Assembly: GCA_029689965.1 (NCBI GenBank)
Contig: CP121450.1
Span: 2,046,001-2,110,000, forward strand
Source: Curtobacterium flaccumfaciens
GTDB lineage: Bacteria > Actinomycetota > Actinomycetes > Actinomycetales > Microbacteriaceae
Direction of reading: 5' to 3'
DNA: 64,000 bases
Both the position numbers and the translations under genes were made by a program. This document shows positions 1 through 64,000 of the stretch, in pieces (the stretch's first letter is position 1; each line of letters opens with the position of its first letter). The notes below the pieces were generated by a model. It was not told the DNA's origin, searched no databases, and worked only from the letters and a program-made list of their open reading frames with translations.

Positions 1-1192
1 GCGGCGCTCGGGCCGGCTCGAACGTCGCCGTGAGCACGAGCTCGGGCGGGGTGCGCTCGGGCAGCTCGATCGAACCGTCGGAGCTGACGAGGCCGAGCGC
101 CCCGCGGAGCCTCGGCGTCCAGTCGGCGAGGAACTCCTCGACCTCGTCCTCCGGGACGGTGATGCGCGTGCCCTCGACGAGCATGCGGCGCTGGTCCTCG
201 GGGACGGGCCCGGGCGTGGGTGCGAACGTGACGTGGAACTCGGGGCTCTCGCGGAAGGCGTACACGCCGTGGTCGCCGATCATCCGGGCAGCCCCGTCGG
301 TCACCGGGCGCCCGTCGAGGACCGCGCTCGCGCCGATCACCAGCGCGCCGTCGCGTCGGGCGGCATCGAGCAGGACGCGGGCTTCGGTGCCGAGCACCGC
401 GCCGCCCGCGCGCTTCCCGGTGACGAACGCGATCCCGAGCCCGTGGGCCTGTGCGAGCAGCGGCCACAGCAGCGGGCTGCCGAAGTCGTCGAGGTGGATC
501 CAGTCGGCCTCGCCCGGCAGCCCCGCGAGCTGCCCCGCGCGGTGGAGCGCGGCGAACTGCAGGAACCAGCCGTGCTGCTCGGGCGAGAGCCCGAGCCGGT
601 TCAGCGAGTACGGGAGCGTGCCCCACGTCAGCTGGCCGCGCACCCAGTTGCCGGCGTCGCTGCGGGTCACCGGGCGGACGCCGATCCGGACGGACCGCGA
701 GGCCGTGGGCAGCGGTCGCCCGGCCGCCCGCGCGCGGGACGCGAGCCGGGCGGAGACCGCGTCACGCAACTCGAACTGCAGACCCATGGGGGTGCCCTGC
801 GGAGTGACCGTCTGCTCGTCGTCACCGGCGAGGCGGGCGAGGTCGTGCCTCCAGTCCGGAGGTGGCGGAGCCGGAGTGTCGGGACGTGGGCCGGCCGCCG
901 CGGCGAGGGCGCGCGCGTTGATCGTGAGGAGTGCGGCGGCGACGTGCTTGCACTCGCCGCCGATGGGGCAGCTGCACGTGCTGCGGACGGGGCGGACGAA
1001 GTCACCGCGGGCGTGCGTGGTCTCGACACGGAGCTCGTACGGGTCGGCGGCGGAGCCGGTGACCGTCGCGGTGACGGTGCCGTCGTCCTCGTGCCAGACG
1101 GCGTCGTCGACCAGGCCGGCGCGGACGAGGTCGCGGGCACGGCCGAAGGTCTGCGGCCCGACGAAGCGGATGACGTCGACGGCGTCGATCAT
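1..1192 (-). CDS. SWIM zinc-finger DEAD/DEAH (SNF2-type) helicase, N-terminal part
   Basis: The gene starts at an ATG at 1192 and stays open to the left edge, so about 397 N-terminal residues are visible and the helicase core lies outside the window. Around residues 77-90 there is a SWIM zinc finger (STCSCPIGGECKH, pattern CxC...CxH). After it comes the long linker region that precedes the SNF2 motor in actinobacterial SWIM-SNF2 proteins. The helicase assignment therefore rests on the family architecture and not on visible Walker motifs. SWIM fingers bind DNA or proteins, and such proteins are presumed chromatin or repair remodellers. The reading frame is intact throughout. A 120-base stretch of it (748-867) recurs as a relic at 3102-3220. 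Confidence 0.8.
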   Translation of the reverse strand, partial: MIDAVDVIRFVGPQTFGRARDLVRAGLVDDAVWHEDDGTVTATVTGSAADPYELRVETTHARGDFVRPVRSTCSCPIGGECKHVAAALLTINARALAAAAGPRPDTPAPPPPDWRHDLARLAGDDEQTVTPQGTPMGLQFELRDAVSARLASRARAAGRPLPTASRSVRIGVRPVTRSDAGNWVRGQLTWGTLPYSLNRLGLSPEQHGWFLQFAALHRAGQLAGLPGEADWIHLDDFGSPLLWPLLAQAHGLGIAFVTGKRAGGAVLGTEARVLLDAARRDGALVIGASAVLDGRPVTDGAARMIGDHGVYAFRESPEFHVTFAPTPGPVPEDQRRMLVEGTRITVPEDEVEEFLADWTPRLRGALGLVSSDGSIELPERTPPELVLTATFEPARAP

Positions 1193-1277
1193 CGGGGCGG
1201 CTGGCACGGGTCGAGTCTGCCAGGTGCCACCGACCTCCACCGGTCGGAGCCCGAGCCATACTGGGACGGTGACGACC

Positions 1278-1576
1278 ATGCGAGGCGAACTCCGATCGAC
1301 CGCCACCCGGGAGGCCGAGGGCAGCGGGACGACATCGAAGCGGCCCGGCAGGCAGCGATCGCTGCGCTCGACCTGGACGGCTTCGAGCTGCAGCAGATCA
1401 ACGCGGTCACGAGCAAGGCGACCGGCGAGACCACCGTCCGCGCGGTCGCCCGGGCGCGCGACACGAAGCCGCACGAGGCGACCGGCAGCAGCTACGAGGA
1501 CGCGCTCCGGGCGTTCCGCGAGTCGGTGCCCGACGGGTGGCAGGCGCAGAACATGCGCGAGGTCCGCGAGCGGTAG
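1278..1576 (+). CDS. Small conserved-looking protein of unknown function, probably frameshifted
   Basis: I do not recognise this protein. The C-terminal 80 or so residues have normal composition and coding-type codon use: a helix-rich segment containing AARQAAIAALDLDGFELQQ, then a segment ending in NMREVRER. The only plausible starts (GTG 1269 or ATG 1278) lie in a different frame, and one added base near 1322 would join them. The gene is divergent from the SWIM helicase and sits upstream of the BLUF gene. It may be a roughly 100-residue cytoplasmic protein. The start and the frame break are inferred. Confidence 0.5.
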
Positions 1577-1639
1577 GGCCGAGCGCTCCGTCCCGTTCTG
1601 GGGCGTCGCGGACGGACGCGACCGTGCAGGATCGACGGC

Positions 1640-2107
1640 ATGCTGCAGTCACTCGTCTACATGAGTTCGGCCACCGAGCAGTTCGACGACGACGCCCTCG
1701 AAGCGGTGTTGGCGCACGCGCGCGAGCGGAACACCGCCGACGGGCTCACCGGACTCCTCGTCCACCGCAACGGTCGGTTCATGCAGCTGCTCGAGGGGCC
1801 GTACGACGCGGTGCTCTCGACGTACCGGCGGATCCTCGGGGACGACCGGCACGAGGGGGTCCGCCTGCTCGCCGAGGAGTCCATCCACACGCGACGCTTC
1901 CCGGAGTGGTCGATGGCGTACGACCGGGACGCCGACGGTGCCTCGGTGCCGACCGGCTTCAGCGACTTCCTCGAGGCGGGGGACCGGAGCGCGGACCTGA
2001 GCCGGGCACGCGAGCTGCTGCGCTGGTTCCGGAACCACCCGATGGCGGACCCGACCGCGGCGAAGGGGAAGCACCGGCGCGACGCGTCGTCGGTGCGAGA
2101 CGGTTGA
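1640..2107 (+). CDS. Short BLUF-domain blue-light sensor protein
   Basis: This 155-residue protein is almost entirely one BLUF domain, the flavin-binding blue-light receptor fold. Every known photocycle position is present with the spacing of AppA: Tyr7 (LVYMSS), Asn31, Gln49 (FMQLLEG), Trp90 and Met92 (EWSMAY). The 24- and 18-residue intervals between Tyr, Asn and Gln match AppA exactly. The remaining C-terminal tail of about 45 residues is basic near its end (KGKHRRD) and carries no recognisable output domain. It is thus a short BLUF that must signal through a protein partner. The gene ends 4 bases before the convergent GH16 gene. The frame is intact. Confidence 0.95.
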   Translation: MLQSLVYMSSATEQFDDDALEAVLAHARERNTADGLTGLLVHRNGRFMQLLEGPYDAVLSTYRRILGDDRHEGVRLLAEESIHTRRFPEWSMAYDRDADGASVPTGFSDFLEAGDRSADLSRARELLRWFRNHPMADPTAAKGKHRRDASSVRDG

Positions 2108-2111
2108 CCCC

Positions 2112-2891
2112 TCAGGTCGCGTCCCAGGTCCTGACCCAGTCGATCATCAGGTGCCCGCTCGAGCCCCAGTCGCCGATCTGGAACATGTACCGGTGCGGTG
2201 TCGTGGGCACGTCGTGGGTCACCGACAGGACCAGCTCGCCGTCGAGGTAGTACCGCACGTACTTCCCCGGCACCCACTGCGTGGTGTACGTGTGCCAATC
2301 GCTCCAGGACACGTCCGCGGTGTACGACACCTTGTCCTGCTCGTGCCCTGGCGTCATCAGGTGGTGGAAGGCGTGGACCGGGCCGTCGAAGTTCCCCTCG
2401 GGGAAGTTGAGCTCGCCCTCGGACCAGTCGTCCGACGTCGGCCAGAGCATCACGGCGAGTCCGTTGTCGCCGCCGCCCGTGGCCCGGGCACGGATGCTGA
2501 ACGTGCCCCCGACGTGCGACCACGCGCCCGTCGGTGTGCCGAACGTGCCGGCGGCGCCGTGCTCGCCGTCCATCGCGACGTCCATGGAGCCGTCGTGGGC
2601 GCTGATCAGCTTCCCCGACCAGTACTTCCCGCCCATGCCGTCGGGGTAGGGCTGCCAGGACTGCGCGTAGGTCGCGGCGAACGGGCCTCCCGCGGCGGCG
2701 GGCGTGTCGAAGTCCTCCGAGAACGTCGGGGTGCCGAGGTCGGGCAGGGTCGGGACAGGGCTCGCTGACGGGGTCGGCACGGCACTCCCGGTGGGGTCGG
2801 GTTCGCCGGACTCGGCGGTGCTCACGGCGGTCAGGGTCAGCGCTGCGGAGAGCGCCGCGATCGTCGCGATCATGAGCATCCGTTTGACCAT
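2112..2891 (-). CDS. Secreted GH16-like beta-glucanase/lectin-fold protein
   Basis: The product is 259 residues with an N-terminal signal peptide (about residues 1-27). A Pro/Thr/Ser-rich linker (30-55) follows, then a concanavalin-A-like beta-sandwich of the GH16 type rich in Trp and Tyr. The catalytic strand reads WSEGELNFPEG (156-166). In GH16 this is normally ExDxxE. Here Glu160 (nucleophile) and Glu165 (acid/base) are kept, but the middle Asp is Asn162. GH16 enzymes cleave beta-1,3 or mixed-link glucans or galactans. The Asn may alter or reduce catalysis, so a binding role is possible. There is no cysteine for lipidation. The frame is intact. Confidence 0.85.
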   Translation of the reverse strand: MVKRMLMIATIAALSAALTLTAVSTAESGEPDPTGSAVPTPSASPVPTLPDLGTPTFSEDFDTPAAAGGPFAATYAQSWQPYPDGMGGKYWSGKLISAHDGSMDVAMDGEHGAAGTFGTPTGAWSHVGGTFSIRARATGGGDNGLAVMLWPTSDDWSEGELNFPEGNFDGPVHAFHHLMTPGHEQDKVSYTADVSWSDWHTYTTQWVPGKYVRYYLDGELVLSVTHDVPTTPHRYMFQIGDWGSSGHLMIDWVRTWDAT

Positions 2892-3269
2892 GGGGACCGC
2901 CGGCCGTCCTTCTCGTGCGTGGGAGTGTCACGAGGCTAGGCAGCCGGAGGCCGTGCTTCTGCCCCTGGACGGGGGCGTCCGCGTCAGTACTGGGAAGTGC
3001 GGTCGGACCCTGCGGGACACGTGCGGTTCCGCCACGACGCCGGTGCGGTCACCCGCACGCCCGTTGCGGCCCGTTGCGGTCCCTGCGGTCTCACGCAAGG
3101 CGGGCGGAGACCGCGTCACGCGACTCGAACTGCGGACCACGGGGGTGCCCTGCGGGGTGACCGCCTGCTGGTCGTCACCGGCGAGGCGGGCGAGGTCGTG
3201 CCTCCGGTCCGGAGGCGGGGTCCGACGCCGGGCGCGCACCGGCCCGAGGCGTAGCCGGTGCCGCGGCGA
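2892..3269. other. Intergenic region between GH16 and permease genes, containing a gene relic
   Basis: These 378 bases hold no intact gene. The left part is the probable promoter and leader of the GH16 gene. The right part contains a decayed copy of a piece of the SWIM-helicase gene (listed separately). A 103-codon open frame on the minus strand (2928-3239) runs through it but has no sensible start context and is explained by the relic. Confidence 0.6.
3102..3220 (-). pseudogene. Relic fragment of a SWIM-helicase gene
   Basis: This stretch matches 748-867 of the SWIM gene at roughly 110 of 120 positions with one single-base gap. In translation both contain RHDLARLAGDD followed by VTPQGTP. 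Homology stops abruptly at both ends, and the relic lacks the zinc finger and any start. It lies about 2.3 kb from the parent in the same orientation. This suggests a local duplication that was later deleted, or a paralogue that decayed. The identity was counted by eye. Confidence 0.75.
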
Positions 3270-4694
3270 TCAGCGGCCGACGGGCTTGCCGGTCGTCTCG
3301 GCGGTGGCCAGCTTGCTGTGGCGACGCGAGTACCCGAAGTACACGCCGAGGCCGATCGCGAACCAGACCGCGAACCGCACCCAGGTCTCCCACTGCAGGA
3401 ACGTCACGAGCCACAGCGACGCGATGACGCCGATGATGGGGACCACCGGCATGAACGGCAGCCGGAACTGGCGGTCGAGGTCGGGCTGCCGGTAGCGAAG
3501 CACGATGACCGCCGAGCAGACCACCACGAACGCGAGCAGGATGCCGATGTTCGTCAGCTCGGCGACCACCCCGATCGGCAGCAGGCCCGCGAGCACCGCC
3601 GACGCGATGCCCAGGATCCACGTCACCCGGGTCGGGACGTGACGCTTCGGGTCCGTCCTCGCGAACCACTTCGGCATGAGGCCGTCGCGGCTCATCGAGA
3701 ACCACACGCGGCTCGCACCGAGCATGAACGTCACGAGCACGGTGATGATGCCGACGATCGCCCCGATCGCGATGACGTTCGCGACGCCGCCGAGGCCGAC
3801 CGACGCGAACGCCGAGGAGAACCCCGAGGCGGGGTCGATGTCGGTGTACTCCTGCATCCCGGTCAGGACCAGCGTCGCCAGCACGTAGAGGATCATCGAG
3901 ATGCCGAGGGACAGCAGGATCGCCTTCGGCATGTGCTTGCGGGCGTCGGTCGACTCCTCGGCCGCCGTCGACATCGCGTCGTAGCCGAACACCGCGAAGA
4001 ACACCGTCGCGGCGCCCGTCATCACGCCGCCGAAGCCGAACGGGAAGTACGGCGAGTAGTTCGCGCTGTTGATGTGGAACACGCCGAGCACCACGATGAG
4101 CACGACGAGGCCGACCTTGATGCCGACGGCGACGAACTCGAACCTGGCGGTGCTGCGGATCCCTCGGGTGAGGACGAAGGCGGTGAGCAGGCAGAGGATG
4201 ATCGCGAACACGTCGATCACGTGGCCCTTGCCCGTCCCGGCGGCGCCGAGCATCCAGGCGGGCAGGTCGACGCCGAACTGGCCGACGAGGAACCCGACGT
4301 AGCCGGAGATCCCGATGGCGACCACCGCCACGATCGCGGTGTACTCGAGGAGCAGGTCCCAGCCGATGAACCACCCGACGATCTCGCCGAGGACCGCGTA
4401 GCCGTACGTGTACGCGCTGCCGGCCTTCGGGATGAGGCCGGCGAACTCCGCGTACGACAGGGCGGCGGCGGCGCTCGCGACACCGGCGACGAGGAAGCTG
4501 ATGAGGACGGCGGGGCCGGCGACGCCGTGCGCGACCGTGCCAGCGAGGGTGAAGATGCCCGCACCGATGATCCCGCCGATGCCGATCGCGGTGAGCTGCC
4601 AGAGGCCGAGGTGCCGCCGCAGGCCGCCCTCGCCCCCGGTCTCGTCGTCGATCGTGTCGATCGGCTTCCGTCGGAACAGGGTGCGTGTCGTCAT
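3270..4694 (-). CDS. APC-superfamily amino acid permease
   Basis: This is an integral membrane transporter of about 474 residues with some 12 hydrophobic segments. It belongs to the amino acid-polyamine-organocation group (cationic amino acid transporter/YfnA-like type). The first helix carries the hallmark GIGGIIGAGIFTLAG, the broken helix that binds the substrate carboxylate. It is followed by the conserved PKAGSAYTYGYAVLGE segment and FFAVFGYDAMSTAAEES in helix 6. I chose the ATG at 4694 (MTTRTLFRR) over the GTG seven codons upstream because it matches the usual start in this family. The substrate cannot be read from sequence. The frame is intact, and a 23-base tandem repeat lies upstream. 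Confidence 0.9.
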   Translation of the reverse strand: MTTRTLFRRKPIDTIDDETGGEGGLRRHLGLWQLTAIGIGGIIGAGIFTLAGTVAHGVAGPAVLISFLVAGVASAAAALSYAEFAGLIPKAGSAYTYGYAVLGEIVGWFIGWDLLLEYTAIVAVVAIGISGYVGFLVGQFGVDLPAWMLGAAGTGKGHVIDVFAIILCLLTAFVLTRGIRSTARFEFVAVGIKVGLVVLIVVLGVFHINSANYSPYFPFGFGGVMTGAATVFFAVFGYDAMSTAAEESTDARKHMPKAILLSLGISMILYVLATLVLTGMQEYTDIDPASGFSSAFASVGLGGVANVIAIGAIVGIITVLVTFMLGASRVWFSMSRDGLMPKWFARTDPKRHVPTRVTWILGIASAVLAGLLPIGVVAELTNIGILLAFVVVCSAVIVLRYRQPDLDRQFRLPFMPVVPIIGVIASLWLVTFLQWETWVRFAVWFAIGLGVYFGYSRRHSKLATAETTGKPVGR

Positions 4695-4749
4695 CGTCAC
4701 GCGCCCACTCTGCACCCTGCGGGCGCCGGGTGCCCGGCGGGTGGACGGG

Positions 4750-4818
4750 CGGCTGCCTGCGTCCGGGCCAGCGGGCTGCCTGCTTCCGGGTCAGCGGGCT
4801 GCCTGCTTCCGGGTCAGC
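4750..4818. repeat. Three tandem copies of a 23-base repeat
   Basis: Units lie at 4750-4772, 4773-4795 and 4796-4818. The core is GGCTGCCTGCTTCCGGGTCA; units 2 and 3 are identical and unit 1 differs at three positions. The array lies between the permease start and the next minus-strand gene, whose stop codon (4814-4816) falls inside the third unit. Confidence 0.9.
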
Positions 4819-5149
4819 GGTGCGCGTACGGCGACCAGAACGGCGGCGGGAACGCGCCACCGGTCACGATGACGAGCAGCTGCCACACCAGCATGACGAG
4901 ACCCAGCGCGCCCAGGACGATCCCGACCCAGGACCACACCCGAACGGCCCGTTGCCGACGTCGGGCGATCGCGAGCGCGCGCCAACCGCTCGCCACGCAC
5001 ACGACGCCGAACACCGCGCCCAGCGCGACGTGCTTCCCCATCGACGCGGCCGGCACGACGATCCCCATGAAGAACGCCACCGGGCCGAGGAGCACCGCGA
5101 TGGCTGCGGGAGCGGCGGGCGGCTCGTGGTCCCGCGACGCTGCTCCCAT
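4814..5149 (-). CDS. Small membrane protein of unknown function
   Basis: This 111-residue protein has three predicted membrane segments (about residues 14-36, 40-55 and 68-92) and the basic loop ARRRQRAVR between the second and third. I chose the ATG at 5149 (MGAASRDHEPP) because the sequence upstream in the same frame is made of repeat DNA. It resembles the many short DUF4190-style membrane proteins of actinobacteria, but I cannot place it in a family. Its last codons run into the 23-base repeat array, so its C-terminus varies with that array. The frame is intact. Confidence 0.65.
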   Translation of the reverse strand: MGAASRDHEPPAAPAAIAVLLGPVAFFMGIVVPAASMGKHVALGAVFGVVCVASGWRALAIARRRQRAVRVWSWVGIVLGALGLVMLVWQLLVIVTGGAFPPPFWSPYAHR

Positions 5150-5175
5150 GCGTCCGAACCTACATCTCCGGAGCG

Positions 5176-5237
5176 GTCCGGCGGGTGTCCGATCGGTGCA
5201 GTCGCGGTCCGGCGGATGTCCGATCGGTGCAGGCGCG
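5176..5237. repeat. Two tandem copies of a 31-base repeat in a divergent promoter region
   Basis: Units at 5176-5206 and 5207-5237 differ at two positions and contain TGTCCGATCGGTGCAG with the small palindrome CCGATCGG. They lie between two divergent membrane-protein genes (starts 5149 and 5272), where they could be regulatory or neutral. Confidence 0.85.
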
Positions 5238-5271
5238 GACCTCGGCGGCGCCGGACGAGCACGATGGTGGC

Positions 5272-5652
5272 ATGCGCTCTTTCCTCCGCGTCCTCCTCGG
5301 CCTCGCACTCGTCTTCGCCGGCACGAGCCACCTCACGTTCGCCCGACACGAGTTCCGCGCGCAGGTGCCCGAGTTCGTCCCGATCGACGAGGACACGACG
5401 GTCCTGGCCTCGGGCGTCGCGGAGATCGGCCTCGGCAGCGCGCTCGTGCTCGCGCCCCGCCGCACCCGCCGGTTCGTGGGGAACGTGGCGGCGCTCTTCT
5501 TCGTGGCGGTCTTCCCCGGCAACGTGTCGCAGTGGCTGAACCGTCGCGACGCGTTCGGTCTCGACTCGGACGTCAAGCGCATCGGCCGGCTCTTCGGGCA
5601 GCCCGTGCTGGTCGCCGCGGCGCTCTGGTCCACCCGCGGGCGGCGACGGTGA
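5272..5652 (+). CDS. DoxX-like small membrane protein
   Basis: This 126-residue protein has four hydrophobic segments and the pattern of the DoxX family: an opening helix RVLLGLALVFAGTSHLTF, the motif PEFVPID after it, and a second half with VFPGNVSQWLNR. DoxX-like proteins are quinone- or thiol-related membrane proteins of varied and mostly unproven function. I took the ATG at 5272. Its stop overlaps the GTG of the next gene (GTGA), so the two are probably translationally coupled. The frame is intact. Confidence 0.75.
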   Translation: MRSFLRVLLGLALVFAGTSHLTFARHEFRAQVPEFVPIDEDTTVLASGVAEIGLGSALVLAPRRTRRFVGNVAALFFVAVFPGNVSQWLNRRDAFGLDSDVKRIGRLFGQPVLVAAALWSTRGRRR

Positions 5653-6071
5653 AGGACGCGCCGGTCGCTGCGGATCCACTCGGGTCCGGTCCGGCGGCGT
5701 TCGGACGGGAGGCACGACACCCCCTGGCAGGTGGCCGTCGCGTCGCCGACGTGGTCGCCACGATCGCGCTGCTGGTCGTGCTGGCCACCGAGTCGGTGGT
5801 CGCCGGTGGCGGGATCGTGTTCCTCTCGCTCGCGTTCAGTTCGTGCGACGTTCCCGGCAACACCTGCAACGAGACGCTCGGCGGAGCGGTCGTGTACGTC
5901 GGACCGGTGCTCGTCGCGCTCGTCCTCGTCACGACGCTGGTCGTCTGCGTGCTGCGGCTGGTGCGGCGTCGGCTGTCGTGGCCGTTCGCGCTGGTGGGCA
6001 TCGCGGCGGTCGTGGCGGTGTTCTTCGGTGCGATCCTGCTGGTGGACAGCGCGATCACGCGCGGCATCTGA
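5649..6071 (+). CDS. Small membrane protein coupled to the DoxX-like gene
   Basis: This 140-residue protein of unknown family has about three or four membrane segments (residues 33-57, 72-95 and 106-128) and a polar N-terminus of about 30 residues. A pair of cysteines (CDVPGNTC) lies in the first external loop and could form a disulfide. I chose GTG 5649 because it overlaps the preceding TGA by four bases. The coupling suggests it works with, or is at least expressed with, the DoxX-like protein. The frame is intact. Confidence 0.65.
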   Translation: MKDAPVAADPLGSGPAAFGREARHPLAGGRRVADVVATIALLVVLATESVVAGGGIVFLSLAFSSCDVPGNTCNETLGGAVVYVGPVLVALVLVTTLVVCVLRLVRRRLSWPFALVGIAAVVAVFFGAILLVDSAITRGI

Positions 6072-6165
6072 GGGCACCCCTCCACAGGCGGCGGTCGACG
6101 GGCCTCGATCCACAGATCGGGGTCAGGGTCGCTCGGGGCGCTTCTCGGTCCGGGACGCTGGGGGC

Positions 6166-6671
6166 ATGCCAGACACCGACAAGCTCGACCGCCTCATCCG
6201 CACCGCAGTCCGTACCGACGACGACGTGATCGATCTCGTCACCGCCCTCGTCGAACGCCCGATGACCCGCCAGTGCTGGGTGCTGTTCCTCGACGAACGC
6301 GCCGTGCCGGTGTCGTTCATCATGCCGATCTCCGACCTTCCGTGGCAGCCGGACGAGCGCGTCGACGACTTCGCGGCATTGGTGGCGGACGTCGTCGTGC
6401 ACCTCGCTGCGGCCGAGGTCGTGCTCGTGTGGGAGCGCCCGGGGAGCCGCGGCTGTTTCCGGTCGACTGGGAGTGGGTCGATGCCTGCGCCTGTGCGTTC
6501 GAGGACCACGGGGTGCGGCTGCGAGCGCAGGTCGCCGTGCACACCGGTGGCGTCGCCATCGTGTCGCTCGACGACGTCGACGACGTCGACAGCGTCGACC
6601 AGCACGACGAGCCCGGTCCGTACGACGAGCCCGGTCGATACGACGACCGGCCGTTCGCCCTGGCGTCGTGA
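6166..6671 (+). CDS. Hypothetical protein with acidic C-terminus, one frame break
   Basis: The ATG at 6166 follows a GGGGG ribosome-binding stretch. The first 92 residues (MPDTDKLDRLI...) lead to VVLVWERPG, where the frame breaks near 6441 in a G run. Adding one G restores PRLFPVDWEWVDACACAF to a stop at 6671, giving about 168 residues. The protein is soluble and acidic and ends in a Asp/Glu/Tyr-rich low-complexity tail (repeats of DVD and DEPG). I do not recognise a family. The break fits a homopolymer sequencing error. Confidence 0.6.
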
Positions 6672-6679
6672 GGCCCCGC

Positions 6680-7298
6680 TCAGCCCTGCGGCGCCGCGTC
6701 CGGGACGGTCTGCCCGGTGAGCTCCTCGACGACGGCCTTCGCCTCCGGCCAGAACTTCGCGTAGTGGTCGGGTCCGAGTTGATCTGGACGGCGTGCGCCA
6801 GCTGCGTCGGCGTCATCGTCTTCCAGCCGGGGACCTTCACGAGCTTCGCGTAGAACATCGACGCCGCGGTGTACGGGTCCATCCGCTGCTCGTACGTGCC
6901 CCACGCGCCGTTGTCCCGCTGCTGGAACAGCCCGCGGCTGTCGGGGCCGGCGGCGTCACCGTGGTCGAGGTTCACCAGGCTGGACTCGCCGATCGCGGTC
7001 ATCACGCCGACGGCCTGCGTGTGCGGCCCGATGCCGAGCGCCTGTGCGGCCTCGATGACGGCGGCGGCGTTCACCAGGCGGTCCTGGCAGAAGCCGGCGA
7101 CCGGTCCTGCGGGGACGACGATGCCGCCGATCGTCTTCGTCGCGACGTCCGGGCACGTCGGGTCGGGTCCGCGGTGGCCGAGTTCGCCGCTCCGGCGAGG
7201 GAGTTCACGGCGATGACGATCACCACGACGACGCCGATGCCGATCGCGACGACGCCCGCGCCGAACACCGACGCGAGCGTGATGCCGACGCGGCGCAT
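6680..7298 (-). CDS. Membrane-anchored lysozyme-like (transglycosylase-type) protein
   Basis: The N-terminus is a single signal-anchor helix (GVVAIGIGVVVVIVIAV). After a short linker comes a lysozyme-fold domain: AVGVMTAIGESSLVNLDHGD with a probable catalytic Glu, SRGLFQQRDNGAWG, and FYAKLVKVPGW. This is the pattern of actinobacterial phage-lysozyme-like domains often found beside NlpC/P60 or M23 peptidases. It probably acts outside the membrane on peptidoglycan. Two frame breaks (near 7160 and 6775) interrupt the gene. Across both, conserved sequence continues (SATADPT to VATKTIGG, INSDP to DHYAKFWPEA), so I treat it as one gene of about 205 codons. Confidence 0.75.
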
Positions 7299-7414
7299 GG
7301 CGGGTCCTCTCGGGCGGGGCGGGTCAGGCGGAGCACGAAGAGGCTACGTGCGCCGCCTGGGAACCGCACCCGCCCGATCGGGGGTGCCGTCACCCGAGCC
7401 GGCACCGGGCGCGC

Positions 7415-8878
7415 TCAGACGTCCCGGTGCTCGTGCTGGTGCTCGTGCGGACGCTGCACCTGCGTCGGCTCGGTGACGAGCCCCGTCGGCGCCTTCTCGG
7501 CCTGCTTGCGGCCGTGCGTGAACCACGTGACGATCCAGAGCAGGATGCCGAGCGCCAGCAGGGCACCCGCGATCTGGTACTGCTGCGGGTCGCGCCCGGA
7601 CGAGAACGGCAGCACGAGCCACAGGCAGGTCACGACCCCGATGATCGGCACGACCACCCCGGCGCGGAAGTGCCGGTGCTCGACCCGGTCGCGCCGCAGG
7701 ACGAGCACCGCGGCGTTCACGACCGCGAACACCGACAGCAGCAGGAGCGAGGTCGTGCCGCCGAGGACGACGACGATGGGGACTCCGGGTCGAGCGACAC
7801 CCAGCCGATCAGGGCGAGCGAGATGAGCGTCGTGAAGACGATCGACGTGGACGGCGTCCGACGGGTGGGGGAAACCCGCGACAGGAACCCCGGCAGCACG
7901 CCCTGCTTGCTCATGCCGTACAGCAGTCGTGACGCCATCATCATGTTGATCAGGGCCGTGTTCGCGACGGCGAACATCGAGATGAACGGCAGCAGGTCGG
8001 CGATCGGGAAGTCCGGCGCGGCGGTCTGCACGACCGTGACCAGCGGCGTCTCGTTGCCGGCCAGCTCGCCGATCGGCACGACGGCGACGGCGCAGATCGA
8101 CACGAGCACGTAGATCAGCGCGGTGATGCCGAGCCCGGTGAGCATGACCTTCGGGAAGATGCGCGACGGGTCCTTCGTCTCCTCCGCCATGTTCACCGAG
8201 TCCTCGAAGCCGACCATCGCGAAGAACGCCAGCGACGTGGCGGTCGAGACGGAGAGCAGGAGCGTCTTGTCCTCCGGTGTCTCGAACATCACGACGCGGG
8301 AGAAGTCCGCGTCGCCGCCCGCGATCGCCCAGAAGCCGATGAGGATCACCATGACGAGACCGGACAGCTCGACCAGGGTGAGCACGACGTTCGTCTTCAC
8401 ACTCTCGCTGACACCCCGGAAGTTGATCGCCATCACAGCGAGCATGAAGCCCATCGCGATCAGCATCACGACGGCGTTCGGCAACTCGAGGCCGAAGCCG
8501 GCGCCCAGGTTCGCCGCGAAGGCGCGGGACGCGGTCGACGCCGACGTGATGCCCGAGCACATGACGATGAAGGTGACGATGAACGTCACGAAGTGGATGC
8601 CGAACGCCTTGTGGACGTAGAGCGCCGCCCCGGCCGTCTGCGGGTACTTCGTGACGAGCTCGAGGTACGAGAACGCCGTCAGCAGCGCCACGGCGAACGC
8701 GATGAGGAAGGGGAGCCACGCTGCTCCGCCGACCTCGGCCGCGACCTGACCCGTGAGGGCGTAGACGCCGGTGCCGAGGATGTCCCCGACGATGAACAGC
8801 AGCAGGAAGCTTGGGACCGATGACCCGCCGGAGCTCGGTCTGCTCCTGCGGCGGGTGCTCTGTGTTGGTGGTGGCCAT
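7415..8878 (-). CDS. APC-family amino acid permease with His-rich tail
   Basis: This transporter of about 487 residues has 12 hydrophobic segments. Helix 1 carries FIVGDILGTGVYALTG, the middle has FFAMVGFEDSVNMAEE, and helix 8 contains the sequence NMMMASRLLYGMSKQG. These place it in the APC superfamily, distinct from the permease at 3270. The C-terminus ends in HEHQHEHRDV, a possible metal-binding tail. Two compensating frame breaks (near 8815 and 7785) put the middle in another frame while both ends share one. That is what two independent single-base errors would give. The gene is divergent from the acidic protein at 9011. Confidence 0.85.
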   Translation of the reverse strand: MATTNTEHPPQEQTELRRVIGPKLPAAVHRRGHPRHRRLRPHGSGRGRGRRSSVAPLPHRVRRGAADGVLVPRARHEVPADGRGGALRPQGVRHPLRDVHRHLHRHVLGHHVGVDRVPRLRGEPGRRLRPRVAERRRDADRDGLHARCDGDQLPGCQRECEDERRAHPGRAVRSRHGDPHRLLGDRGRRRGLLPRRDVRDTGGQDAPALRLDRHVAGVLRDGRLRGLGEHGGGDEGPVAHLPEGHAHRARHHRADLRARVDLRRRRRADRRAGRQRDAAGHGRADRRAGLPDRRPAAVHLDVRRREHGPDQHDDGVTTAVRHEQAGRAAGVPVAGFPHPSDAVHVDRLHDAHLARPDRLGVARPGVPIVVVLGGTTSLLLLSVFAVVNAAVLVLRRDRVEHRHFRAGVVVPIIGVVTCLWLVLPFSSGRDPQQYQIAGALLALGILLWIVTWFTHGRKQAEKAPTGLVTEPTQVQRPHEHQHEHRDV

Positions 8879-9010
8879 GCGTCAGCCTCTTCCGGGGACA
8901 CCATCCTGTCCGGCTTCACAGGAACCTCCCCGCTGATCGCAACACGCTCGTGTCCTGCCGACACGCGCACCCCCGGACGCGCTCGAGGGACGACCGCTAC
9001 GCTCCGAGCC

Positions 9011-9439
9011 ATGTACGACGAGTCGAACACGACCGAAGAGCCCGTCGAGTTCGCGGACTTCAACGCGAAGCTCCTCGTGCTCGACGTGCTCTGCTACGAC
9101 CTCGACGTCCTCGAGCCGTACGACGGCGAGGACGAGGACGAGAGCGACGAGGACCTCGACGTCGAGGGGCAGGACGACCGCGCCCGCGAGTACTACGACG
9201 ACCTCGAACTGCTGCCGTCGCACCTGTCGCTCGTGACGGAGCTCACCGTGGACTCCGACCTCGAGGTCCTGCAGGACGTGCACCCCGGCTGGGACGGGGC
9301 CGACGACCGCTACGACCCGCAGAACTGGGACGACGTCCTCGACCTGCCGGCGCTGACGATCGTGTACGCCGCAGCGCCGCTGCCCGCGCACGTCGTGGAA
9401 CGCCTCGCCGCGAAGGGCGTCGAGGTGCACTCCGCCTGA
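9011..9439 (+). CDS. Small highly acidic protein (DUF6892-like?)
   Basis: This 142-residue soluble protein starts with a domain-like segment (EFADFNAKLLVLDVLCYDLDV). A run of Asp and Glu (about residues 38-55) follows. The second half contains PGWDGADDRYD and LPALTIVYAA. The pairing of FADFN near the start with PGWDGxDDR resembles the DUF6892 group as I remember it, which I could not check. Its function is unknown. The frame is intact, and the gene ends 16 bases before the convergent UDG gene. Confidence 0.65.
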   Translation: MYDESNTTEEPVEFADFNAKLLVLDVLCYDLDVLEPYDGEDEDESDEDLDVEGQDDRAREYYDDLELLPSHLSLVTELTVDSDLEVLQDVHPGWDGADDRYDPQNWDDVLDLPALTIVYAAAPLPAHVVERLAAKGVEVHSA

Positions 9440-9455
9440 CCCGCTGACGACGCTG

Positions 9456-10055
9456 CTAGCGGTCGAGCGCCAGCAGCTGCTCGGTGAACTGTGCGGCGCC
9501 GCCCTGCGCCGGATGCCGCACGGCGACGGCCTCGATGCCCGCCAGCGCCAGCGCGCCCTGGGCCTTCCGCCCCACCGCCACCACCCGGACGGCGGACGCA
9601 CCGCCCAGGGCCTCGAGCAGCGCGAGCGCGACGGGTGCTCCGTCCCGCACCTCGGCCGGCCGCGGCGTCCGGTTCGTCAGCCGGTCGGGCGCTGCGAACG
9701 GGTGGTGCGGGAAGATCGCCCACGTCAATGGGAGCGCACCCCGCCAGGACGCCAGCGCCGCCTGCACCACGCGCGAGGACGCCTCCCACGCCGCGGTCGG
9801 CCGGGGCGGCACGAGGTACTCCGGCCCGAGTTCGCGCATGCTCGTGAACGGCACGCCCGTGTTCGTCATGCCGCGCCAACCGGGGGCCTCGGCGACGAGC
9901 AACGTGTCGGCGCCCGGTCCGATGCGCGAGAGGTAGCGGTCGAGGTTGGTCCGCCGCAGCCGCCCCGCGTCGGACGAGACGTCGTAGAGCGCCTCGGCGT
10001 CGTCCGCGACCGGCACGGCGTCCAGCGCCGCCCAGAACCCGTCGAACGAGGTCAT
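9456..10055 (-). CDS. Uracil-DNA-glycosylase superfamily protein
   Basis: This 199-residue protein carries the UDG-superfamily motif 1 as LVAEAPGWRGMTNTGVPFTS (53-72) and a C-terminal HPAQGG in place of the usual HPS motif. The enzyme would excise uracil or another damaged base and begin base-excision repair. The motif-1 residues that activate water differ between UDG families and here are Glu56 and Pro58, so substrate range is uncertain. The start at 10055 overlaps the stop of a possible small upstream frame by four bases. The frame is intact. Confidence 0.8.
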   Translation of the reverse strand: MTSFDGFWAALDAVPVADDAEALYDVSSDAGRLRRTNLDRYLSRIGPGADTLLVAEAPGWRGMTNTGVPFTSMRELGPEYLVPPRPTAAWEASSRVVQAALASWRGALPLTWAIFPHHPFAAPDRLTNRTPRPAEVRDGAPVALALLEALGGASAVRVVAVGRKAQGALALAGIEAVAVRHPAQGGAAQFTEQLLALDR

Positions 10056-10234
10056 CGCCCCCTCGCACCGTGCGAGTACGCCGAGGTGGCGTGACCAGTG
10101 TGCGAGGTGCCGCCCAGCGTGCGAGGAGCGCGGCCTCCCACCGTGCGCGAAACCTCGCACACTGCGCCCACCTCGCGCACCTCGCCCACCTCGCCCACGT
10201 CGCCCATCTCGTCCACCTTGCACGTGTCGGTCAC
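10052..10234 (-). CDS. Possible 60-residue linker ORF between GT4 and UDG genes
   Basis: A GTG at 10234 overlaps the glycosyltransferase stop (GTGA). The frame ends in a TGA that overlaps the UDG start (ATGA), so the three would be perfectly coupled. The product would begin MTDTCKVDEMGDVGEVGEV, made by an in-frame 9-base repeat. Against it, the second half consists of GTGCGAG-type repeat DNA that also occurs in a clearly noncoding place near 55.5 kb. Composition is poor for a real protein. I list it with low confidence. Confidence 0.3.
   Translation of the reverse strand: MTDTCKVDEMGDVGEVGEVREVGAVCEVSRTVGGRAPRTLGGTSHTGHATSAYSHGARGR
10169..10222. repeat. Six degenerate copies of a 9-base tandem repeat
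   Basis: The unit CACCTCGCC is repeated from 10169 to 10222, drifting to CACGTCGCC, CATCTCGTC and CACCTTGCA at the right end. The period is a multiple of three and it lies in the possible small ORF. Confidence 0.85.
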
Positions 10235-11432
10235 GAGCGGCCGAGCACCCGGCGGTAGACGTCCTCGAGTCCGGCCGCGGAGCGCTCCCAGCTCAGGCGT
10301 TCCGCGTGCTCGCGGCCCGCGGCGGCCAGCGACGCCGCGTAGGACGCGTCGGTCAGGATCCGCTCGATCTCGGCCGCCCAGACGGCCGGGTCGCGGGATT
10401 CCAGCACCGCCCCGGTCTCACCGTGGACGACGGCTTCCCGCAGGCCACCGGCAGCGGCGGCCACCACGGGCACCCCGGAGGCGGAGCCCTCGAGTGCCAC
10501 GAGTCCGTACGTCTCGGAGTGGGACGGCACGAGCACGGCCGCCGCGCCGCGGAACAGGAAGGCCAGGTCGGCCCGGGACTGCGGACCGACGAAGGTCACG
10601 CGGTCGGCGATGCCGTGCGCGGCGGCGAGCCGGCGCAGTTCGTCCACGTAGTCGCCCGCCTCGCTCGAGGCGTCTCCCGCGATGACGAGGGTGGGGCGTG
10701 CCTCCTGGCCGATGCCGGCGATCGCCTCGATCGCCAGGTCCAGGCCCTTGAGCGGCTGCACGCGTGCCGCGGCGACCACGTACGGGACGGCGGCGCGGCG
10801 GGACCCGGCCGTGGCGGGGCGGAAGACGGAGCCGTCGACGCCCGGCAGGACGATCCAGATGCGGGCGTCGTCGCCGCCGAGTCGCGTGCGCACGGTCGAG
10901 GCCTCGGCCTCGGAGACGACCACGACCGCGTCGGACTCCCGGGCGAGGAGCCGTTCGCCGGCCATCCGTCCGGCGGACTCGGGCCGCTCGCCCTCCGACA
11001 GCGGGGCGTCGGTGTCGGCGGCGATCGAGTGGAAGGACTGCACGTGCGGGATGCCCCGCTCGCGGGCGACGGGCAGCGCTGCGGCACCGGAGAACCAGTG
11101 GTGCGAGTGCAGGACGTCGAACGGGCCGAGGTGCTCCAGTTCGTGCCGGAACGGTTCGATGAACGCGTCGTGCTCGCCCTTCGGCACCGGCTCGGCGGGC
11201 CCCGCGGACAGGAACCGCAGGCAGACGCCCGGGACGAGCGACACCGAGTCCGGCTGCGACGGAGCCGAACGGCGCGTGACGATGTCGACGTGGTGGCCCC
11301 GGTCCGCGAGCGCCTCGGCCTGGTGGCGGACGACGACGTTCATACCGCCGACCTCGCCGGAGCCCGGTTCGTCGCCGGGGAGGTGTGCAGCGACACCAAC
11401 CCGATGCGCAGGGGTTCGGTGGTGGTGCTCAC
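10231..11432 (-). CDS. GT4 family glycosyltransferase (MshA-like N-terminus)
   Basis: This retaining glycosyltransferase of two Rossmann-like domains has about 400 residues. Using GTG 11432, the protein begins MSTTTEPLRIGLVSLHTSP. One base added near 11377 joins this to GSGEVGGMNVVVRHQAEAL, the N-terminal signature shared by MshA and sucrose-phosphate-synthase types. The C-terminal domain has the nucleotide-sugar site with PSHSETYGLVALEGSASGVP (the E-x7-E motif). MshA makes the first step of mycothiol in actinobacteria. Although the N-terminus fits, the acceptor region is not diagnostic, so I leave the substrate open. Confidence 0.8.
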
Positions 11433-11533
11433 CGGCCCAGCCTATCCGCGGGTTCGCGGCCGGGACGGGCGTGGGCGTCACCACGACGTGCGGACACGGT
11501 CGCGTGGCGCAGCGGCCGTGTAGGTTCCGCACC

Positions 11534-12553
11534 ATGGCGAGCGAAGCGACGACGCTGACCGTGCCCGGGCCGGACGGCGACCGGGAGGTCCGGATCAGCA
11601 GCCCGTCACGCGTGCTCTGGCCGGAGCCCGGCATCACGAAGCTCGACCTCGCGGAGTACCTCGTGGCCGTCGGCGACGCGTTCGTGCGGGCGAACGGGGA
11701 CCGTCCGGTCTCGCTGCAACGCTTCCCCGATGGGATCGACGGCGAGCAGTTCTTCTCGAAGAACCCGCCGAAGGGTGCGCCCGACTACGTCCGTTCCGTC
11801 GTCGTCACGTACCCGAGCGCGCGGTCGCACCCGCAGCTGGTCATCGACGAGCCGGCCGTCGCGGTGTGGGCGGCGCAGATGAACACGGTGGTGTTCCACC
11901 CGTGGGCCTCTCGCGCTGAGGACTCCGACCACCCGACCAGCTCCGCATCGACCTCGACCCGCAACCCGGCACCGGCTTCCGCGACACCGTGCCGATCGCC
12001 CGCGAGCTGCGGACGGTGCTCGACGAGGTCGGGCTGACGGCGTGGATCAAGACGAGCGGCAACCGGGGCCTGCACGTGTTCGCGCCGATCCGGCCGGAGC
12101 ACGAGTTCCTCGACGTGCGGCACGCGGTGATCGCGGCTGCGCGCGAAGCTGGAACGGCGCATGCCGGACCGGGTGACGACCGCGTGGTGGAAGGAGGAGC
12201 GCGGGCAGCGGGTGTTCGTCGACTTCAACCAGGCGAACCGGGACCGGACGATGGCAGGGGCCTACAGTCCGCGTGCCCTGGCGCACGCCGCGGTGTCGAC
12301 GCCGATCAGGTGGGACGAGCTCGACGGGGTCGACCCGGTGTCGTTCACGGTCCGGACGGTCCCGGATCGGCTGCGGACCACCGGCGACCCGTGGGAGGGG
12401 ATGCACGACGAGCACGCGAGCATCGCCCCCTTGCTCGAGTGGTGGGAGCGTGACCTGGAGCGCGGTGAGGGCGAACTGCCGTTCCCGCCGGACTTCCCGA
12501 AGATGCCCGGGGAGCCCCCGCGCGTGCAGCCCTCACGCGCCAAGAAGCACTGA
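11534..12553 (+). CDS. LigD-type NHEJ polymerase/primase (PolDom)
   Basis: This is a stand-alone polymerase domain of the archaeo-eukaryotic primase fold that fills ends during bacterial non-homologous end joining. Landmarks are LQRFPDGIDGEQFFSKN, MNTVVFHPW, the catalytic LRIDLDPQPG (DxD), IKTSGNRGLHVF and RVFVDFNQANRDRT. The family is normally about 300-340 residues, which fits. Two frame breaks (near 11935 and 12153) interrupt it, and conserved sequence resumes directly in the next frame each time. A LigC-like ligase lies 0.3 kb downstream in convergent orientation. No Ku gene is visible here. Confidence 0.9.
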
Positions 12554-12593
12554 CGCGCCAAGAAGCACCGAGGGGTCGGGAAGCACCGAGGGC

Positions 12594-12776
12594 TCAGGCG
12601 GCGCTGGTGTCCTCGCGGACAAGCTTCGGCTCGACGACGCGCGTGGTCTGCGTCGGGATGGTGATGCTCGCCGAGCGCAGACGCGTGAGCCGGGTCCAGG
12701 TCCCGCGGTGCGCGTCGCTGATGCCGTCGATGATCATGTCCCGCTCCCGTCGCTCGTCAGCGGCCGTTGGCCGCAT
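12594..12776 (-). CDS. Small protein of unknown function downstream of an A+T-rich box
   Basis: This open frame of 60 residues begins MRPTAADERRERDMIID. It is basic and Thr-rich with no membrane segment. The start lies directly behind an unusually A+T-rich element (12777-12801), which argues for a real, regulated transcript. I recognise no family. A shorter version from the internal Met (MIIDGISDAHRG) is possible. Confidence 0.45.
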   Translation of the reverse strand: MRPTAADERRERDMIIDGISDAHRGTWTRLTRLRSASITIPTQTTRVVEPKLVREDTSAA

Positions 12777-12801
12777 CACTAAACTACTAGTCAAACTAAC
12801 T
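12777..12801 (-). promoter_or_regulatory. A+T-rich element with repeated TAGTTT boxes
   Basis: On the minus strand the element reads AGTTTGACTAGTAGTTTAG, with two TAGTTT boxes 12 bases apart around the palindrome ACTAGT. It stands out from the G+C-rich surroundings and abuts the start of the small gene. It could be a promoter (TTGACT as a -35) or a MarR-type operator. Confidence 0.5.
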
Positions 12802-12818
12802 ACTTCCAGCGCCGCGCG

Positions 12819-13868
12819 TCAATCGGACAGGAGCACGCCCCGCAGGTCGTACGCCGCCGGGACCTCGAGCTGCTCGAAACCGCACGACCGCGCCTCGCGG
12901 TCCGGCCGCCACCGTTCGAACTGGACCGTGTGCCGGAACCGGTCGCCCTCCATCTGGTCGTACCGCACTTCGAGCACGCGCGACGGATCCAGCCGGACGA
13001 ACGACGTGTCCCGACCCGACGAGAACCGCGACCGTTCCCCTTCGCCGGTGACGTGCCTCCCGTCCGCGTCCCGGAGGGCCACCCGGTCGAGCTCGTCCAC
13101 CAGCTCGACCCGTCGTCTGTCGGAGAAGGCGGAGACGCCGCCGACCTGACGGAGCTCGCCGTCCTCGCCGTACAAACCGACGAGCAGGGATCCGACTCCG
13201 GTGCCGCTCTTGTGCACGCGGTAGCCGATCGCGACGACGTCGGCCGTCCGATGGTGTTTCACCTTCAGCATCGAGCGCTTGTTCGGCTCGTACGGCTTCG
13301 CCCGGGGTTTCGCGACGATGCCGTCGAGACCTGCTCCCTCGAAGGTGGTGAGCCAGTCGCGGGCGAGGTCGACGTCGAGGGTGGTGCGGGTGACGAAGAG
13401 CGGGTCGGCGAGGTCGGACGCCAGCTCCTCGAGTCGTGCGCGCCGCTCGTCGAACGGCTGGTCGAGCAACTCGGTCCCGTCGGCGGCGAGCAGGTCGAAC
13501 GCGACGAACTGCGCGGGGGTCTCCTCGCTAAGCTTCGCGATCCGGGACGCCGCCGGGTGGATCCGTTGCGACAGTGCGTCCCAGTCGAGTCGTTCCGCCC
13601 CGGGCTCACCCGAGCGCAGGACGACCTCGCCGTCGAGGACGACCGGGTGGTCGCGGCCCGCGAACTGCGCGCGGAATGCCGCGACGAGCTCCGGGAAGTA
13701 ACGGGTGAGCGGCTTCGCGCCGCGGCTGCCGATCTCGATGTCGTCGCCGTCGATCGTCACGATCCCGCGGAAGCCGTCCCACTTCGGCTCGTACCGGAGG
13801 CCACCACGCACGCTGTCCGGTTCGGGGACGGTGGCGACGGCCTTGGCGAGCATCGGTGCGATCTCCAT
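12819..13868 (-). CDS. ligC: ATP-dependent DNA ligase, LigC/LigD-ligase type
   Basis: This 349-residue enzyme has the adenylation domain followed by an OB fold. The nucleotidyl-transfer motif I is EPKWDGFRG with the AMP-linked Lys29. Other motifs are DGEVV (motif III region), FVAFDLLA, GLDGIVAKP (motif IV) and MLKVKHHRTADVV (motif V). Length and order fit the stand-alone LigC of actinobacteria, which joins ends in an NHEJ or repair pathway. With the LigD-like polymerase on the other strand it forms a split NHEJ toolkit. The frame is intact. A LigD-ligase name would be equally fair. Confidence 0.9.
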   Translation of the reverse strand: MEIAPMLAKAVATVPEPDSVRGGLRYEPKWDGFRGIVTIDGDDIEIGSRGAKPLTRYFPELVAAFRAQFAGRDHPVVLDGEVVLRSGEPGAERLDWDALSQRIHPAASRIAKLSEETPAQFVAFDLLAADGTELLDQPFDERRARLEELASDLADPLFVTRTTLDVDLARDWLTTFEGAGLDGIVAKPRAKPYEPNKRSMLKVKHHRTADVVAIGYRVHKSGTGVGSLLVGLYGEDGELRQVGGVSAFSDRRRVELVDELDRVALRDADGRHVTGEGERSRFSSGRDTSFVRLDPSRVLEVRYDQMEGDRFRHTVQFERWRPDREARSCGFEQLEVPAAYDLRGVLLSD

Positions 13869-13949
13869 ACGGCCTGTCTACTCGCGCCGTCGCGCTCGTC
13901 TGCCCGGTCTCGGAAGTGCCCCTTGCCGATCGGCTCGAGACGTCGGATA

Positions 13950-13969
13950 CTGGTAAACCGATTTACCAG
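13950..13969 (+). promoter_or_regulatory. LacI-family operator overlapping the ribosome binding site
   Basis: CTGGTAAACCGATTTACCAG has perfect 8-base half sites (CTGGTAAA/TTTACCAG) around a central CG, the classic LacI-family operator form. Its last bases are shared with the AGGAGG Shine-Dalgarno of the gene starting at 13981. The regulator gene lies at the end of the same gene row, so autoregulation is likely. Confidence 0.9.
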
Positions 13970-13980
13970 GAGGATCGACG

Positions 13981-14942
13981 ATGATTCCGTCCCAACCCAC
14001 CAGCCTGCCCGGGAGCTACCGACCGCTCGGTTCCGTGCTCACGGCCGACGACTTCGACACCGGGATGAACGGGTGGCTCGACCTGCGCCCGAACTTCGTG
14101 GGCCCCGACTTCGCCGCGCACTCGCACGAGATCGACCTCGAGCACTGGGGGCCGGTCATGCTCAGCTCGGCTACCTTCGCGTTCTCGGGGACCCACGGTT
14201 CCGCATCCGGCACGTACTCGCTGAAGCTGACCTCGCGGAGTCCTGCCGCCCCGCCGGAGCAACCTCCGGCGAGCGGGTCGATGAGCCTCGCCATCAAGCG
14301 GCTCGCGGTCCCGCGCGACGCCGTCCGGATCCGCGTCGAGGCCGTCGTCGCGTACACCACCGAGCAGGACCGGCCCGGGCTCGGCGTCGACGCCATGCGG
14401 GCGTTCGGCATGTTCGTCGACCTGCAGGACGACGAGTGCCGGTACATGCCCGGTGTGCGCTACGTCAACACGGCCGGAGGTGAACCCGTCCGTCGGTGGC
14501 AGTACTTCGACCGGACGACGTCCACCGACGCCGAGTGGAGCTACGGGGTGGACGGCTGGCACCGGGCCGGCATCGACCCGCAGTGGTACGGCGAGCGGCG
14601 GCCCGACGGTTCCACCTCGGGCACGGCGTGGTTCGGCGATGGTGCGCAGGGCCTCATCTACAACGAGACGGACGACAAGGTCAACTGGATGCCCGTCGCA
14701 CTCGAGATCGACCTCCGGACCCGAACCTACGTGGCGTTCGAGGCGAACGGTCGCGCGTTCACGTTCCCCGCGGGAGCGGGTCCGACCCAGGCGTCCACCT
14801 ACCGGAACATCGACCGGTTGCTGAACCCCGTGTTCTTCGTCGAAGCCGACGGAGACCGCCGGGTCTCGCTGTTCGTCGACTCCGTCGTGGTGTCGTACAC
14901 GACCGGAGCTGACGAGCTCGAGCACGCCGGGGAGCCCGATGA
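13981..14942 (+). CDS. Beta-rich protein of unknown function, first gene of a LacI-controlled module
   Basis: About 320 residues without signal peptide or membrane segment. It opens with TADDFDTGMNGWLDL, like the first strand of many jelly-roll carbohydrate-binding or lyase folds, and is rich in Trp, Tyr and Phe: RRWQYFDR, SYGVDGWHRAG and NRIDRLL-type strands. I infer a cytoplasmic beta-sandwich acting on, or binding, a sugar-like substrate, and I do not recognise a named family. In the given sequence the frame does not stop here but runs on into the transporter. The next gene starts at ATG 14939, and a TGA at 14940-14942 would end this gene with an ATGA overlap if one base were missing upstream. 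The end is therefore inferred. Confidence 0.65.
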
Positions 14943-15268
14943 GAGCCTTCCACACCGTCGTGACGGATCTGCGCCAGCGTTTCACGGACACGATCGAGAC
15001 GTTCCCGACCGAGTGCGGCTGGGCCGACGAAGCCGTGTTCTTCGTCGCCGTCGAACAGGACACCGCCGCGAGGATCTCGCTCCGCGTCCAGATCAGCCCC
15101 GACGGCCTGCGCTGGCTCGACGAGGGCACCGTGCTCCACCTCGACGGCACGCCCGCCGGCTTCGCGCGCGTCCGCCACTTCGGCGGCTTCCTGCGGCTCG
15201 TCGGCACCATCGACGGTGTCGCGGGTCACGAAGCCGTCCTCACCGTCCGCGTCGCACTGAAGGGATGA
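14939..15268 (+). CDS. Small beta-rich protein of unknown function, second gene of the module
   Basis: This 109-residue protein begins MRAFHTVVTDLRQRF and alternates strands typical of a discoidin-like or tail-fibre-like beta-sandwich (RISLRVQISPDGLRWLDEG, VRHFGGFLRLVGTIDG). It has no signal peptide. It overlaps the previous gene's probable stop (ATGA) and its own TGA overlaps the transporter start (ATGA), so it is tightly coupled to both. The frame is intact. Function is unknown; a partner subunit of the first protein is the simplest reading. Confidence 0.7.
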   Translation: MRAFHTVVTDLRQRFTDTIETFPTECGWADEAVFFVAVEQDTAARISLRVQISPDGLRWLDEGTVLHLDGTPAGFARVRHFGGFLRLVGTIDGVAGHEAVLTVRVALKG

Positions 15269-16531
15269 CGCCCGTGCCCAAGACCATCACCCGAGCCACC
15301 ATCGCCTCCACTGTCGGGACCGCCCTCGAGTGGTACGACTTCACCCTGTACTCCACGGCTGCCGCGCTCGTGCTGCCCGCGGTGTTCTTCCCCTCCGGCA
15401 ACACCGCGAGCGGACTGCTGGCCTCGTTCGCGACCTTCGCCGTCGGGTTCGTCGCACGCCCCATCGGCGGTGTCATCATCGGCAACCTCGGCGACCGGTT
15501 CGGCCGTCGGGGGATGTTGTTCCTCACCCTGCTCCTGATGGCGGGCAGCTCGACCGCGATCGGACTGCTCCCGTCCTACGCTGCCGCCGGTGTCGTCGCG
15601 CCCCTGCTGCTGGTCGTGCTCCGGGTGGTCCAGGGATTCGGTGCCGGCGGCGAGTACGCCGGCGCGACACTCCTCGCCGCTGAGCACGCGGACACCGAGG
15701 TCCGTGGTCTCAACGCGAGCATCCCCGCCGTCGGGAACGCCGCCGGCTCGCTGCTTGCCACCGGCGTCTTCGCCCTCACCGCCGCGCTCACCGGCAGTGC
15801 GTTCACGGAGTGGGGCTGGCGCATCCCGTTCCTCATCAGCATCGCGGTCGGTGTCGCCGGGTTCATCATCCGGTTCTCGGTCGCCGAGAGCCCGGAGTTC
15901 ACCCGGTCCGAGGAACACGGTCCGACCCCCAGGGTGCCCATCCGGGAGCTGTTCCGCTCGGCGCGATCGCGGATCCCGTTCGCGATGCTCGCCAGCATCG
16001 GTCCGAACGTGGCGAGCTACCTGCCGAACGTGTACGCGCTGTCCTACCTGACGACCACCGTCGGCGCGCCGACCTGGGTCGGACTCACCGGCATCATCAT
16101 CGGCAACGCGTTGAAGTTCATCACGATCCCGACGGCGGGGCGGATCGCCGACCGGATCGGACGACGGCCGGTGTTCCTCGCCGGGGCGATCGGTACCGGG
16201 GTGCTCGCCTTCCCGTTCTTCTTCCTCCTCGACAGCGGGACCCCGATCCTGATCTGGCTCGCGATCGTGCTGGTCTTCACGCTGTGCAACGACGCGATGC
16301 TCGCAGCGCAGTCGGCGTTCATGTCGGAGCTGTTCGACGTCCGGCTGCGCTACACCGGTGTCACGTTCACGCGTGAGATCCCCGGCGCGGTGATCGGGGG
16401 CACGCTGCCGTTCGTCGCCGCCGCGTTGACCACCCTCGCCGGCGGGACGTGGCTCGTGTCGCTCTACACCCTGGTGCTCGCCGCCGCGGCGGCTGCGGGC
16501 ATGGCGCTCCTGCCCGAGACACTCCGGGTGA
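15265..16531 (+). CDS. MHS-type MFS transporter of the LacI-controlled module
   Basis: This transporter has 12 membrane segments. The N-terminal signature TALEWYDFTLYSTAAALV and GNLGDRFGRRGMLF mark the metabolite:proton symporter (MHS) branch that imports organic acids, osmolytes or shikimate-like compounds. ATG 15265 overlaps the preceding stop. The protein should end after LLPETLR. A TGA at 16529-16531 lies one frame away there. In the given sequence the frame instead reads on through LacI without a stop. I take that as an indel near 16525 and not a transporter-regulator fusion. Confidence 0.8.
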
Positions 16532-16569
16532 GTCAGGGACGCGGCGGGGCACCCTGGCAGAGTAGGACC

Positions 16570-17601
16570 ATGGCGGGCGAGCACGGGCAGCGATCCCGAC
16601 CACGTCTCGTGGACGTCGCGTCCGCCGCCCGGGTCTCGCCCGCCCTGGCATCCCGCGTGCTCCGAGGCGATGACACGGTCCGGGTCGCGGAGGACACCCG
16701 CGCCCGCGTCCGCCGTGTCGCGGACGAGCTCGGGTACGTGCCCAACGCGGCCGCACGGCACCTCCGGACCCGGCGGACGGGCTTGATCGGTGTGGTGGTC
16801 CACGACCTGAGCAGCCCGATCTACACCCAGGTGTTCGCCGGCGCCCGTGAAGCGGCCGAACGCCGTGACTACCTGACCGTGCTCGGTGACGCGGACGAAC
16901 TGCTCACCAGTCCCGCGACGTTCCGTGCCTTCGTGTCCGAGCGACGCGTCGACGGACTCGTGGTGCAGGCCGGGCACAGCACGTTCGACGCACGTGTGCC
17001 GGAGATCGCCGAGCAGATCCCGATCGTCGTCTTCAACGCGCCGGTCGATGCCACCGACGGCGGTCCGACGGCCCCGAGCGTGCCGTCCGTCTACCCCGAC
17101 GAGGTGGCCGCCGCCGAACTGCTCACGGAACACCTGCTCGCGCGCGGGCACCGCCGCATCGGGTTCGTGTCCGGGCCGGCGGACTCGGTCACGACCCGGC
17201 TCCGCCTCGACGGCGTCCACGCAGCGCTCGCCGCCGCGGGGGTGTCCACCGACGTCGTCTGCCGCTTCGGCGACTGGACGGCCATGTCGGGTCGAGCGGA
17301 GGCGGACGCGCTGCTCCTCGCTCCGGAGCCGCCGACGGCCATCGTCGCCGCGAACACCCTGATCGGTGCGGGAGCAATCGCCTCAGCAGCGGCGAACGGA
17401 CTCCGCGTCCCCGACGACGTCGCGGTCGCCGCGATCCACGATGCCTGGATCGCTGACGTGCTGGTCCCGTCGCTCACGACCGTGGCGTTGCCCCTGCGCG
17501 AGGTCGGATCGCGTGCGGTCACCCTCCTGCTCGACGGCGGCCCGGGCACGACGCTCGTCAGCGACCCCGCCCCGAGGCTCGTTCCGAGGGCATCGACCTG
17601 A
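16570..17601 (+). CDS. LacI-family transcriptional regulator
   Basis: This 343-residue regulator has an N-terminal helix-turn-helix (RLVDVASAARVSPALASRVL) and the hinge segment YVPNAAARHLRT. A periplasmic-binding-protein-like ligand domain follows (TGLIGVVVHDLSSPIYTQVF, RRIGFVSGP and VPDDVAVAAIHD). It likely represses the module from the operator at 13950-13969 and is released by the substrate or a breakdown product. The ATG at 16570 gives the normal family length. The frame is intact within the gene. Confidence 0.9.
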   Translation: MAGEHGQRSRPRLVDVASAARVSPALASRVLRGDDTVRVAEDTRARVRRVADELGYVPNAAARHLRTRRTGLIGVVVHDLSSPIYTQVFAGAREAAERRDYLTVLGDADELLTSPATFRAFVSERRVDGLVVQAGHSTFDARVPEIAEQIPIVVFNAPVDATDGGPTAPSVPSVYPDEVAAAELLTEHLLARGHRRIGFVSGPADSVTTRLRLDGVHAALAAAGVSTDVVCRFGDWTAMSGRAEADALLLAPEPPTAIVAANTLIGAGAIASAAANGLRVPDDVAVAAIHDAWIADVLVPSLTTVALPLREVGSRAVTLLLDGGPGTTLVSDPAPRLVPRAST

Positions 17602-17671
17602 CGGGTGGCGATCGCCGACCTGGAGGCGCGGTTCGGCTCGGCTCGGCCGGTCGCGTCAGTAGGGTGGTCGC

Positions 17672-18708
17672 GTGACGACCGTGCCCCCGCCGGCAGCGCC
17701 GGCACCGGAACCGATCAGCCCCGTGCAGGCCGCCGCGCTCCGCGACGGCGTCCTGCCGCCCGTCGAGCGGGTCCGGTCCGGGTCTGGACCCTCGCGGTGC
17801 CCTTCCGGTTCGGCGTGCCGGACGCGACCCTCGTCTACGTGCTCGAGGGCTCCGACGGCTCCCTCGCCCTGATCGACCCGGGCTGGGCGTCGGACGACGG
17901 ACTCGAGGCGCTCCGGGATGGGTTGACCGCGATCGGCCGGTCCCTCGAGGACGTCGGGCTCGTGGTCGTCACGCACCTGCACGCGGACCACCTCGGCGCC
18001 GCCGCCGCCGTCCGTCGCGCGACCGGTGCCCGGGTCGCGATGCACCGCCTCGAGGTCGAGGCGCTCCACCGGGAGCGCGAGGACGCCGTGGCGAACGACG
18101 CCGACATCGCGACGTGGGGGCTGCCGGATGACCTGCGCTCCGGCGTGGTCGAGGCCTGGGGGAGCGGTCGGCGCATCGGGCTCGGTCGGACCGCCGAGCC
18201 CTTCGCGGACGTGCTCCTCGAGGACGGGACCTGCTCCCCGTCGCGGGGCGCAGGCTCAGGACGCTGTGGACCCCGGGCACGCCACGGGGCACTGCTGCTT
18301 CGTCGACGAGGCCGGGGGCTCCTCTTCACCGGCGACCACGTCCTGCCCGGATCAACTCCGGGATCGGACTCGGCGGTCGGACGTCGACGAACCCGCTCGA
18401 GGACTACCTGGCCTCGCTCGGGCGCCTGGACCGGTACGCCGACCTCGAGGTGTGTCCGGTCACGAGTACCGCTTCCGGGACGTCGTCGCGCGCGCCCGGA
18501 CCCTGGTACGGCACCGCGAGGAACGGTCACGGCACGTGGCCGAGGCCCTCGACGCGCTGGCGGGTCCCACGCTCTTCGAGGTCGCGGCACGCGTGCCGTT
18601 CAGCGGCGGGATCGAGTCCATGTCGGGCTTCCTGCTGGCCAGCGCGCTGACGCAGACCGCCTACCACGCCGCACTGCTCGGCCGCGCCGGCGAGATCCGC
18701 CGGGATGA
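17672..18708 (+). CDS. Metallo-beta-lactamase-fold hydrolase, several frame breaks
   Basis: The hydrolase starts at GTG 17672 (MTTVPPPAAP). The metal motif is VVTHLHADHLGAA (HxHxDH), preceded by LALIDPGWASDDG. Later parts in other frames carry the third ligand region TPGHATGH, LLFTGDHVLPG and CPGHEYRFRD, and a helical C-terminal domain. The fold fits glyoxalase II-like or SdsA-like hydrolases; nothing indicates beta-lactam cleavage. At least four frame breaks lie near 17780, 18235, 18350 and 18455. The end at 18708 is the TGA seven bases before the convergent gene's stop and is inferred. Confidence 0.7.
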
Positions 18709-18714
18709 CCGCGG

Positions 18715-19345
18715 TCAGGCGAGGGTCGTCGCGAGGCGCTCCAGGGTCGTCTTCGCGTCGGCGACCTCGGCCGCGGCGTGGTCGGCGAGCGGTGCCAGTT
18801 CCGGCAGCCGGTCGGCGAGGGTGGCGCTCACCGTCACCGGGTAAGCTTCATCCCGAGTGCCGTGCCGAGGATGAGGTGCAGGACGGGGGAGCCGTGGTCC
18901 CAGCTTCTCCGTCGGGGTGCCGGCGTCGTAGGTCGCGCCCCGGCTGACCACGGTCACGACCGGGCGGCCGGCAAGGGGCTGCACGTCACCGGCGAGTACG
19001 CCGGGGATGTGGATGCGGTCGATCCAGGCCTTGAGCGTGGACGGCACCGTGTAGTTGTAGAGCGGCGCCCGACCACGACGACGTCGGCGGCCAGGAGCTC
19101 GTCGATGACCTCCTGCCGGAGCGCCTCGGCGTCGGCGCCACGACCTCGTCGCCCGTGCGGTCGGCCGCTGCCCAGTGCAGCGCTGACGTCTCCAGGTGCG
19201 GAAGCTGGTCCACGTGCAGGTCGCGGCGCACCACCGTGTACTCCGGGCCACGGGCGCGCCAGGCGTCGGCGAAGGCGGCGGTCAGGGCGCGCGAGCGGGA
19301 GTGGGCGAGGTCGGCCGAGGAGTCGATGTGCAGGAGCGTGGGCAT
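18715..19345 (-). CDS. FMN-dependent NADH-azoreductase (AzoR-like)
   Basis: This flavodoxin-like fold protein begins MPTLLHIDSSADLAHSRSR, the phosphate-binding start of the AzoR/NQO family. The FMN-contact strand APLYNYTVPSTLKAWIDRI and VVTVVSRGATYDAGTP follow. The enzyme reduces quinones and azo compounds with NADH. About 205 residues, normal for the family. Frame breaks near 19140, 19065 and 18900-18845 split it over all three frames, with family sequence continuing each time. It is convergent with the hydrolase gene. Confidence 0.75.
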
Positions 19346-19385
19346 GCCACCACGCTACCGATGCACGGAGGTCCGATGACGTGAA

Positions 19386-19427
19386 CGGCCCCGCCGCGCC
19401 GCTGAGGTGGGCGGCGGGGCGGGGCCG
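19386..19427 (-). terminator. Strong G+C hairpin downstream of the first surface-protein gene
   Basis: Two 17-base arms (19386-19402 and 19411-19427), matching at 16 positions around an 8-base loop. There is no T tract. It sits between the surface-protein gene (stop 19533) and the azoreductase gene on the same strand. Confidence 0.6.
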
Positions 19428-19532
19428 AGGAGGGCCTCCCATCAGCCGCGCGGGCACGCGACTGACGGGAGACGTTCGGGGAGGCGGGGACTGCACGCAC
19501 GGCGCTGCGCGCGACGGCAGACCTGCCGGGCG

Positions 19533-21166
19533 TCAGCGCTGTGCGCGACGGCGGCGCAGCGTGCGTGCGCCGATCAGGCCGACGCCGGCGAGGACGAGGC
19601 CGAGGGCCCAGGGAAGGGCACCCGTCGCATCGGTGCCGGTGTAGGCGAGGCGGCCCGCGCCGGTGTGGTGCACGGCGACGGCTGCGGGCTCGACCGGCGT
19701 GACGACGGCAGGCACCGCGGTCGGTCGGACGTCCACGGCGAAGCTCGTGCTCGGCAGTCCGGCGCCGGACACGGTCAGGGTGTGCGTCGACGCGTGCGGG
19801 AACGTGACGCTCACGACACCGAGCTCACCGAGGTCGGAGTCTGGTTCGATCACGTCCGACGCGACGTCCGAGGTGACGGTCGGCGTGAAGACGATCGGCT
19901 CGTCCGTGTCCTCGTCGAAGTCCGGGAAGATCGTGTTCCCGAAGCGGTCCACCTTGGATCCGCCGACCAGGAGGGTGCCGCCCTGCGCCACGGTCACCTG
20001 TCCGCCCTTGACGGGTTCGTCGTCGCCGAGGAGGTCCTCGGTGTAGACGTCGCCGTTCGGGTGGATGATCCACGCGCTGGTCGCGGTCCCCGCGAGCAGC
20101 GCGTCCTTGTCGACGGAGACCACCTCGATGCCGGAGGGCGCCCCGGCCTCGACGCCGATCCAGCCGTACTGGTCGCTCGTGACGTCGCCCGACGTGGTCG
20201 TCGTCGTCGCGGTGACGTCGAACGAGTAGGAGCGCTCCGCGTCGGTCAGCGTGCCGGACAGGACGCCGGTCCTCGGGTCGAACCGGACCCGGCTGGTGCC
20301 GAGGTCGGGTCGCCGTCCTCCTCGTCGAACCAGGTGATCGAGAGGGTCGGGGCGGGGGTGCTCAGGGCGCGGAAGGTGTACGAGAACGCCTCGCCGGCGG
20401 TCGCGTCGATGAACGGGTCGCTGTCGTCGTCGGAGAGCGGCTGGCCGTCCTCGTCGACGAAGACGGGAGCCACCGCGGTGTCCGTGGTGTCCCTCGCGGT
20501 CTCGCCCACGACGGAGCCCTCGAGCGTCACCGTGATGCGCTGACCGGCGAGGGCCGGCTCGATCGTGTAGGCGGCGCTCTCGGAGAGCGTCCTGCCGGCC
20601 TCGTCGGTCCAGAGGTACGAGATCTTGCTGCCGGAGGTGAAGCCCGTCGGCTCCGCGACGAGCTGCGAGCCGACGAGCAGGTCGCCCGTGATGACGACCG
20701 ACTGGACGGCGGCCAGCCGGACGGACTTCCGGGGCTGCTCGTCGTCCGTGCCGGTGGCGGGCGCGGTCGTCGCGTCGCCGGGGTGCCCGGTGCCGGGCGC
20801 CTCGGTGTCCGTACCACCGACAGTCGGGGTGCCCGCGTTCGGCTGGGGCTCGACGTCGGTGCCCCCGGTGGGTGCCTCGTCGCCGGCGTCACTGGTGACG
20901 CCGTCCGCAGCGGGTGCGCCGTCGGCAGCGCCGGAGCCGGTCGTGGTGGTGCCGTTCGACGCCGTGCCGTTCGAGGTCGTGTCGTCCGACGTCGTGCCGG
21001 CCGATCCCGTCGTCGCCGGGGCGGTGACGGTCGGGACGGTCTCCGCGATGGGCGCGGCGGACGCGGCGGTCGCGGTCATGATGCCGAGGCCGGTCGTCAG
21101 ACCGACGAGCGCGATGGTGGTGCCGGCCGCGCAGGCGCGGCGGACGGCGGAAGTGCTTCGGCGCAC
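19533..21166 (-). CDS. Cell-wall-anchored surface protein with LAYTG sortase signal
   Basis: The protein has a signal peptide (MRRSTSAVRRACAAG...ASAAP), then a long Thr/Gly/Ser/Asp-rich spacer (about 40-150). An Ig-like domain (KISYLWTDEAGRTLSESAAY) and a putative cadherin-like Ig domain (AGEAFSYTFRA ... GVLSGTLTD) follow. The C-terminus is a sorting signal: LAYTG, hydrophobic helix, RRRRAQR. LAxTG is used by class E sortases of high-G+C actinobacteria, so the protein should be linked to peptidoglycan. One frame break near 20305 splits the gene inside the second domain. It is a paralogue of the next gene in architecture. Adhesion is the likely role, inferred from domains only. Confidence 0.8.
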
Positions 21167-21318
21167 GGGTTCCCCCAGGTGGTCCAGGTCCGGTCGGGTG
21201 CCGGATCGTAAGAATCTGCCGAGAATTCTCGGCCCTGCTCGGATCGTAGAGCGGCGGGCGCGCGGGGACGAGAGCGCCGTCCGGAATGTGACCAGGGTTG
21301 GGGGTGCGTGACGGCAGA

Positions 21319-21354
21319 CTGGAGGCGCGGTGCGGTCCCGCCACGCGCCTCCAG
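21319..21354 (-). terminator. Hairpin between the two surface-protein genes
   Basis: Perfect 11-base arms CTGGAGGCGCG/CGCGCCTCCAG (21319-21329 and 21344-21354) with an imperfect inner stem. The arms have the same sequence as those of the palindrome at 33081-33118. Confidence 0.6.
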
Positions 21355-21366
21355 CCCGTCAGGTGG

Positions 21367-22672
21367 TCACCGGAGCCGTCGGCGCAGGCGCCAGGTGAGG
21401 AGACCCGCGCCGGTCGCGAGCAGCCCGAGCGCCCATCCGACCGCACCGGACTCGTCCGCACCGGTGTAGGCGAGCGTGCCGGTGTCGGTGTCGGTGCCGG
21501 TGCCGGTGCCGGTGCTGATGGTGGTCGTGTCGGTGGTGCGCACCGGAGCGGGGACGCGACGGGGCTGACGTCGAAGCGGAACCCGGTCGACAGGTTCCCG
21601 ACCGCGACCGCGACGTCGTGGGGGACGCGTGCGTGAACGTGATCTTCCAGCTGTGGTCACCCGGTACCCACTCGATCAGGTCGCCGGCCACGCTGCTGGT
21701 GACCACGGGGCGCGGATCTTCCGGGCCGTTCGGGCCGTCCGCGGCGTTGCCGGCCGCGTCCTGCCGGTAGGCGTGGATGAAGAACGAGTCTCCCTGCCGG
21801 GCGGGGATCGCGGCGACCGTCGAACCGTCCTTGAAGGACTGGATGGTGCCGTCCGCGATGACCCAGCTCAGTCCCAGCCCGGACTGGCCGGTGGCGACGT
21901 CGGCCATGACCTTCGTCGGCGTTCCGTGCGGGACCCAGATGTTCACGTACTGGACGGCGCTGTGGTGACCGTCGGTGGCCGTGACCTCGAACGGGAACAG
22001 GGCCGAGGTGGTCGGTGTGCCGCTCAGCACCCCGGTCTGCTCGTTCCACGTGACGTCACCGGGGACGCCGGACAGCGGGTTGAACAGGTACTCGAGGGGG
22101 CCGTCCCCGCCGGTGGCCCGGAAGGTGTGGGAGAACGCCTCGCCGGAAGGGGCTTCGAGCGACAGCGGCTCGTCGGGAGTCGTCGCCTCGGCCCAGGTGA
22201 TCGGTGTGACGGCTGCAGGGGTCTCGTCGTCGGCGGCCTCCGGGTCCTCGCTCGGGTCGACGGCCTGCGTGCCGGTGGAGGGGACGGCGTCGTCCGGCGC
22301 GGTCCCGTCCGCCGGTTCGGCGTCCTGTTCGGTGCCCTCGTCGTCGGCCGTCTCGTCCGTCGCCGAGTCCGATGCCGGCGTCTCGTCGACCGTCGCCTCG
22401 TCCGCGGGCGTCCCGTCGCTCGGCGTCGCGCTGGACGTCGTGATCCGACTGTCCGCGGCGGAGCTGTCCGCGGCCGGTTCGGTCGGCTGCGGTGCGGCCG
22501 TGTCGGCCCCGGTGCGGACGGAGGTCGCCGTGCCGGAGGTGCCGGTGGTGTCCGACGTGTCGGCGACGGCGGCACTGGTACCGAATCCGATCATGGTCGA
22601 GACGGCGACGAGCGCGACGGTGGCGCCGACCGCTGCGGTGCGCCGGAGTGCCGGCGGTGTGGACTGCTTCAC
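21367..22672 (-). CDS. Second cell-wall-anchored surface protein with LAYTG signal
   Basis: It starts with the signal peptide MKQSTPPALRRTAAVGATV and has a long acidic Ala/Thr/Asp/Glu-rich spacer (about 40-160). A putative Ig domain follows (PSGEAFSHTFRATGG ... TGVLSGTPTTS), then a second beta domain and a (TG/TD)n run just before LAYTG. A hydrophobic helix and a basic tail RLRRRLR close it. This is the sortase-E substrate plan of its neighbour; the spacer probably spans the wall. Frame breaks near 21625 and 21555 lie in the low-complexity part. A hairpin separates it from the downstream paralogue, so the two may be regulated separately. Confidence 0.8.
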
Positions 22673-22929
22673 GGGATCCCCTCGGATGCGTGGCGGGACG
22701 CCGGTGCGGCGTCCTCTACCGGGGAATGTCCGATGGGGACCGGTCCTGACGCCCTGTCGGTCACGGAACGGTCACGACTGGTGCGGGGTGTGCGCGGGTC
22801 AGGACCTGTGTCGCGGGTCGGGTGCTGGTCGTGGCGGAGCCGCACCGCGCCTCTCCCCACCGGCACGGCCGTCCCGCCGCTGGCGCGTCGCGCCGGAACC
22901 GGCGGCGTGGGCCCAGGTCGGCACCCGCG

Positions 22930-23833
22930 TCAGTCGCCGACCACGGCGGCGGCGCGTTCCAGGGCGTCGCGCAACGCGCGTACCGCGGGCGACGACGAGC
23001 CGGCGGTCCGGACCACGGTGAAGATGGTCCGCCGTGGGTGCTCCGGTAGCTCGACCAGCCGACACGTCGTCGTCCGACCCGTCCACATCAGGTCCGGCAT
23101 CAGGCTCACGGCGTTCCCGGACTCCACCAGGCGGATCTGCGTCTGCAGGTCGGCGGTCTCGTAGCGGACGTCGGGCTCGAAGCCCCAGCGACGGCAGACC
23201 TGCTCGGCGAAGTGCCGCGACGCCGTGCCGCGCGGCTCCATCACCCAGGGGAGCGCCTCGGCGTCCTCGATGGAGGAGACGGGCGCGAGCGCGGTGTCGA
23301 CCGGGGGCAGGGCCAGCCGGACGGCATCCGTCGTCAGGTCCTCGCGGTGCAGGCCCGGCAGTCGTGGGGCGGCGTGCGCCGGGTACTGCTCGGCGATGAC
23401 CATGTCGAAGTCGCGCACCCAGGTCTCGTGGAGCGCGGTCTCCGGCTCGCGCTGGACCATCTCGATCCGGACGTCCGGGTGCTCGGTCGCCATGGCGTGC
23501 AGAGCGTTCGGCATCAGGGCGAGCGCCGCCGACTGGAACACGGCGACCCGGACGCGGCCCTGCACCGTGGGCATGGAGTCCTCGACCAGGGACTGTGCCT
23601 GCTCGAGCACGTCGAGCACGTGACCGGCCGCCTGGACGAGCACCTCGGCCTGCGGGGTGAGCTGCAGCCGCCGTCCGGCCTTCCGGAGCAGCGGGACGCC
23701 GGCCTCGCGTTCGAGCGCGCTGAAGCTGCTGCGAGACGGCCGACGGGGTGAAGTTCACGGCCTCGGCGACGGCGGCGATCGTGCCACGGATCGAGAGCTC
23801 CCGGAGCAGGACGAGGCGGCGGACATCGAGCAC
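22930..23833 (-). CDS. LysR-type regulator divergent from putA
   Basis: The winged helix-turn-helix at the N-terminus begins LDVRRLVLLRELSIRGTI and ends at FTPSAVSQQL. The ligand domain follows (GRVRVAVFQSAALALMPNAL, AVSLMPDLMW). About 300 residues, normal for LysR. I take GTG 23833 because it begins exactly at the family start. One extra base near 23740 (AGCTTCAGC for AGCTCAGC) breaks the frame in the third helix. The divergent start lies 80 bases from putA, the usual place of a LysR regulator that controls its neighbour, possibly in response to proline. Confidence 0.85.
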
Positions 23834-23913
23834 GCTGACACTGTAGCTCTGCTGAACAGTACCCGTCACGAACCGTTGCTTCCGCTGATGGGTCGGGCGC
23901 TCCACACTGATCC

Positions 23914-26900
23914 CATGACGACCCTCCACGAGCACCCCGCCACCGACCACGACGCCCTCGCGGACCAGTCCGTCGCGCTCGTGCGCCAGTGGCTCGCCGA
24001 AGCCGAGACCTACCCGGTCGACGGCTCGGCGAAACAGCTCGCCGGGTCCTCGCCGACCCGTCCGGACTCGACTTCGCCGTCGGGTTCGTCGACGGCGTCG
24101 TCCGGCCCGAGGACCTCGGGGTCGCCGCCCGCAAACTCCGCGCGATCGCCCCCGCTGCACCCGACTTCCTGCCCGCCGCGCTCCGCGGGCTCGTCCGCCT
24201 CGGTGGCGGGATGGCGCCGGCGCTGCCCGGCGTCGTCGTGCCGATCGCGCGTCGCGTGCTCCGGAACATGGTCGGCCACCTCATCGTCGACGCGACCGAC
24301 GCCAAGCTCGGCCCCGCCATCGCGAAGATCAAGCGCGACGGCGTGCGGCTGAACGTCAACCTGCTCGGCGAGGCCGTGCTCGGCGAAGGCGAGGCAGCCC
24401 GCCGACTCGAGGGCACGCACAAACTCCTCGCCCGCGACGACGTCGACTACGTGTCGATCAAGGTCTCCTCGACGGTGCACCCGCACTCCCCGTGGGCGTT
24501 CGACCACGCGGTCGAGGACATCATCGAGAAGCTCCGGCCGCTCTTCCGCCGCGCCGCGTCGGCGTCGCCGGCCAAGTTCATCAACCTCGACATGGAGGAG
24601 TACAAGGACCTCGACCTCACCATCGCGGTCTTCACGAAGCTCCTCGACGAGCCGGAGTTCCTCGGCCTCGAAGCCGGCATCGTGCTCCAGGCGTACCTGC
24701 CCGACGCGCTCGCCGCGATGGAGCACCTGCAGGAGTGGTCCGCCGCCCGCCGTGCCCGCGGCGGTGCTGGCATCAAGGTCCGTCTGGTGAAGGGTGCGAA
24801 CCTGCCCATGGAGCAGGTCGAGGCCTCGGTGCACGGTTGGCCGCTCGCCACCTGGCACACCAAGCAGGACTCGGACACCAACTACAAGCGCGTGCTCGAC
24901 TGGGCGCTCACCCCGTCCCGCATCGAGAACGTCCGCGTCGGCGTCGCCGGCCACAACCTGTTCGACGTCGCCCACGCCTGGCTGCTCGCCGGGGAGCGCG
25001 GCGTCCGAGACGGCATCGAGTTCGAGATGCTGCTCGGCATGGCGCAGGGGCAGGCCTCGGCGGTGAAGAACACCGTCGGGTCGCTCCTGCTCTACACGCC
25101 GGTCGTGCACCCGCAGGAGTTCGACGTCGCGATCGCGTACCTGATCCGCCGCCTCGAGGAAGGGGCGTCGCAGGAGAACTTCATGTCGGCCGTGTTCTCG
25201 CTCGTCTCGTCGCCGCCGCTCTTCGCGCGGGAGGAAGAGCGGTTCCGCGCCTCGCTCGCGCCGCTGTCGGAGCCGGGCGGTCTGGACGCCCGGCCTCGCA
25301 CCGTGTGGCCGACCGCTACGCCGCCGTGCAACGCCCCGGCACCGGGCACTTCGAGAACACCCGGACACCGACCCGTCGGTGTCGTCCTTCGCGAGTGGGG
25401 AGCAGCCATCACCGCGCGGGTCGCGTCGTCGACGCTGGGGGTCGCCGCCGTCCAGGAGGCACGGGTCGACTCCGCCACGACGCTCGACTCAGCGCTCGCC
25501 CGCGTCCGGGACGCCGGTGCCGCCTGGGGGACCTGGTCCGGTGCCGCGCGCGGCGCGGTCCTGCACGCCGTCGGTGACGCGCTCGAGGCGAACCGCGCCG
25601 CCCTCGTCGAGGTGATGGCGTCCGAGACCGGCAAGACCATCGACCAGGCCGACCCCGAGGTCTCCGAGGCGATCGACTTCGCGCACTTCTACGGCTCGCT
25701 GGCCGCGTCGCTCGACGACGTCGACGGTGCGTCCTTCACGCCCGCCGCGCTGACGCTCGTCGCGCCGCCGTGGAACTTCCCCGTCGCGATCCCCGCGGGG
25801 TCGACCCTCGCGGCGCTCGCCGCCGGGTCCGCGGTCGTGCTGAAGCCCGCGCCGCCGGCCGAGCGCTGCGGCGCGGTCCTCGCATCGATCATCGACACCG
25901 CCCTCGACGCCATGGGTGCGCCGGCCGACGTGCTCGCCTTCCTGCAGGTGTCGGAGAGCGACCGCGGGCAGCAGCTCGTCGCCTCGCCGCTGGTCGACCG
26001 GGTCATCCTCACCGGGGCGTACGAGACTGCCGAGCGCTTCCGCTCGTTCCGGCCCGACCTGCCCCTGCTCGCCGAGACCTCGGGGAAGAACGCCATCATC
26101 GTCACGCCGTCGGCGGACCTCGACCTCGCCGTGAAGGACGTCGTCGCCTCGGCCTTCGGCCACGCCGGGCAGAAGTGCTCCGCGGCGTCGCTCGTCGTGC
26201 TCGTCGGCTCCGTCGCCACCTCGCGTCGCTTCCGGTCGCAGCTCGTCGACGCCGTGTCGTCGCTCACGATCGGGTACCCCACCGACCCCACCACGCAGAT
26301 GGGTCCGGTCATCGAGCCCGCGGCGGGCAAGCTGCTCGAGGGGCTGACGATGCTCGGTGCCGGTGAGTCCTGGGCGGTCGAGCCGAAGCAGCTCGACGAG
26401 TCCGGCAAGCTTTGGAGCCGGGGGTCCGACTGGGCGTCCGTCGCGGCTCGGCGTTCCACCGGACGGAGTACTTCGGTCCGATCCTCGGCGTCATGACGGC
26501 GAAGACCCTCGACGAGGCGATCGACATCGTGAACGAGGTCGACTACGGCCTGACCTCGGGTCTGCACTCCCTCGACTCCGCTGAGATCGGCACGTGGCTG
26601 TCGCGGATCGAGGCGGGCAACCTGTACGTCAACCGCGGGATCACGGGCGCGATCGTCCGGCGCCAGCCGTTCGGCGGTTGGAAGAAGTCGGCCGTGGGCG
26701 CGGGCACGAAGGCGGGCGGGCTGAACTACCTGCTCGGCCTCGGGTCGTGGTCGCGCGCCGAGGCCAGTGCCGGGTCAGCGCCGTCGTCCGCGGTGTCGGC
26801 GTTCGTGCGCGCCGCAGGTGTCTCGTCGCCGTCGCTCGACCGCGCCGTCGCCTCCGACGAGCATGCGTGGGCGACCCTGTCGGCACGGCCACCGATGTCT

Positions 26901-27496
26901 CGGCGCTGAGCGCGGAACGGAACATCGCGCGGTACCTGCCCTTCCCGGCCGTGCACGTCCGGCTGGCCCCGGTCTCGCCCGCTCCAGCGTCGCCGTCGCC
27001 GTCGGCTTCGGTTCCGTCCGGGTCGGCGTCGGCGTCGGCGTCGGCATCGGCTTCGTCCGCTTCGCCCGCGTGGTCGGCTTCGTCGGCTTCGCAGGCTTCG
27101 CCGGTGGAGGACGCGGTCGCCGACCTCGTGCGGGTCGTCGCTGCGTCCGTGCGCGCCGGGACCACGATCGACGTCTCGACCTCGTCGGCCCTGCCGTCCT
27201 CGGTCGCATCGGCCGTGCGAGCGCTGCCGAACGTCCGGTCGCTGACGCAGTCCCACTCCGACGCAGCCTTCGCCTCGGCGGTGCGGAGCGGTCCCTCCAC
27301 ACGCGTCCGACTCGTCGGCGGAGACGCCTCGGCGCTGTACACGGCGATCGGCGGACGTCCGGACGTCGCGGTCTACGGCGGCCCGGTGACCGAGGCCGGC
27401 CGCATCGAGATGCTGCCGTTCCTGCGCGAGCAGGCGGTGTCCATCACCGCGCACCGCTTCGGCACGCCGAACCACCTCACTGACGCGTTGATCTAG
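23914..27496 (+). CDS. putA: Bifunctional proline dehydrogenase / delta-1-pyrroline-5-carboxylate dehydrogenase
   Basis: This protein of about 1190 residues oxidises proline to glutamate. The FAD-dependent proline dehydrogenase barrel comes first (VSIKVSSTVHPH, KFINLDMEEYKDLDLT, RLVKGANLPMEQ). The aldehyde dehydrogenase domain follows (PPWNFPVAIPAGS, AETSGKNAIIV with the catalytic Glu, FGHAGQKCSAAS with the nucleophilic Cys, EYFGPILGVM). A C-terminal domain of about 190 residues closes the protein and carries an unusual Ser/Ala-only insert near 27010-27100. Five frame breaks (near 24050, 25295, 25360, 26430 and 26890) interrupt an otherwise normal gene; the first is a missing G in a G run. 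The LysR gene upstream probably regulates it. Confidence 0.9.
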
Positions 27497-27552
27497 CCGG
27501 CGTGGACAGGGGTCACGCGCTGATCGACGCCAAGCCGGCGGGCCCGTCCTGT

Positions 27553-27612
27553 CGAACCACGAATCGGACGGGAACCACGGCGAACCGTGGTTCCTGTCCG
27601 ATTCGTGGTTCG
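27553..27612. terminator. Long hairpin between convergent putA and thioesterase genes
   Basis: Two 28-base arms (27553-27580 and 27585-27612) are complementary except at one position and leave a 4-base CGAA loop. It lies between two convergent genes and probably ends transcription in both directions. No T tract is present. Confidence 0.75.
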
Positions 27613-27682
27613 TTACGTCTCCCGGCGGCACCTCCCGCCGGCACCTCCCGGCTGCGGCTCGGGCGCGAACCGTGGCGCGGGA

Positions 27683-28123
27683 TCACTCCGGGACGGCGGC
27701 GGGTGCGAGCATCGTCGAGGTGACGAGGTCGCGCAACGACTCCGGAAGGGGGATCGGCCGCCGCGCGCCCGCACGGTCGATGATGACGTGCACGAACTCG
27801 CCCGTCGCGAGCAGTGCGCCGTCGGACTGCCGGAACAGGCCGAACTCCCACGACAGGCTCGTGTTCCCGAGGTGCTTCGAGCGCATCCCGACCTCGATGA
27901 CGTCCGGGTAGACGGCCGACTCGACGAAGCGGCAGTTCGACGAGACGACCACGGCGATCCAGTGTGACGAGAACGGGTCGAGGCCGGCGTGCTGACCGAA
28001 CCAGTACGTCGCCGTGGTGTCCATCGCGGCGTAGTAGATCGTGTTGTTCACGTGGCCGAACATGTCGTTGTCGTTCCAGCGCGTGGGGAAGGTGCGGTGG
28101 AACGGGTACTCGTCGATGGTCAT
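27683..28123 (-). CDS. Hotdog-fold acyl-CoA thioesterase (4HBT type)
   Basis: This 146-residue single hotdog domain begins with the family signature TRWNDNDMFGHVNNTIYY, in which the Asp after Asn and the GHVNN turn form the 4-hydroxybenzoyl-CoA-thioesterase active site. It hydrolyses acyl-CoA thioesters in the cytoplasm. The start ATG overlaps the stop of the TetR gene by four bases (ATGA), so the two are co-expressed. The acyl-CoA dehydrogenase divergent from them suggests a shared acyl-CoA pathway. The frame is intact. Confidence 0.85.
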   Translation of the reverse strand: MTIDEYPFHRTFPTRWNDNDMFGHVNNTIYYAAMDTTATYWFGQHAGLDPFSSHWIAVVVSSNCRFVESAVYPDVIEVGMRSKHLGNTSLSWEFGLFRQSDGALLATGEFVHVIIDRAGARRPIPLPESLRDLVTSTMLAPAAVPE

Positions 28124-28697
28124 GGGACTCCCGTCGTGGAGGTGGGGCGGAGCACGTACTCGAACGTCGCACGGGCTCGGACCGGGTCCGGTGTCTCGCC
28201 CGAGATCAGGTCCGCGTACGTGAAGGACTCGGAGATCCGGACGAGCAGCCGGGCGAGCTCCTCGGGGACAGCGGCGCGGGGTCGAACGCGCCCGCTGCTC
28301 GCTGTTCCTCGACGAGCGCGGCGACCCGCCCGACGAACCGGCTCTGCACGTCGCTCTCGGTGGTGGTCAGCAGACGGAGCGCTCGAGCGGGCTCGCGGGT
28401 GAGGAACGCCCGGAAGTAGGGCGCTTCGATCAAGTCCGCCGTGAAGCGGTCGAGCACGTCGACGATCCGCGCCGCCCCGGAGGGAGCGGCGGCGGCAGCC
28501 GCCGCGTCGAGCGTCGGGACGGCGAGCGACCACAGCACCTCGGACAGCAGCCGGTCACGGTTGCCCACCCACCGGAACAGGGACGTGCGGTCGATGCCGA
28601 GTGAGGCGGCCAACGCGCCCATGTCGATGCGTGAGCCGGCGATGAAGGTGCGCCGTGCCTCCAGGAAGGCGCGCAGCGCTGCATCCGATGTGTACAC
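28120..28697 (-). CDS. TetR-family regulator of the QsdR-like group
   Basis: It begins at GTG 28697 behind a good AGGGAGGAAC ribosome site. The DNA-binding helices read RIDMGALAASLGIDRTSLFRW, followed by VGNRDRLLSEVLWSL. The ligand domain contains EPARALRLLTTTESDVQSRF and ends SFTYADLISGETPD. This matches the QsdR-like TetR group of actinobacteria, which senses lactone or acyl compounds. One frame break near 28275. It is divergent from the acyl-CoA dehydrogenase and coupled to the thioesterase, so it probably controls both. Confidence 0.8.
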
Positions 28698-28744
28698 GCG
28701 TTCCTCCCTTGCAACGTTTCCGAGAATGATGCATCGTGGTTCCC

Positions 28745-29938
28745 ATGTCAATGACGACGTCCACCACCGCGCTGCTCGAGTCCGACTTCTACCGCTTCCA
28801 AGAGGAACTGACCGATCAGGAGCGCGAGTCGCTCGGACGGCTGCGCACGTACCTTGCATCCGAGGTGCGCCCGATCGCCGACGAGTACTGGGCGCGCGCC
28901 GAGTTCCCGGTGCAGGTCGTCGAGCCGCTGGCGGCGCTCGGCATGTACGGCCCGGGCATCCCGCTCGTCCGGCAGTTCGAGAACTCGGCCGTGTACCGCG
29001 GCTGGGCGGCGCTCGAGCTCGGACGCGTGGACGCGAGCGTGGCGACGTTCATCGGCGTGCAGTCCGGCCTCGCGATGAACTCCATCGCCGTGACCGGTAG
29101 CGAGGAGCAGCAGCGGGAGTGGCTGCCGCGCATGGCGTCCGGCGAACTGATCGGGGCGTTCGGGCTGACCGAGCCGCTGTCCGGCAGCGACTCCGCGCGG
29201 GGACTCCGCACGACGGCACGTCGCGAGGGCGACACGTGGGTGCTCGACGGGGAGAAGCGCTGGATCGGCAACGCGACCTTCGCCGACGTCGTCGTCATCT
29301 GGGCGAAGGACGTGGCCGACGGCCAGGTGAAGGGCTTCCTCGTCACGACCGACACCCCGGGCTTCACCGCGACGAAGATCGAGGACAAGATCGCGCTGCG
29401 CGGCGTGCAGAACGCCGACATCGTGATGACCGGCGTGCGGGTGCCGGAGCAGCGCCGACTCCAACGGGCCGATTCGTTCCGGGCCACGGCCGAGGTGCTC
29501 CGCCTCACCCGGACCGAGGTGGCATGGCAGGCCATCGGCATCGCGATCGGGGCGTACGAGGCGGCGCTCGACTACGCCCGGAACCGCGTCCAGTTCGGCA
29601 AGCCGATCGCTGCGCACCAGCTCGTGCAGGACCGACTGGTGCAGTCGCTCGGGAACATCACGGCATCGATCGCGCTGTGCACCCGGGCCTCTGAGATGCA
29701 GGACGCCGGCATCGGAGGCGACGAGCACTCGGCGATGGCGAAGGCGTTCGCGACGGCGAAGATGCGCGAGACCGTGGCCTGGTGCCGCGAGGTGCAGGGC
29801 GGCAACGGCATCGTGCTGGACAAGGGCGTCGCGCGGTTCTTCGCGGACGCCGAGGCGATCTACTCGTACGAGGGCACGCGCGAGGTGAACACGCTCATCG
29901 TCGGGCGGGCGATCACCGGTCGGGGCGCGTTCGTGTAG
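28745..29938 (+). CDS. Acyl-CoA dehydrogenase (glutaryl-CoA dehydrogenase-like)
   Basis: This 397-residue flavoenzyme introduces a double bond next to the thioester. It has IGAFGLTEPLSGSDSARGL (flavin and substrate contact), GEKRWIGNATFADV, YARNRVQFGKPIAAHQLVQ and GGNGIV. The catalytic base is Glu376 in SYEGTREVNTLIVGR, the position used by the short-chain and glutaryl-CoA branch. Missing the usual decarboxylating Arg context, it may act on a branched or short chain. ATG 28745 or 28751 could be the start. It lies 47 bases from the divergent TetR gene. The frame is intact. Confidence 0.9.
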   Translation: MSMTTSTTALLESDFYRFQEELTDQERESLGRLRTYLASEVRPIADEYWARAEFPVQVVEPLAALGMYGPGIPLVRQFENSAVYRGWAALELGRVDASVATFIGVQSGLAMNSIAVTGSEEQQREWLPRMASGELIGAFGLTEPLSGSDSARGLRTTARREGDTWVLDGEKRWIGNATFADVVVIWAKDVADGQVKGFLVTTDTPGFTATKIEDKIALRGVQNADIVMTGVRVPEQRRLQRADSFRATAEVLRLTRTEVAWQAIGIAIGAYEAALDYARNRVQFGKPIAAHQLVQDRLVQSLGNITASIALCTRASEMQDAGIGGDEHSAMAKAFATAKMRETVAWCREVQGGNGIVLDKGVARFFADAEAIYSYEGTREVNTLIVGRAITGRGAFV

Positions 29939-29965
29939 GTCGGGTCAGATCGGTCAGACCCCGAA

Positions 29966-30001
29966 CGACAGCGTCGATGTCGTACGACGTCGACGCTGTC
30001 G
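29966..30001. terminator. Near-perfect 36-base palindrome between convergent genes
   Basis: The palindrome starts CGACAGCGTCGA and mirrors itself around GTACGAC with one mismatched pair. It sits after the acyl-CoA dehydrogenase stop and the S9 peptidase end, as a bidirectional terminator would. Confidence 0.7.
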
Positions 30002-30039
30002 CTCCGGGTCGGCCCCGCGCGCCGCCCGCGGCCGGGACA

Positions 30040-32121
30040 CTACCCGAGGAGCTGGGGCGCCTCCACTCGCCGCCGAGCACGTGCTCCTCGAGGAACGCGA
30101 ACACCGTCTCGTACCAGATCGCGGCGTGCTGCGGCTTCAGCACCCAGTGGTTCTCGTCCGGGAAGTACAGGAACCGGTGCGGCATCGTCCCGTCGGCGGC
30201 CGCATGGTGCTCGGCGAGCTCGGACCACAGCCGCAGTCCCTCGCCGATCGGCACCCGGTAGTCCTTGTCGCCGTGGATGACGAGCATCGGGGACGTGATC
30301 TCGGCGACGAACCGGTGCGGGTCGTTCTCGTGGATCCCGGTCTCGTCGAAGATCGACTGCCAGTACTGCGACATGTCCGTCGTCCCGTTGAACTGGTCCA
30401 GCGCCAGAGACTGGCGTGGGTGACGATCGCCCGGAAGCGGTCGGTGTGGCCGGCGACCCAGTTCGACATGTAGCCACCGAAGGACCCGCCCATCGCGGCC
30501 GTCCGGGTCTCGTCGATGTCGCCCCGCGCGACGACCGCGTCCGTGATGGCCATGAGGTCGGTGAACGGCGCCTGCCCCAGGCGTTCCATCCGCGGTTGAT
30601 GAAGTCGAGGCCGTAGCCGGTCGACAGCGCCGGGTCGGGCAGGAGCACCGCGTAGCCGCGGGCCGCCGCGAGCTGCGGGTTCCACCGCCACGACCACTGG
30701 TTCCACGAGTTCAACGGACCGCCGTGGATCCAGAGCAGCAGCGGGTGCGGCCCGTCGCCGGCCGGCAGGACCAGCCACCCGCGGACGGCCGTGCCGTCCG
30801 CTGCCGCCGTCGACACCTCTTCCAGTCGGCCGGGACCTGCGGCAGCGGTGCTGGTGTCGCGAGCGCGGTCGCCGTGCCGTCCGTCGCGATCCGCACCGGG
30901 TGCAGTGGGGCCGCCCACGAGGCACGGAGCGCCACGACCGCGCCGCTCTCCGCCGCCACGCGCAGGCTCGAGTACGCCCAGTCGTCGTGGGTCAGCTGCT
31001 CGACGGCACCGCCGTCGAGGGGAGCCGGAACACCGGCGCGCGGCCGCCCTGGTCCGCCGTCGCCAGGAGCGCATCGTCGCCGTGCGCGAACACGAGCTCG
31101 TTCGGCCAGCGGTCCCACGCTGCCGCGATCCGCCGCGCTCCCGAGACGCTCGTACCATCGAGCTCGGCGACCCACACCTCCTGCTGGGTGGCTCCCGCCG
31201 GCGTGAAGCGGGGCGTGCGCACCCACGCGACCCTGCGGCCGTCGTGGCTGATCGTGGGCATCTCGTGGTCGACGTCGGCCTCGTCGAACAGCACGGACCG
31301 CGAACCCGAGGCGACGTCGAACGCGACGAGCGTCGAGTGCGAACCACGTGCCTCCTGGACGGCGACAGTGGCGACGACCACCGAACCGTCGGGGGTGACC
31401 GCCCCGTCGACGTGTTCGAGGGAGCGGGCCGGTGCCGGAGTGAGGTCCCTGAGCGCCGGGAGGTGCGACGGGTAGGACGGCTTCGCCGCGTCGTCGTGAG
31501 CCGTGCTCGTAGCGGCTTCGGACAGCGTCGCGAGGTCGAGCGTCAGCACGTGCGTCTCGTCGGGACCGAGGTCGTGGTCCCAGAACCGCACGGGTAGGTC
31601 TCGTGCAGGATCGCCTGGACCTTCCGGTCCTTACGGCGCGCGCGGAGGTCGGCATCGGCCTGGACCACTCCCGTCGGGTCGTCACCGGTGCCCGGGAGCA
31701 GAGCGGCCGTGACCGCGACCGTGTCGGTACCGGAGGCGACGCCGAGCACACCGCCGACACCGCCCGCGAGCTTGGTGACCGGTCGTGCCTCGCCCCGGCC
31801 GCCGGCAGGACCCAGAAGCTGCGGCGCGTCGGTGTCCTTGTCGCCTTCGCCGTCGGGGCGCGCGGAGACGAAGAGCAGGTCGCCGGTGCGGGTGAACACC
31901 ACCCCGCCCTCGCTCTTCGTCGACCGGGTCAGGCGGACCGGCGTCGTCGAGGCGTCGTCGTCCGACGTCGGGACGGACCAGATCGAACGGCGGTACCCGG
32001 TGCCGTCCGAGTCGAGCACGCTGACGGTCAGCGCGACGCGGGAGCCGTCCGGGCTCACCGCGATCCCGTCCACGCGTGGGAGAGCGGTGTACTGGTCGAG
32101 GTCCGAGAACGGCGTCGTCAT
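30040..32121 (-). CDS. S9-family prolyl-oligopeptidase-type peptidase, heavily frame-broken
   Basis: This peptidase of about 690 residues has an N-terminal beta-propeller (MTTPFSDLDQYTALPRVDGI start, repeated blades) and a C-terminal alpha/beta-hydrolase. Catalytic triad landmarks are GGSFGGYMSNWVAGH (Ser), VIHGDKDYRVPIGEG (Asp) and PDENHWVLKPQH (His). The propeller screens small peptides. At least five frame breaks (near 31590, 31020, 30820, 30575 and 30410) and one near 30060 interrupt it, the highest density in the window. Yet no conserved block is lost. The end at 30040 follows EAPQLLG; without the last break the frame would run on to 29913. Confidence 0.8.
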
Positions 32122-32181
32122 GCCCCCACGCTATCGGCGGCACCGACTCGCGCGGCCGCGGGACCGCGGTCTGTGGAGAAC

Positions 32182-33054
32182 TCAGGCCCAGAACGCGGCG
32201 ATGCCCTCCGCGACCGCCGCGCCCTGCGTCCGACCGGCGTCGGCGGCGGGGGCCTGCGTCGACAGGGACAGCGAGTCCGCGCCGAACGCCTGCTGGGAGG
32301 TGCTGTCCGCGATCACGACCTCGACGGAGGTCCCCGCAGCGCGGAGCCCCTCGACCGCCACGTCCAGCCACGGCCCGAGCGGCGACGGCCCCTCGGGCCC
32401 GCAGGCGACGACGAGCACGCGCTCGTACCCGGCGGCGATGTCGGCGTTGGTGGCCGAGCGCATGCCGCCGTCGACGTAGGGGCGTCCCTCGATCCCGACG
32501 GGCGACCAGACGAGCGGCACCGAGCAGCTCGCTGCCACGGCGCGGGGGAGCGGGACGTCGTCGGCGGCGGTGATGACCCGGAACGTGCCGTCGGTGGCGT
32601 CGATCGCGGTGAGGGCGAGCGGTCGTGCCGGCCACTCGGTGGACGGCAGGGTCTCGGCGAAGGTCGCGGCGCGCTCGTCGTCGGTCTGGCCGGTGGTGGT
32701 CCGCTGCGCGAGCAGACCCAGGCGCGCGCGGGCGTCCTGGTCCGAGGTCGCGCCCTCGAGGACGGCACCGATCCGCTGCTGGAAGTCCTCGGCGTCGATC
32801 GGGACGGGTTCCTCGTACGTGGTCGGCACGGGTGCGTGCTGCTGGTCGTACGCCTGCTGCACGCCGCCGTACCGGACGAACGTCCCGACGACGCTGCCGG
32901 CGCTGGTGCCGACGACCAGGTCGGCCGCGTCGAGGTCCACTCCGGCATCCTGCAGGGCGGACAGCACCCCGAGTTCCCAGGCGATCCCGGCGACGCCACC
33001 GCCGCCGAGGACGAGTGCTCTGGTTCCGGGGGCAGGCGTGGAGACGTCGGTCAT
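32182..33054 (-). CDS. Patatin-like phospholipase
   Basis: This 290-residue serine lipid acyl hydrolase has an intact catalytic dyad. The oxyanion loop is GGGGVAG (17-23), the nucleophile elbow is GTSAGS with Ser51, and the Asp lies in YVDGGMRS. It has no signal peptide or membrane segment, so it acts inside the cell or is released by another route. Similar stand-alone patatins are common in actinobacteria and their substrate is not predictable. The frame is intact. It lies upstream of the peptidase gene on the same strand with 60 bases between. Confidence 0.9.
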   Translation of the reverse strand: MTDVSTPAPGTRALVLGGGGVAGIAWELGVLSALQDAGVDLDAADLVVGTSAGSVVGTFVRYGGVQQAYDQQHAPVPTTYEEPVPIDAEDFQQRIGAVLEGATSDQDARARLGLLAQRTTTGQTDDERAATFAETLPSTEWPARPLALTAIDATDGTFRVITAADDVPLPRAVAASCSVPLVWSPVGIEGRPYVDGGMRSATNADIAAGYERVLVVACGPEGPSPLGPWLDVAVEGLRAAGTSVEVVIADSTSQQAFGADSLSLSTQAPAADAGRTQGAAVAEGIAAFWA

Positions 33055-33080
33055 GCGTCCTGCTTACCAGGTGCGGACCG

Positions 33081-33118
33081 ACTGGAGGCGCGTGGCGGCG
33101 CCGCCACGCGCCTCCAGT
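33081..33118. terminator. Perfect 38-base palindrome
   Basis: Arms of 18 bases beginning ACTGGAGGCGCGTGGCGG flank a CG centre without mismatch. It lies between the patatin start and the next minus-strand gene's end, so it would end transcription of the S1 protease gene. The arms share CTGGAGGCGCG with the hairpin at 21319. Confidence 0.7.
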
Positions 33119-33250
33119 CCGTCGATCGGTTCAGCCCACAACACGTGGCCTGGAAAGCCGGATCGCGCGGAGGAGGTCGGAAGCTCCGACTCGCTACCCG
33201 CGATTCGGCACCCTACGCGCGATTCGGCACCCCGCGCCGGGGCGGCTGGG

Positions 33251-33988
33251 TCAGACGCCCGCCGTGGAACGGATCCAGCTGGCGGACTGGGTGAGGACGG
33301 CGTAGTTCGAACCGGCGTGCGTGTTCGCGCCCGGGTCGGCCACGTCACCCGTCGAGCAGACGCCCACGACCTTGCCGTTCACGACGAGCGCTCCGCCGGA
33401 GTCGCCGTGGTTCGAGGCTCCCGAGACGCCCGTGACGTGCTGGGCGACCCCGCGGTACGCGTCCGTCGAGCTGCCGGTGAGGTTCACCGACGCCTGGTAC
33501 AGCCCGGTCGTCGGGACGCTGTTCGCCCGGTTGCCGTAGCCGAGGATCGTGCCCGTCCCGGTGGACCTCGGGCTGAAACCGAGGTCGAGCTGCGCGTACG
33601 AGGCGAGCGTCTTCGGCGTGCGCAGGTGCACGAGCGCGATGTCGCCGGACGGGGCGGAGTACAGCCGGTCCGCCGCGGTCGCGGGGCCGCGGTTCGTCGT
33701 GCTGTTCGAGTGGTAGACGTTCATCGCGGTGGTGCCGTCGACGCAGTGCTCCGCGGTGAGCACCCACGAGGCGTTGAGCTGTTCGCCGGTGCAGCCGAAC
33801 GTGTCGGTGCCGCCCTGCTGGAAGACGAGCTGCACCTCCCACGGAGTGCTCGGCGCCGGCTCGCCGCCGATGACCTGCGGTGAGGCGGTGGCGGCGTTCG
33901 CTGCGGTCGCGCCGAGCGATCCGCCGAGGAGGGCGAGGGCCGCCGTGGCGGCGAGGGCGAGACCCTTGAGGTTCTGTCGCTGGTTCAT
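33251..33988 (-). CDS. Secreted trypsin-like (S1) serine protease
   Basis: This 245-residue protein has a signal peptide (1-33, ending ATAANAA) and starts its mature domain near VIGG. The full triad is present: His81 (TAEHC), Asp116 (SGDIALVHL) and Ser197 (NHGDSGGALV). Cys66 and Cys82 probably form the disulfide next to the His. It cleaves proteins outside the cell. Plant-associated Microbacteriaceae have related secreted S1 proteases of the Pat-1/chp group. This one shares the fold, but nothing here shows a virulence role. The frame is intact. Confidence 0.9.
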   Translation of the reverse strand: MNQRQNLKGLALAATAALALLGGSLGATAANAATASPQVIGGEPAPSTPWEVQLVFQQGGTDTFGCTGEQLNASWVLTAEHCVDGTTAMNVYHSNSTTNRGPATAADRLYSAPSGDIALVHLRTPKTLASYAQLDLGFSPRSTGTGTILGYGNRANSVPTTGLYQASVNLTGSSTDAYRGVAQHVTGVSGASNHGDSGGALVVNGKVVGVCSTGDVADPGANTHAGSNYAVLTQSASWIRSTAGV

Positions 33989-34112
33989 GGCCTGATCGTG
34001 CGCGCCCCCGAACGGGGGTCAAGTCGGCGTTGCGGAGGACAACAGCCGTCACCCTGCGCCGGAGCCTGTGGACAACTCCGTCCGCGTCGGTGGGACGCCC
34101 TACCGTCGGGGT

Positions 34113-34941
34113 ATGCGGCAGGAACAGGAACGACGCCGGACGCGTGCCGGGCGGGTCGGTGCAGTGGTGTGGCCGATCGTGGTGGCCGCTGCGCCCACCG
34201 CGGCGTTCCAGCTGCCGAACCTCGTCGCGACCTCGGCGCTCCGGGTGGGTCTGGTCGTGTTCGGGCTCGTCGTCCTCGTCGCGGCGGTGCTCGTCCAGGT
34301 CGTGCGCGCTCGGCGGGCCGAGTCCACACGGGGCGCCGTCGAGGACTCGGCGGCGCGCCTCGAGCGAGAGCAGTCGACCGCGGTCCGGTACGCGTTCGGG
34401 CAGCTCGCCACCCGGCTCGTGCGGTTCACCGAGCTCCGGCGACACGACCGGCGGAGCGAACTGCCGGCGTTCGCGGACCGTGTCGCCGTCGCGCTCGCCT
34501 TCTACCTGCTGCCGAAGGTCCCCGACGTCCGCGCCAACGTGTACCAGCTTCTCGGCGGACCTCCGCGCGCTCGAGCCGATCGGGCACGGAGGGGCGGGCG
34601 ACACCGCCGGGACGTTCCGCGCGGGCACGCCGTACGGTGACCGGAACCTCGAGTGGGTCCTCGTCGGCGGTGCGCCCAGGGTCGTCGGGGACCGTGCGGC
34701 GGATGTCGACGTCGACCAGGACCTGCCGGGCTTCGAGCCCCGCTACACGTCGTACGTCTCCGTCGTGATCCGTTCGAACGAGTACTCCTTCGGCATGCTC
34801 ACGGTCGACTCTCCGGCTCCCGATGCGTTCACCGACCTCGACGCCAAGAACGTCGCCGTGGTCGCGGCGTTCATGGCCGTGGCGTTCTCGCTCACCTACT
34901 CGTCCCCGGAACGGGATCGCAACCCTCGGAAAGGCCCGTGA
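34113..34941 (+). CDS. Two-helix membrane protein with a GAF-like C-terminal part
   Basis: The N-terminus MRQEQERRRTRAG leads into two membrane helices (about residues 16-62). A charged helix, EDSAARLEREQSTAVRYAFG, follows. After one frame break near 34553 the soluble part ends with YVSVVIRSNEYSFGMLTVDS and DLDAKNVAVVAAFMAVAFS, a pattern of GAF-type sensor domains. I know no exact family. It may be a membrane sensor or stress-effector with a cytosolic ligand-binding domain. No kinase or cyclase domain is present. Confidence 0.65.
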
Positions 34942-34982
34942 TGCTCACACGATTTGTCGGACGCTCGACGTACCATCCCACC

Positions 34983-35168
34983 ATGACCATCGTGACCCCC
35001 GAACCGAGGCCCTTCGGACGTTCACGGGTGTACACCCCGAACTGGACCGACGACACCACCGACGCCGATTACGAAGACCTCGACGTCATTGCCGCGAACC
35101 TCGAACGTGAGGAAACGGCGGCGCGCCGGCGCGTCGAAGCGCAGATCGCGGCCCGACTCGCTCGCTGA
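34983..35168 (+). CDS. Small hypothetical protein, 61 residues
   Basis: A short protein starting MTIVTPEPRPFGRSRVYTPN with a C-terminal charged helix (LEREETAARRRVEAQIAARL). It has no membrane segment. The ATG at 34983 is 41 bases after the previous stop. The coding pattern and composition look real. I do not recognise it. The frame is intact. Confidence 0.6.
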   Translation: MTIVTPEPRPFGRSRVYTPNWTDDTTDADYEDLDVIAANLEREETAARRRVEAQIAARLAR

Positions 35169-35193
35169 CCGTTCGTCACGGGCCGAGGGCTCC

Positions 35194-36221
35194 TCACTCG
35201 TCGGACACGTCGATGAGCACCTTTCCGACCGTGTCGCCCTCGACCGCGTCGTGCGCTGCGGGCGTCTCGTCGAGTCGGAAGCGTGTGAGCGGTAGGCCGG
35301 CGTCCTCACCGACGGGCAGGACACCGTCCCCGAGTGCCGCGGTGACGTCCTCCGCGGCTGCGGTCAGCGCGTCGTCCCCGATCGTGTAGAGCAGCAGGAA
35401 CTGGTACCGGGCGTTCACGCTCATGTTCGGCCGGATCGGCAGGGTGGCCTCGTCACCGCCGTTGTTCGCGTAGATCGACACGACGCCGTGGTTCGCCAGC
35501 ACGTCGGCCACGAGCGCGGCGTTCTGCGGGATGGACACCTCGACGACGATGTCGATGCCGTCCCGGGCGATCCCGCGGATCTGCTCGGCCGCATCGTCGT
35601 CGTGGTAGTCGACCGTGTGGTGCGCTCCCGCGGCGCTGGCAAGCGCGGCCTTCGCGTCCGAGCTGATCGTCGCGACGACCGTCGCACCGGCCCAGCGGGC
35701 GAGCTGGATCGCGGCGTGGCCGACCGCCCCGGCGCCGCCAGCGACGAGCACGGTCCTCCCGTCGAGGGCGCCTGGTGCGAGGCGCGACGGGCCGTCCTCG
35801 TGCGTGGTCAGGGCTCGGTGCGCGGTCATGGCCGGGACTCCGAGCGACGCACCGACGTCGAACGAGGTGCCCTCGGGCAGCGGCACCGCGCGGGTGGCCG
35901 GGACGACGGTGTACTCCTGCGCGGTCCCGGTCGGCCGGCCGGCCGCGGACATGTACAGCCAGACGCGGTCGCCGACGTGCAGGTCATCGACGCCCTCGCC
36001 GACGGCATCGACGACTCCGGCGCCGTCCTGGTTCGGGGTGACCTCCGGGAACGGCAGGTCATCGCCGTAGGTCCCGCCCTTCCGGCCTTCCAGTCGGTCG
36101 GGTTCACACCCGACACGACGACGCGGACGCGCACCTCGCCTCGGCCGGGCTCCGGGGTCTCACGGTGGACGAGTTCGAGGACGCTGCTGCCACCGGGCTT
36201 CGTGTAGACGACTGATCGCAT
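35194..36221 (-). CDS. Zinc-independent NADPH:quinone oxidoreductase (MDR family)
   Basis: A medium-chain dehydrogenase of about 342 residues that starts MRSVVYTKPGGSSVLELV and has no zinc ligands. The cofactor loop is VLVAGGAGAVGHAAIQLARW (Rossmann fold), and ANNGG and LLYTIGDDAL occur later. It reduces quinones or enals with NADPH. One frame break near 36085, at the end of DWKAGR. The HxlR regulator upstream on the same strand (69 bases) senses reactive carbonyls in related cases, which makes joint control plausible. Confidence 0.85.
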
Positions 36222-36289
36222 GTCCCCAGGCAACCACGACCACCACGTGCGGATTCCGAGCGCGCGCCCGTGCGAGCGCGAGCGGGCGA

Positions 36290-36652
36290 TCAGCGCGCGT
36301 CGTACTCCTCGCGCGAGACCGCGACGTCGTCCATGTGCCCGGTCGCCCAGTCCTCCAGTGGCTTGAGCACCTCGCGCAGCGACCTGCCGCGATCGGTCAG
36401 CTCGTACTCGACGTGCGGCGGGATCTCGGGGAAGACCGTGCGCGTGACGAGTCCGTCGCGTTCGAGTGCGCGGAGCGTCTGGGTGAGCATCTTCTGCGAC
36501 ACGCCCTGCACCCGGGTGGCGATCGCCGAGTAGCGTGCCGGACCGTCGGCGAGCGCGCCGATGGTCAGGACGCTCCACCGGTCGCCGATGCGGTCGAGCA
36601 GTTGCCGCGACGGGCACTCGGCGGCGTAGGGGCTGTACTCGAGTGCTGACAC
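36290..36652 (-). CDS. HxlR-family transcriptional regulator
   Basis: This 120-residue winged-helix protein has the family signature CPSRQLLDRIGDRWSVLTIG with a conserved Cys13, the residue that reacts with aldehydes, disulfide or quinones in HxlR/HypR/YodB regulators. GVSQKMLTQTLRALERDGLV is the recognition helix. It lies between the quinone reductase (same strand) and the divergent NAD(P)-binding gene. The operator-like repeat at 36686 lies in the divergent promoter, so it should repress both sides until oxidised. The frame is intact. Confidence 0.9.
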   Translation of the reverse strand: MSALEYSPYAAECPSRQLLDRIGDRWSVLTIGALADGPARYSAIATRVQGVSQKMLTQTLRALERDGLVTRTVFPEIPPHVEYELTDRGRSLREVLKPLEDWATGHMDDVAVSREEYDAR

Positions 36653-36685
36653 GACGACCTCCGTTACGCACCGTGAGGTGCCTAC

Positions 36686-36702
36686 TTACTCAAAGAGAGT
36701 AA
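36686..36702. promoter_or_regulatory. Inverted repeat in the HxlR/oxidoreductase divergent promoter
   Basis: TTACTC-AAAGA-GAGTAA. It contains TACT-N7-AGTA, the form of HxlR/MarR-like binding sites, and stands in an otherwise G+C-rich stretch between the divergent starts 36652 and 36745. Confidence 0.65.
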
Positions 36703-36744
36703 CGCTTGTACGGTGAGTGTCGACGTTCCACGAAAGGAAGCTCC

Positions 36745-37391
36745 ATGACCAGCATCGTCGTCTTCGGTGGCACCGGCTACGCCGGCTCCGCCATCACCCG
36801 CGAGGCCCTCTCCCGCGGCATCGCCGTCACCGCCGTCGCCCGCGACACCTCCAAGCTCGAGGCTGCCGAGGGGCTCACGCTCGCACGGGGCGACGCCTTC
36901 GACGCCGACTTCGTCGCCGAGGTCACGAAGGGTGCCGACGTCATCGTCGTCGCCCTCCACGCGGTCCAGGCGGACGGCAGCGAGCTTAAGGACCGCTTCC
37001 AGCCCTTCGTCGACGCGGCGGCGGCCACCGGTGCCCGGCTCGGCATCGTCGGCGGTGCCGGTTCGCTGCTCGCCGCCGAGGGCGGCCCGCGTCTGTTCGA
37101 CACCGACGCGTTCCCGGACGCCTTCAAGGGCGAGGCGAAGAGCCACGCCCAGATCCTCGACGCCCTCCGCGCCGCGGACACCGAGGTCGACTGGTTCTAC
37201 GTGAGCCCGGCCGCGGCCTTCGGCGGCTACAACCCGGCGAGCGTCGCGGCACCTACCGCACCACCGACGACGTCCTGCTCACCGACGCCGACGGCAACTC
37301 GGACATCTCCGGTGAGGACTACGCACTCGCCTTCGTCGACGAGATCGCATCGCCGGCGCACCACCGCGCGCGCTTCGGCGTCGCCTACTGA
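36745..37391 (+). CDS. NAD(P)H-binding atypical short-chain oxidoreductase
   Basis: This Rossmann-fold protein begins SIVVFGGTGYAGSAITREAL (GxxGxxG) and continues with VARD, VIVVALHAVQ and LGIVGGAGSLL. About 214 residues. It belongs to the YwnB/NmrA-like group that binds NAD(P)H and often senses redox state without a catalytic triad. A GAAAGGAAG ribosome site precedes ATG 36745. One frame break near 37250 precedes the conserved end TDDVLLTDADG ... RFGVAY. Its promoter is shared with the HxlR gene. Confidence 0.85.
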
Positions 37392-37430
37392 CCCGCGCCT
37401 CCCGTCTGCCAGCGGTGACGTCCACCGCGC

Positions 37431-37492
37431 GGAACCAGGTTCCGGACACAGCACCGCGGAGGAGCGTGGTGCTGTGTCCGGAACCTGGTTCC
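37431..37492. terminator. Perfect 25-base-arm hairpin between convergent genes
   Basis: Arms 37431-37455 and 37468-37492 (GGAACCAGGTTCCGGACACA... and its complement) match perfectly around a 12-base loop. It lies between the stops of the oxidoreductase and the MFS gene. Confidence 0.8.
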
Positions 37493-37511
37493 CGGGGTCG
37501 GCGGCGCCGCG

Positions 37512-38835
37512 TCAGCGGTGGCCGACGATCGACGGGACCGGCATGTGGTGCCGCATCCGGACCGCCAGGTGGAGGCCTCCGCGGCGGGCGAGCAGCAGAC
37601 CGACGACCGCGGCGGCGGCGGCGGGCACGCCGCCCGCGACGACCATGCCCACGTGGGCACCGAAGTGGTCGACGATCTGGCCCATGAGCGGGCCGCCGAT
37701 CGCTTGCCCGCCGAGCAGTACGAGGACGTAGAGCGACATCACGCGTCCGCGGATCGCCACGTTCGAGGACAGCTGCACGAGGGAGTTCGATGCCGTCTGG
37801 AACAGGAGCTGCGACATCCCGACCGCGACGAGCGCCACGGTGAAGGGTGCGATGACCGGGATGGCGCCCGTGACGACGAGGAGCACACCCGTCCAGAACA
37901 CGCCTCCGACGATGGTGCGGAGCCGGACGGTGGCGCGACGGGTGGAGAGCAGGGCGCCGGTGAGGGCGCCGATCGCGACGGCGGAGTTGAACACACCGTA
38001 GCCGCCCGCGCCGACGTCGTACACCTGGGACGCGAACGCCGAGAGCAGCACGGGCATCGTCAGGGCGAACACCGAGAAGAACGCCACGAGGACCACCGGC
38101 ACGATGATGGTCGGCTTGCGGACGGCGTAGCGCAGGCCCTCGACGAGCTGGCCCTTTCCGCGCGGCGCGGGCGGGTGCGGTGCAGTTCGGAGACGCGCAG
38201 GAACCCGAGCGTGACGACGACGGCGACGCAGGCGATGGCGTTGATGCCGAACGACCACCCGGCCCCGACGGCGACGAGCAGCGCCCCGGAGAGCGCCGGG
38301 CCGATCATGCCGCCGAGCTGGAACACCGACGAGTTCACGCTGATGGCGTTCCGCAGGTGCTCGTGGCCCACGATCTCGGTCACGAACACCTGGCGCGCCG
38401 GGTTGTCGATCACGGTGACCATGCCGACGAGGAACGCGATCGCCCAGATGTGCCACGCCTGCACGACGCCGGCGAGGGTCAGCACGGCGAGCAGTGCGGA
38501 GAGGACGGCGAACGACCCCTGCGTGATCATCATCAGCGCGCGCTTCGAGAAACGGTCCACGAGCACTCCGCCGAGCAGCCCGAAGAACAGCATCGGCGCG
38601 AACTGGCACGCCACCGTGATGCCGACCTGCGCGACCGACCCGGTGAGCTGCAGGACGAGCCAGTCCTGCGCGATCCGCTGCATCCAGCCGGCGGTCATGG
38701 CGACGAGGTTGGTCGCGGTGAACAGCCGGAAGTTCGGTACCGACAGCGCGATGAGGGTGTGGCGCCAGGGTGGTCGGGTTGCCTGGATCGGGAGCGGTTC
38801 GGTGGGTGGGGGAGGGTCGTCGATGACGCGCTCAC
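37512..38835 (-). CDS. MFS transporter, EntS/MdfA-like exporter type
   Basis: An MFS protein of about 435 residues with 12 membrane segments. The first helix reads VPNFRLFTATNLVAMTAGWMQ and is followed by RIAQDWLVLQLTGS. This is the signature of actinobacterial MFS exporters of the DHA3 type; the segment RQVFVTEIVGHEHLRNA follows helix 4. I place the start at GTG 38835 (MSASSTTLPHPPNR), which needs an indel near 38790; the first ATG in the long frame is at 38698. One other break is near 38175. The substrate is unknown. A LysR gene is divergent from it. Confidence 0.8.
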
Positions 38836-38959
38836 GGTTGGGGATCTCCGGACGTCGGCTGCGGAACTGGTACCCCTACGAAAGTACGTGGTGCAACGTC
38901 ATTCGATACCCCTATGGTGGCTATCAGTCCATTGCGATGTCGAATGAACGGGGTGCACC

Positions 38960-39816
38960 GTGCTCGATCCGGTCCTGCTGCAGACCTTCCTCGCGGTCGC
39001 CGAGACCGGGAGCTTCACCCAGGCCGGGACTCGGCTCGGCATCAGCCAGCCCACGGTGTCCCAGCACGTGCGGCGGCTCGAGACCGCGGTGTCCCGGACC
39101 CTGGTCGCGCGGGACACCCGGGGCGTGACGCTCACCGACAACGGCGACGCGATGGCCGGGTTCGCGCGGACGATCCTCGCGGCACACGCCACCGCCGACG
39201 CCTACTTCTCGGGAGCGGCGACTCGGGGCGGCTCCGGTTCGGGGCGGCGGACGACCTCGCGATCACGCAGCTGCCCCGGATCCTCCGGGACTTCCGGCGG
39301 CTCCACCCCCAGGTGAACCTCGAGCTGACGGTGAACCAGTCGTCCCCGCTGCTCCGACGGGTCCACGCCGGACAGCTCGACCTCGTGTTCATCAAGCAGA
39401 CCGCGGGCGAGTCGGCCGAGGGCACCCGCGTCGCCACCGACCAGATGGTGTGGATGGCGCAGGACGGCATCGCGCTCGAACCCGGGGAGCCGGTGCCGCT
39501 CATCGCGTACCAGGCGCCGAGCATCAGTCGGCAGATGGCGATCGACGCGCTCGAGGCCGCGGGCCGCACGTGGCGGATCACGTGCAACACGCGCGACGTG
39601 AACGGTGTGCTCGCGGCGGTACGGGCGGGGATCGGGGTCGCGGTGTTCCCGCACTCGCTCATCCCGGCGGACCTCGTGAAGGTCTCGCAGCGGCTGTCGC
39701 TGCCGGACCTGCCGGCGGTCGACTACGTCCTCATCGCGAACCCGACGGTGCAGCGGGAGCCGATCGACGCCCTGACGAACGCGATCCTGTCCCGAGGGGT
39801 CATCCGCGCGGTGTGA
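38960..39816 (+). CDS. LysR-type regulator divergent from the MFS exporter
   Basis: GTG 38960 gives MLDPVLLQTFLAVAETGSFT, the canonical LysR start, and QPTVSQHVRRLE in the recognition helix. The ligand domain has RFGAADDLAITQLPRILRDF and the IGVAVFPHSLIP end loop. About 285 residues. One frame break near 39220. The promoter region contains the pair CATTCGA...TCGAATG, a possible operator. The gene probably controls the MFS exporter 125 bases away. Confidence 0.85.
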
Positions 39817-40072
39817 CGCAGCGGCGTCCGACGTGCGCGTGCGCGTGCGCACGCACGCACGCGTGCGTCGGCGTCGGCGCTGTCCGCGTCTCGTTTCGAT
39901 GAGACGAGACGCCGCCGGACCGGCGGGACGCCGCGTCGTGCGCGAAACACCGTCGGATAGGGAGGTGTCTGGCGCACGGGCGGTGTCTCGTGCGTGCGAC
40001 GTTGCCTCGTCCGTGCGGTGTCTCGTGCGTGCGGCGGCGTCTCGTTCGTCGGGCGTCGGCGTGCGAGAGGGG
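39817..40072. other. Intergenic stretch with TCTCGTGCGTGCG-type short repeats
   Basis: These 256 bases contain no gene I can support. They include alternating GTGCGCGTGCGC DNA at the left end and several near-copies of GTCTCGTGCGTGCG with inverted GAGACGAG partners. A large hairpin is possible near 39890-39920. Confidence 0.5.
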
Positions 40073-41492
40073 CTACGGCGCGAGCGTGGGCGTGATGCCG
40101 GCGCCGGTCAGGTCCGGGAGCGTCACACCGGCCGCGGGCAGCACCGCCGAGGCGACCGCCCAGAGCAGCACGAGGGCGCCGACGCCGCCGAGCACGGCCC
40201 CGAGGAGCGCGATCGGCCGCTGCCACGTCGCCGCGCGGTTCCGGAGCGTGACCACCGACACCAGGAGCGCGACGACGCCGAGCAGCAGCCCGATGCCGTG
40301 CACGGTCGCCGGCTGCAGGAACCACCAGGCCGCCAACCCGAGGGTCGCCAGACCTGCGACGGCGCCGAGGGCGGCTCCCGGAGTGGGCCGGACGAAGGGC
40401 GCCCGGTCAGCCTGCTCGTCCGCCTGCGTCGAGGACGCCGGTTCCGAGGTCGCCGGTTCCGATGGAGCCGGTTTCGCGGCTCGCCAGCGCCAGCCCTGCC
40501 GAGCCCGCGGGGAACGGCGCGGCTCGCCGTCCGCGGTCTTGGTGGTCGCCGTCGAGCGGGCCGCCGTGGAGTTGGCCGCCGTGGCGTGAGCTGCAGTGAG
40601 TCGGGCGGCGGTGGGGAGGGCAGCAGTGGGGAGCGCCGCAGTGGGGAGCGCCGCGGTGGCGGGGAGTGCGGCGAAGGGCGCACTGGGGAGCGCGGCTGGT
40701 GTCGAGGGCGAGACGGCCGTTCCGGGACAACGGTGTCGTTCGGCCGCGTGGCCGGGGCGTCGGACCTGGGAGCTGCGGTCGGTTCCGGCGCTGCGATCAC
40801 GGCGTCGAAGGACCGGGTCGGCGTCGGAGCGGGCGCGGGCAGCGGAGCCTGCTGGCGTGCGAAGCGGGCGGGCGTCCGGTAGCCGATCGGACCGACGGGC
40901 TCGGGCTCGACGCCCTCGACGACGACGTGTTCGAGGCCGGGCACCGAGAACCGCGGCTGTCCGACCGCGGGAGCGACGGGCGCCGCCGGAGCGCCGGGCG
41001 CCGCCGGGGGAGCGACGGAGGCCGGGGCGGCGGGCATCGGGGGAGCGACGGACACCGGGGTGGCGGGTGCCGCGGGGGTGATCGACACGGGGGCGGGTGT
41101 CCGGGGAACGATCGACGTCCGGGAGACGGCGTCGGCCGGCGAGACCGGGGCCGGGGTCGGGTCGACCGGGGCCGCGACGAACGGCACGGTGTCCACCGCG
41201 GGAGACGTCGGGGCCGGCGGGAGGAGGCGCTCCTGCGGCGGGTAGTCGGCACCACGATGTCACCCTCGCCGAGTCCGGACGGCGACTGCGGTCCGGGGAA
41301 CGTCGTGCCAGGGTCGACCGTCTCCGGTGCGGAGGCCGAGGAGGCGGAGGCGGGGCGCGCCTCCAGGCCGGCCGCTGCCACGGACCGAACGGGGGCCGGA
41401 GGGCCGTCGACCGCGCTCTCGGGCGGTGCCGTCACCCACGCGGGGACCGCGCGGCGCGGCCGGTCCTCGTCCGGCATGCGATGCGATGCCAC
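40073..41492 (-). CDS. Pro/Ala-rich membrane protein of unknown function
   Basis: GTG 41492 is preceded by GGAGGG at good distance and starts MASHRMPDEDRPRRAV. A very long Pro/Ala/Thr-rich cytoplasmic or wall-spanning part (about 330 residues, VAPPMPAAPASVAPP-like) contains the block PRFSVPGLEHVVVEGVEPEP. Four membrane helices at the C-terminus then follow (AALGAVAGLATLGLAAWWF, GIGLLLGVVALLVSVVTL and two others). Frame breaks near 41240 and 40720 lie in the low-complexity part. It looks like a DUF4190-type protein with a long disordered N-terminus. No function can be inferred. Confidence 0.6.
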
Positions 41493-41590
41493 TGCGGTGC
41501 TCCCTCCGTAGGCTGATCCATGGTCAGTTGTAACGGCAACCGATGCGGTCGGCGCAGCCCCAGTTCCGGGGTGGCCGGTACGGTCGACAC

Positions 41591-42556
41591 ATGACCGGAA
41601 TCGAACATCGTCCGCTCGGCCCTCGGGGCTCGTCGTCTCCACCGTCGGCATCGGCTGCAACAACTTCGGCCGCCCGGCACGTTCACCGAAACGCAGGAGG
41701 GCACGGACGCCGTCGTCCAGGCCGCCCTCGACGCCGGCGTCACCCTCTTCGACACGGCGGACGTCTACGGCGGCCGACCGGGGCTGTCCGAGGAGATGCT
41801 CGGCAAGGCCATCGCCGGACGCCGGGACGAGATCGTCCTCGCCACGAAGTTCGGGATGGACATGCAGGGCGCGAACGGTCCGGACTGGGGCGTCCGCGGC
41901 TCCCGTCGGTACGTGCGGCTCGCGGTCGAGTCCTCGCTGCAGCGCCTCGGCACCGACTGGATCGACCTGTACCAGATGCACCGTCCCGACGACGTGACCT
42001 CGATCGAGGAGACCCTGTCGGTGCTCGACGACCTCGTCCGCGAGGGCAAGATCCGCTACATCGGCCACTCCAACTTCGCCGGGTGGCAGATCGCCGAAGC
42101 CGAGCTGACGGCGTCGATCGCCGGCACCACGGCGTTCGTGTCCGCGCAGAACGAGTACAGCCCGCTCGCCCGCGGCGTCGAGGACGAGGTCCTGCCGGCC
42201 GTCCGCGCGTACGCTCTCGGGTTCCTGCCGTACTTCCCGCTCTACAACGGCCTGCTCACGGGCAAGTACACGAAGTCCGGCGGACCGTCCGACGGGCGGC
42301 TCACCACGTCGAAGCCGCAGCTGCTCGAAGACGCACCCTGGGCCGTCATCGAGGAGTTCCAGCGGTTCTGCGACGAGCGCGGGGTCACGATGCTGCAGGC
42401 CACCTTCGCGTGGTTGCTGGCGCAGCCCGGGCTGTCGAGCGTCATCGCGGGGCGACGAAGCCGGAGCAGATCCGGCAGAACGCCGAGGCCGGCACGGCCT
42501 GGGCGCCGTCGGAGGACGACATCGCCGAGATGACGGTCATCTTCGACGGTGCCTGA
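41591..42556 (+). CDS. Aldo/keto reductase
   Basis: A TIM-barrel NADPH oxidoreductase of about 322 residues. It starts MTGIEHRPLG and shows VTLFDTADVYGG (catalytic Asp and Tyr), ATKFG (catalytic Lys), IDLYQMHRPD (His) and IRYIGHSNF. The end carries the NADPH site AGATKPEQIRQNAEAG. Frame breaks near 41630, 41680 and 42455. It reduces aldehydes or ketones of unknown nature. It starts 98 bases from the divergent Pro/Ala-rich gene. Confidence 0.85.
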   Translation: MTGIEHRPLGPRGSSSPPSASAATTSAARHVHRNAGGHGRRRPGRPRRRRHPLRHGGRLRRPTGAVRGDARQGHRRTPGRDRPRHEVRDGHAGRERSGLGRPRLPSVRAARGRVLAAAPRHRLDRPVPDAPSRRRDLDRGDPVGARRPRPRGQDPLHRPLQLRRVADRRSRADGVDRRHHGVRVRAERVQPARPRRRGRGPAGRPRVRSRVPAVLPALQRPAHGQVHEVRRTVRRAAHHVEAAAARRRTLGRHRGVPAVLRRARGHDAAGHLRVVAGAARAVERHRGATKPEQIRQNAEAGTAWAPSEDDIAEMTVIFDGA

Positions 42557-42667
42557 GCGCCGACGGCGTAGGCCGCGCGCGCCGGCTCGGGCGCGAGCGC
42601 GAGCCACGCGAGCTCCTGAGGGAGCGCGAGCCGGCCACGGCTGAGCGAGCGCGCGCCGCGCCGGCGC

Positions 42668-43326
42668 CTACTGGTCGCGGTAGCGCGTCGCCTCGGCGAG
42701 CTTGCCGCGCAGCTCGTCCGCCGTGAACCGGGTGACGTACCCGGCGTGTCCCGCTGGATCCGCCAGCCCTCGGCGAGCGGACCGGCATCGACGACGTCGA
42801 ACCCGAACTGGTCGATGAGGTCCGACACCACCCGCTTCGCAGCCGCGTCGTCACCCGCCACGACGAGCGCGCGACGGTCCGGGTGCCGGCCGGCGAGGCG
42901 TGCCGCGTGAGGTCCGGCGCCCCGATGTGGTTGAACGCCTTGACGACGCGGGCCCCGGGCAGGTGGTCCTGCAGGCAGCTCGGCCGTCGTCGTGGTCTCG
43001 TCGTCGAGTGCGTCGATGTGCCCGTCGCGCTGCGGGTAGTAGTTGTTGGTGTCGATCACGACCTTGCCCACGAGGGGTTCCACGGGGATCGTCTCGATGG
43101 CGGCGAGCGGCGTCGTCACGACCACGATGTCCCCGGCCGCGGCCGCCTCGTCGCGCGTGGCGGCCCGGGCGCTGTCGGCGGCCGTGGCGTTCAGCTCGCG
43201 CACCAGGTCGCCGAGGGTCTCCGGTCCGCGGGAGTTCGCGATCACCACCTGGTGGCCGTGCCGCACGGCGAGCCGTGCGAGCTGGGAACCGATGTTGCCT
43301 GCGCCGATGATGCCGATGGTCGTCAT
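42668..43326 (-). CDS. NADPH-dependent F420 reductase-like (NAD(P)-binding) protein
   Basis: A Rossmann-fold protein that starts MTTIGIIGAGNIGSQLARLA and carries the phosphate-binding VIANSRGPET, VVVTTPLAAIETIP and KVVIDTNNYYPQRDG. These are features of the F420-dependent NADP reductase family and its F420-independent relatives. The C-terminal part reads ALVVAGDDAAAKRVVSDLI and ends WRIQRDTPGYVT. Length about 218 residues. Frame breaks near 42965, 42895 and 42740. Whether this host makes F420 cannot be told here. Confidence 0.75.
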
Positions 43327-43403
43327 GGTGCCCCGCAACGCTCGCCACGGCGCCCGCTATTCCCGTCCCGGCACCGCGGAGCGCCGGGGTGCATGATGGC
43401 GGC

Positions 43404-43701
43404 ATGGACCACGAGTTCCGGAACGAGACCGACCAGGACCGCTACGCGATGTACGTCGGCGGAGAAGCTCGTGAGCGTCCTCGACTACCGCGAGAACGGC
43501 GACGCGATCGCGTTCCCGCACACGTACACCGTGCCCAAGCACCGCGGGCACGGCTACGCCGCCGAGCTCGTCGACTTCGCGGTCGCTGACGTCGAGGCGA
43601 ACTCCACCAAGCGCGTCGTCCCGATGTGCTGGTTCGTCGGCAAGTGGTTCGACGAACACCCCGAGAAGGCAGATCTGCTCCTCCGCGGCGCTGCGGACTG
43701 A
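43404..43701 (+). CDS. Small GNAT-family acetyltransferase (YidJ/COG2388 type)
   Basis: About 98 residues that begin MDHEFRNETDQDRYAMYV. After one frame break near 43465 they continue EKLVSVLDYRENGDAIAF and HTYTVPKHRGHGYAAELVDF, where RGHGYA is the acetyl-CoA loop. The C-terminal CWFVGKWFDEHPEKADLL is typical of this short GNAT group. The substrate is unknown. The ATG at 43404 lies 78 bases from the divergent reductase. Confidence 0.8.
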
Positions 43702-43723
43702 GCCGAACCGGAAGGCGGCGCCC

Positions 43724-44184
43724 ATGCCGACGATCACCCCGTTCCTCTGGTACGACGACCAGGCCGAAGCGGCGGCCGAGTACTACGTCGACCTGTTCCC
43801 CCACAGCCGCATCGACAGCGTCAGCAGGACCCCGGACGGAAGACGCTCGTCGTGGAGTTCACGCTGCTCGGCAAGCCGTACCGGGCGATGAACGGCGGAC
43901 CGGGTCACGAGCACACCGACGCGGTGTCGTTCCAGGTCGACGTCGACACGCAGGACGAGCTCGACCGTGTCTGGGATGCCCTCCTCGCGGACGGCGGGCG
44001 CGCGACGGCCTGCGGTTGGCTCTTCGACCGCTGGGGCGTGGCGTGGCAGGTGACCCCCTCGATGATGGGCGACCTCATGACCGGGGCGGGTGATCCGGAG
44101 GCGAACGCCCGCGTCTTCGAGGCCATGATGCAGATGGTCAAGCTGGACATCCCGACGCTGCAGGCCGCGGCGGCGGGGAGCTGA
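43724..44184 (+). CDS. VOC-superfamily protein (PhnB-like)
   Basis: Starts MPTITPFLWYDDQAEAAAEY and continues YVDLFPHSRID, the signature of the PhnB/3-demethylubiquinone-type VOC proteins. The second half includes FTLLGKPYRAMNGGPGHEHT and WGVAWQVTPSMM. About 153 residues. One frame break near 43838. Family members bind small ligands or metal; many have no proven activity. It follows the GNAT gene closely, so a joint transcript is possible. Confidence 0.85.
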
Positions 44185-44279
44185 ACCGCACCGCCGCGCC
44201 GCGCGCCGTACCGGCCGGTATGGTGGCGGGACCGAACACCGCCGGCCGGTGCCGGCATCGACAGGCTGGAGTGCACCCG

Positions 44280-44752
44280 ATGAGCGAGTCGAGGCCCGAT
44301 GTCCGCAACAGCGACATCGGACGTGCCTACACCGAACTCGCCCGGATCACCCGACGCGCGAGCATCCGCGCCCGCGGCTCGGAGTCGATCCTGAGCGTCG
44401 TCGACCAGTCCCTCGTCGACTTCGTCGTGCAGCACCCTGGCTGCATGGCCATCGACATCGCGCGGTACCTGCGGCTCAACCGATCGACGATCTCCCGGCA
44501 GCTTCTCCGGGCTCCTCGCCACCGGACTCATCCGGACGACCGACGGCGGCACGGGGAACGCCAAGCCCCTCGAGGCCACCGACGCCGGACGTGCCGCGCT
44601 CCACCGGTCGGTCCAGGCTGCACCGCGACGCGCTCGACGAACGCCTGGCGAGCTGGTCGGACGACGACATCGCACTCCTCGCCGGACTGCTCGAACGGCT
44701 CGGCGCCGCCGACGAGGCCGGGCTCCCGATGCCGGGGCGCAGCGTCCCGTGA
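44280..44752 (+). CDS. MarR-family regulator
   Basis: About 157 residues. The N-terminus reads MSESRPDVRNSDIGRAYTEL. The wing domain is AIDIARYLRLNRSTISRQL, continued by LATGLIRT and the C-terminal dimer helix DDDIALLAGLLERLG. Two frame breaks (near 44507 and 44615). Its stop overlaps the metallophosphoesterase GTG (GTGA), so it is co-transcribed with that gene and may regulate it. Confidence 0.8.
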
Positions 44753-45257
44753 CGACCTCGTTGGTCGTGCTCTCCGACACCCACCTGCCGAAGCGGGCGA
44801 AGGGGCTGCCGGCGGGGCTCTGGGCCGACATCGACGCCGCCGACCTGGTCGTGCACGCCGGCGACTGGGTGGACCTCGCGACGCTCGACGCCGTCGAGGC
44901 CCGTGCACGCCGGTTCGAGGGCGTCCGCGGGAACAACGACGGCCCGGAGTTCGAGGAGCGGCTGCCCCTCGTGGCACGCTTCGCGGTCGAGGACCTCCGG
45001 TTCGCGCTCGTGCACGAGACCGGGTCGGCGACCGGCCGGGAACGTCGCATGGCCGCCGAGTACCCGGACGTCGACGTGCTCGTGTTCGGGCACTCGCACA
45101 TCCCGTGGGACGCCGTGGCGCCGACGGGGCTGCGGCTCCTCAACCCGGCTCGCCGACCGATCGCCGCCGGCAGCCCGACCACACCTGGATGCGTGGCGAG
45201 GTCGACGGCCGTGCGCTCGCCGTCGAGCTGGTGCGGCTGCCGCCGCCGACCCCCTGA
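44749..45257 (+). CDS. YfcE-type metallophosphoesterase
   Basis: About 168 residues of a calcineurin-like domain. The metal ligands are VLSDTHLP (Asp10, His12), HAGDWVD (Asp39), RGNND and the C-terminal FGHSHIP. YfcE-type enzymes hydrolyse phosphodiesters in vitro with manganese. Starting GTG 44749 overlaps the MarR stop. One frame break near 45145 before PGSPTDRRRQPDHTW, the usual last motif of the family. The gene ends three bases before a hairpin. Confidence 0.9.
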
Positions 45258-45260
45258 CGG

Positions 45261-45298
45261 ACGGGAGGCGCGGTGCGGGCCCGCCCCGTGCCTCCCGT
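45261..45298. terminator. Hairpin between convergent metallophosphoesterase and thiamine genes
   Basis: Two 19-base arms (45261-45279, 45280-45298) match at 17 positions with almost no loop. The arm ACGGGAGGCGCGG resembles the ACTGGAGGCGCG arms at 21319 and 33081. Confidence 0.65.
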
Positions 45299-45399
45299 TC
45301 GTGGTCGTGGTCGTGGCCGTGGTCGCGGTCGCGGTCGCGGTCGCCGCGAGACTCGTGGTCAGCGACAAGTCTCGCGGCGGCGCGCCCGAGAACGGTCGC

Positions 45400-46943
45400 T
45401 CAGGGCGAGACTCGGCCGCGGCCGGCGCGGCCGGCGCGGCCGGCGCGGTCGGCGCGGTCGGCGCGGACGTCGGCATGCGGAAGAACGCGAGCTCCCACGC
45501 GGTCGAGCGGCGGAACGCGCGCGTCATGACGCCGCGCTCCGCGGGCGTCGCCGCGGCCGCCAGCCGCTCAACCCGAGCGGTCGCGGCCGCTGACGACTCA
45601 GCGAACGCCGGGTCCCCGTACGCCGCGATCCAGTCCGCGAACGGGTGCTCCGCGGGCACCGGACCGATTTGCGTCCCGACCCAGGCGTACACCTGGAAGC
45701 ACGGCAGCACCGCCGCCGCGAGGACCGCGGCGGATCTGGAGTCCGACGCCTCCTGCAGGTGCTCGAGGTACCCGGCGCAGGTCGGGTGCACGGGATCGTC
45801 CGCGTGGGTGCCGGCCAGGCGCCGGTGGTGCAGGTCCCGCGCCTCGTCGGCACAGCCCTGCGCCGCGGCCGCCCAGAACGCGGCATCGTCTCCGGTCGAC
45901 CACGACCCGAGCCGGGCCAGGTGCCGCTCGTACGCCCGGAGGTAGTGCACGTCCTGCGCGAGGTAGGCCGCGAAGACGTCGGGGTCGAGCGACCCGTCGC
46001 GCATCCGGACGAGGAACGCGCACCCGATCGTCTCTCGGAGCACGTCGGCGACGTCCTCCCACCACCGGTCCGTCCACGACGGCTCGGGCAGCGCGGCGCG
46101 TACGACGGCACCGTGGTCGATCGGGCCGTTGCCGCTCCCGACCCCGAGGTCGTCGGCACCCAGCAGCGCCGCGGTCAGCCACGTCTTCGCGCTCCCGATC
46201 GCGAGCTCCCAGTCGTGGTCGCGCGCCACGAGCGTCGCGATCGCGCTCGACAGCGAGCAGCCGGTGCCGTGGGTGTTCGTCGTCGCGACCCGCGGTGCCG
46301 AGAACGTTCGGACGACGCCGGACGCCGACACGAGCACGTCGTCCGAGGTCGCGCCGTCGTCGTGTCCGCCCTTCGCCAGGACGAGCACGTCCCAGGTCCG
46401 GGCGACGAGCAGCGCCGCGTCGAGGGGCGACGACGGCGACCCGCCGGCCAGTGCGGCGAGCTCCGTCAGCTCGGCCCGGTTCGGCGTCACCAGGTCGGCC
46501 AGCTCGAACAGCGAGGCCATGGCCCGCGAGGCGTCCTCGTCGAGCAGCCGGTCCCCGCTCGTGGCGACCATGACCGGGTCGACCACGACGACGGGCGGCC
46601 GGTGTTGCCGCAGCCACGAGGTCACCGTCCCGACGACTTCGACCGTGCCGAGCATCCCGATCTTCACGGCGTCGATCGTCACGTCGTCGGACACCGCGTC
46701 GAGCTGCTCCCGGAGGAACCCGGCGTCCGGAACGTGCACGGAGCGGACGCCGTGGGTGTTCTGCGCGACGAGCGCCGTCACGACCCCCATCCCGTACCCG
46801 TCGTGGGCTGCGATCGACTTCAGGTCCGCCTGCAGCCCGGCTCCGCCGGTTGGGTCCGTCCCGGCGATGCTCAGGACCCTGGGGGCCCTGGGGACCCTGG
46901 GGACCTTGGGGACCCTGGGGACGTCGGGCGCGTGTGCGGTCAT
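45400..46943 (-). CDS. thiD: HMP/HMP-P kinase fused to a TenA-like domain
   Basis: This fusion begins [10 protein letters not shown] and has an N-terminal Val-Pro-Arg repeat. The ThiD kinase follows: [31 protein letters not shown] and [12 protein letters not shown] (anion hole). From about residue 300 it is Ten[44 protein letters not shown]. TenA would salvage aminopyrimidine from thiamine breakdown and ThiD phosphorylates it twice. The frame is intact through both domains, but it does not stop where TenA ends (about 45490). A TGA at 45400 lies one frame away, so the 3' end is uncertain. ATG 46943 overlaps the ThiE stop. Confidence 0.85.
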
Positions 46944-47652
46944 GCGCGTGCCTCGTGGTCCACGCCCGGGGATGCGGCCGACCACGCGCCCGCCGACGCG
47001 CCCGTCCACGCCGTGACGTACGCGACCGCGGCGGAACCCGGATCGTGGGCCGCGCAGATCCCGGAGACCACCGCCACGCCGGCCGCGCCCGGGCACGCAG
47101 CGGAGCGACGTCGTCGAGCGTCACCCCGCCGATCGCCACGCAGGGCACGTCGGTCGCGCGTGCCAGCCGCGCGAACCCCTCGTGGCCGAGAGCCGGTGGG
47201 TGGTCCGTCTTCGTCGCCGTCGGGTGGACGACGCCGACCCCGAGCAGGTCGACCGTCCCGCGGGGGAGCCGGGTGACGGCGGCGAGGTGCTCCGGCGTGT
47301 TCGCGGTGAGTCCGACGTGGGCCTCCGGGCCGAGCAGCGCCCGGGCGACCTCCACGGGGACGTCGGACTGACCGAGGTGCACCCCGGCGACCGGGTGTCC
47401 GTCGTGCCGTGCGGCGAGCGCCACGTCGAGCCGGTCGTCGACCACCACCGTCGCACGGTCGCCGACCGCCTCGGCCACCGCGGCGGTCAGCGCCAGCAGG
47501 TCCCGCGCCGAGGCGTCCTTGTCGCGCACCTGCACGATCCGGACGCCGCCGTGCACCGCCGCCCGGACGACGCCGAGCACGCCGATGCCGTGCCGATCGG
47601 CGAGGGTCCCGTCGGTGACCAGGTAGACGCCGACGTCCGACGGCGCGCTCAC
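46940..47652 (-). CDS. thiE: Thiamine-phosphate synthase
   Basis: A TIM barrel of about 237 residues that joins HMP-PP and thiazole phosphate to thiamine phosphate. Motifs are [65 protein letters not shown] and [15 protein letters not shown] 47652 overlaps the thiM stop and its TGA overlaps the thiD start, so translation is coupled on both sides. One frame break near 47100 lies just before the C-terminal [10 protein letters not shown]. Confidence 0.9.
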
Positions 47653-48537
47653 GCGTCCACCGCCGGAATCTCGACCGCCGGTGCCTCGACGCTGATCTGC
47701 GCTTCGCGCTCGACGTCCTCGGGGGAGAGCGAGGCCAACCGGTCGAGGAACAGCGGCTGGAAGGTGCCCGGGCCGCTCGCGTCCCGTGCGGCGAGCTCGG
47801 CGGCGATCGTGTGCACCGCGGTCGCCGCGACGGCAGCCGCCCCGGCGTCCCCGGGCGACACGGCGGTGAACGCGGCGACGACGGCGCCCAGTGCGCACCC
47901 GCCTCCGGTGATGCGCGTCAGCAGCTCGGTGCCGTTCGCGACCCGCACCGTCCCGATGCCGGGCGCGACCAGCAGGTCGACCGGACCGGACACGGCCACC
48001 GCGGCCACGCGCCTCCCGGCCGACGCCTCCTGCGCGGCGTGACGCGCGTCGTCGGGGCCGGCCGTGCTGTCCACCCCGCGCCCGCCGGCGGACGCGCCGA
48101 GCACGGCGAGCACCTCGGAGGCGTTGCCGCGCAGGACCGTCGGGCCGAGCGCGAGGAGGTCGCGCGCCAGCGCGGTGCGGACGGGAGGGAGCCGACGGCG
48201 ACCGGGTCGAGCACCCACGGGTACCGGCCTCGGCCGCGGCGGCAGCGGCTTCGAGCGCGGCGGCGCGGGGCTCGGCGTGCGGGGTGCCGGTGTTCACCAG
48301 CAGGGCGTCCGCGACGCGGGCGAACGGTCCGGCCTCGGTGACGACGTCGACCATCGCCGCCGAGGCCCCGAGCGCGAGCAGCACGTTCGCGGTGACGTTC
48401 TGCACCACCGTGTTCGTGATGCAGTGCACCAGGGGGCCGCGGGAACGGACGGCCTCGAGGAGCGTGGCGGTCCGGTCGACCCAGGCCGGGTCCGCGCCTC
48501 CGGAGGGCGCAGTGGGTGCGGGCGCAGCAGTGTGCAT
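47649..48537 (-). CDS. thiM: Hydroxyethylthiazole kinase
   Basis: About 295 residues that phosphorylate the thiazole alcohol for salvage. The N-terminus reads [20 protein letters not shown] and [10 protein letters not shown] (substrate pocket). The C-terminal anion hole is [15 protein letters not shown], where family Cys is kept. One frame break near 48215. It is the first gene of the operon, and its ATG lies 6 bases after the GGGA of the riboswitch. Together with thiE and thiD/tenA the operon salvages both halves of thiamine; no de novo thiC or thiG lies in the window. Confidence 0.9.
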
Positions 48538-48539
48538 GG

Positions 48540-48620
48540 ACGATCCCTTCGCGAGTACGAGCTCGAGCAGGTTCGACGGGTGTGATCTCAGCCGCCGGTT
48601 GCGGCACCCGTGTCTCGGAC
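48540..48620 (-). ncRNA. TPP riboswitch (THI element)
   Basis: On the minus strand the conserved pieces occur in order: CGGGTGCC, CGGCTGAGATCACACCCG, TCGAACCTG and CGCGAAGGGA. These are the CUGAGA, ACCC, GAACCUG and GCGnAGGGA blocks of the thiamin pyrophosphate aptamer. The last block also serves as the ribosome binding site of thiM, 6 bases before ATG 48537. Ligand binding should hide the site and switch off translation. Confidence 0.95.
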
Positions 48621-48687
48621 GACACCGTACACGACGCGCTCCGACCTCCCGGGTCACATGACGAACGCCGTGTGAAAGGGTGATCCC

Positions 48688-49711
48688 GTGCCGCACGAAA
48701 CCCCTCCCGGACCCCCACCCGGCCCCCGCGACCCCGGCGATGCCTGGGCGGTCGGACCGGACGGCACCCGGGCGTGGGGGCGCTTCGGGGCCGCCGGGCT
48801 CCTCGTCGACGACGGCGCCGGGCGGGTGCTCCTGCAGCACCGCGTCGAGTGGAGCCACCACGGCGGGACGTGGGGCATCCCGGGCGGAGCCCGGCACCAG
48901 GGCGAAGACGCGGTCACGGGTGCGCTCCGCGAGTCGGCGGAGGAAGCGGGTGTCCCGGAGGACGGCATCGGACTGCGGCACACCGCGGTGCTGGACCTGG
49001 GGTTCTGGACTTACACGACGGTGGTGGGGCGCGCCTCCAGGCCCTTCGAGCCGGTGATCGCGGACCACGAGAGCCTGGAACTGGCGTGGGTGCCGGTCGG
49101 TGCCATCGACGAGCTGCCGCTGCACCCGGGCTTCGGGGCGTCGTGGCCCGCGCTCCGGGCGCAGCTCGAGACGACGCCGCACATCGTCGTGGACGCGGCG
49201 AACGTGGTCGGCAGTGTGCCGGACGGCTGGTGGCGGGACCGGGCCGGGCTGCGTCGCGGCTGCTGTCGTCGGTCGGGGCGCTCGCCGCGGCCGGCGTCCC
49301 CGCTGCGGAGCTGGAGCTGCCGTTCGACCGGTGGTGGCCGCGGTGGACCGTGGTGCTCGAGGGCGAGGCGCGCGGCGCGGTGCCCGTGCCCGCGCCGGGC
49401 GCCGCGCCCGCATCGGGTGCCGCGCCCGCATCGGGTGCCGGGGACGCCGCGCCCGCGCCCGGCGCCGGTTCGGGCCCGTTGAGTGGGCAGAAGACCTCGG
49501 GCGTCCGCACCCGACCCGACCACTTCTTCTCACCCGATGTCGTCCGCGCGCCCGGATCGGGGACGACGCGATCGTCGAGGCAGCACGCGCCGCCGTGGAC
49601 GCCGGGCACGGGCCGGTCGTCGTCGTGACGGCCGATCGTGCGCTCCGCGGCCGCGTCGAGGCGATCGGCGCCGCGGTGCGGGGGCCGATCTGGCTGCGCG
49701 AGCAGTTCTAG
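48688..49711 (+). CDS. NUDIX hydrolase fused to an NYN/PIN-like nuclease domain
   Basis: The N-terminal NUDIX domain holds a complete box: [20 protein letters not shown] plus EAG (Gx5Ex7REUxEExGU). From about residue 165 a second domain begins with [20 protein letters not shown], the pattern of NYN/PIN-like RNases. It resumes after one frame break (49248) as [17 protein letters not shown] and after another (near 49555) as [20 protein letters not shown]. Between lies an Ala/Pro/Gly repeat linker ([13 protein letters not shown]). It would hydrolyse a nucleoside diphosphate derivative; the second domain suggests an RNA-linked role. The stop TAG overlaps the convergent MFS stop as CTAG. Confidence 0.8.
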
Positions 49712-50940
49712 CCCGCCGACGCCGGGATGTGCTTCCGCGAGGACACCAGGATCGCCACCCACGACAGCACCCCGAGCGCGACGACGACCTCCAGGACGAG
49801 CGGCACCGCGACGACGTTCGCCACAGCGGCGATCACGGCGGGCGCCAGGAACCCGGCGTACGCCGCCGCGTAGACACCCCGGTCAGCCCGGCGAGGTCGC
49901 GGGGCCCGGCGATCCGCTGGACCTCGAGCAGCGAGGACACGAGCGCGAGCCCGATGCCCAGGCCGATCACCACGTTCGCGACGAGTCCGATCGCCACCGA
50001 CTGCAGCTGGATCGCGACGACGACCACGGCGATGCCCGTGGTCATGAGCGCCACGGCCGTCAGGAGCCCGCGCGCCGACACGAGGGAGTTCACCCGCGCG
50101 GCGAGGGGTTGCACGGCGCTCGACACCCCGAGCGCGACGACGGTCGCGGCGGTGGCGAACACGAGCCCCCACGTGCCCGTCGCCCCGGCGAGCTTCGTGG
50201 GCAGGTAGCCGTACCCGATCGCGGCCGACCCGAAGATCCAGGGCGCGGCGACGAGCACCACGCGGGTGAACCGCCGGTGTCCGGCGCTCGGCACCGCGAG
50301 CTGCTTCCACCACGGACCGGGAAGTCCTCCGTTGCGGTTCGTCTCCGGCGTGCGCCAGACGATCACGGCGAACGGGATCGCGACGCAGACGTGCACCAGG
50401 AACGGCAGGACCTCGGGATCGGCCCCCACTGCGCGATGAGCCCGGCGACGAGCGCACCCGACGCCGACCCGAGCGTGAAGGCGAGTGAGGCCCGGCGTGC
50501 TCCTGACCCGGCGTCCGCCGACGGGTCGAAGCGGCCCTGCGAGAGCCTCCTTCACCCAGCTGTTGCCGACCGCCATGGCGATGCCCACGGTGATGCCGGA
50601 GAACAGCCGGCCCGCCATCAGGAACCCGGCGCCGAGCGGCCCGAACGCCAGCAGACCGCTCCCGACCACGGCGGAGACGATCCCGGCGAGCATGAGCGGT
50701 CGGCGTCCGTGCCGGTCGGACAGCGACCCGGCGACGAGGAGCGCCGGCGCGAGCCCGAGCACGTAGACACCGAGGAAGACGTTCACGAGGAGCGACGAGT
50801 AGTGGGCGCGCTCCTCGTACATGAGGAGCAGCGGCGAGAACTGGTTGCCACCCCACGAGCACACGAACACCGCGCCCAGACGGCCACCCACGGCAGGGCG
50901 CGGACGCTGGGGACCGCGATCGAGTCGGTCCCGCGCTCAC
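49708..50940 (-). CDS. MFS transporter
   Basis: About 410 residues with 11-12 membrane segments. Motifs are VFVCSWGGNQFSPLLLMY (helix 1), GSLSDRHGRRPLMLAGIV (the A motif between helices 2 and 3) and GRLFSGITVGIAMAVGNSW. The N-terminal GTG 50940 overlaps the stop of the upstream GntR gene (GTGA), so both are co-expressed. Frame breaks near 50900, 50535, 50430 and 49875. The long helix 1 motif fits the drug/sugar MFS group of actinobacteria, but the substrate is open. Confidence 0.8.
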   Translation of the reverse strand: MSAGPTRSRSPASAPCRGWPSGRGVRVLVGWQPVLAAAPHVRGARPLLVAPRERLPRCLRARARAGAPRRRVAVRPARTPTAHARRDRLRRGRERSAGVRAARRRVPDGGPAVLRHHRGHRHGGRQQLGEGGSRRAASTRRRTPGQEHAGPHSPSRSGRRRVRSSPGSSRSGGRSRGPAVPGARLRRDPVRRDRLAHAGDEPQRRTSRSVVEAARGAERRTPAVHPRGARRRALDLRVGRDRVRLPAHEARRGDGHVGARVRHRRDRRRARGVERRATPRRAGELPRVGARAPDGRGAHDHGHRRGRRRDPAAVGGDRTRRERGDRPGHRARARVLAARGPADRRAPRPRRADRGVYAAAYAGFLAPAVIAAVANVVAVPLVLEVVVALGVLSWVAILVSSRKHIPASAG

Positions 50941-51584
50941 AGGGCACCCCGGTGCGAGGCGACGTGGGCGCGGAGGACCTCGGCGTAGCGGGCCGCGTCG
51001 CCGGCCTCGAGTGCGGCGGCGAGGGCCCGGTGGTCCTCGAGCGACGCCTGCAGCCTGTGGGCTGGAGTCGCATGAGCTGGTGTCGCAGTCGTTGCTGCCG
51101 GTCGCGCAGGGTGCGGGCGAACATGACGGCGATCGCGTTCCGCGACGCGCCGATGACGGCGCCGTGGAACTCCGCGTCCACCTCGACGAACCGGTCGACG
51201 TCGCCGGTCGCGACCGCCTGCGCCTGCTCCGCGAGCATGGCCTGGAGGCTCGGGGTGACGTCCGCCACGCGGCCGTCCGTGACGACGCGGGTCGCGGCCG
51301 TCGACTCGATGGCCTCCCGCATCTCGAGCACGTCGGCGGCCTCGTTCGGGACATCGGCCGGACGACGGCGCCCTTCCGGGACTCGAGGGTGAGCAGGTCC
51401 TCGGCGGCCAGGCGCAGGAACGCCTCGTGCACGGGTGTCCGGGACACGCCGATCTCCTGGCAGAGGGCGTTCTCGCTGATCGCGGTTCCGCCCGGGAGGT
51501 CCCCTCGGATGATCGCGCGCTTCACGTGTTCGTACGCGCGGTCGGACGCGGCTGGGACGGTCGTCGGGTGCCCGGGATGCTCAC
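50937..51584 (-). CDS. GntR-family (FCD) regulator coupled to the MFS gene
   Basis: The winged helix-turn-helix reads AYEHVKRAIIRGDLPGGTAI and VSRTPVHEAFLRLAAEDLLT. The FCD ligand domain begins MREAIESTAATRVV and contains VDRFVEVDAEFHGAVIGAS and LRDRQQRLRHQLMRLQ; Zn-type His/Asp residues fit. I chose GTG 51584 (with an indel near 51570) because the palindrome 51601-51614 then lies in the promoter; the in-frame alternative is ATG 51639. Other breaks near 51355 and 51055. The stop overlaps the MFS start. Confidence 0.75.
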
Positions 51585-51600
51585 GGGAGCCGAGACTACT

Positions 51601-51614
51601 CCTTGCATGCAAGG
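51601..51614. promoter_or_regulatory. Perfect 14-base palindrome, probable GntR operator
   Basis: CCTTGCATGCAAGG is a perfect palindrome, followed at 51615 by a second partial GTGCATGCA. It lies between the GntR start and the divergent gene at 51735, as an autoregulatory operator should. Confidence 0.6.
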
Positions 51615-51734
51615 GTGCATGCAGAGTCGGTGACGTCATGTTGCTGTGCGCAACCCGTGCAAGTGAGGACATGCGCGGTCGTCACGGATACGCTGGCCAC
51701 CACGTCAACGGAGACGTACCAACAGGAGGTTCCG

Positions 51735-52479
51735 ATGGAGCGGATCACCAGGGCCGACGATCGCGTGCACCGCCCGGCAGGGCCGTGGACGCCGACCGTG
51801 CACCGGCTGCTCGCCCACCTGCACGAACAGGGGTTCGTCGCGGCGCCGGAGCCGATCGAGCACGGGACACGCTCGAGACGGTGTCCTTCGTGCCGGGGAC
51901 CGCGGGGAGTACCCGTGGAGCGCCGACGTCGCGAGCGAGGCCGCCCTCGTCACCAGTGCTCGCCTGCTGCGGCACTACCACGACGCCGCCGCCACCTTCC
52001 CGCGCGACGAGGCTCGCGACGTGTGGTCCCAGGCCGACCGCCTGCCCGTCGAGACGATCGTGCACGGCGACTTCGCTCCCTACAACTGCGTCTACGACGG
52101 TGTCGCCGCCGTCGGGCTGATCGACTTCGACACCGCCCACCCCGGGCCGCGGGTCTGGGACGTCGCCAGCGCCGTGTACCGGTTCGCGCCGTTCACGACC
52201 GGCGCCGTCGAGGGGTCGACCGCGCCGTCCCTCGACGAACGGCTCGACCGTGCGGCGGAGTTCTGCCGCGCCTACGAGCTCGACGCCCGGTCGCGCGGGC
52301 TGCTCGCCGAGACCATGACCGCATCGCTGGTCGCCCTCGTGACCACGATCGAGACCGAGGCCGCCGCCGGCAACCCGAAGTTCGTGAGCGACCTCGCGCA
52401 CGGGCACGCCGAGCTCTACCGCGCCGACGTCGCGTACATCGAGCAGCACGCCGAGGACATCACGGCCGCCGTCGCCTGA
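51735..52479 (+). CDS. Aminoglycoside-phosphotransferase-fold kinase
   Basis: About 248 residues that start MERITRADDRVHRPAG behind AGGAGG. The catalytic loop is VHGDFAPYNCVYD and the metal site is LIDFDTAHPGPRVWDVASAV, the Brenner motif and DFD-like site of the APH/choline-kinase fold. The family phosphorylates many small hydroxyl compounds; nothing points to antibiotic resistance. Frame breaks near 51872 and 51910. It lies divergent from the GntR/MFS pair and ends 21 bases before the next gene. Confidence 0.8.
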
Positions 52480-52500
52480 CCACGCAGGACGGGTGACGGC

Positions 52501-53576
52501 ATGACGACCACGCCGGCGCGGGTCCGCGCGATGCGCCTCGCCGCGCAGGGCATCGCCGTGCCGGGGCTCCGTCCCACCGCGGCCGTCGAGCACATGCTCG
52601 CCGTCCAGGGGCAGGACCTCGGGCAGGTGCTCTGGGCCATCGGGGTCCGGTCTCCAGGGTCGACGCGCGCCGATGTCCGCGCCGCATTCGACCGAGGTGA
52701 GCTCGTCCGCTCGTGGCCGATGCGCGGCACCCTGCACGCGATGCGGCCCGACGACCTGCGGCTGCTGCTCTCCCTGACCGCCGAGCGGACCATCCGCGCC
52801 ATCGCCCGTCGCGCGGCGGACCTCGGCGTCGACGACGCCGTGCTCGCCCGCGCCCGGGACGTCACGGTCGGGACGCTGTCCGGCGGCCGGTCCCTCGTCC
52901 GCGACGAGCTGTTCGCTGCGTACCGGGGTGCGGGCCTCGACCCGGCGGGCGGCCGCGGGTACCACGTGCTGCTCCGTCTGGCGCAGGAGGGGATGATCGC
53001 CTGGGGTCCCACCGCCAGGGTCGGGCAGGGGTCGTGCTGCTCGACGAGTGGGCTCCGGCGCGGGCGGAGCCACCGGACCGCGACGACGCCCTGGGCCGGG
53101 TGCTCGTGGGGTACCTGCGCGGACGCGGTCCGGCGACCGAGACCGACGCCGCGGCGTGGACGAAACTCCCGCTCGCCGACGTCCGCCGGGCCCGGGCCGC
53201 CGCCGGGGACGCCGTGGAGGGGCTCGGCGAGGGACTCCTGGCGCTCGCCGACCGTCCGGCCACCGGGGGTACACCGATCGGGCACCTGCTGCCGGGGTTC
53301 GACGAGTACCTGCTCGGGTACGCCGACCGCTCCGCCCAGCTCGACCCCGCCCACGCGGATCGTGTCGTGCCCGGCGGCAACGGCATGTTCCTCCCGATGG
53401 CCGTGGTCCGTGGACGGGTGGTCGGCACCTGGGCACGATCGGAGCGCTCCCGGGACGTCCGGGTCACGGTGACGCCGTTCGCACCGCTCGACCCCGCTGC
53501 GACCCGCGCCCTCGAGACGGCGGCCGCGCGCTACGGCGCGTTCCTCGCCGCACCCGTGACGTTCTCCGTGGCCTGA
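52501..53576 (+). CDS. Winged-helix DNA-binding protein (HTH_42/AlkZ-like)
   Basis: About 357 residues in the family of winged-helix proteins that includes the DNA glycosylases AlkZ and AlkX. It shows RAMRLAAQGIAVPGLRPTAA and HMLAVQGQDLGQVLWAIGVR at the N-terminus (the QxQ region), SWPMRGTLHAMRPDDL in the middle, and ending LLPGFDEYLLGYADRS. One frame break near 53028. In the glycosylases the catalytic Gln-x-Gln lies in the AVQGQD segment, and both Gln are present here. Repair of alkylated or cross-linked bases is plausible but not shown. Confidence 0.75.
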
Positions 53577-53615
53577 CCGGCGCGAGACCCCGCTCACGCC
53601 GCGAGACGCCGCCCC

Positions 53616-53727
53616 GATCGCGGGACGCTGCCCCGATCGCGGGACGCTGCCCCGATCGCGGGACGCTGCCCCGATCGCGGGACGCTGCCCGATCGCGGGA
53701 CGCTGCCCCGATCGCGGGACGCCGCCC
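53616..53727. repeat. Six tandem copies of a 19-base repeat
   Basis: The unit GATCGCGGGACGCTGCCCC is repeated at 53616, 53635, 53654, 53673, 53691 and 53710; units 4 and 6 are 18 bases. A GATCCCGCGG remnant follows. It lies in the 280-base gap between two plus-strand genes. Confidence 0.95.
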
Positions 53728-53856
53728 GATCCCGCGGTGTCTCGCCGGACCTGCGCTGTCTCGGCACCAGCGCGGTGTGGCACCAGCCGCCGCCCAGGCA
53801 TCACGCAGCCCCCGCGCGGCGGACTCCGACGCTCCCTCGGGTAGTGTCGCAGCGCC

Positions 53857-54803
53857 ATGACCGACAGCCCGGCCGACGCCACCCCGTACGAAGTCCTCGG
53901 CGTCCCCGCCACCGCGGACGACGACGAACTGCGCCGTGCCTACCGCCGGGCGGCCCGCGAATCCCACCCGGACCTCGGTGGCGACGCCCGCCGCTTCCGT
54001 CTGGTGCAGATCGCCTGGGAACGCGTCGGCACCCCCGCCGCGCGCCGCGCCTACGACGCGGGTTCCCGGGGACCGAGCGGGCAGAGCGCGTCCGGTCCGT
54101 CCGGTTCCTCGGCCTGGGCCCGCGCCGCCGGGCGAGACGCCTACGCACCTCCGGCAGCGCGTCGCGATTCACGGCCCCGGGCCCGGTCCCACGGACACCC
54201 CGGCGGTCGGTCGCGCGAGGTCTTCCTGCACGCCGAACGCGAGTGGGTCGGCCTGGGCGACCCGATCGAGGACCCGTACGACCCCACGCTCATCCGGTCC
54301 GCGCCGCGACACATCCGCCGGCTGCTGGCCGAGGCCCTCGCCGAGGAGGCGACCGCGTTGATCGTCGCCGAGATGGGCATCGGGGTGACCGTCTGGCACG
54401 ACCTCGATGCCGGCGCCGAGGGCAAGCTCGACCATGCCGTCCTCACCCCGAGCGGGCTGTGGGCGATCGAGTCGATCGACTGGGGAGCTCCGGTGCGGAT
54501 CGAGCACGGCGAGATCGTGGGGAGACCCTCGCACCGGGTGAGCGTCCCGTGAAGGAGCTCGTGCGGGCCGCCCGCGCCGTGCAGAAGCAGACGCGCGTCC
54601 GGTTCACCGGCCGGTCGCTCGTCGTACCGGACACCGCTGTCGACGAGGACGTGCAGCTCGTCGGCTCGCCCCGGAAGCCGACCGCGCTCGTCGTCCGGCG
54701 CAGTGCGCTCGGCCAGGTGCTGAACGGCGTGTGGTCGCCGGAGGGCAACGTCGACGTGTTCGAGGTCCGCGATCGGCTGCAGCAGACCGTCCGCTTCGTC
54801 TGA
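53857..54803 (+). CDS. J-domain protein with NERD-like nuclease-related domain
   Basis: About 315 residues. The N-terminal J domain reads TPYEVLGVPATADDDELRRA and ESHPDLGG, with the HPD motif for DnaK contact. A disordered Ser/Gly/Ala linker follows. Then comes a domain containing TLIRSAPRHIRRLLAEALAE, GIGVTVWHDLDAGAEGKLD and HAVLTPSGLWAIESIDWG, the pattern of a NERD (nuclease-related) fold. After one frame break near 54520 it continues VKELVRAARAVQKQTRVRF. A J domain on NERD would recruit DnaK to a DNA- or RNA-related site. The fusion is uncommon. Confidence 0.75.
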
Positions 54804-54833
54804 CGACCCGTCCGCAGCAGCCCCGGACGGACG

Positions 54834-55196
54834 TCAGTAGCCGCGGAGCTTCTCGAGGTCGCGGCGCTCCCGCTTGCTCGGGCGGCCGGCACCTCGGTCG
54901 CGCATCGGTACGAACCCGGCTTCCTCCTTCGGGAGCCGTGGCGGGGTCTTGTCCTCGAAGTGCTTGGCCGCCTCCGGCGCACTCGTCCGCTTGAGGATGA
55001 TCCCGGTGACGACGACGATCCGGTCGAAGCCGTTCTGCCGGACCCGGACCTCGTCCCCGGGGCCGATCGGCTGCGCGGGTTTCGCGCGCTCCCCGTTCAC
55101 CCGGACATGGCCGGCCTTGCACGCGGCGGTCGCGGCGGAGCGGGTCTTCGTGATCCGCACCGCCCAGATCCAGCTGTCCACGCGCGCCTTGGCCAT
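54834..55196 (-). CDS. RNA-binding S4-domain protein (Hsp15/HslR-like)
   Basis: This 120-residue protein has an N-terminal S4 domain (RVDSWIWAVRITKTRSAATA, CKAGHVRVNGERAKPAQPIG and VRVRQNGFDRIVVV) and a basic C-terminal tail. It resembles E. coli Hsp15, which binds 50S subunits carrying stalled nascent chains, and actinobacterial homologues. It may rescue ribosomes under heat stress. The frame is intact. It is convergent with the J-domain gene. Confidence 0.9.
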   Translation of the reverse strand: MAKARVDSWIWAVRITKTRSAATAACKAGHVRVNGERAKPAQPIGPGDEVRVRQNGFDRIVVVTGIILKRTSAPEAAKHFEDKTPPRLPKEEAGFVPMRDRGAGRPSKRERRDLEKLRGY

Positions 55197-55229
55197 CCCC
55201 TCACTCTAGGCGCGCCCTACGCTGGGGAC

Positions 55230-55486
55230 GTGACAGAGAGCGGGCAGGACGCGTTGGCCCGCGCGCTCGCCCTCGGGGTGCTGCGGGACGCCGCGGTCGG
55301 GGATCGCCTGGTCGTCCGAGCCCACCACGGCGAGGGAGCGCGGGACGCCCTCGGGTCCTCGTCGTCCGGACTGCGTCGTCCGTGACGATCGACACCCGCC
55401 GCGGGCCCGTCGAGGTCCCGCTGGCCGACGTCGTCGCCGCGAAGCCCGTCCCGCCGCCGCCCGCGCCACGCCCACGCCGCCCCTGA
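55230..55486 (+). CDS. Small SH3-like protein, N-terminal domain of putative acetyltransferase family
   Basis: About 85 residues. GTG 55230 follows CTGGGGA. The N-terminal part reads ARALALGVLRDAAVGDRLVV. After one frame break near 55350 it continues RTASSVTIDTRRGPVEVPLA and DVVAAKPVPPPP. The block VEVPLADVVAAKPVPPPPAP is a hallmark I know from actinobacterial small 'putative acetyltransferase' proteins, which contain the SH3-like domain of Rv0428c-type enzymes. No GNAT domain follows here, so the function is unknown. Confidence 0.65.
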
Positions 55487-55499
55487 CCGAGACCGCGCC

Positions 55500-55605
55500 G
55501 CGACCTCGCACCGTGCGACCCGGCGCCGACACCGTGCGAGGTCCCGCGCGCTGTGCGAGGCCGCGCGGGTCCCACGGTGCGCGGAACCTCGCACACTGCC
55601 GCGCC
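55500..55605. repeat. Cluster of GTGCGAG/CTCGCAC repeats
   Basis: At least five copies of GTGCGAG or its complement in 105 bases. The part 55570-55602 matches 10136-10168 at about 29 of 33 positions (core ACCTCGCACACTG). The element is thus dispersed: both copies lie between genes. Confidence 0.7.
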
Positions 55606-55688
55606 GCCCGCCGCGCGTGCCGCGCCCGTCCGCCCGCGCCCGGCGAGCCGCCGCCTCGCCCGCCCCACCCCCGACGTAGCCTCGTGCC

Positions 55689-56845
55689 ATGGCAGTCCCC
55701 GTCCCGCTCGGCACCGAGGACCGCACCGCCCGCCTGACCCTCCGCCGCCCCGACGCGTGGCGCCGCGAGGACTCGGCCCAGGCGGACCTGCGCGTCACCG
55801 GCGACGACGTCGTGCTCACCGTCCGCTCCCGTCCGAGCGACCGGACCATCGCCGAGGAGCACACGAGCCTGCTCGAACGCCTCCCCGGCTCGGTCGAGGG
55901 ACTGCGGCTCATCGGCTCCGACCCGTGGACCGCCACGGGAGCCCCGGCGCGCCTGGTCGAGTACGTCCGCCCGACGAGGGCGGTGACGTCGTGGGCGCCC
56001 ACCTGCTGTTCGTCACCGGCAGGCACCGCGTGGACCTGACCGTCGAGCGGCCGCTGGCGCGCATGCTCGCCTCCGACGACCTCGTGTTCGCCGTCCTCGA
56101 TACGGTCCGGGCGACCGAGCCCGCACCGTCACGGGTGCAGCGCGAGCTCGAGGACCTGCCGGTCGCCGCTCCCGCCCCGACGATCGACGGCCCGCACCTC
56201 GGTCCGGAGGCGCTCACGACCCTCCGCAGCCTCGCCGGCCGCCGCTGGAACCCCGCCCTCCTCCGCAGCCCCGCGGGCCGGGAGCTCATCGAGACCGGCC
56301 TCGTTGGCCGCCTCGGCACGCTGCCCGAGTCCACCCAGACGCTCCTCGGCCCCTGGGAGGGCGATGCCCGACCCGTCACGCTGGAACAGCGGCTGCCCGA
56401 CGGTCGCACCACGCGCCTCCAGGCCTGGTCGGAGACCGTCGTCGACGGGACGGACGAGGACGGCGCGGTGGTCACCGGGCTGCCGGTCGAGCGCGTGGTC
56501 GCGGTGATGGCCGGGAGGCTCGGCATCGGTCCGGCATGGACCTTCCCGTTCCGCACGGGGTCGCTCCGGGCGGACCTGCTCGGGCGGCGCACCGGCGGAG
56601 CGGAGGACGCTCCGGACCTGCCGGCGGCGATCGCCGAGGCGGACCCGCGGCTCGCGCGCTTCTGGGCTGCGCCGTGGACGGTGTCGTCGCTGCGGCGGCC
56701 CGGCAAGCCGAACCCGATCGTCGTGGTGCACGCCGAGGGGCAGGGCTTCGCGCGCGTCGGACGCACGGAAGCCGGGGAGACCGCCTTCTCGACGGACTCC
56801 CCAGCCAACGTGTACCGCTCGGTGGTGCGGGCGCTCCTGGGTTAG
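55689..56845 (+). CDS. Conserved-looking protein of unknown function
   Basis: About 385 residues. It begins MAVPVPLGTEDRTARLTLRR and the first half reads as an alternating beta-strand domain (VVLTVRSRPSDRTIAEEHTS). After one frame break near 55975 it goes on GAHLLFVTGRHRVDLTVER and a helical part, then RWNPALLRSPAGRELIETGL and WTVSSLRRPGKPNPIVVVHA. It has no signal peptide or membrane helix. The first half loosely resembles the PsbP/DcrB-like fold seen in actinobacterial DUF1795 proteins; this is only an impression. The stop TAG overlaps the convergent HtrA stop. Confidence 0.55.
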
Positions 56846-58316
56846 GCGGCCGGTCCGGCGGTCAGGGTGACCGTCACGGTCTTCGCGGCTCCGGTGCTGT
56901 CGGTGTAGCCGACCGTCACCTTGTCGCCGACGGAGTGCGCCTGGATCGCCGAGGTGAGGGCGTCCGAGCTCGTCACGGCGGTGCCGTCGATGCTCGTGAT
57001 CGTGTCGCCGGCGGCGAGCCCGGCGCTCGCGGCACCGGAACCCTCGACGGTGCCGGCGACCGCGACGCCGCCCGTGGTGGCCGTGCCGCTGACCTCGACC
57101 CCGAGGAACGCCGGCAGGCCGATGGTGATCGTCGACGAGGACTCGCCCGCGAGGATCTTGTCCGCGATCGACTTCGCCGTGGTGATCGGGATCGCGTACC
57201 CGGTGACGTTCGCCGAGCCCGAGGACGCCGCGGTCGCCATGCCGACGACCTCGCCCTCGCTGTCCAGGACCGGACCGCCGGAGTCGCCGGAGACGATGTT
57301 GGCCGCGATCTCGATGAGGCCGGTCAGCGACTCGGTGCCGGTGCCGGACTCGCTCTGCACCTGGATGTCCTGGTCGGTCGCGGTCACGGAACCCTCGGCG
57401 GCGACCAGGTTGCCCGTGCCCTCCGCGTTACCGACGTCGGTCACCGTGTCGCCGGTGCTGGGCTCGCCGTCGTCGTCGAGCGTCACGGTGGACAGACCGA
57501 CGCGCCCTCGAGCTTCAGCACGGCGACGTCGTTCGTGGCGTCCGTCCCGACGACGTCCGCCTTGTACTCCTTGCCGGTGGTCTCGTCGGTGACGGTGATG
57601 CTCGTCGCGCCCTGGATCACGTGGTTGTTCGTGAGGACGGTGCCGTTCGAGTTGATGATCATGCCGGTACCCGCTGCCTGCGAGGACTCGTCGTAGTTCA
57701 GGACGGTGTTGATCGTCACGACGCCCTTCTTCTGGGCGCTCGTCGCCGCGGTCGCCGCCGACTCGGTGCTCGAGCCGCTGCTGCCGTCGCTGCTGCCGCT
57801 CCCGCTGCCGTCGCCCGGCACCGTGAAGCCGTTCGTGCCGCTGCCGCTGTCCGTGCCCGATCCGGTGTCCGGGAGCGTCGTGGAGCCCTGCGACTGGCTC
57901 GAGGTGGTGGTGGTGCTCTGCGTGGAGAGTCCGAGCGCGGTCCCGCCCGCCGCACCGACGATCGCGAGGGCGGCGATGCCCGAGCCGATCATCAGGCCGA
58001 GGCGCCGCGGGCGCTTCGTGCCGTGGTTCGCCGCGGCGTGGTTCGCGGTCGCGGCGCCGTGCGCCCAGCCGTGCTGGAAGCCGGGGAGCGCCGAGCTGCC
58101 GATCAGGAACGGTCCGCGGCCGTCCGGCGTGTACCCGTACGGGCCGGACCCGTCGGGACCGTAGAGGTACGGGCCGCTGCCGTCGAACGCGTACGCCGAG
58201 CGGAGGGTCGACGGGTCGGCGTGCGGCGCCTCCCACGTCGCCCCGCCCTGCGGCTGCGCAGCGTCGGTGCGGGCGGTGCCGTTCTCGTCGGCAGCGGGGT
58301 TCGGGGTCTCGTTCAT
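56842..58316 (-). CDS. Membrane-anchored HtrA-type serine protease with PDZ domain
   Basis: About 490 residues: a cytoplasmic Gly/Pro/Tyr-rich N-terminus with GPDGSGPYGYTPDGRGP, one membrane helix (GLMIGSGIAALAIVGAAGG), a Ser/Gly linker, the protease and a PDZ domain. The triad is His in TVLTNNHVIQGATS, Asp in TDATNDVAVLKLEG and Ser in NIVSGDSGGPVLDS. The PDZ part has SAGLAAGDTITSIDGTAV. HtrA proteins survey misfolded wall and membrane proteins. One frame break near 57500, just after LKLEGAS. Confidence 0.9.
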
Positions 58317-58454
58317 CGGTGCTCTCCGGTCGTCCCTCGACGACCCGGTCGGGTGTCGATGGCTACGAGTACAGGCCGGTTCCCATGACGAACCTATGAA
58401 CAGACCCTGCGCCCGCTCACGGCTCGCTCGGGGGTCGCCGGGAAGGGGCGTCCG

Positions 58455-58473
58455 TTAGGGTTGCCTTACCTCT
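58455..58473 (+). promoter_or_regulatory. DtxR/IdeR-type iron box
   Basis: TTAGGGTTGCCTTACCTCT matches the actinobacterial iron box TTAGGTTAGGCTAACCTAA at about 14 of 19 positions and has the TTAGG...ACCT arms. It ends one base before the FecCD start at 58475, so iron-loaded DtxR would block expression. Confidence 0.8.
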
Positions 58474-58474
58474 C

Positions 58475-59508
58475 ATGCGTTCCCCGTCGCCCACACCCCC
58501 AGCGCCCAGCTCCGTGTCCCGCCTCGTCGGCGCCACCGTGCTGGCCGTGGTCGTCCTCGCGGTCGCGGTCGCGCTCTCCGTCGCCTTCGGGTCGCGTCCG
58601 ATCCCGCTCGGCACCGTGCTCGACACCGTCCTGCACCCGGGACGGAGCGACGAGATCGGCCTCATCGTGCTCGGGAACCGCGTGCCCCGGACGGTCGTCG
58701 GACTCCTGGCAGGGTCCGCACTCGGCGTCGCCGGAGCGGTCATGCAGGGCGTCACGCGAAACCCGCTCGCCGACCCCAGCGTGCTCGGCATCAACTCGGG
58801 TGCCGCGCTCGCCGTCGTCGCCGGGATCGCCCTGTTCGGGGTGAGCGGCACCGCGTCGTACCTGCCGTTCGCGTTCGTCGGGGCGGCGCTCGCCGCACTC
58901 CTCGTGTACGGCATCGCGGCCGTCGCCCGTCGCGGCCTGTCGCCCGTCGGGCTCGCCCTGGCCGGGGCCGTCGTCGCCGCGGCGCTCTCCTCGATCACCA
59001 CGGCGGTGCTCGTGACGAGCCAGAGCCTGCTCGACCAGCTGCGGTTCTGGCAGGTCGGCGCCCTCGCCGGCAAGGACCTCGGTACCGCCGGGGTGATCAC
59101 GGTGCCGGTGCTGATCGGTCTCGCCATCGCGTTCGGGCTCGGCCGCTCGCTCAACACCCTGGCCCTCGGCGACGAGCTCGCCGCCTCGCTCGGGCAGCGG
59201 GTCGTGCTCGTCCGGGCGGTCGGGGACTCGTCACGGTGCTGTTGGCGGGATCGGCCGTCGCCGCGGCGGGGCCGATCGCGTTCGTCGGGCTCGCCGTGCC
59301 GCACGCCGTCCGTCGGCTGAGCGGACCGGACCACCGCTGGACGATCCTGCTCTCCGCCATCGTCGCGCCCGCGCTGTTGCTCGTCGCCGACGTGATCGGA
59401 CGCGTCGTCGCGTACCCCGGCGAGATGCAGGTGGGCATCGTGACCGCGCTCATCGGCGCCCCGGTGTTCATCTGGCTCGTGCGCTCCCGGGCGGTGAGGG
59501 GGCTGTGA
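58475..59508 (+). CDS. FecCD-family siderophore ABC transporter permease
   Basis: About 345 residues with roughly ten helices. FecCD motifs include PRTVVGLLAGSALGVAGAVM, QGVTRNPLADPSVLGINSG and, in the last third, GPIAFVGLAVPHAVRRL. It is one half of the membrane channel that imports ferric siderophores. One frame break near 59225. The iron box lies directly before it. The stop overlaps the second permease GTG (GTGA). No substrate-binding protein or ATPase gene is in the window. Confidence 0.9.
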
Positions 59509-60498
59509 GCGCCGTCCGCCCGGCCGCGGTGCGTCGGGAGTTCGTGGTCCTCGGGTCCGTGCTCGTGCTGCTCGTCGTCCTCGTGCTCGTCGGGCTCGGC
59601 GTCGGTGAGATCCCGCTCTCGCCGCTGCAGGTCGCCGGAGCGCTCGTCGGACACGGCGACACGGTCTCGGACTTCGTCATCGGGCAACTCCGCGGCCCAC
59701 GGGTGTTCGGAGCGATCCTCGTCGGGGCCTCCCTCGGGGTGGCCGGCGGCATCGTGCAGAGCGTGGTCCGGAACCCGATCGCGAGCCCCGACGTGATCGG
59801 CATCACCTCGGGGGCGAGCGCCTCGGGTCTCACCGCCATCGTGCTGTTCGGCGTCAGCGGCGGCACCCTGTTCTCGGTGGTGCTCGTCGGTGCCGTGGTC
59901 GTGTCGCTCGTCATCGCGGGGCTCGCCTGGCGTCGGGGGATCACCGGCAACCGGGTGGTCCTCGTGGGCATCGGCGTCGCGGCGATCTGCCTGAGCATCA
60001 CCGGCTGGATGCTCACGAGCGGCACCGTCACGCAGGCCGGTACGGCGCTGCTCTGGCTCTCCGGCAGCCTCAACGCGGTCGACCGGAACCTGGTCGGCGT
60101 TCTCGCGATCACGTTCGTCGTGCTCATGGTGCTCGCACTGGTGCAGTCACCGCGGTTGACGGTCCTGACGCTGGGGACGACGTCGCCTCGGCCCTCGGGC
60201 TCCGGCCGAACCGGGCGAAGGTGCTGCTGCTCCTCACCGCGGTGTGCCTGACCGCGGCGGCCGTGGCGACCGCGGGGCCCGTGTCGTTCGTGGCGCTCAT
60301 GGCGGCGCCGATCGCCCGTCGGCTCGTCGGGGAGGGCGCGTCGCACTCGGTCCCAGCGCGGCCGTCGGCGCGGCGATCACGCTCGCGAGCGACCTCATCG
60401 CGCAGTTCGCCCTGCCGGGGAACGCGCTGCCGGTCGGCGTCGTGACCGGGGTCATCGGCGCGCCGTACCTGCTCTGGCTGCTCGCCCGCGGCCGCTGA
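59505..60498 (+). CDS. Second FecCD-family siderophore ABC transporter permease
   Basis: About 331 residues that begin MSAVRPAAVRREFVVLGS and carry RGPRVFGAILVGASLGVAGG and IVQSVVRNPIASPDVIGITSG. The C-terminal part has GPVSFVALMAAPIARRLVG. This is the other half of the FecCD heterodimer. Frame breaks near 60180 and 60345. It is coupled to the first permease and probably under the same iron control. After it comes a 520-base gap with repeats, so the usual ATPase gene does not follow. Confidence 0.9.
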
Positions 60499-61018
60499 CG
60501 CGCCCCACGCGGTCCCGCGGTCCCGCGGTCCCGCGCTCCCGCGCTCCCGCGCTCCCGCGCTCCCGCGAGCGGGCACCATCCGTCACGTTCGGCGCGCCCG
60601 GGCGCCCGGTTCCGCCCGCTCGGCGGACGTGAGCGGCATGTCGTGCCCGCTCGGCGTGCCGTCCCGTCGGCGCGCCGTCCCGTCGGCGCGCCGTCCCGCT
60701 CGGCGGGCCGTCCCGCTCGACGCAGGCCCGGCGGTGGACGTGCGTGGCGCACGACGCGACTCGCGGGCGGACGCGGGCCGCGCCTCCAGGCAGACAGCCC
60801 GGACCACCCGCATGCGTGCGCCCGCAAAGCCCGGAGCGACACGCCGCGAATGGTGCGTCGAGTGACATCGTGCGGTTTTCCGCAAACCCGCGAAAAAGGC
60901 CCCCGTCCGGGTGTCTGCACCGGTCGTTCTGTCCCCATACGGTGAGTGGTGACCGCACGGACTCCCCGACAGCGCGCCGACCCGATGGCGCGCTGGTCCA
61001 GCGGAACGAAGGACTGTC
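60499..61018. other. 520-base gene-free region with short tandem repeats
   Basis: Left part (60509-60570): an 8-base repeat, CCCGCGGT changing to CCCGCGCT, about eight copies. Middle (60658-60722): four copies of a 16-17-base repeat with core GCCGTCCCGTCGGCGC. Right part (about 60840-61010) looks like the leader of the glycosyltransferase, with the A+T-rich stretch GCGGTTTTCCGCAAACCCGC. I see no gene. Confidence 0.7.
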
Positions 61019-63435
61019 ATGCCCGAACTGCATGACGGCGCTCCCGCGCGCCGTCGCCAGTGGGGTTCCGAGCGGCGCACCCGGCCGCTCGACACCCTGC
61101 ACGCCCGCCCCTCCGACCGGAAGCTCGTCTCCGGTCGCGTCGCGATCATCCTGACGATCGCCTTCTGGCTGGCGTACGTCGTCTACACCGTGATCCGCCA
61201 GTTCCTGGACTCCGGAGCCGAGGGCTTCCGGTTCACCACGGAGGCGATCTCCTACCTCGTCGTCGTCACCTTCCTGACGTTCTCGGCGCTCATGCACCTC
61301 GTCGCCCGTCAGGCGCCATGGAGCGCTTCGCGACCCACGTCCGGGTGCCGCGCGCCGAACTCGACCGGCACTTCGCCGAGGGCCACGAGGCTCCGATGAC
61401 CGTCCTCGTGCCGAGCTACGCCGAGGAGCCCGACGTCGTCGCGACCACGCTGTGGTCGGCCGCGCTGCAGGAGTACCCCTCGCTGCGCATCGTGCTGCTC
61501 GTCGACGACGACCCGTTCCCGACGGACCCCGAGACCCTCGACAAGCTCGAGCGGACGCGTGCGGTCGCGACGACGATCCAGAACCAGCTCGCGGCGCCGT
61601 CGCAGCGGTTCCAGGAGGCCCTGCTCTCCGCCGAGGTCGAGGCGGCCGCCGCCCCGTTCGCGAGCGTCGACGGCCTCCGCAACCTCGTCGAGCACCACCG
61701 CTGGGCCGACGCCTGGCTGCGCCGTCACGCCCGTGAGCACGAGGTCCTCGACCACGTCGACCGCTTCTTCAACGACCAGGTGCTCATCGGGCTCGCGGAC
61801 GAGTTCCGCCTGGCCTCCGAGGCGCTCGAGGCCGCGATCGTGGACGCCGTGGACGCCGGGAACCCGTTCACCGAGGTGACGAGCACCCGTGCGCTCGAGC
61901 TCCAGCGTCGGCTGGCGTGGACGTTCACGGCCGAGATCACGACCTTCGAGCGGAAGCGGTACGCGAACCTCTCGGACGAGGCGAACAAGGCGATGAACCT
62001 CAACGCGTACATCGGTCTGCTCGGCGGCTCGTACGCGTTCGAGGAGACCGCATCCGGCACGATCCTCCGGACGGTGTCGGACCCGGCGGCCGCGGACCTC
62101 GTCGTCCCCGCGTCGGACTACGTCCTGACGCTCGACGCCGACTCCGTGCTGCTGCGCGACTACTGCCTGCGCCTGGTGTACTTCCTCGAGCAGCCCGAGA
62201 ACGCCCGGGTCGCCGTGACGCAGACTCCGTACTCGTCGTTCCGCGGCGCGGCCACCCGCATCGAGCGGCTCGCCGGTGCCACCACGGACATCCAGCACAT
62301 CCTCCACCAGGGCATGTCCCGCCACGACGCGACGTTCTGGGTGGGCGCGAACGCGGTCATCCGCACCCGGGCGCTCCGCGACATCGAGGAGGTCGAGACC
62401 GTCGGCGGCTTCGAGGTGAAGCGCTACGTGCAGGACCGCACGGTCATCGAGGACACCGAGTCGAGCGTCGACCTCGGCATGCACGGCTGGACGCTCGTGA
62501 ACTACCCCGAGCGCCTGTCCTACAGCGCGACCCCGCCGGACTTCGGCTCGCTCATCGTCCAGCGTCGCCGCTGGGCCAACGGCGGGCTGCTCATCCTGCC
62601 GAAGTACATCCGCCAGGTCCGCGAGCGTCGCGCCCGCGGCGAACGGGTCGGCCTCGTCGAGATCGCCCTCCGCGTCAACTACATGGCGTCAATCGCCTGG
62701 GCATCGTTCGGCCTGATCTTCCTGCTGGCCTACCCCTACGACTCCCGGCTGCTCAGCCCCATGGTGCTGTTCGCCGCGCTGCCCTACTTCTGGCTGCTCG
62801 GCAGCGACCTCGAGTACTGCGGGTACAAGCGCACCGACGTGTTCCGCATCTACGGCTTCAACCTCATCCTCATGCCGGTGAACGTCGCCGGCGTCCTGAA
62901 GAGCGTCCAGCAGGCGCTCACCGCGAAGAAGATCCCGTTCGCCCGCACGCCGAAGGTCCGGAACCGCACGGCGTCTCCGGCGCTGTACGTGCTCGCGCCC
63001 TACGCGATGGTCGTCTTCTCGGTGTTCACCTTCGTGCGTGACTACGGGGCGCAGAACTGGGGCAACGCCGTGTTCGCCGCCTTCAACGCCCTGCTCGCCC
63101 TGTACGCGATCGTCGCGTACATCGGCATCTGGAACTCGGTCGTCGACGTGTGGCTCTGGGCCACGAAGTGGATGTACTACGACCCGGCCGCGCGAGCCGC
63201 CCGTCGCGAAGCGGCACGCACCGCCCGCCACGAGAAGCAGCGGGCGCGCGAGGGCCTGCTGCCCGAACCGGAGCCCGTGACCGAGGACTGGCGCGCGGTC
63301 CTGTACTTCGGACACCGCGGAACGTCCATGCCGGTCCGGCACGGCGCCGACGTCGTCGGAGCCGGGACCACGGGCGGGGCCGCCGACCGCGGCGACCAGC
63401 GGATGACCAGCACGGATGAACGGAGCGCCGCCTGA
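61019..63435 (+). CDS. Cellulose-synthase-like GT2 glycosyltransferase
   Basis: About 805 residues. Two helices at the start (LTIAFWLAYVVYTVIR and ISYLVVVTFLTFSALMH) precede the GT2 domain. After one frame break near 61312 come APMTVLVPSYAEEPDVVATT, IVLLVDDDPF and the metal motif VLTLDADSVLLRD. The TED-like block is TVIEDTESSVDL and the acceptor motif is VQRRRWANGGLL (QxxRW). Five helices follow and a charged C-terminus. The set of D, DxD, TED and QxxRW is that of processive polysaccharide synthases. The product could be a beta-glucan. Its TGA overlaps the GH18-like ATG by one base. Confidence 0.85.
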
Positions 63436-64000
63436 TGGCCGCCACCAGACGACTGTCCCGATCCGGGTCGGCATCGCGGTCGTGCTGACCGCCGCCGTCG
63501 CGGTCGCCGGGTACGCCGGCTTCGACCGTTGGCAGTCCGCCCAGGCCGCCGAGACCCAGAAGTCCTGGTTCGCCGCGTACACGGACGTCACCGCCACCCC
63601 GACGTTCGCGTTCGAGGACGTCAAGTCCGCCAAGGGCCGCGACGTCATGCTGTCCTTCGTCGTCGCCGACCACGACGACGCCTGCACCCCGACGTGGGGT
63701 TCGGCGTACTCGCTGCAGGGTGCGTCGGACACGCTCGACCTCGACCGCCGCATCGCTCGACTGCAGCAGCAGAAGGGCGAGGTCGGCGTGTCCTTCGGCG
63801 GCCTGACGAACGACGAGCTCGCCACGACGTGCACGGACCGATCGGATCTGGTGAGCGCGTACGAGTCGGTCGTGGAGCGCTACGACGTCAGCACGGTCGA
63901 CTACGACGTCGAGGGTGACGACCTCGCGAACCACGACGCCGGCAAGCGCCGTGCCGCCGCGGTCGCGAAGCTGCAGGAGGAGCGCCGAGCCGCGGGGCAC
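63435..64000 (+). CDS. GH18 (chitinase)-like secreted protein, N-terminal part
   Basis: ATG 63435 begins MAATRR. After an inferred missing base near 63450 the frame gives a signal-anchor helix (VGIAVVLTAAVAVAGYAGF) and a domain with FAFEDVKSAKGRDVMLSFVV and EVGVSFGGLTNDEL. Its catalytic strand VSTVDYDVEG fits GH18 DxxDxDxE, with the Glu as proton donor. It extends past the right edge. Position behind the GT2 synthase suggests it trims or binds the polysaccharide outside the cell. Confidence 0.75.

Follow-up and report, generated by a model that had tools for sequence, protein, structure and literature searches.

The four genes of a 3.7 kb island in the genome of Curtobacterium flaccumfaciens, located within the 64,000-nucleotide stretch of DNA analyzed here (in the following called the window), on balance probably represent a complete, horizontally gained cassette for the uptake and use of a substrate, in which a protein of the family DUF6772 and a DUF6385-like protein would form a two-subunit enzyme carrying out the sole dedicated step. 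Next to this pair, the island encodes an MHS-like transporter and a LacI repressor, and nothing else. The package appears to have been acquired by a soil-/plant-type actinobacterium and probably serves its host in the uptake and breakdown of one particular sugar-like compound. An inducible, uncharacterized catabolic module had been proposed for this region in a sequence-only reading, and the conservation of the gene set, its status as an island and the single operator speak in favor of that proposal.

Location and gene structure of the island

Alignment of both flanks showed that the site is without the cassette in all seven congeners compared. The island spans positions 13914..17604, with bounds that are alignment ends and therefore accurate to about ±50 bases. 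In six of the congeners, the left and right aligned blocks are separated by 22–120 bases, and the seventh contains a different stretch of 2.55 kb between them. Of 66 genomes of the genus, only that of the host contains DUF6772. No direct repeat joining the island ends was present among the 20 repeat families shown for positions 13860–17720.

The genes, all on the forward strand, were previously described as being chained by 4-base overlaps up to the transporter gene. This holds true for gene 2 (14939..15268) and the transporter gene (gene 3, 15265..16569), which share an ATGA at 15265–15268, but not for gene 1 (13981..14939) as sequenced, since the TGA at 14942 lies in a different frame. The frame of the ATG at 13981 is open through 17601 (1206 codons as sequenced), and the transporter lacks an in-frame stop ahead of the ATG of the LacI gene (gene 4, 16570..17601), leaving the 3′ ends of genes 1 and 3 uncertain. 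Shifted by one frame, both the ATGA joining genes 1 and 2 and a TAG ahead of the LacI start codon can be seen. In all three relatives examined (Frondihabitans, Herbiconiux and one further copy), gene 1 ends in a 4-base overlap with gene 2. When the conserved genes of three congeners were compared with the window, 5 of 12, 6 of 13 and 6 of 13, respectively, turned out to be spread over two or more of its frames, while none of 13 conserved genes was split in a control between two congeners; the listed completeness of the one-contig chromosome is 65.5%. Since indels are this common in neighboring conserved genes, the missing stops of genes 1 and 3 are read as assembly errors, and assembly indels are the likely cause of their absence.

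It appears very improbable that the long frame is real and encodes either transporter and LacI as one membrane-bound regulator of 778 aa or a polyprotein reaching from DUF6772 to LacI. The first in-frame stop after 13981 is indeed the LacI stop at 17599–17601, and the transporter frame of Frondihabitans likewise passes the LacI ATG (8590) without a stop and continues to 8786. However, transporter and LacI are located in different frames in Frondihabitans, so no fusion exists there, and the Herbiconiux transporter has its stop at 5770, ahead of the LacI region. In the window, gene 2 lies between the parts in another frame, the expected ATGA and TAG are found one frame off, and indels are frequent in the assembly. 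Similarly little credence is given to a decayed island with genuine frameshifts and non-functional genes. The expected ends missing from genes 1 and 3 and the host being the sole DUF6772 carrier of its genus would fit such a decay, but apart from this the reading frames are uninterrupted and align with their relatives along their length, operator and promoter geometry are kept, and conserved neighbor genes are broken equally often. The missing stops nevertheless count against the cassette reading, as the window copy may not make intact proteins.

Families of the encoded proteins

The first two proteins had been thought to match no known family, which has to be corrected. Protein 1 is a clear member of Pfam DUF6772 (PF20562; 253.6 bits versus a cut-off of 27, E 2.8e-75), with residues 12–306 covering positions 13–282 of the 284-position profile; the protein comprises about 315 aa. 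Protein 2 (109 aa) scored 19.1 bits (E 1.3e-3) against DUF6385 (PF19912) and thus remained under the cut-off of 26.8, as did three of its six scanned relatives (20.3, 18.4, and 17.9 bits), while the other three passed it (30.4, 29.3, and 28.2 bits). Against a DUF6385-like profile built without it, protein 2 reached 108 bits. On the basis of these scores it is regarded as a diverged DUF6385 relative and is filed as DUF6385-like only. PHROGs and NCBIfam contained no match for either protein. A literature search returned no paper naming DUF6772, DUF6385, PF20562 or PF19912, and neither activity, structure or fitness data nor homologs with a proven function were found for the two proteins. Their pairing and its link to LacI and transporters appear to be undescribed in the literature searched. 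Searches on 3-keto-glycosides/DUF1080, C-glycoside deglycosidases and Curtobacterium, LacI or MHS operons gave nothing bearing on these proteins in the accessible parts of the publications.

Structure models of both proteins were based on alignments of three sequences each. For protein 2, AlphaFold2 predicted a jelly roll (pLDDT 84), which is in accordance with the beta-sandwich proposed earlier. The predicted fold is of a generic kind, with carbohydrate-binding modules, GOLD domains, protease P-type domains and fiber proteins among its structural neighbors. The DUF6772 model, for which the alignment consisted of the window protein and its Frondihabitans and Herbiconiux relatives, reached a pLDDT of 36, and at this quality Foldseek yielded weak matches only (concanavalin-like lectins and lyases, TM to query about 0.2–0.3). 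A search of PDB sequences with a profile of 27 DUF6772 relatives gave no match at E 10. By hmmscan, 27 members of the family matched DUF6772 only, apart from Ntox14 in 2 of the 27 (best E 0.013), which is taken as chance. Neither protein possesses a hydrophobic N-terminal stretch as judged by eye, in line with the assumed lack of a signal peptide.

Across 33 DUF6772 sequences from two phyla, 23 residues are invariant, among them R107, E120, D147, R154, R160, N163, N228, E229, K233, and N235. Such invariant residues point to an enzyme-like pattern of conservation. Conserved polar residues would also be compatible with a binding protein.

The presence of an MHS transporter and a LacI regulator, as anticipated, was confirmed. 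For the transporter, TIGR00883 was the best among the models listed (377.5 bits, residues 18–408), and the protein is termed MHS-like (metabolite/H+ symporter type), as this subfamily score lies below the NCBIfam cut-off of 443.45; the Pfam model Sugar_tr was matched above its cut-off (117.2 versus 22.3 bits). Gene 4 carries the LacI helix-turn-helix domain (PF00356, 42.2 bits, cut-off 27) and the sugar-binding domain (PF13377, 101.8 bits, cut-off 26.5).

Operator and proposed regulation

A near-perfect LacI operator had been noted ahead of gene 1, overlapping its Shine-Dalgarno sequence. The putative LacI-type operator TGGTAAACCGATTTACCA (13951..13968) is an 18-base palindrome with eight of nine pairs matching. 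It shares one base with the AGGAGG (13968..13973, forward strand) upstream of the ATG at 13981, position 13968 being both the end of the operator and the first A of this motif. With up to three mismatches allowed, 0.01 matches would be expected from 100 shuffles of the window. A scan of the whole 3.84 Mb genome at this threshold found the operator at a single place, and the control pattern (the operator read backwards) at none. As the genome contains this one operator, no other co-regulated gene is seen. The operator also overlaps by one base with a putative -10 box (GATACT), which together with a -35 box (TTGCCG) at a distance of 17 bases would constitute a forward-strand promoter at 13923..13951. 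These hexamers were picked by eye, and a consensus promoter scan did not call them.

A comparable promoter geometry, again with hexamers chosen by eye, is found in Frondihabitans (TTGCGT-17-TATGCT) and Herbiconiux (TTGACG-17-TACAAA). The corresponding operators, TGGTAAATCGATTTATCA in Frondihabitans and TGATAAATCGATTGTTCC in Herbiconiux, are identical to TGGTAAACCGATTTACCA at 16 and 12 of 18 positions, respectively. Scanning for the window operator as a pattern detected one site with three mismatches in the Frondihabitans genome and none in the Herbiconiux MAG; the low identity in Herbiconiux and the lack of a match there weigh against the cassette reading.

LacI would be expected to bind the single operator over the -10/+1 region and to block the whole operon including its own gene. 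A small amount of substrate might enter via the MHS-type symporter, and the substrate or its product would then release LacI, leading to expression of the operon. The support for repressor-operator binding and ligand release is comparative. In having the operator at the promoter and a transporter, an enzyme candidate and the repressor in the same unit, the cassette resembles local catabolic operons of the LacI/GalR type such as lac. Its candidate enzyme part, though, is an unstudied two-protein pair, whereas lac-type operons employ a known hydrolase or kinase.

Conservation of the pair and putative function

In 39 of 40 copies (35 loci, two phyla), the DUF6772 gene is followed by a DUF6385-like gene on the same strand, directly in 38 cases and with a FAD oxidoreductase gene in between in one; the sole unpaired copy is split by a frameshift. 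Both families thus represent a near-obligate pair. All four genes occur in the order and on the strands seen in the window in two other genomes, Frondihabitans and Herbiconiux, together with the related operators described above, and orthologs in genomes sharing the gene order are about 70% identical. The proposed co-occurrence of the pair with LacI and MHS-type genes close by was found in 7 of 35 loci. Of 30 actinobacterial loci, 28 have a LacI gene within the examined stretch, and uptake genes stand beside the pair in most loci examined, the type of transporter varying between MHS, dipeptide-type ABC and sugar ABC. With transporter, repressor and pair, the cassette of the window is the smallest form seen. 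Some loci contain genes for FAD oxidoreductases, zinc dehydrogenases, SDR or TIM-barrel (AP_endonuc_2) proteins near the pair.

According to the favored reading, the DUF6772 protein and the DUF6385-like jelly-roll protein would be cytosolic partners, most likely the large and the small subunit of a single enzyme. Its reaction, the only dedicated chemical step, may convert a substrate of the sugar acid or glycoside type to a compound usable by housekeeping enzymes. Alternatively, though this is considered unlikely, the two proteins could lack enzymatic activity and jointly bind a sugar or act as a scaffold in the cytosol, either in the service of a housekeeping catabolic enzyme or to buffer the ligand. 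Such a role would suit the generic jelly roll of protein 2 with its nearness to carbohydrate-binding modules, and also the N-terminal DUF6772 motif DDFD-G--GW, which aligns with CBM4/9 (PF02018) at E 0.009–0.011 against 0.31 for the reversed control, a modest advantage, but over a short stretch of 16 columns and with a probability of about 4–4.5%. Numerous invariant charged residues in DUF6772 argue against it, as does the island itself, where, with no other enzyme present and no second operator found, the transporter would be left without dedicated catabolism as far as seen here. Membership of DUF6772 in CBM4/9 was rejected, as this family was absent from the hmmscan matches of DUF6772 members and the hhalign match is confined to the 16 columns.

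It seems slightly less probable still that the pair is a two-subunit enzyme acting downstream of an oxidation step, in the manner of the C-glycoside deglycosidases or the 3-keto-glycoside lyases/hydrolases. C-glycoside deglycosidases (DgpBC/CarBC) consist of a large and a small beta-type subunit, a composition resembling that of the pair, and have oxidoreductases adjacent, and genes for oxidoreductases or TIM-barrel proteins were likewise found near the pair in some loci. Their large subunit is a TIM barrel, though, and profiles of their small subunit did not match protein 2. The 3-keto-disaccharide hydrolases (PF06439, DUF1080) are all-beta carbohydrate enzymes with a concanavalin-like fold, and lectins and lyases of this kind were drawn by the DUF6772 model, a weak hint given its pLDDT of 36. 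Against an enzyme of either type, the island contains no oxidase, hmmscan of the 27 DUF6772 members brought up neither family, and profile comparisons to both were not significant.

For these comparisons, 10 hydrolase sequences, 14 CBM4/9 entries and 8 CGDB sequences were used. The hhalign E-values for hydrolases, CBM4/9 and CGDB were 0.13, 0.009, and 0.13 with DUF6772, and 0.08, 0.024, and 0.03 with the DUF6385-like family, against 0.093–0.35 for reversed controls and 0.15–0.85 for column shuffles (from an earlier version of the comparison). Some values are thus better than the controls, yet with 13–44 columns and probabilities of at most 4.5% they offer too little to use. PF06439 was dismissed for DUF6772, being unlisted for all 27 members at E ≤10 within the HMMER filters, with an hhalign value of 0.13 versus 0.35 for the reversed control. 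The C-glycoside deglycosidase small subunit (PF19906) was not among the Pfam matches of protein 2, and comparison of 41 DUF6385-like rows with the 8 CGDB sequences gave E 0.03 (reversed control 0.093) at a probability of 1.7% over 16 columns.

Returning to the pair as an enzyme in its own right, we tentatively suggest, with somewhat less confidence than for the cassette as such, that DUF6772 and DUF6385 might together make up a new class of two-subunit carbohydrate-active enzymes located in the cytosol. Accompanied by one transporter and one repressor, the pair would then be enough to make a compound accessible to catabolism and would spread among bacteria as a 3.7 kb plug-in cassette, and subtypes with other transporters would handle other substrates. 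If true, this would aid the annotation of plant- and soil-associated bacteria, and the minimal cassette, with one operator, one transporter and two proteins, makes the function of the pair directly testable. Uronates or plant acids as substrate are only a guess, with the MHS-type transporter and acid-sugar-type enzymes in Alphaproteobacteria pointing in the same direction. The pair is present in all five alphaproteobacterial plasmid loci, and in the four annotated alphaproteobacterial loci it is accompanied by an enolase-superfamily gene (mandelate racemase/muconate lactonizing), sugar ABC permeases and an SDR/KR-type gene.

A putatively LacI-controlled cassette and its operator

Four genes on the plus strand make up a cassette of about 3.7 kb. 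Gene 1 (13981 to about 14939, +) encodes a DUF6772 protein (PF20562, 253.6 bits vs. a cut-off of 27) and gene 2 (14939-15268, +) a DUF6385-like protein (PF19912, E-value 1.3e-3, under the family cut-off). They are followed by an MFS transporter gene (gene 3, 15265-16569, +), whose nearest model is that of the MHS subfamily with a score under its strict cut-off, and a LacI regulator gene identified by profile search (gene 4, 16570-17601, +). Since the next-ranked models for gene 3 are shikimate, ProP and tricarballylate transporters, its sequence suggests an acid or zwitterion as substrate rather than a neutral sugar.

A sequence pattern search revealed the palindrome TGGTAAACCGATTTACCA (13951-13968), a putative LacI-type operator, which shares one base with a putative -10 box and whose last base is the first base of the AGGAGG preceding the ATG at 13981. 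No other match lies within the window (expectation 0.01, allowing 3 mismatches), and the 3.84 Mb source genome contains neither a second such place at up to 3 mismatches nor a match to the pattern read backwards, which served as control. As 11 18-mer palindromes with a central CG occur in the 64 kb, palindromy alone is unremarkable; what sets the site apart is where it lies, that it is conserved, and an AT-rich sequence of LacI type. The orthologous operon of Frondihabitans (L014) carries TGGTAAATCGATTTATCA (16/18 identical to the window operator) and that of Herbiconiux (L015) TGATAAATCGATTGTTCC (12/18), each immediately after a -35/17/-10 arrangement; the promoter hexamers and the Herbiconiux site were chosen by eye, this site does not pass the palindrome filter, and the putative window promoter was rejected by a consensus scan. 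The recognition-helix regions of the three LacI orthologs are similar (SPALASRVL, SPALVSRVL and SAPLASRVL). Of the other 27 DUF6772 copies checked, none has an upstream TGGTAAA-type site that passes the filter; other palindromes precede some of them. With one operator in the genome, the regulator looks local.

Reading frames and assembly quality

The sequence-only reading had placed the stop of gene 1 at 14940-14942; this triplet is out of frame, and the frame of 13981 stays open to 17601. Many conserved genes between 6166 and 25065 are split over frames (7418-8865, 17782-18700 and 22945-23857 are examples), the picture of an indel-rich assembly. When genes of at least 120 aa, half covered by matches of at least 60% identity, were considered in tblastn searches, 5/12, 6/13 and 6/13 genes of three congeners fell into more than one window frame, compared to 0/13 for two congeners searched against each other as control. 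In the three relatives examined, the end of gene 1 overlaps gene 2 by 4 bases. Given this overlap and the frame census, the absent stops are most likely assembly errors, and the annotations of this genome (one contig, listed completeness 65.5%) call for cautious reading.

MHS-type transporter frames without a stop before the LacI start were seen in both the window (16480-16572) and the Frondihabitans locus (8450-8786); the latter frame has no stop ahead of the LacI ATG at 8590 and continues to 8786. In both, a TAG lies one frame off just ahead of the respective LacI ATG. The shared stop-less end might reflect either coincident errors or a conserved overlap.

Further downstream, at 19533-22672 (-), two Thr/Ser/Asp-rich secreted-type proteins are encoded, whose readable ends carry an LAYTG motif, then a hydrophobic stretch and arginines, as in sortase-anchored surface proteins.

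The island and its occurrence in relatives

Eight congeners were searched with neighboring genes and seven were used for the site comparison. The segment at 13.91-17.60 kb had no counterpart at the site in any of the seven: in six, the flanking aligned blocks are separated by 22-120 bases, and the seventh carries 2.55 kb of different sequence (L077:4748-7359), so that the position may be a preferred landing site. Named by eye, this insert contains an MFS-type gene (480 aa) and a helix-turn-helix-type gene. At 70.4% GC, the island differs little from its flanks (72-74%). DUF6772 was found in one of 66 genus genomes examined, namely the source genome itself, and, with this genome included each time, in 6/398 family, 16/396 order and 1/396 phylum genomes, the last three figures being based on even samples rather than full counts. 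A first single-protein search of relatives had given 2/59 positives. The cassette is real, of LacI type and apparently mobile.

Genomic company and possible role of the pair

Of 40 DUF6772 copies from 35 loci, 39 have a DUF6385-like gene behind them on the same strand, directly adjoining in 38 and separated by an FAD oxidoreductase gene (Pfam) in L018. The sole exception is the third copy in L019 (16354-17411), which is split by a frameshift and followed by a LacI-type gene in two frames. Twenty-four members of these loci supplied the gene 2 profile. Both genes are also present in all the loci that had no part in it, namely the window, L021, L047, L056, L061, L028, L031, L036, L037, L040 and L078-L083 (L031 and L036 duplicate places in L053 and L061 and were counted once). 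The annotated relative Chelatococcus daeguensis stands outside the 35 loci.

A LacI gene is present in 28/30 actinobacterial loci, being absent from L061 and the 3.3 kb locus L037; since the LacI profile was derived from the same loci and stretches reach up to 20 kb, proximity outweighs mere presence. None of five alphaproteobacterial loci contains a LacI gene, and all four annotated ones contain a FadR/GntR regulator. The transporters beside the pair vary. An MHS-type gene lies near the pair and LacI in seven loci (window, L015, L016, L017, L020, L053, L082; L058 and L059, with this gene 5-8 kb off, are excluded), and only the window, L015 and L020 show all four genes in a single order and strand. 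Ten loci combine the pair with dipeptide-type ABC genes; six of these add an endonuclease/exonuclease/phosphatase-family gene, and four of the six also contain a histidine phosphatase gene, which occurs in L047 too. Sugar ABC genes together with a putative alpha/beta hydrolase are found in seven loci (L053, L056-L060, L062). Further neighbors are FAD oxidoreductase, mannitol-type dehydrogenase, zinc dehydrogenase and AP_endonuc_2, and, on four annotated alphaproteobacterial plasmids, a mandelate racemase/muconate lactonizing enzyme, an SDR/KR-type gene, sugar ABC permeases and, once, an SMP-30 lactonase. Two enolase-superfamily proteins scanned were nearest to sugar-acid dehydratases, under every curated cut-off shown, and the best PDB relatives of one were 4ggb/4hpn (galactarolactone cycloisomerase). 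Judged by these neighbors, the pair keeps to sugar and sugar-acid type loci, but no single substrate fits them all. In L054 (147-9872) and L055 (4104-12079), the pair occurs with an FGGY carbohydrate kinase (Pfam match in L054), an RpiB-like gene (by eye) and sugar ABC permeases, a set reminiscent of tetritol/pentitol pathways.

The type of system is familiar, while the pair itself is unstudied. The LacI repressor would sit on the operator until leak uptake of the substrate provides a ligand that frees it; the transporter and the pair would then be induced, the pair performing one enzymatic step and housekeeping metabolism taking over the product. Gene set, island, operator and pairing are direct observations, and the remaining parts of this scheme are inferred. 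Catalysis by the pair is favored because the acquired 3.7 kb bring a switch and an importer of their own but no other enzyme. This economy is the strongest argument, as the cassette would otherwise be of little use unless housekeeping enzymes suffice; since they might, we consider the chances of the whole scheme to be about even.

The AlphaFold2 model of the DUF6385-like protein (pLDDT 84.3, pTM 0.74) shows a jelly roll, whose many matches are of middling strength (best Foldseek E-value 1.5e-3; VIA Z up to 11.7) and come from mixed families, so that no function can be deduced. DUF6772 shows 23 invariant residues over 33 sequences, many of them charged. In the tree of these 33 proteins, the window copy groups with those of Frondihabitans, Herbiconiux and one L016 copy (support 100/99), and these four form 13 rows with nine others (100/100), seven of which are from alpha/beta hydrolase loci; the deeper order is unsure, since the tree was rooted for display and long branches come together in other parts of it. 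Two DUF6772 sub-types occur within one cluster in L016, L018, L019 and L053, where they may represent two steps of one pathway.
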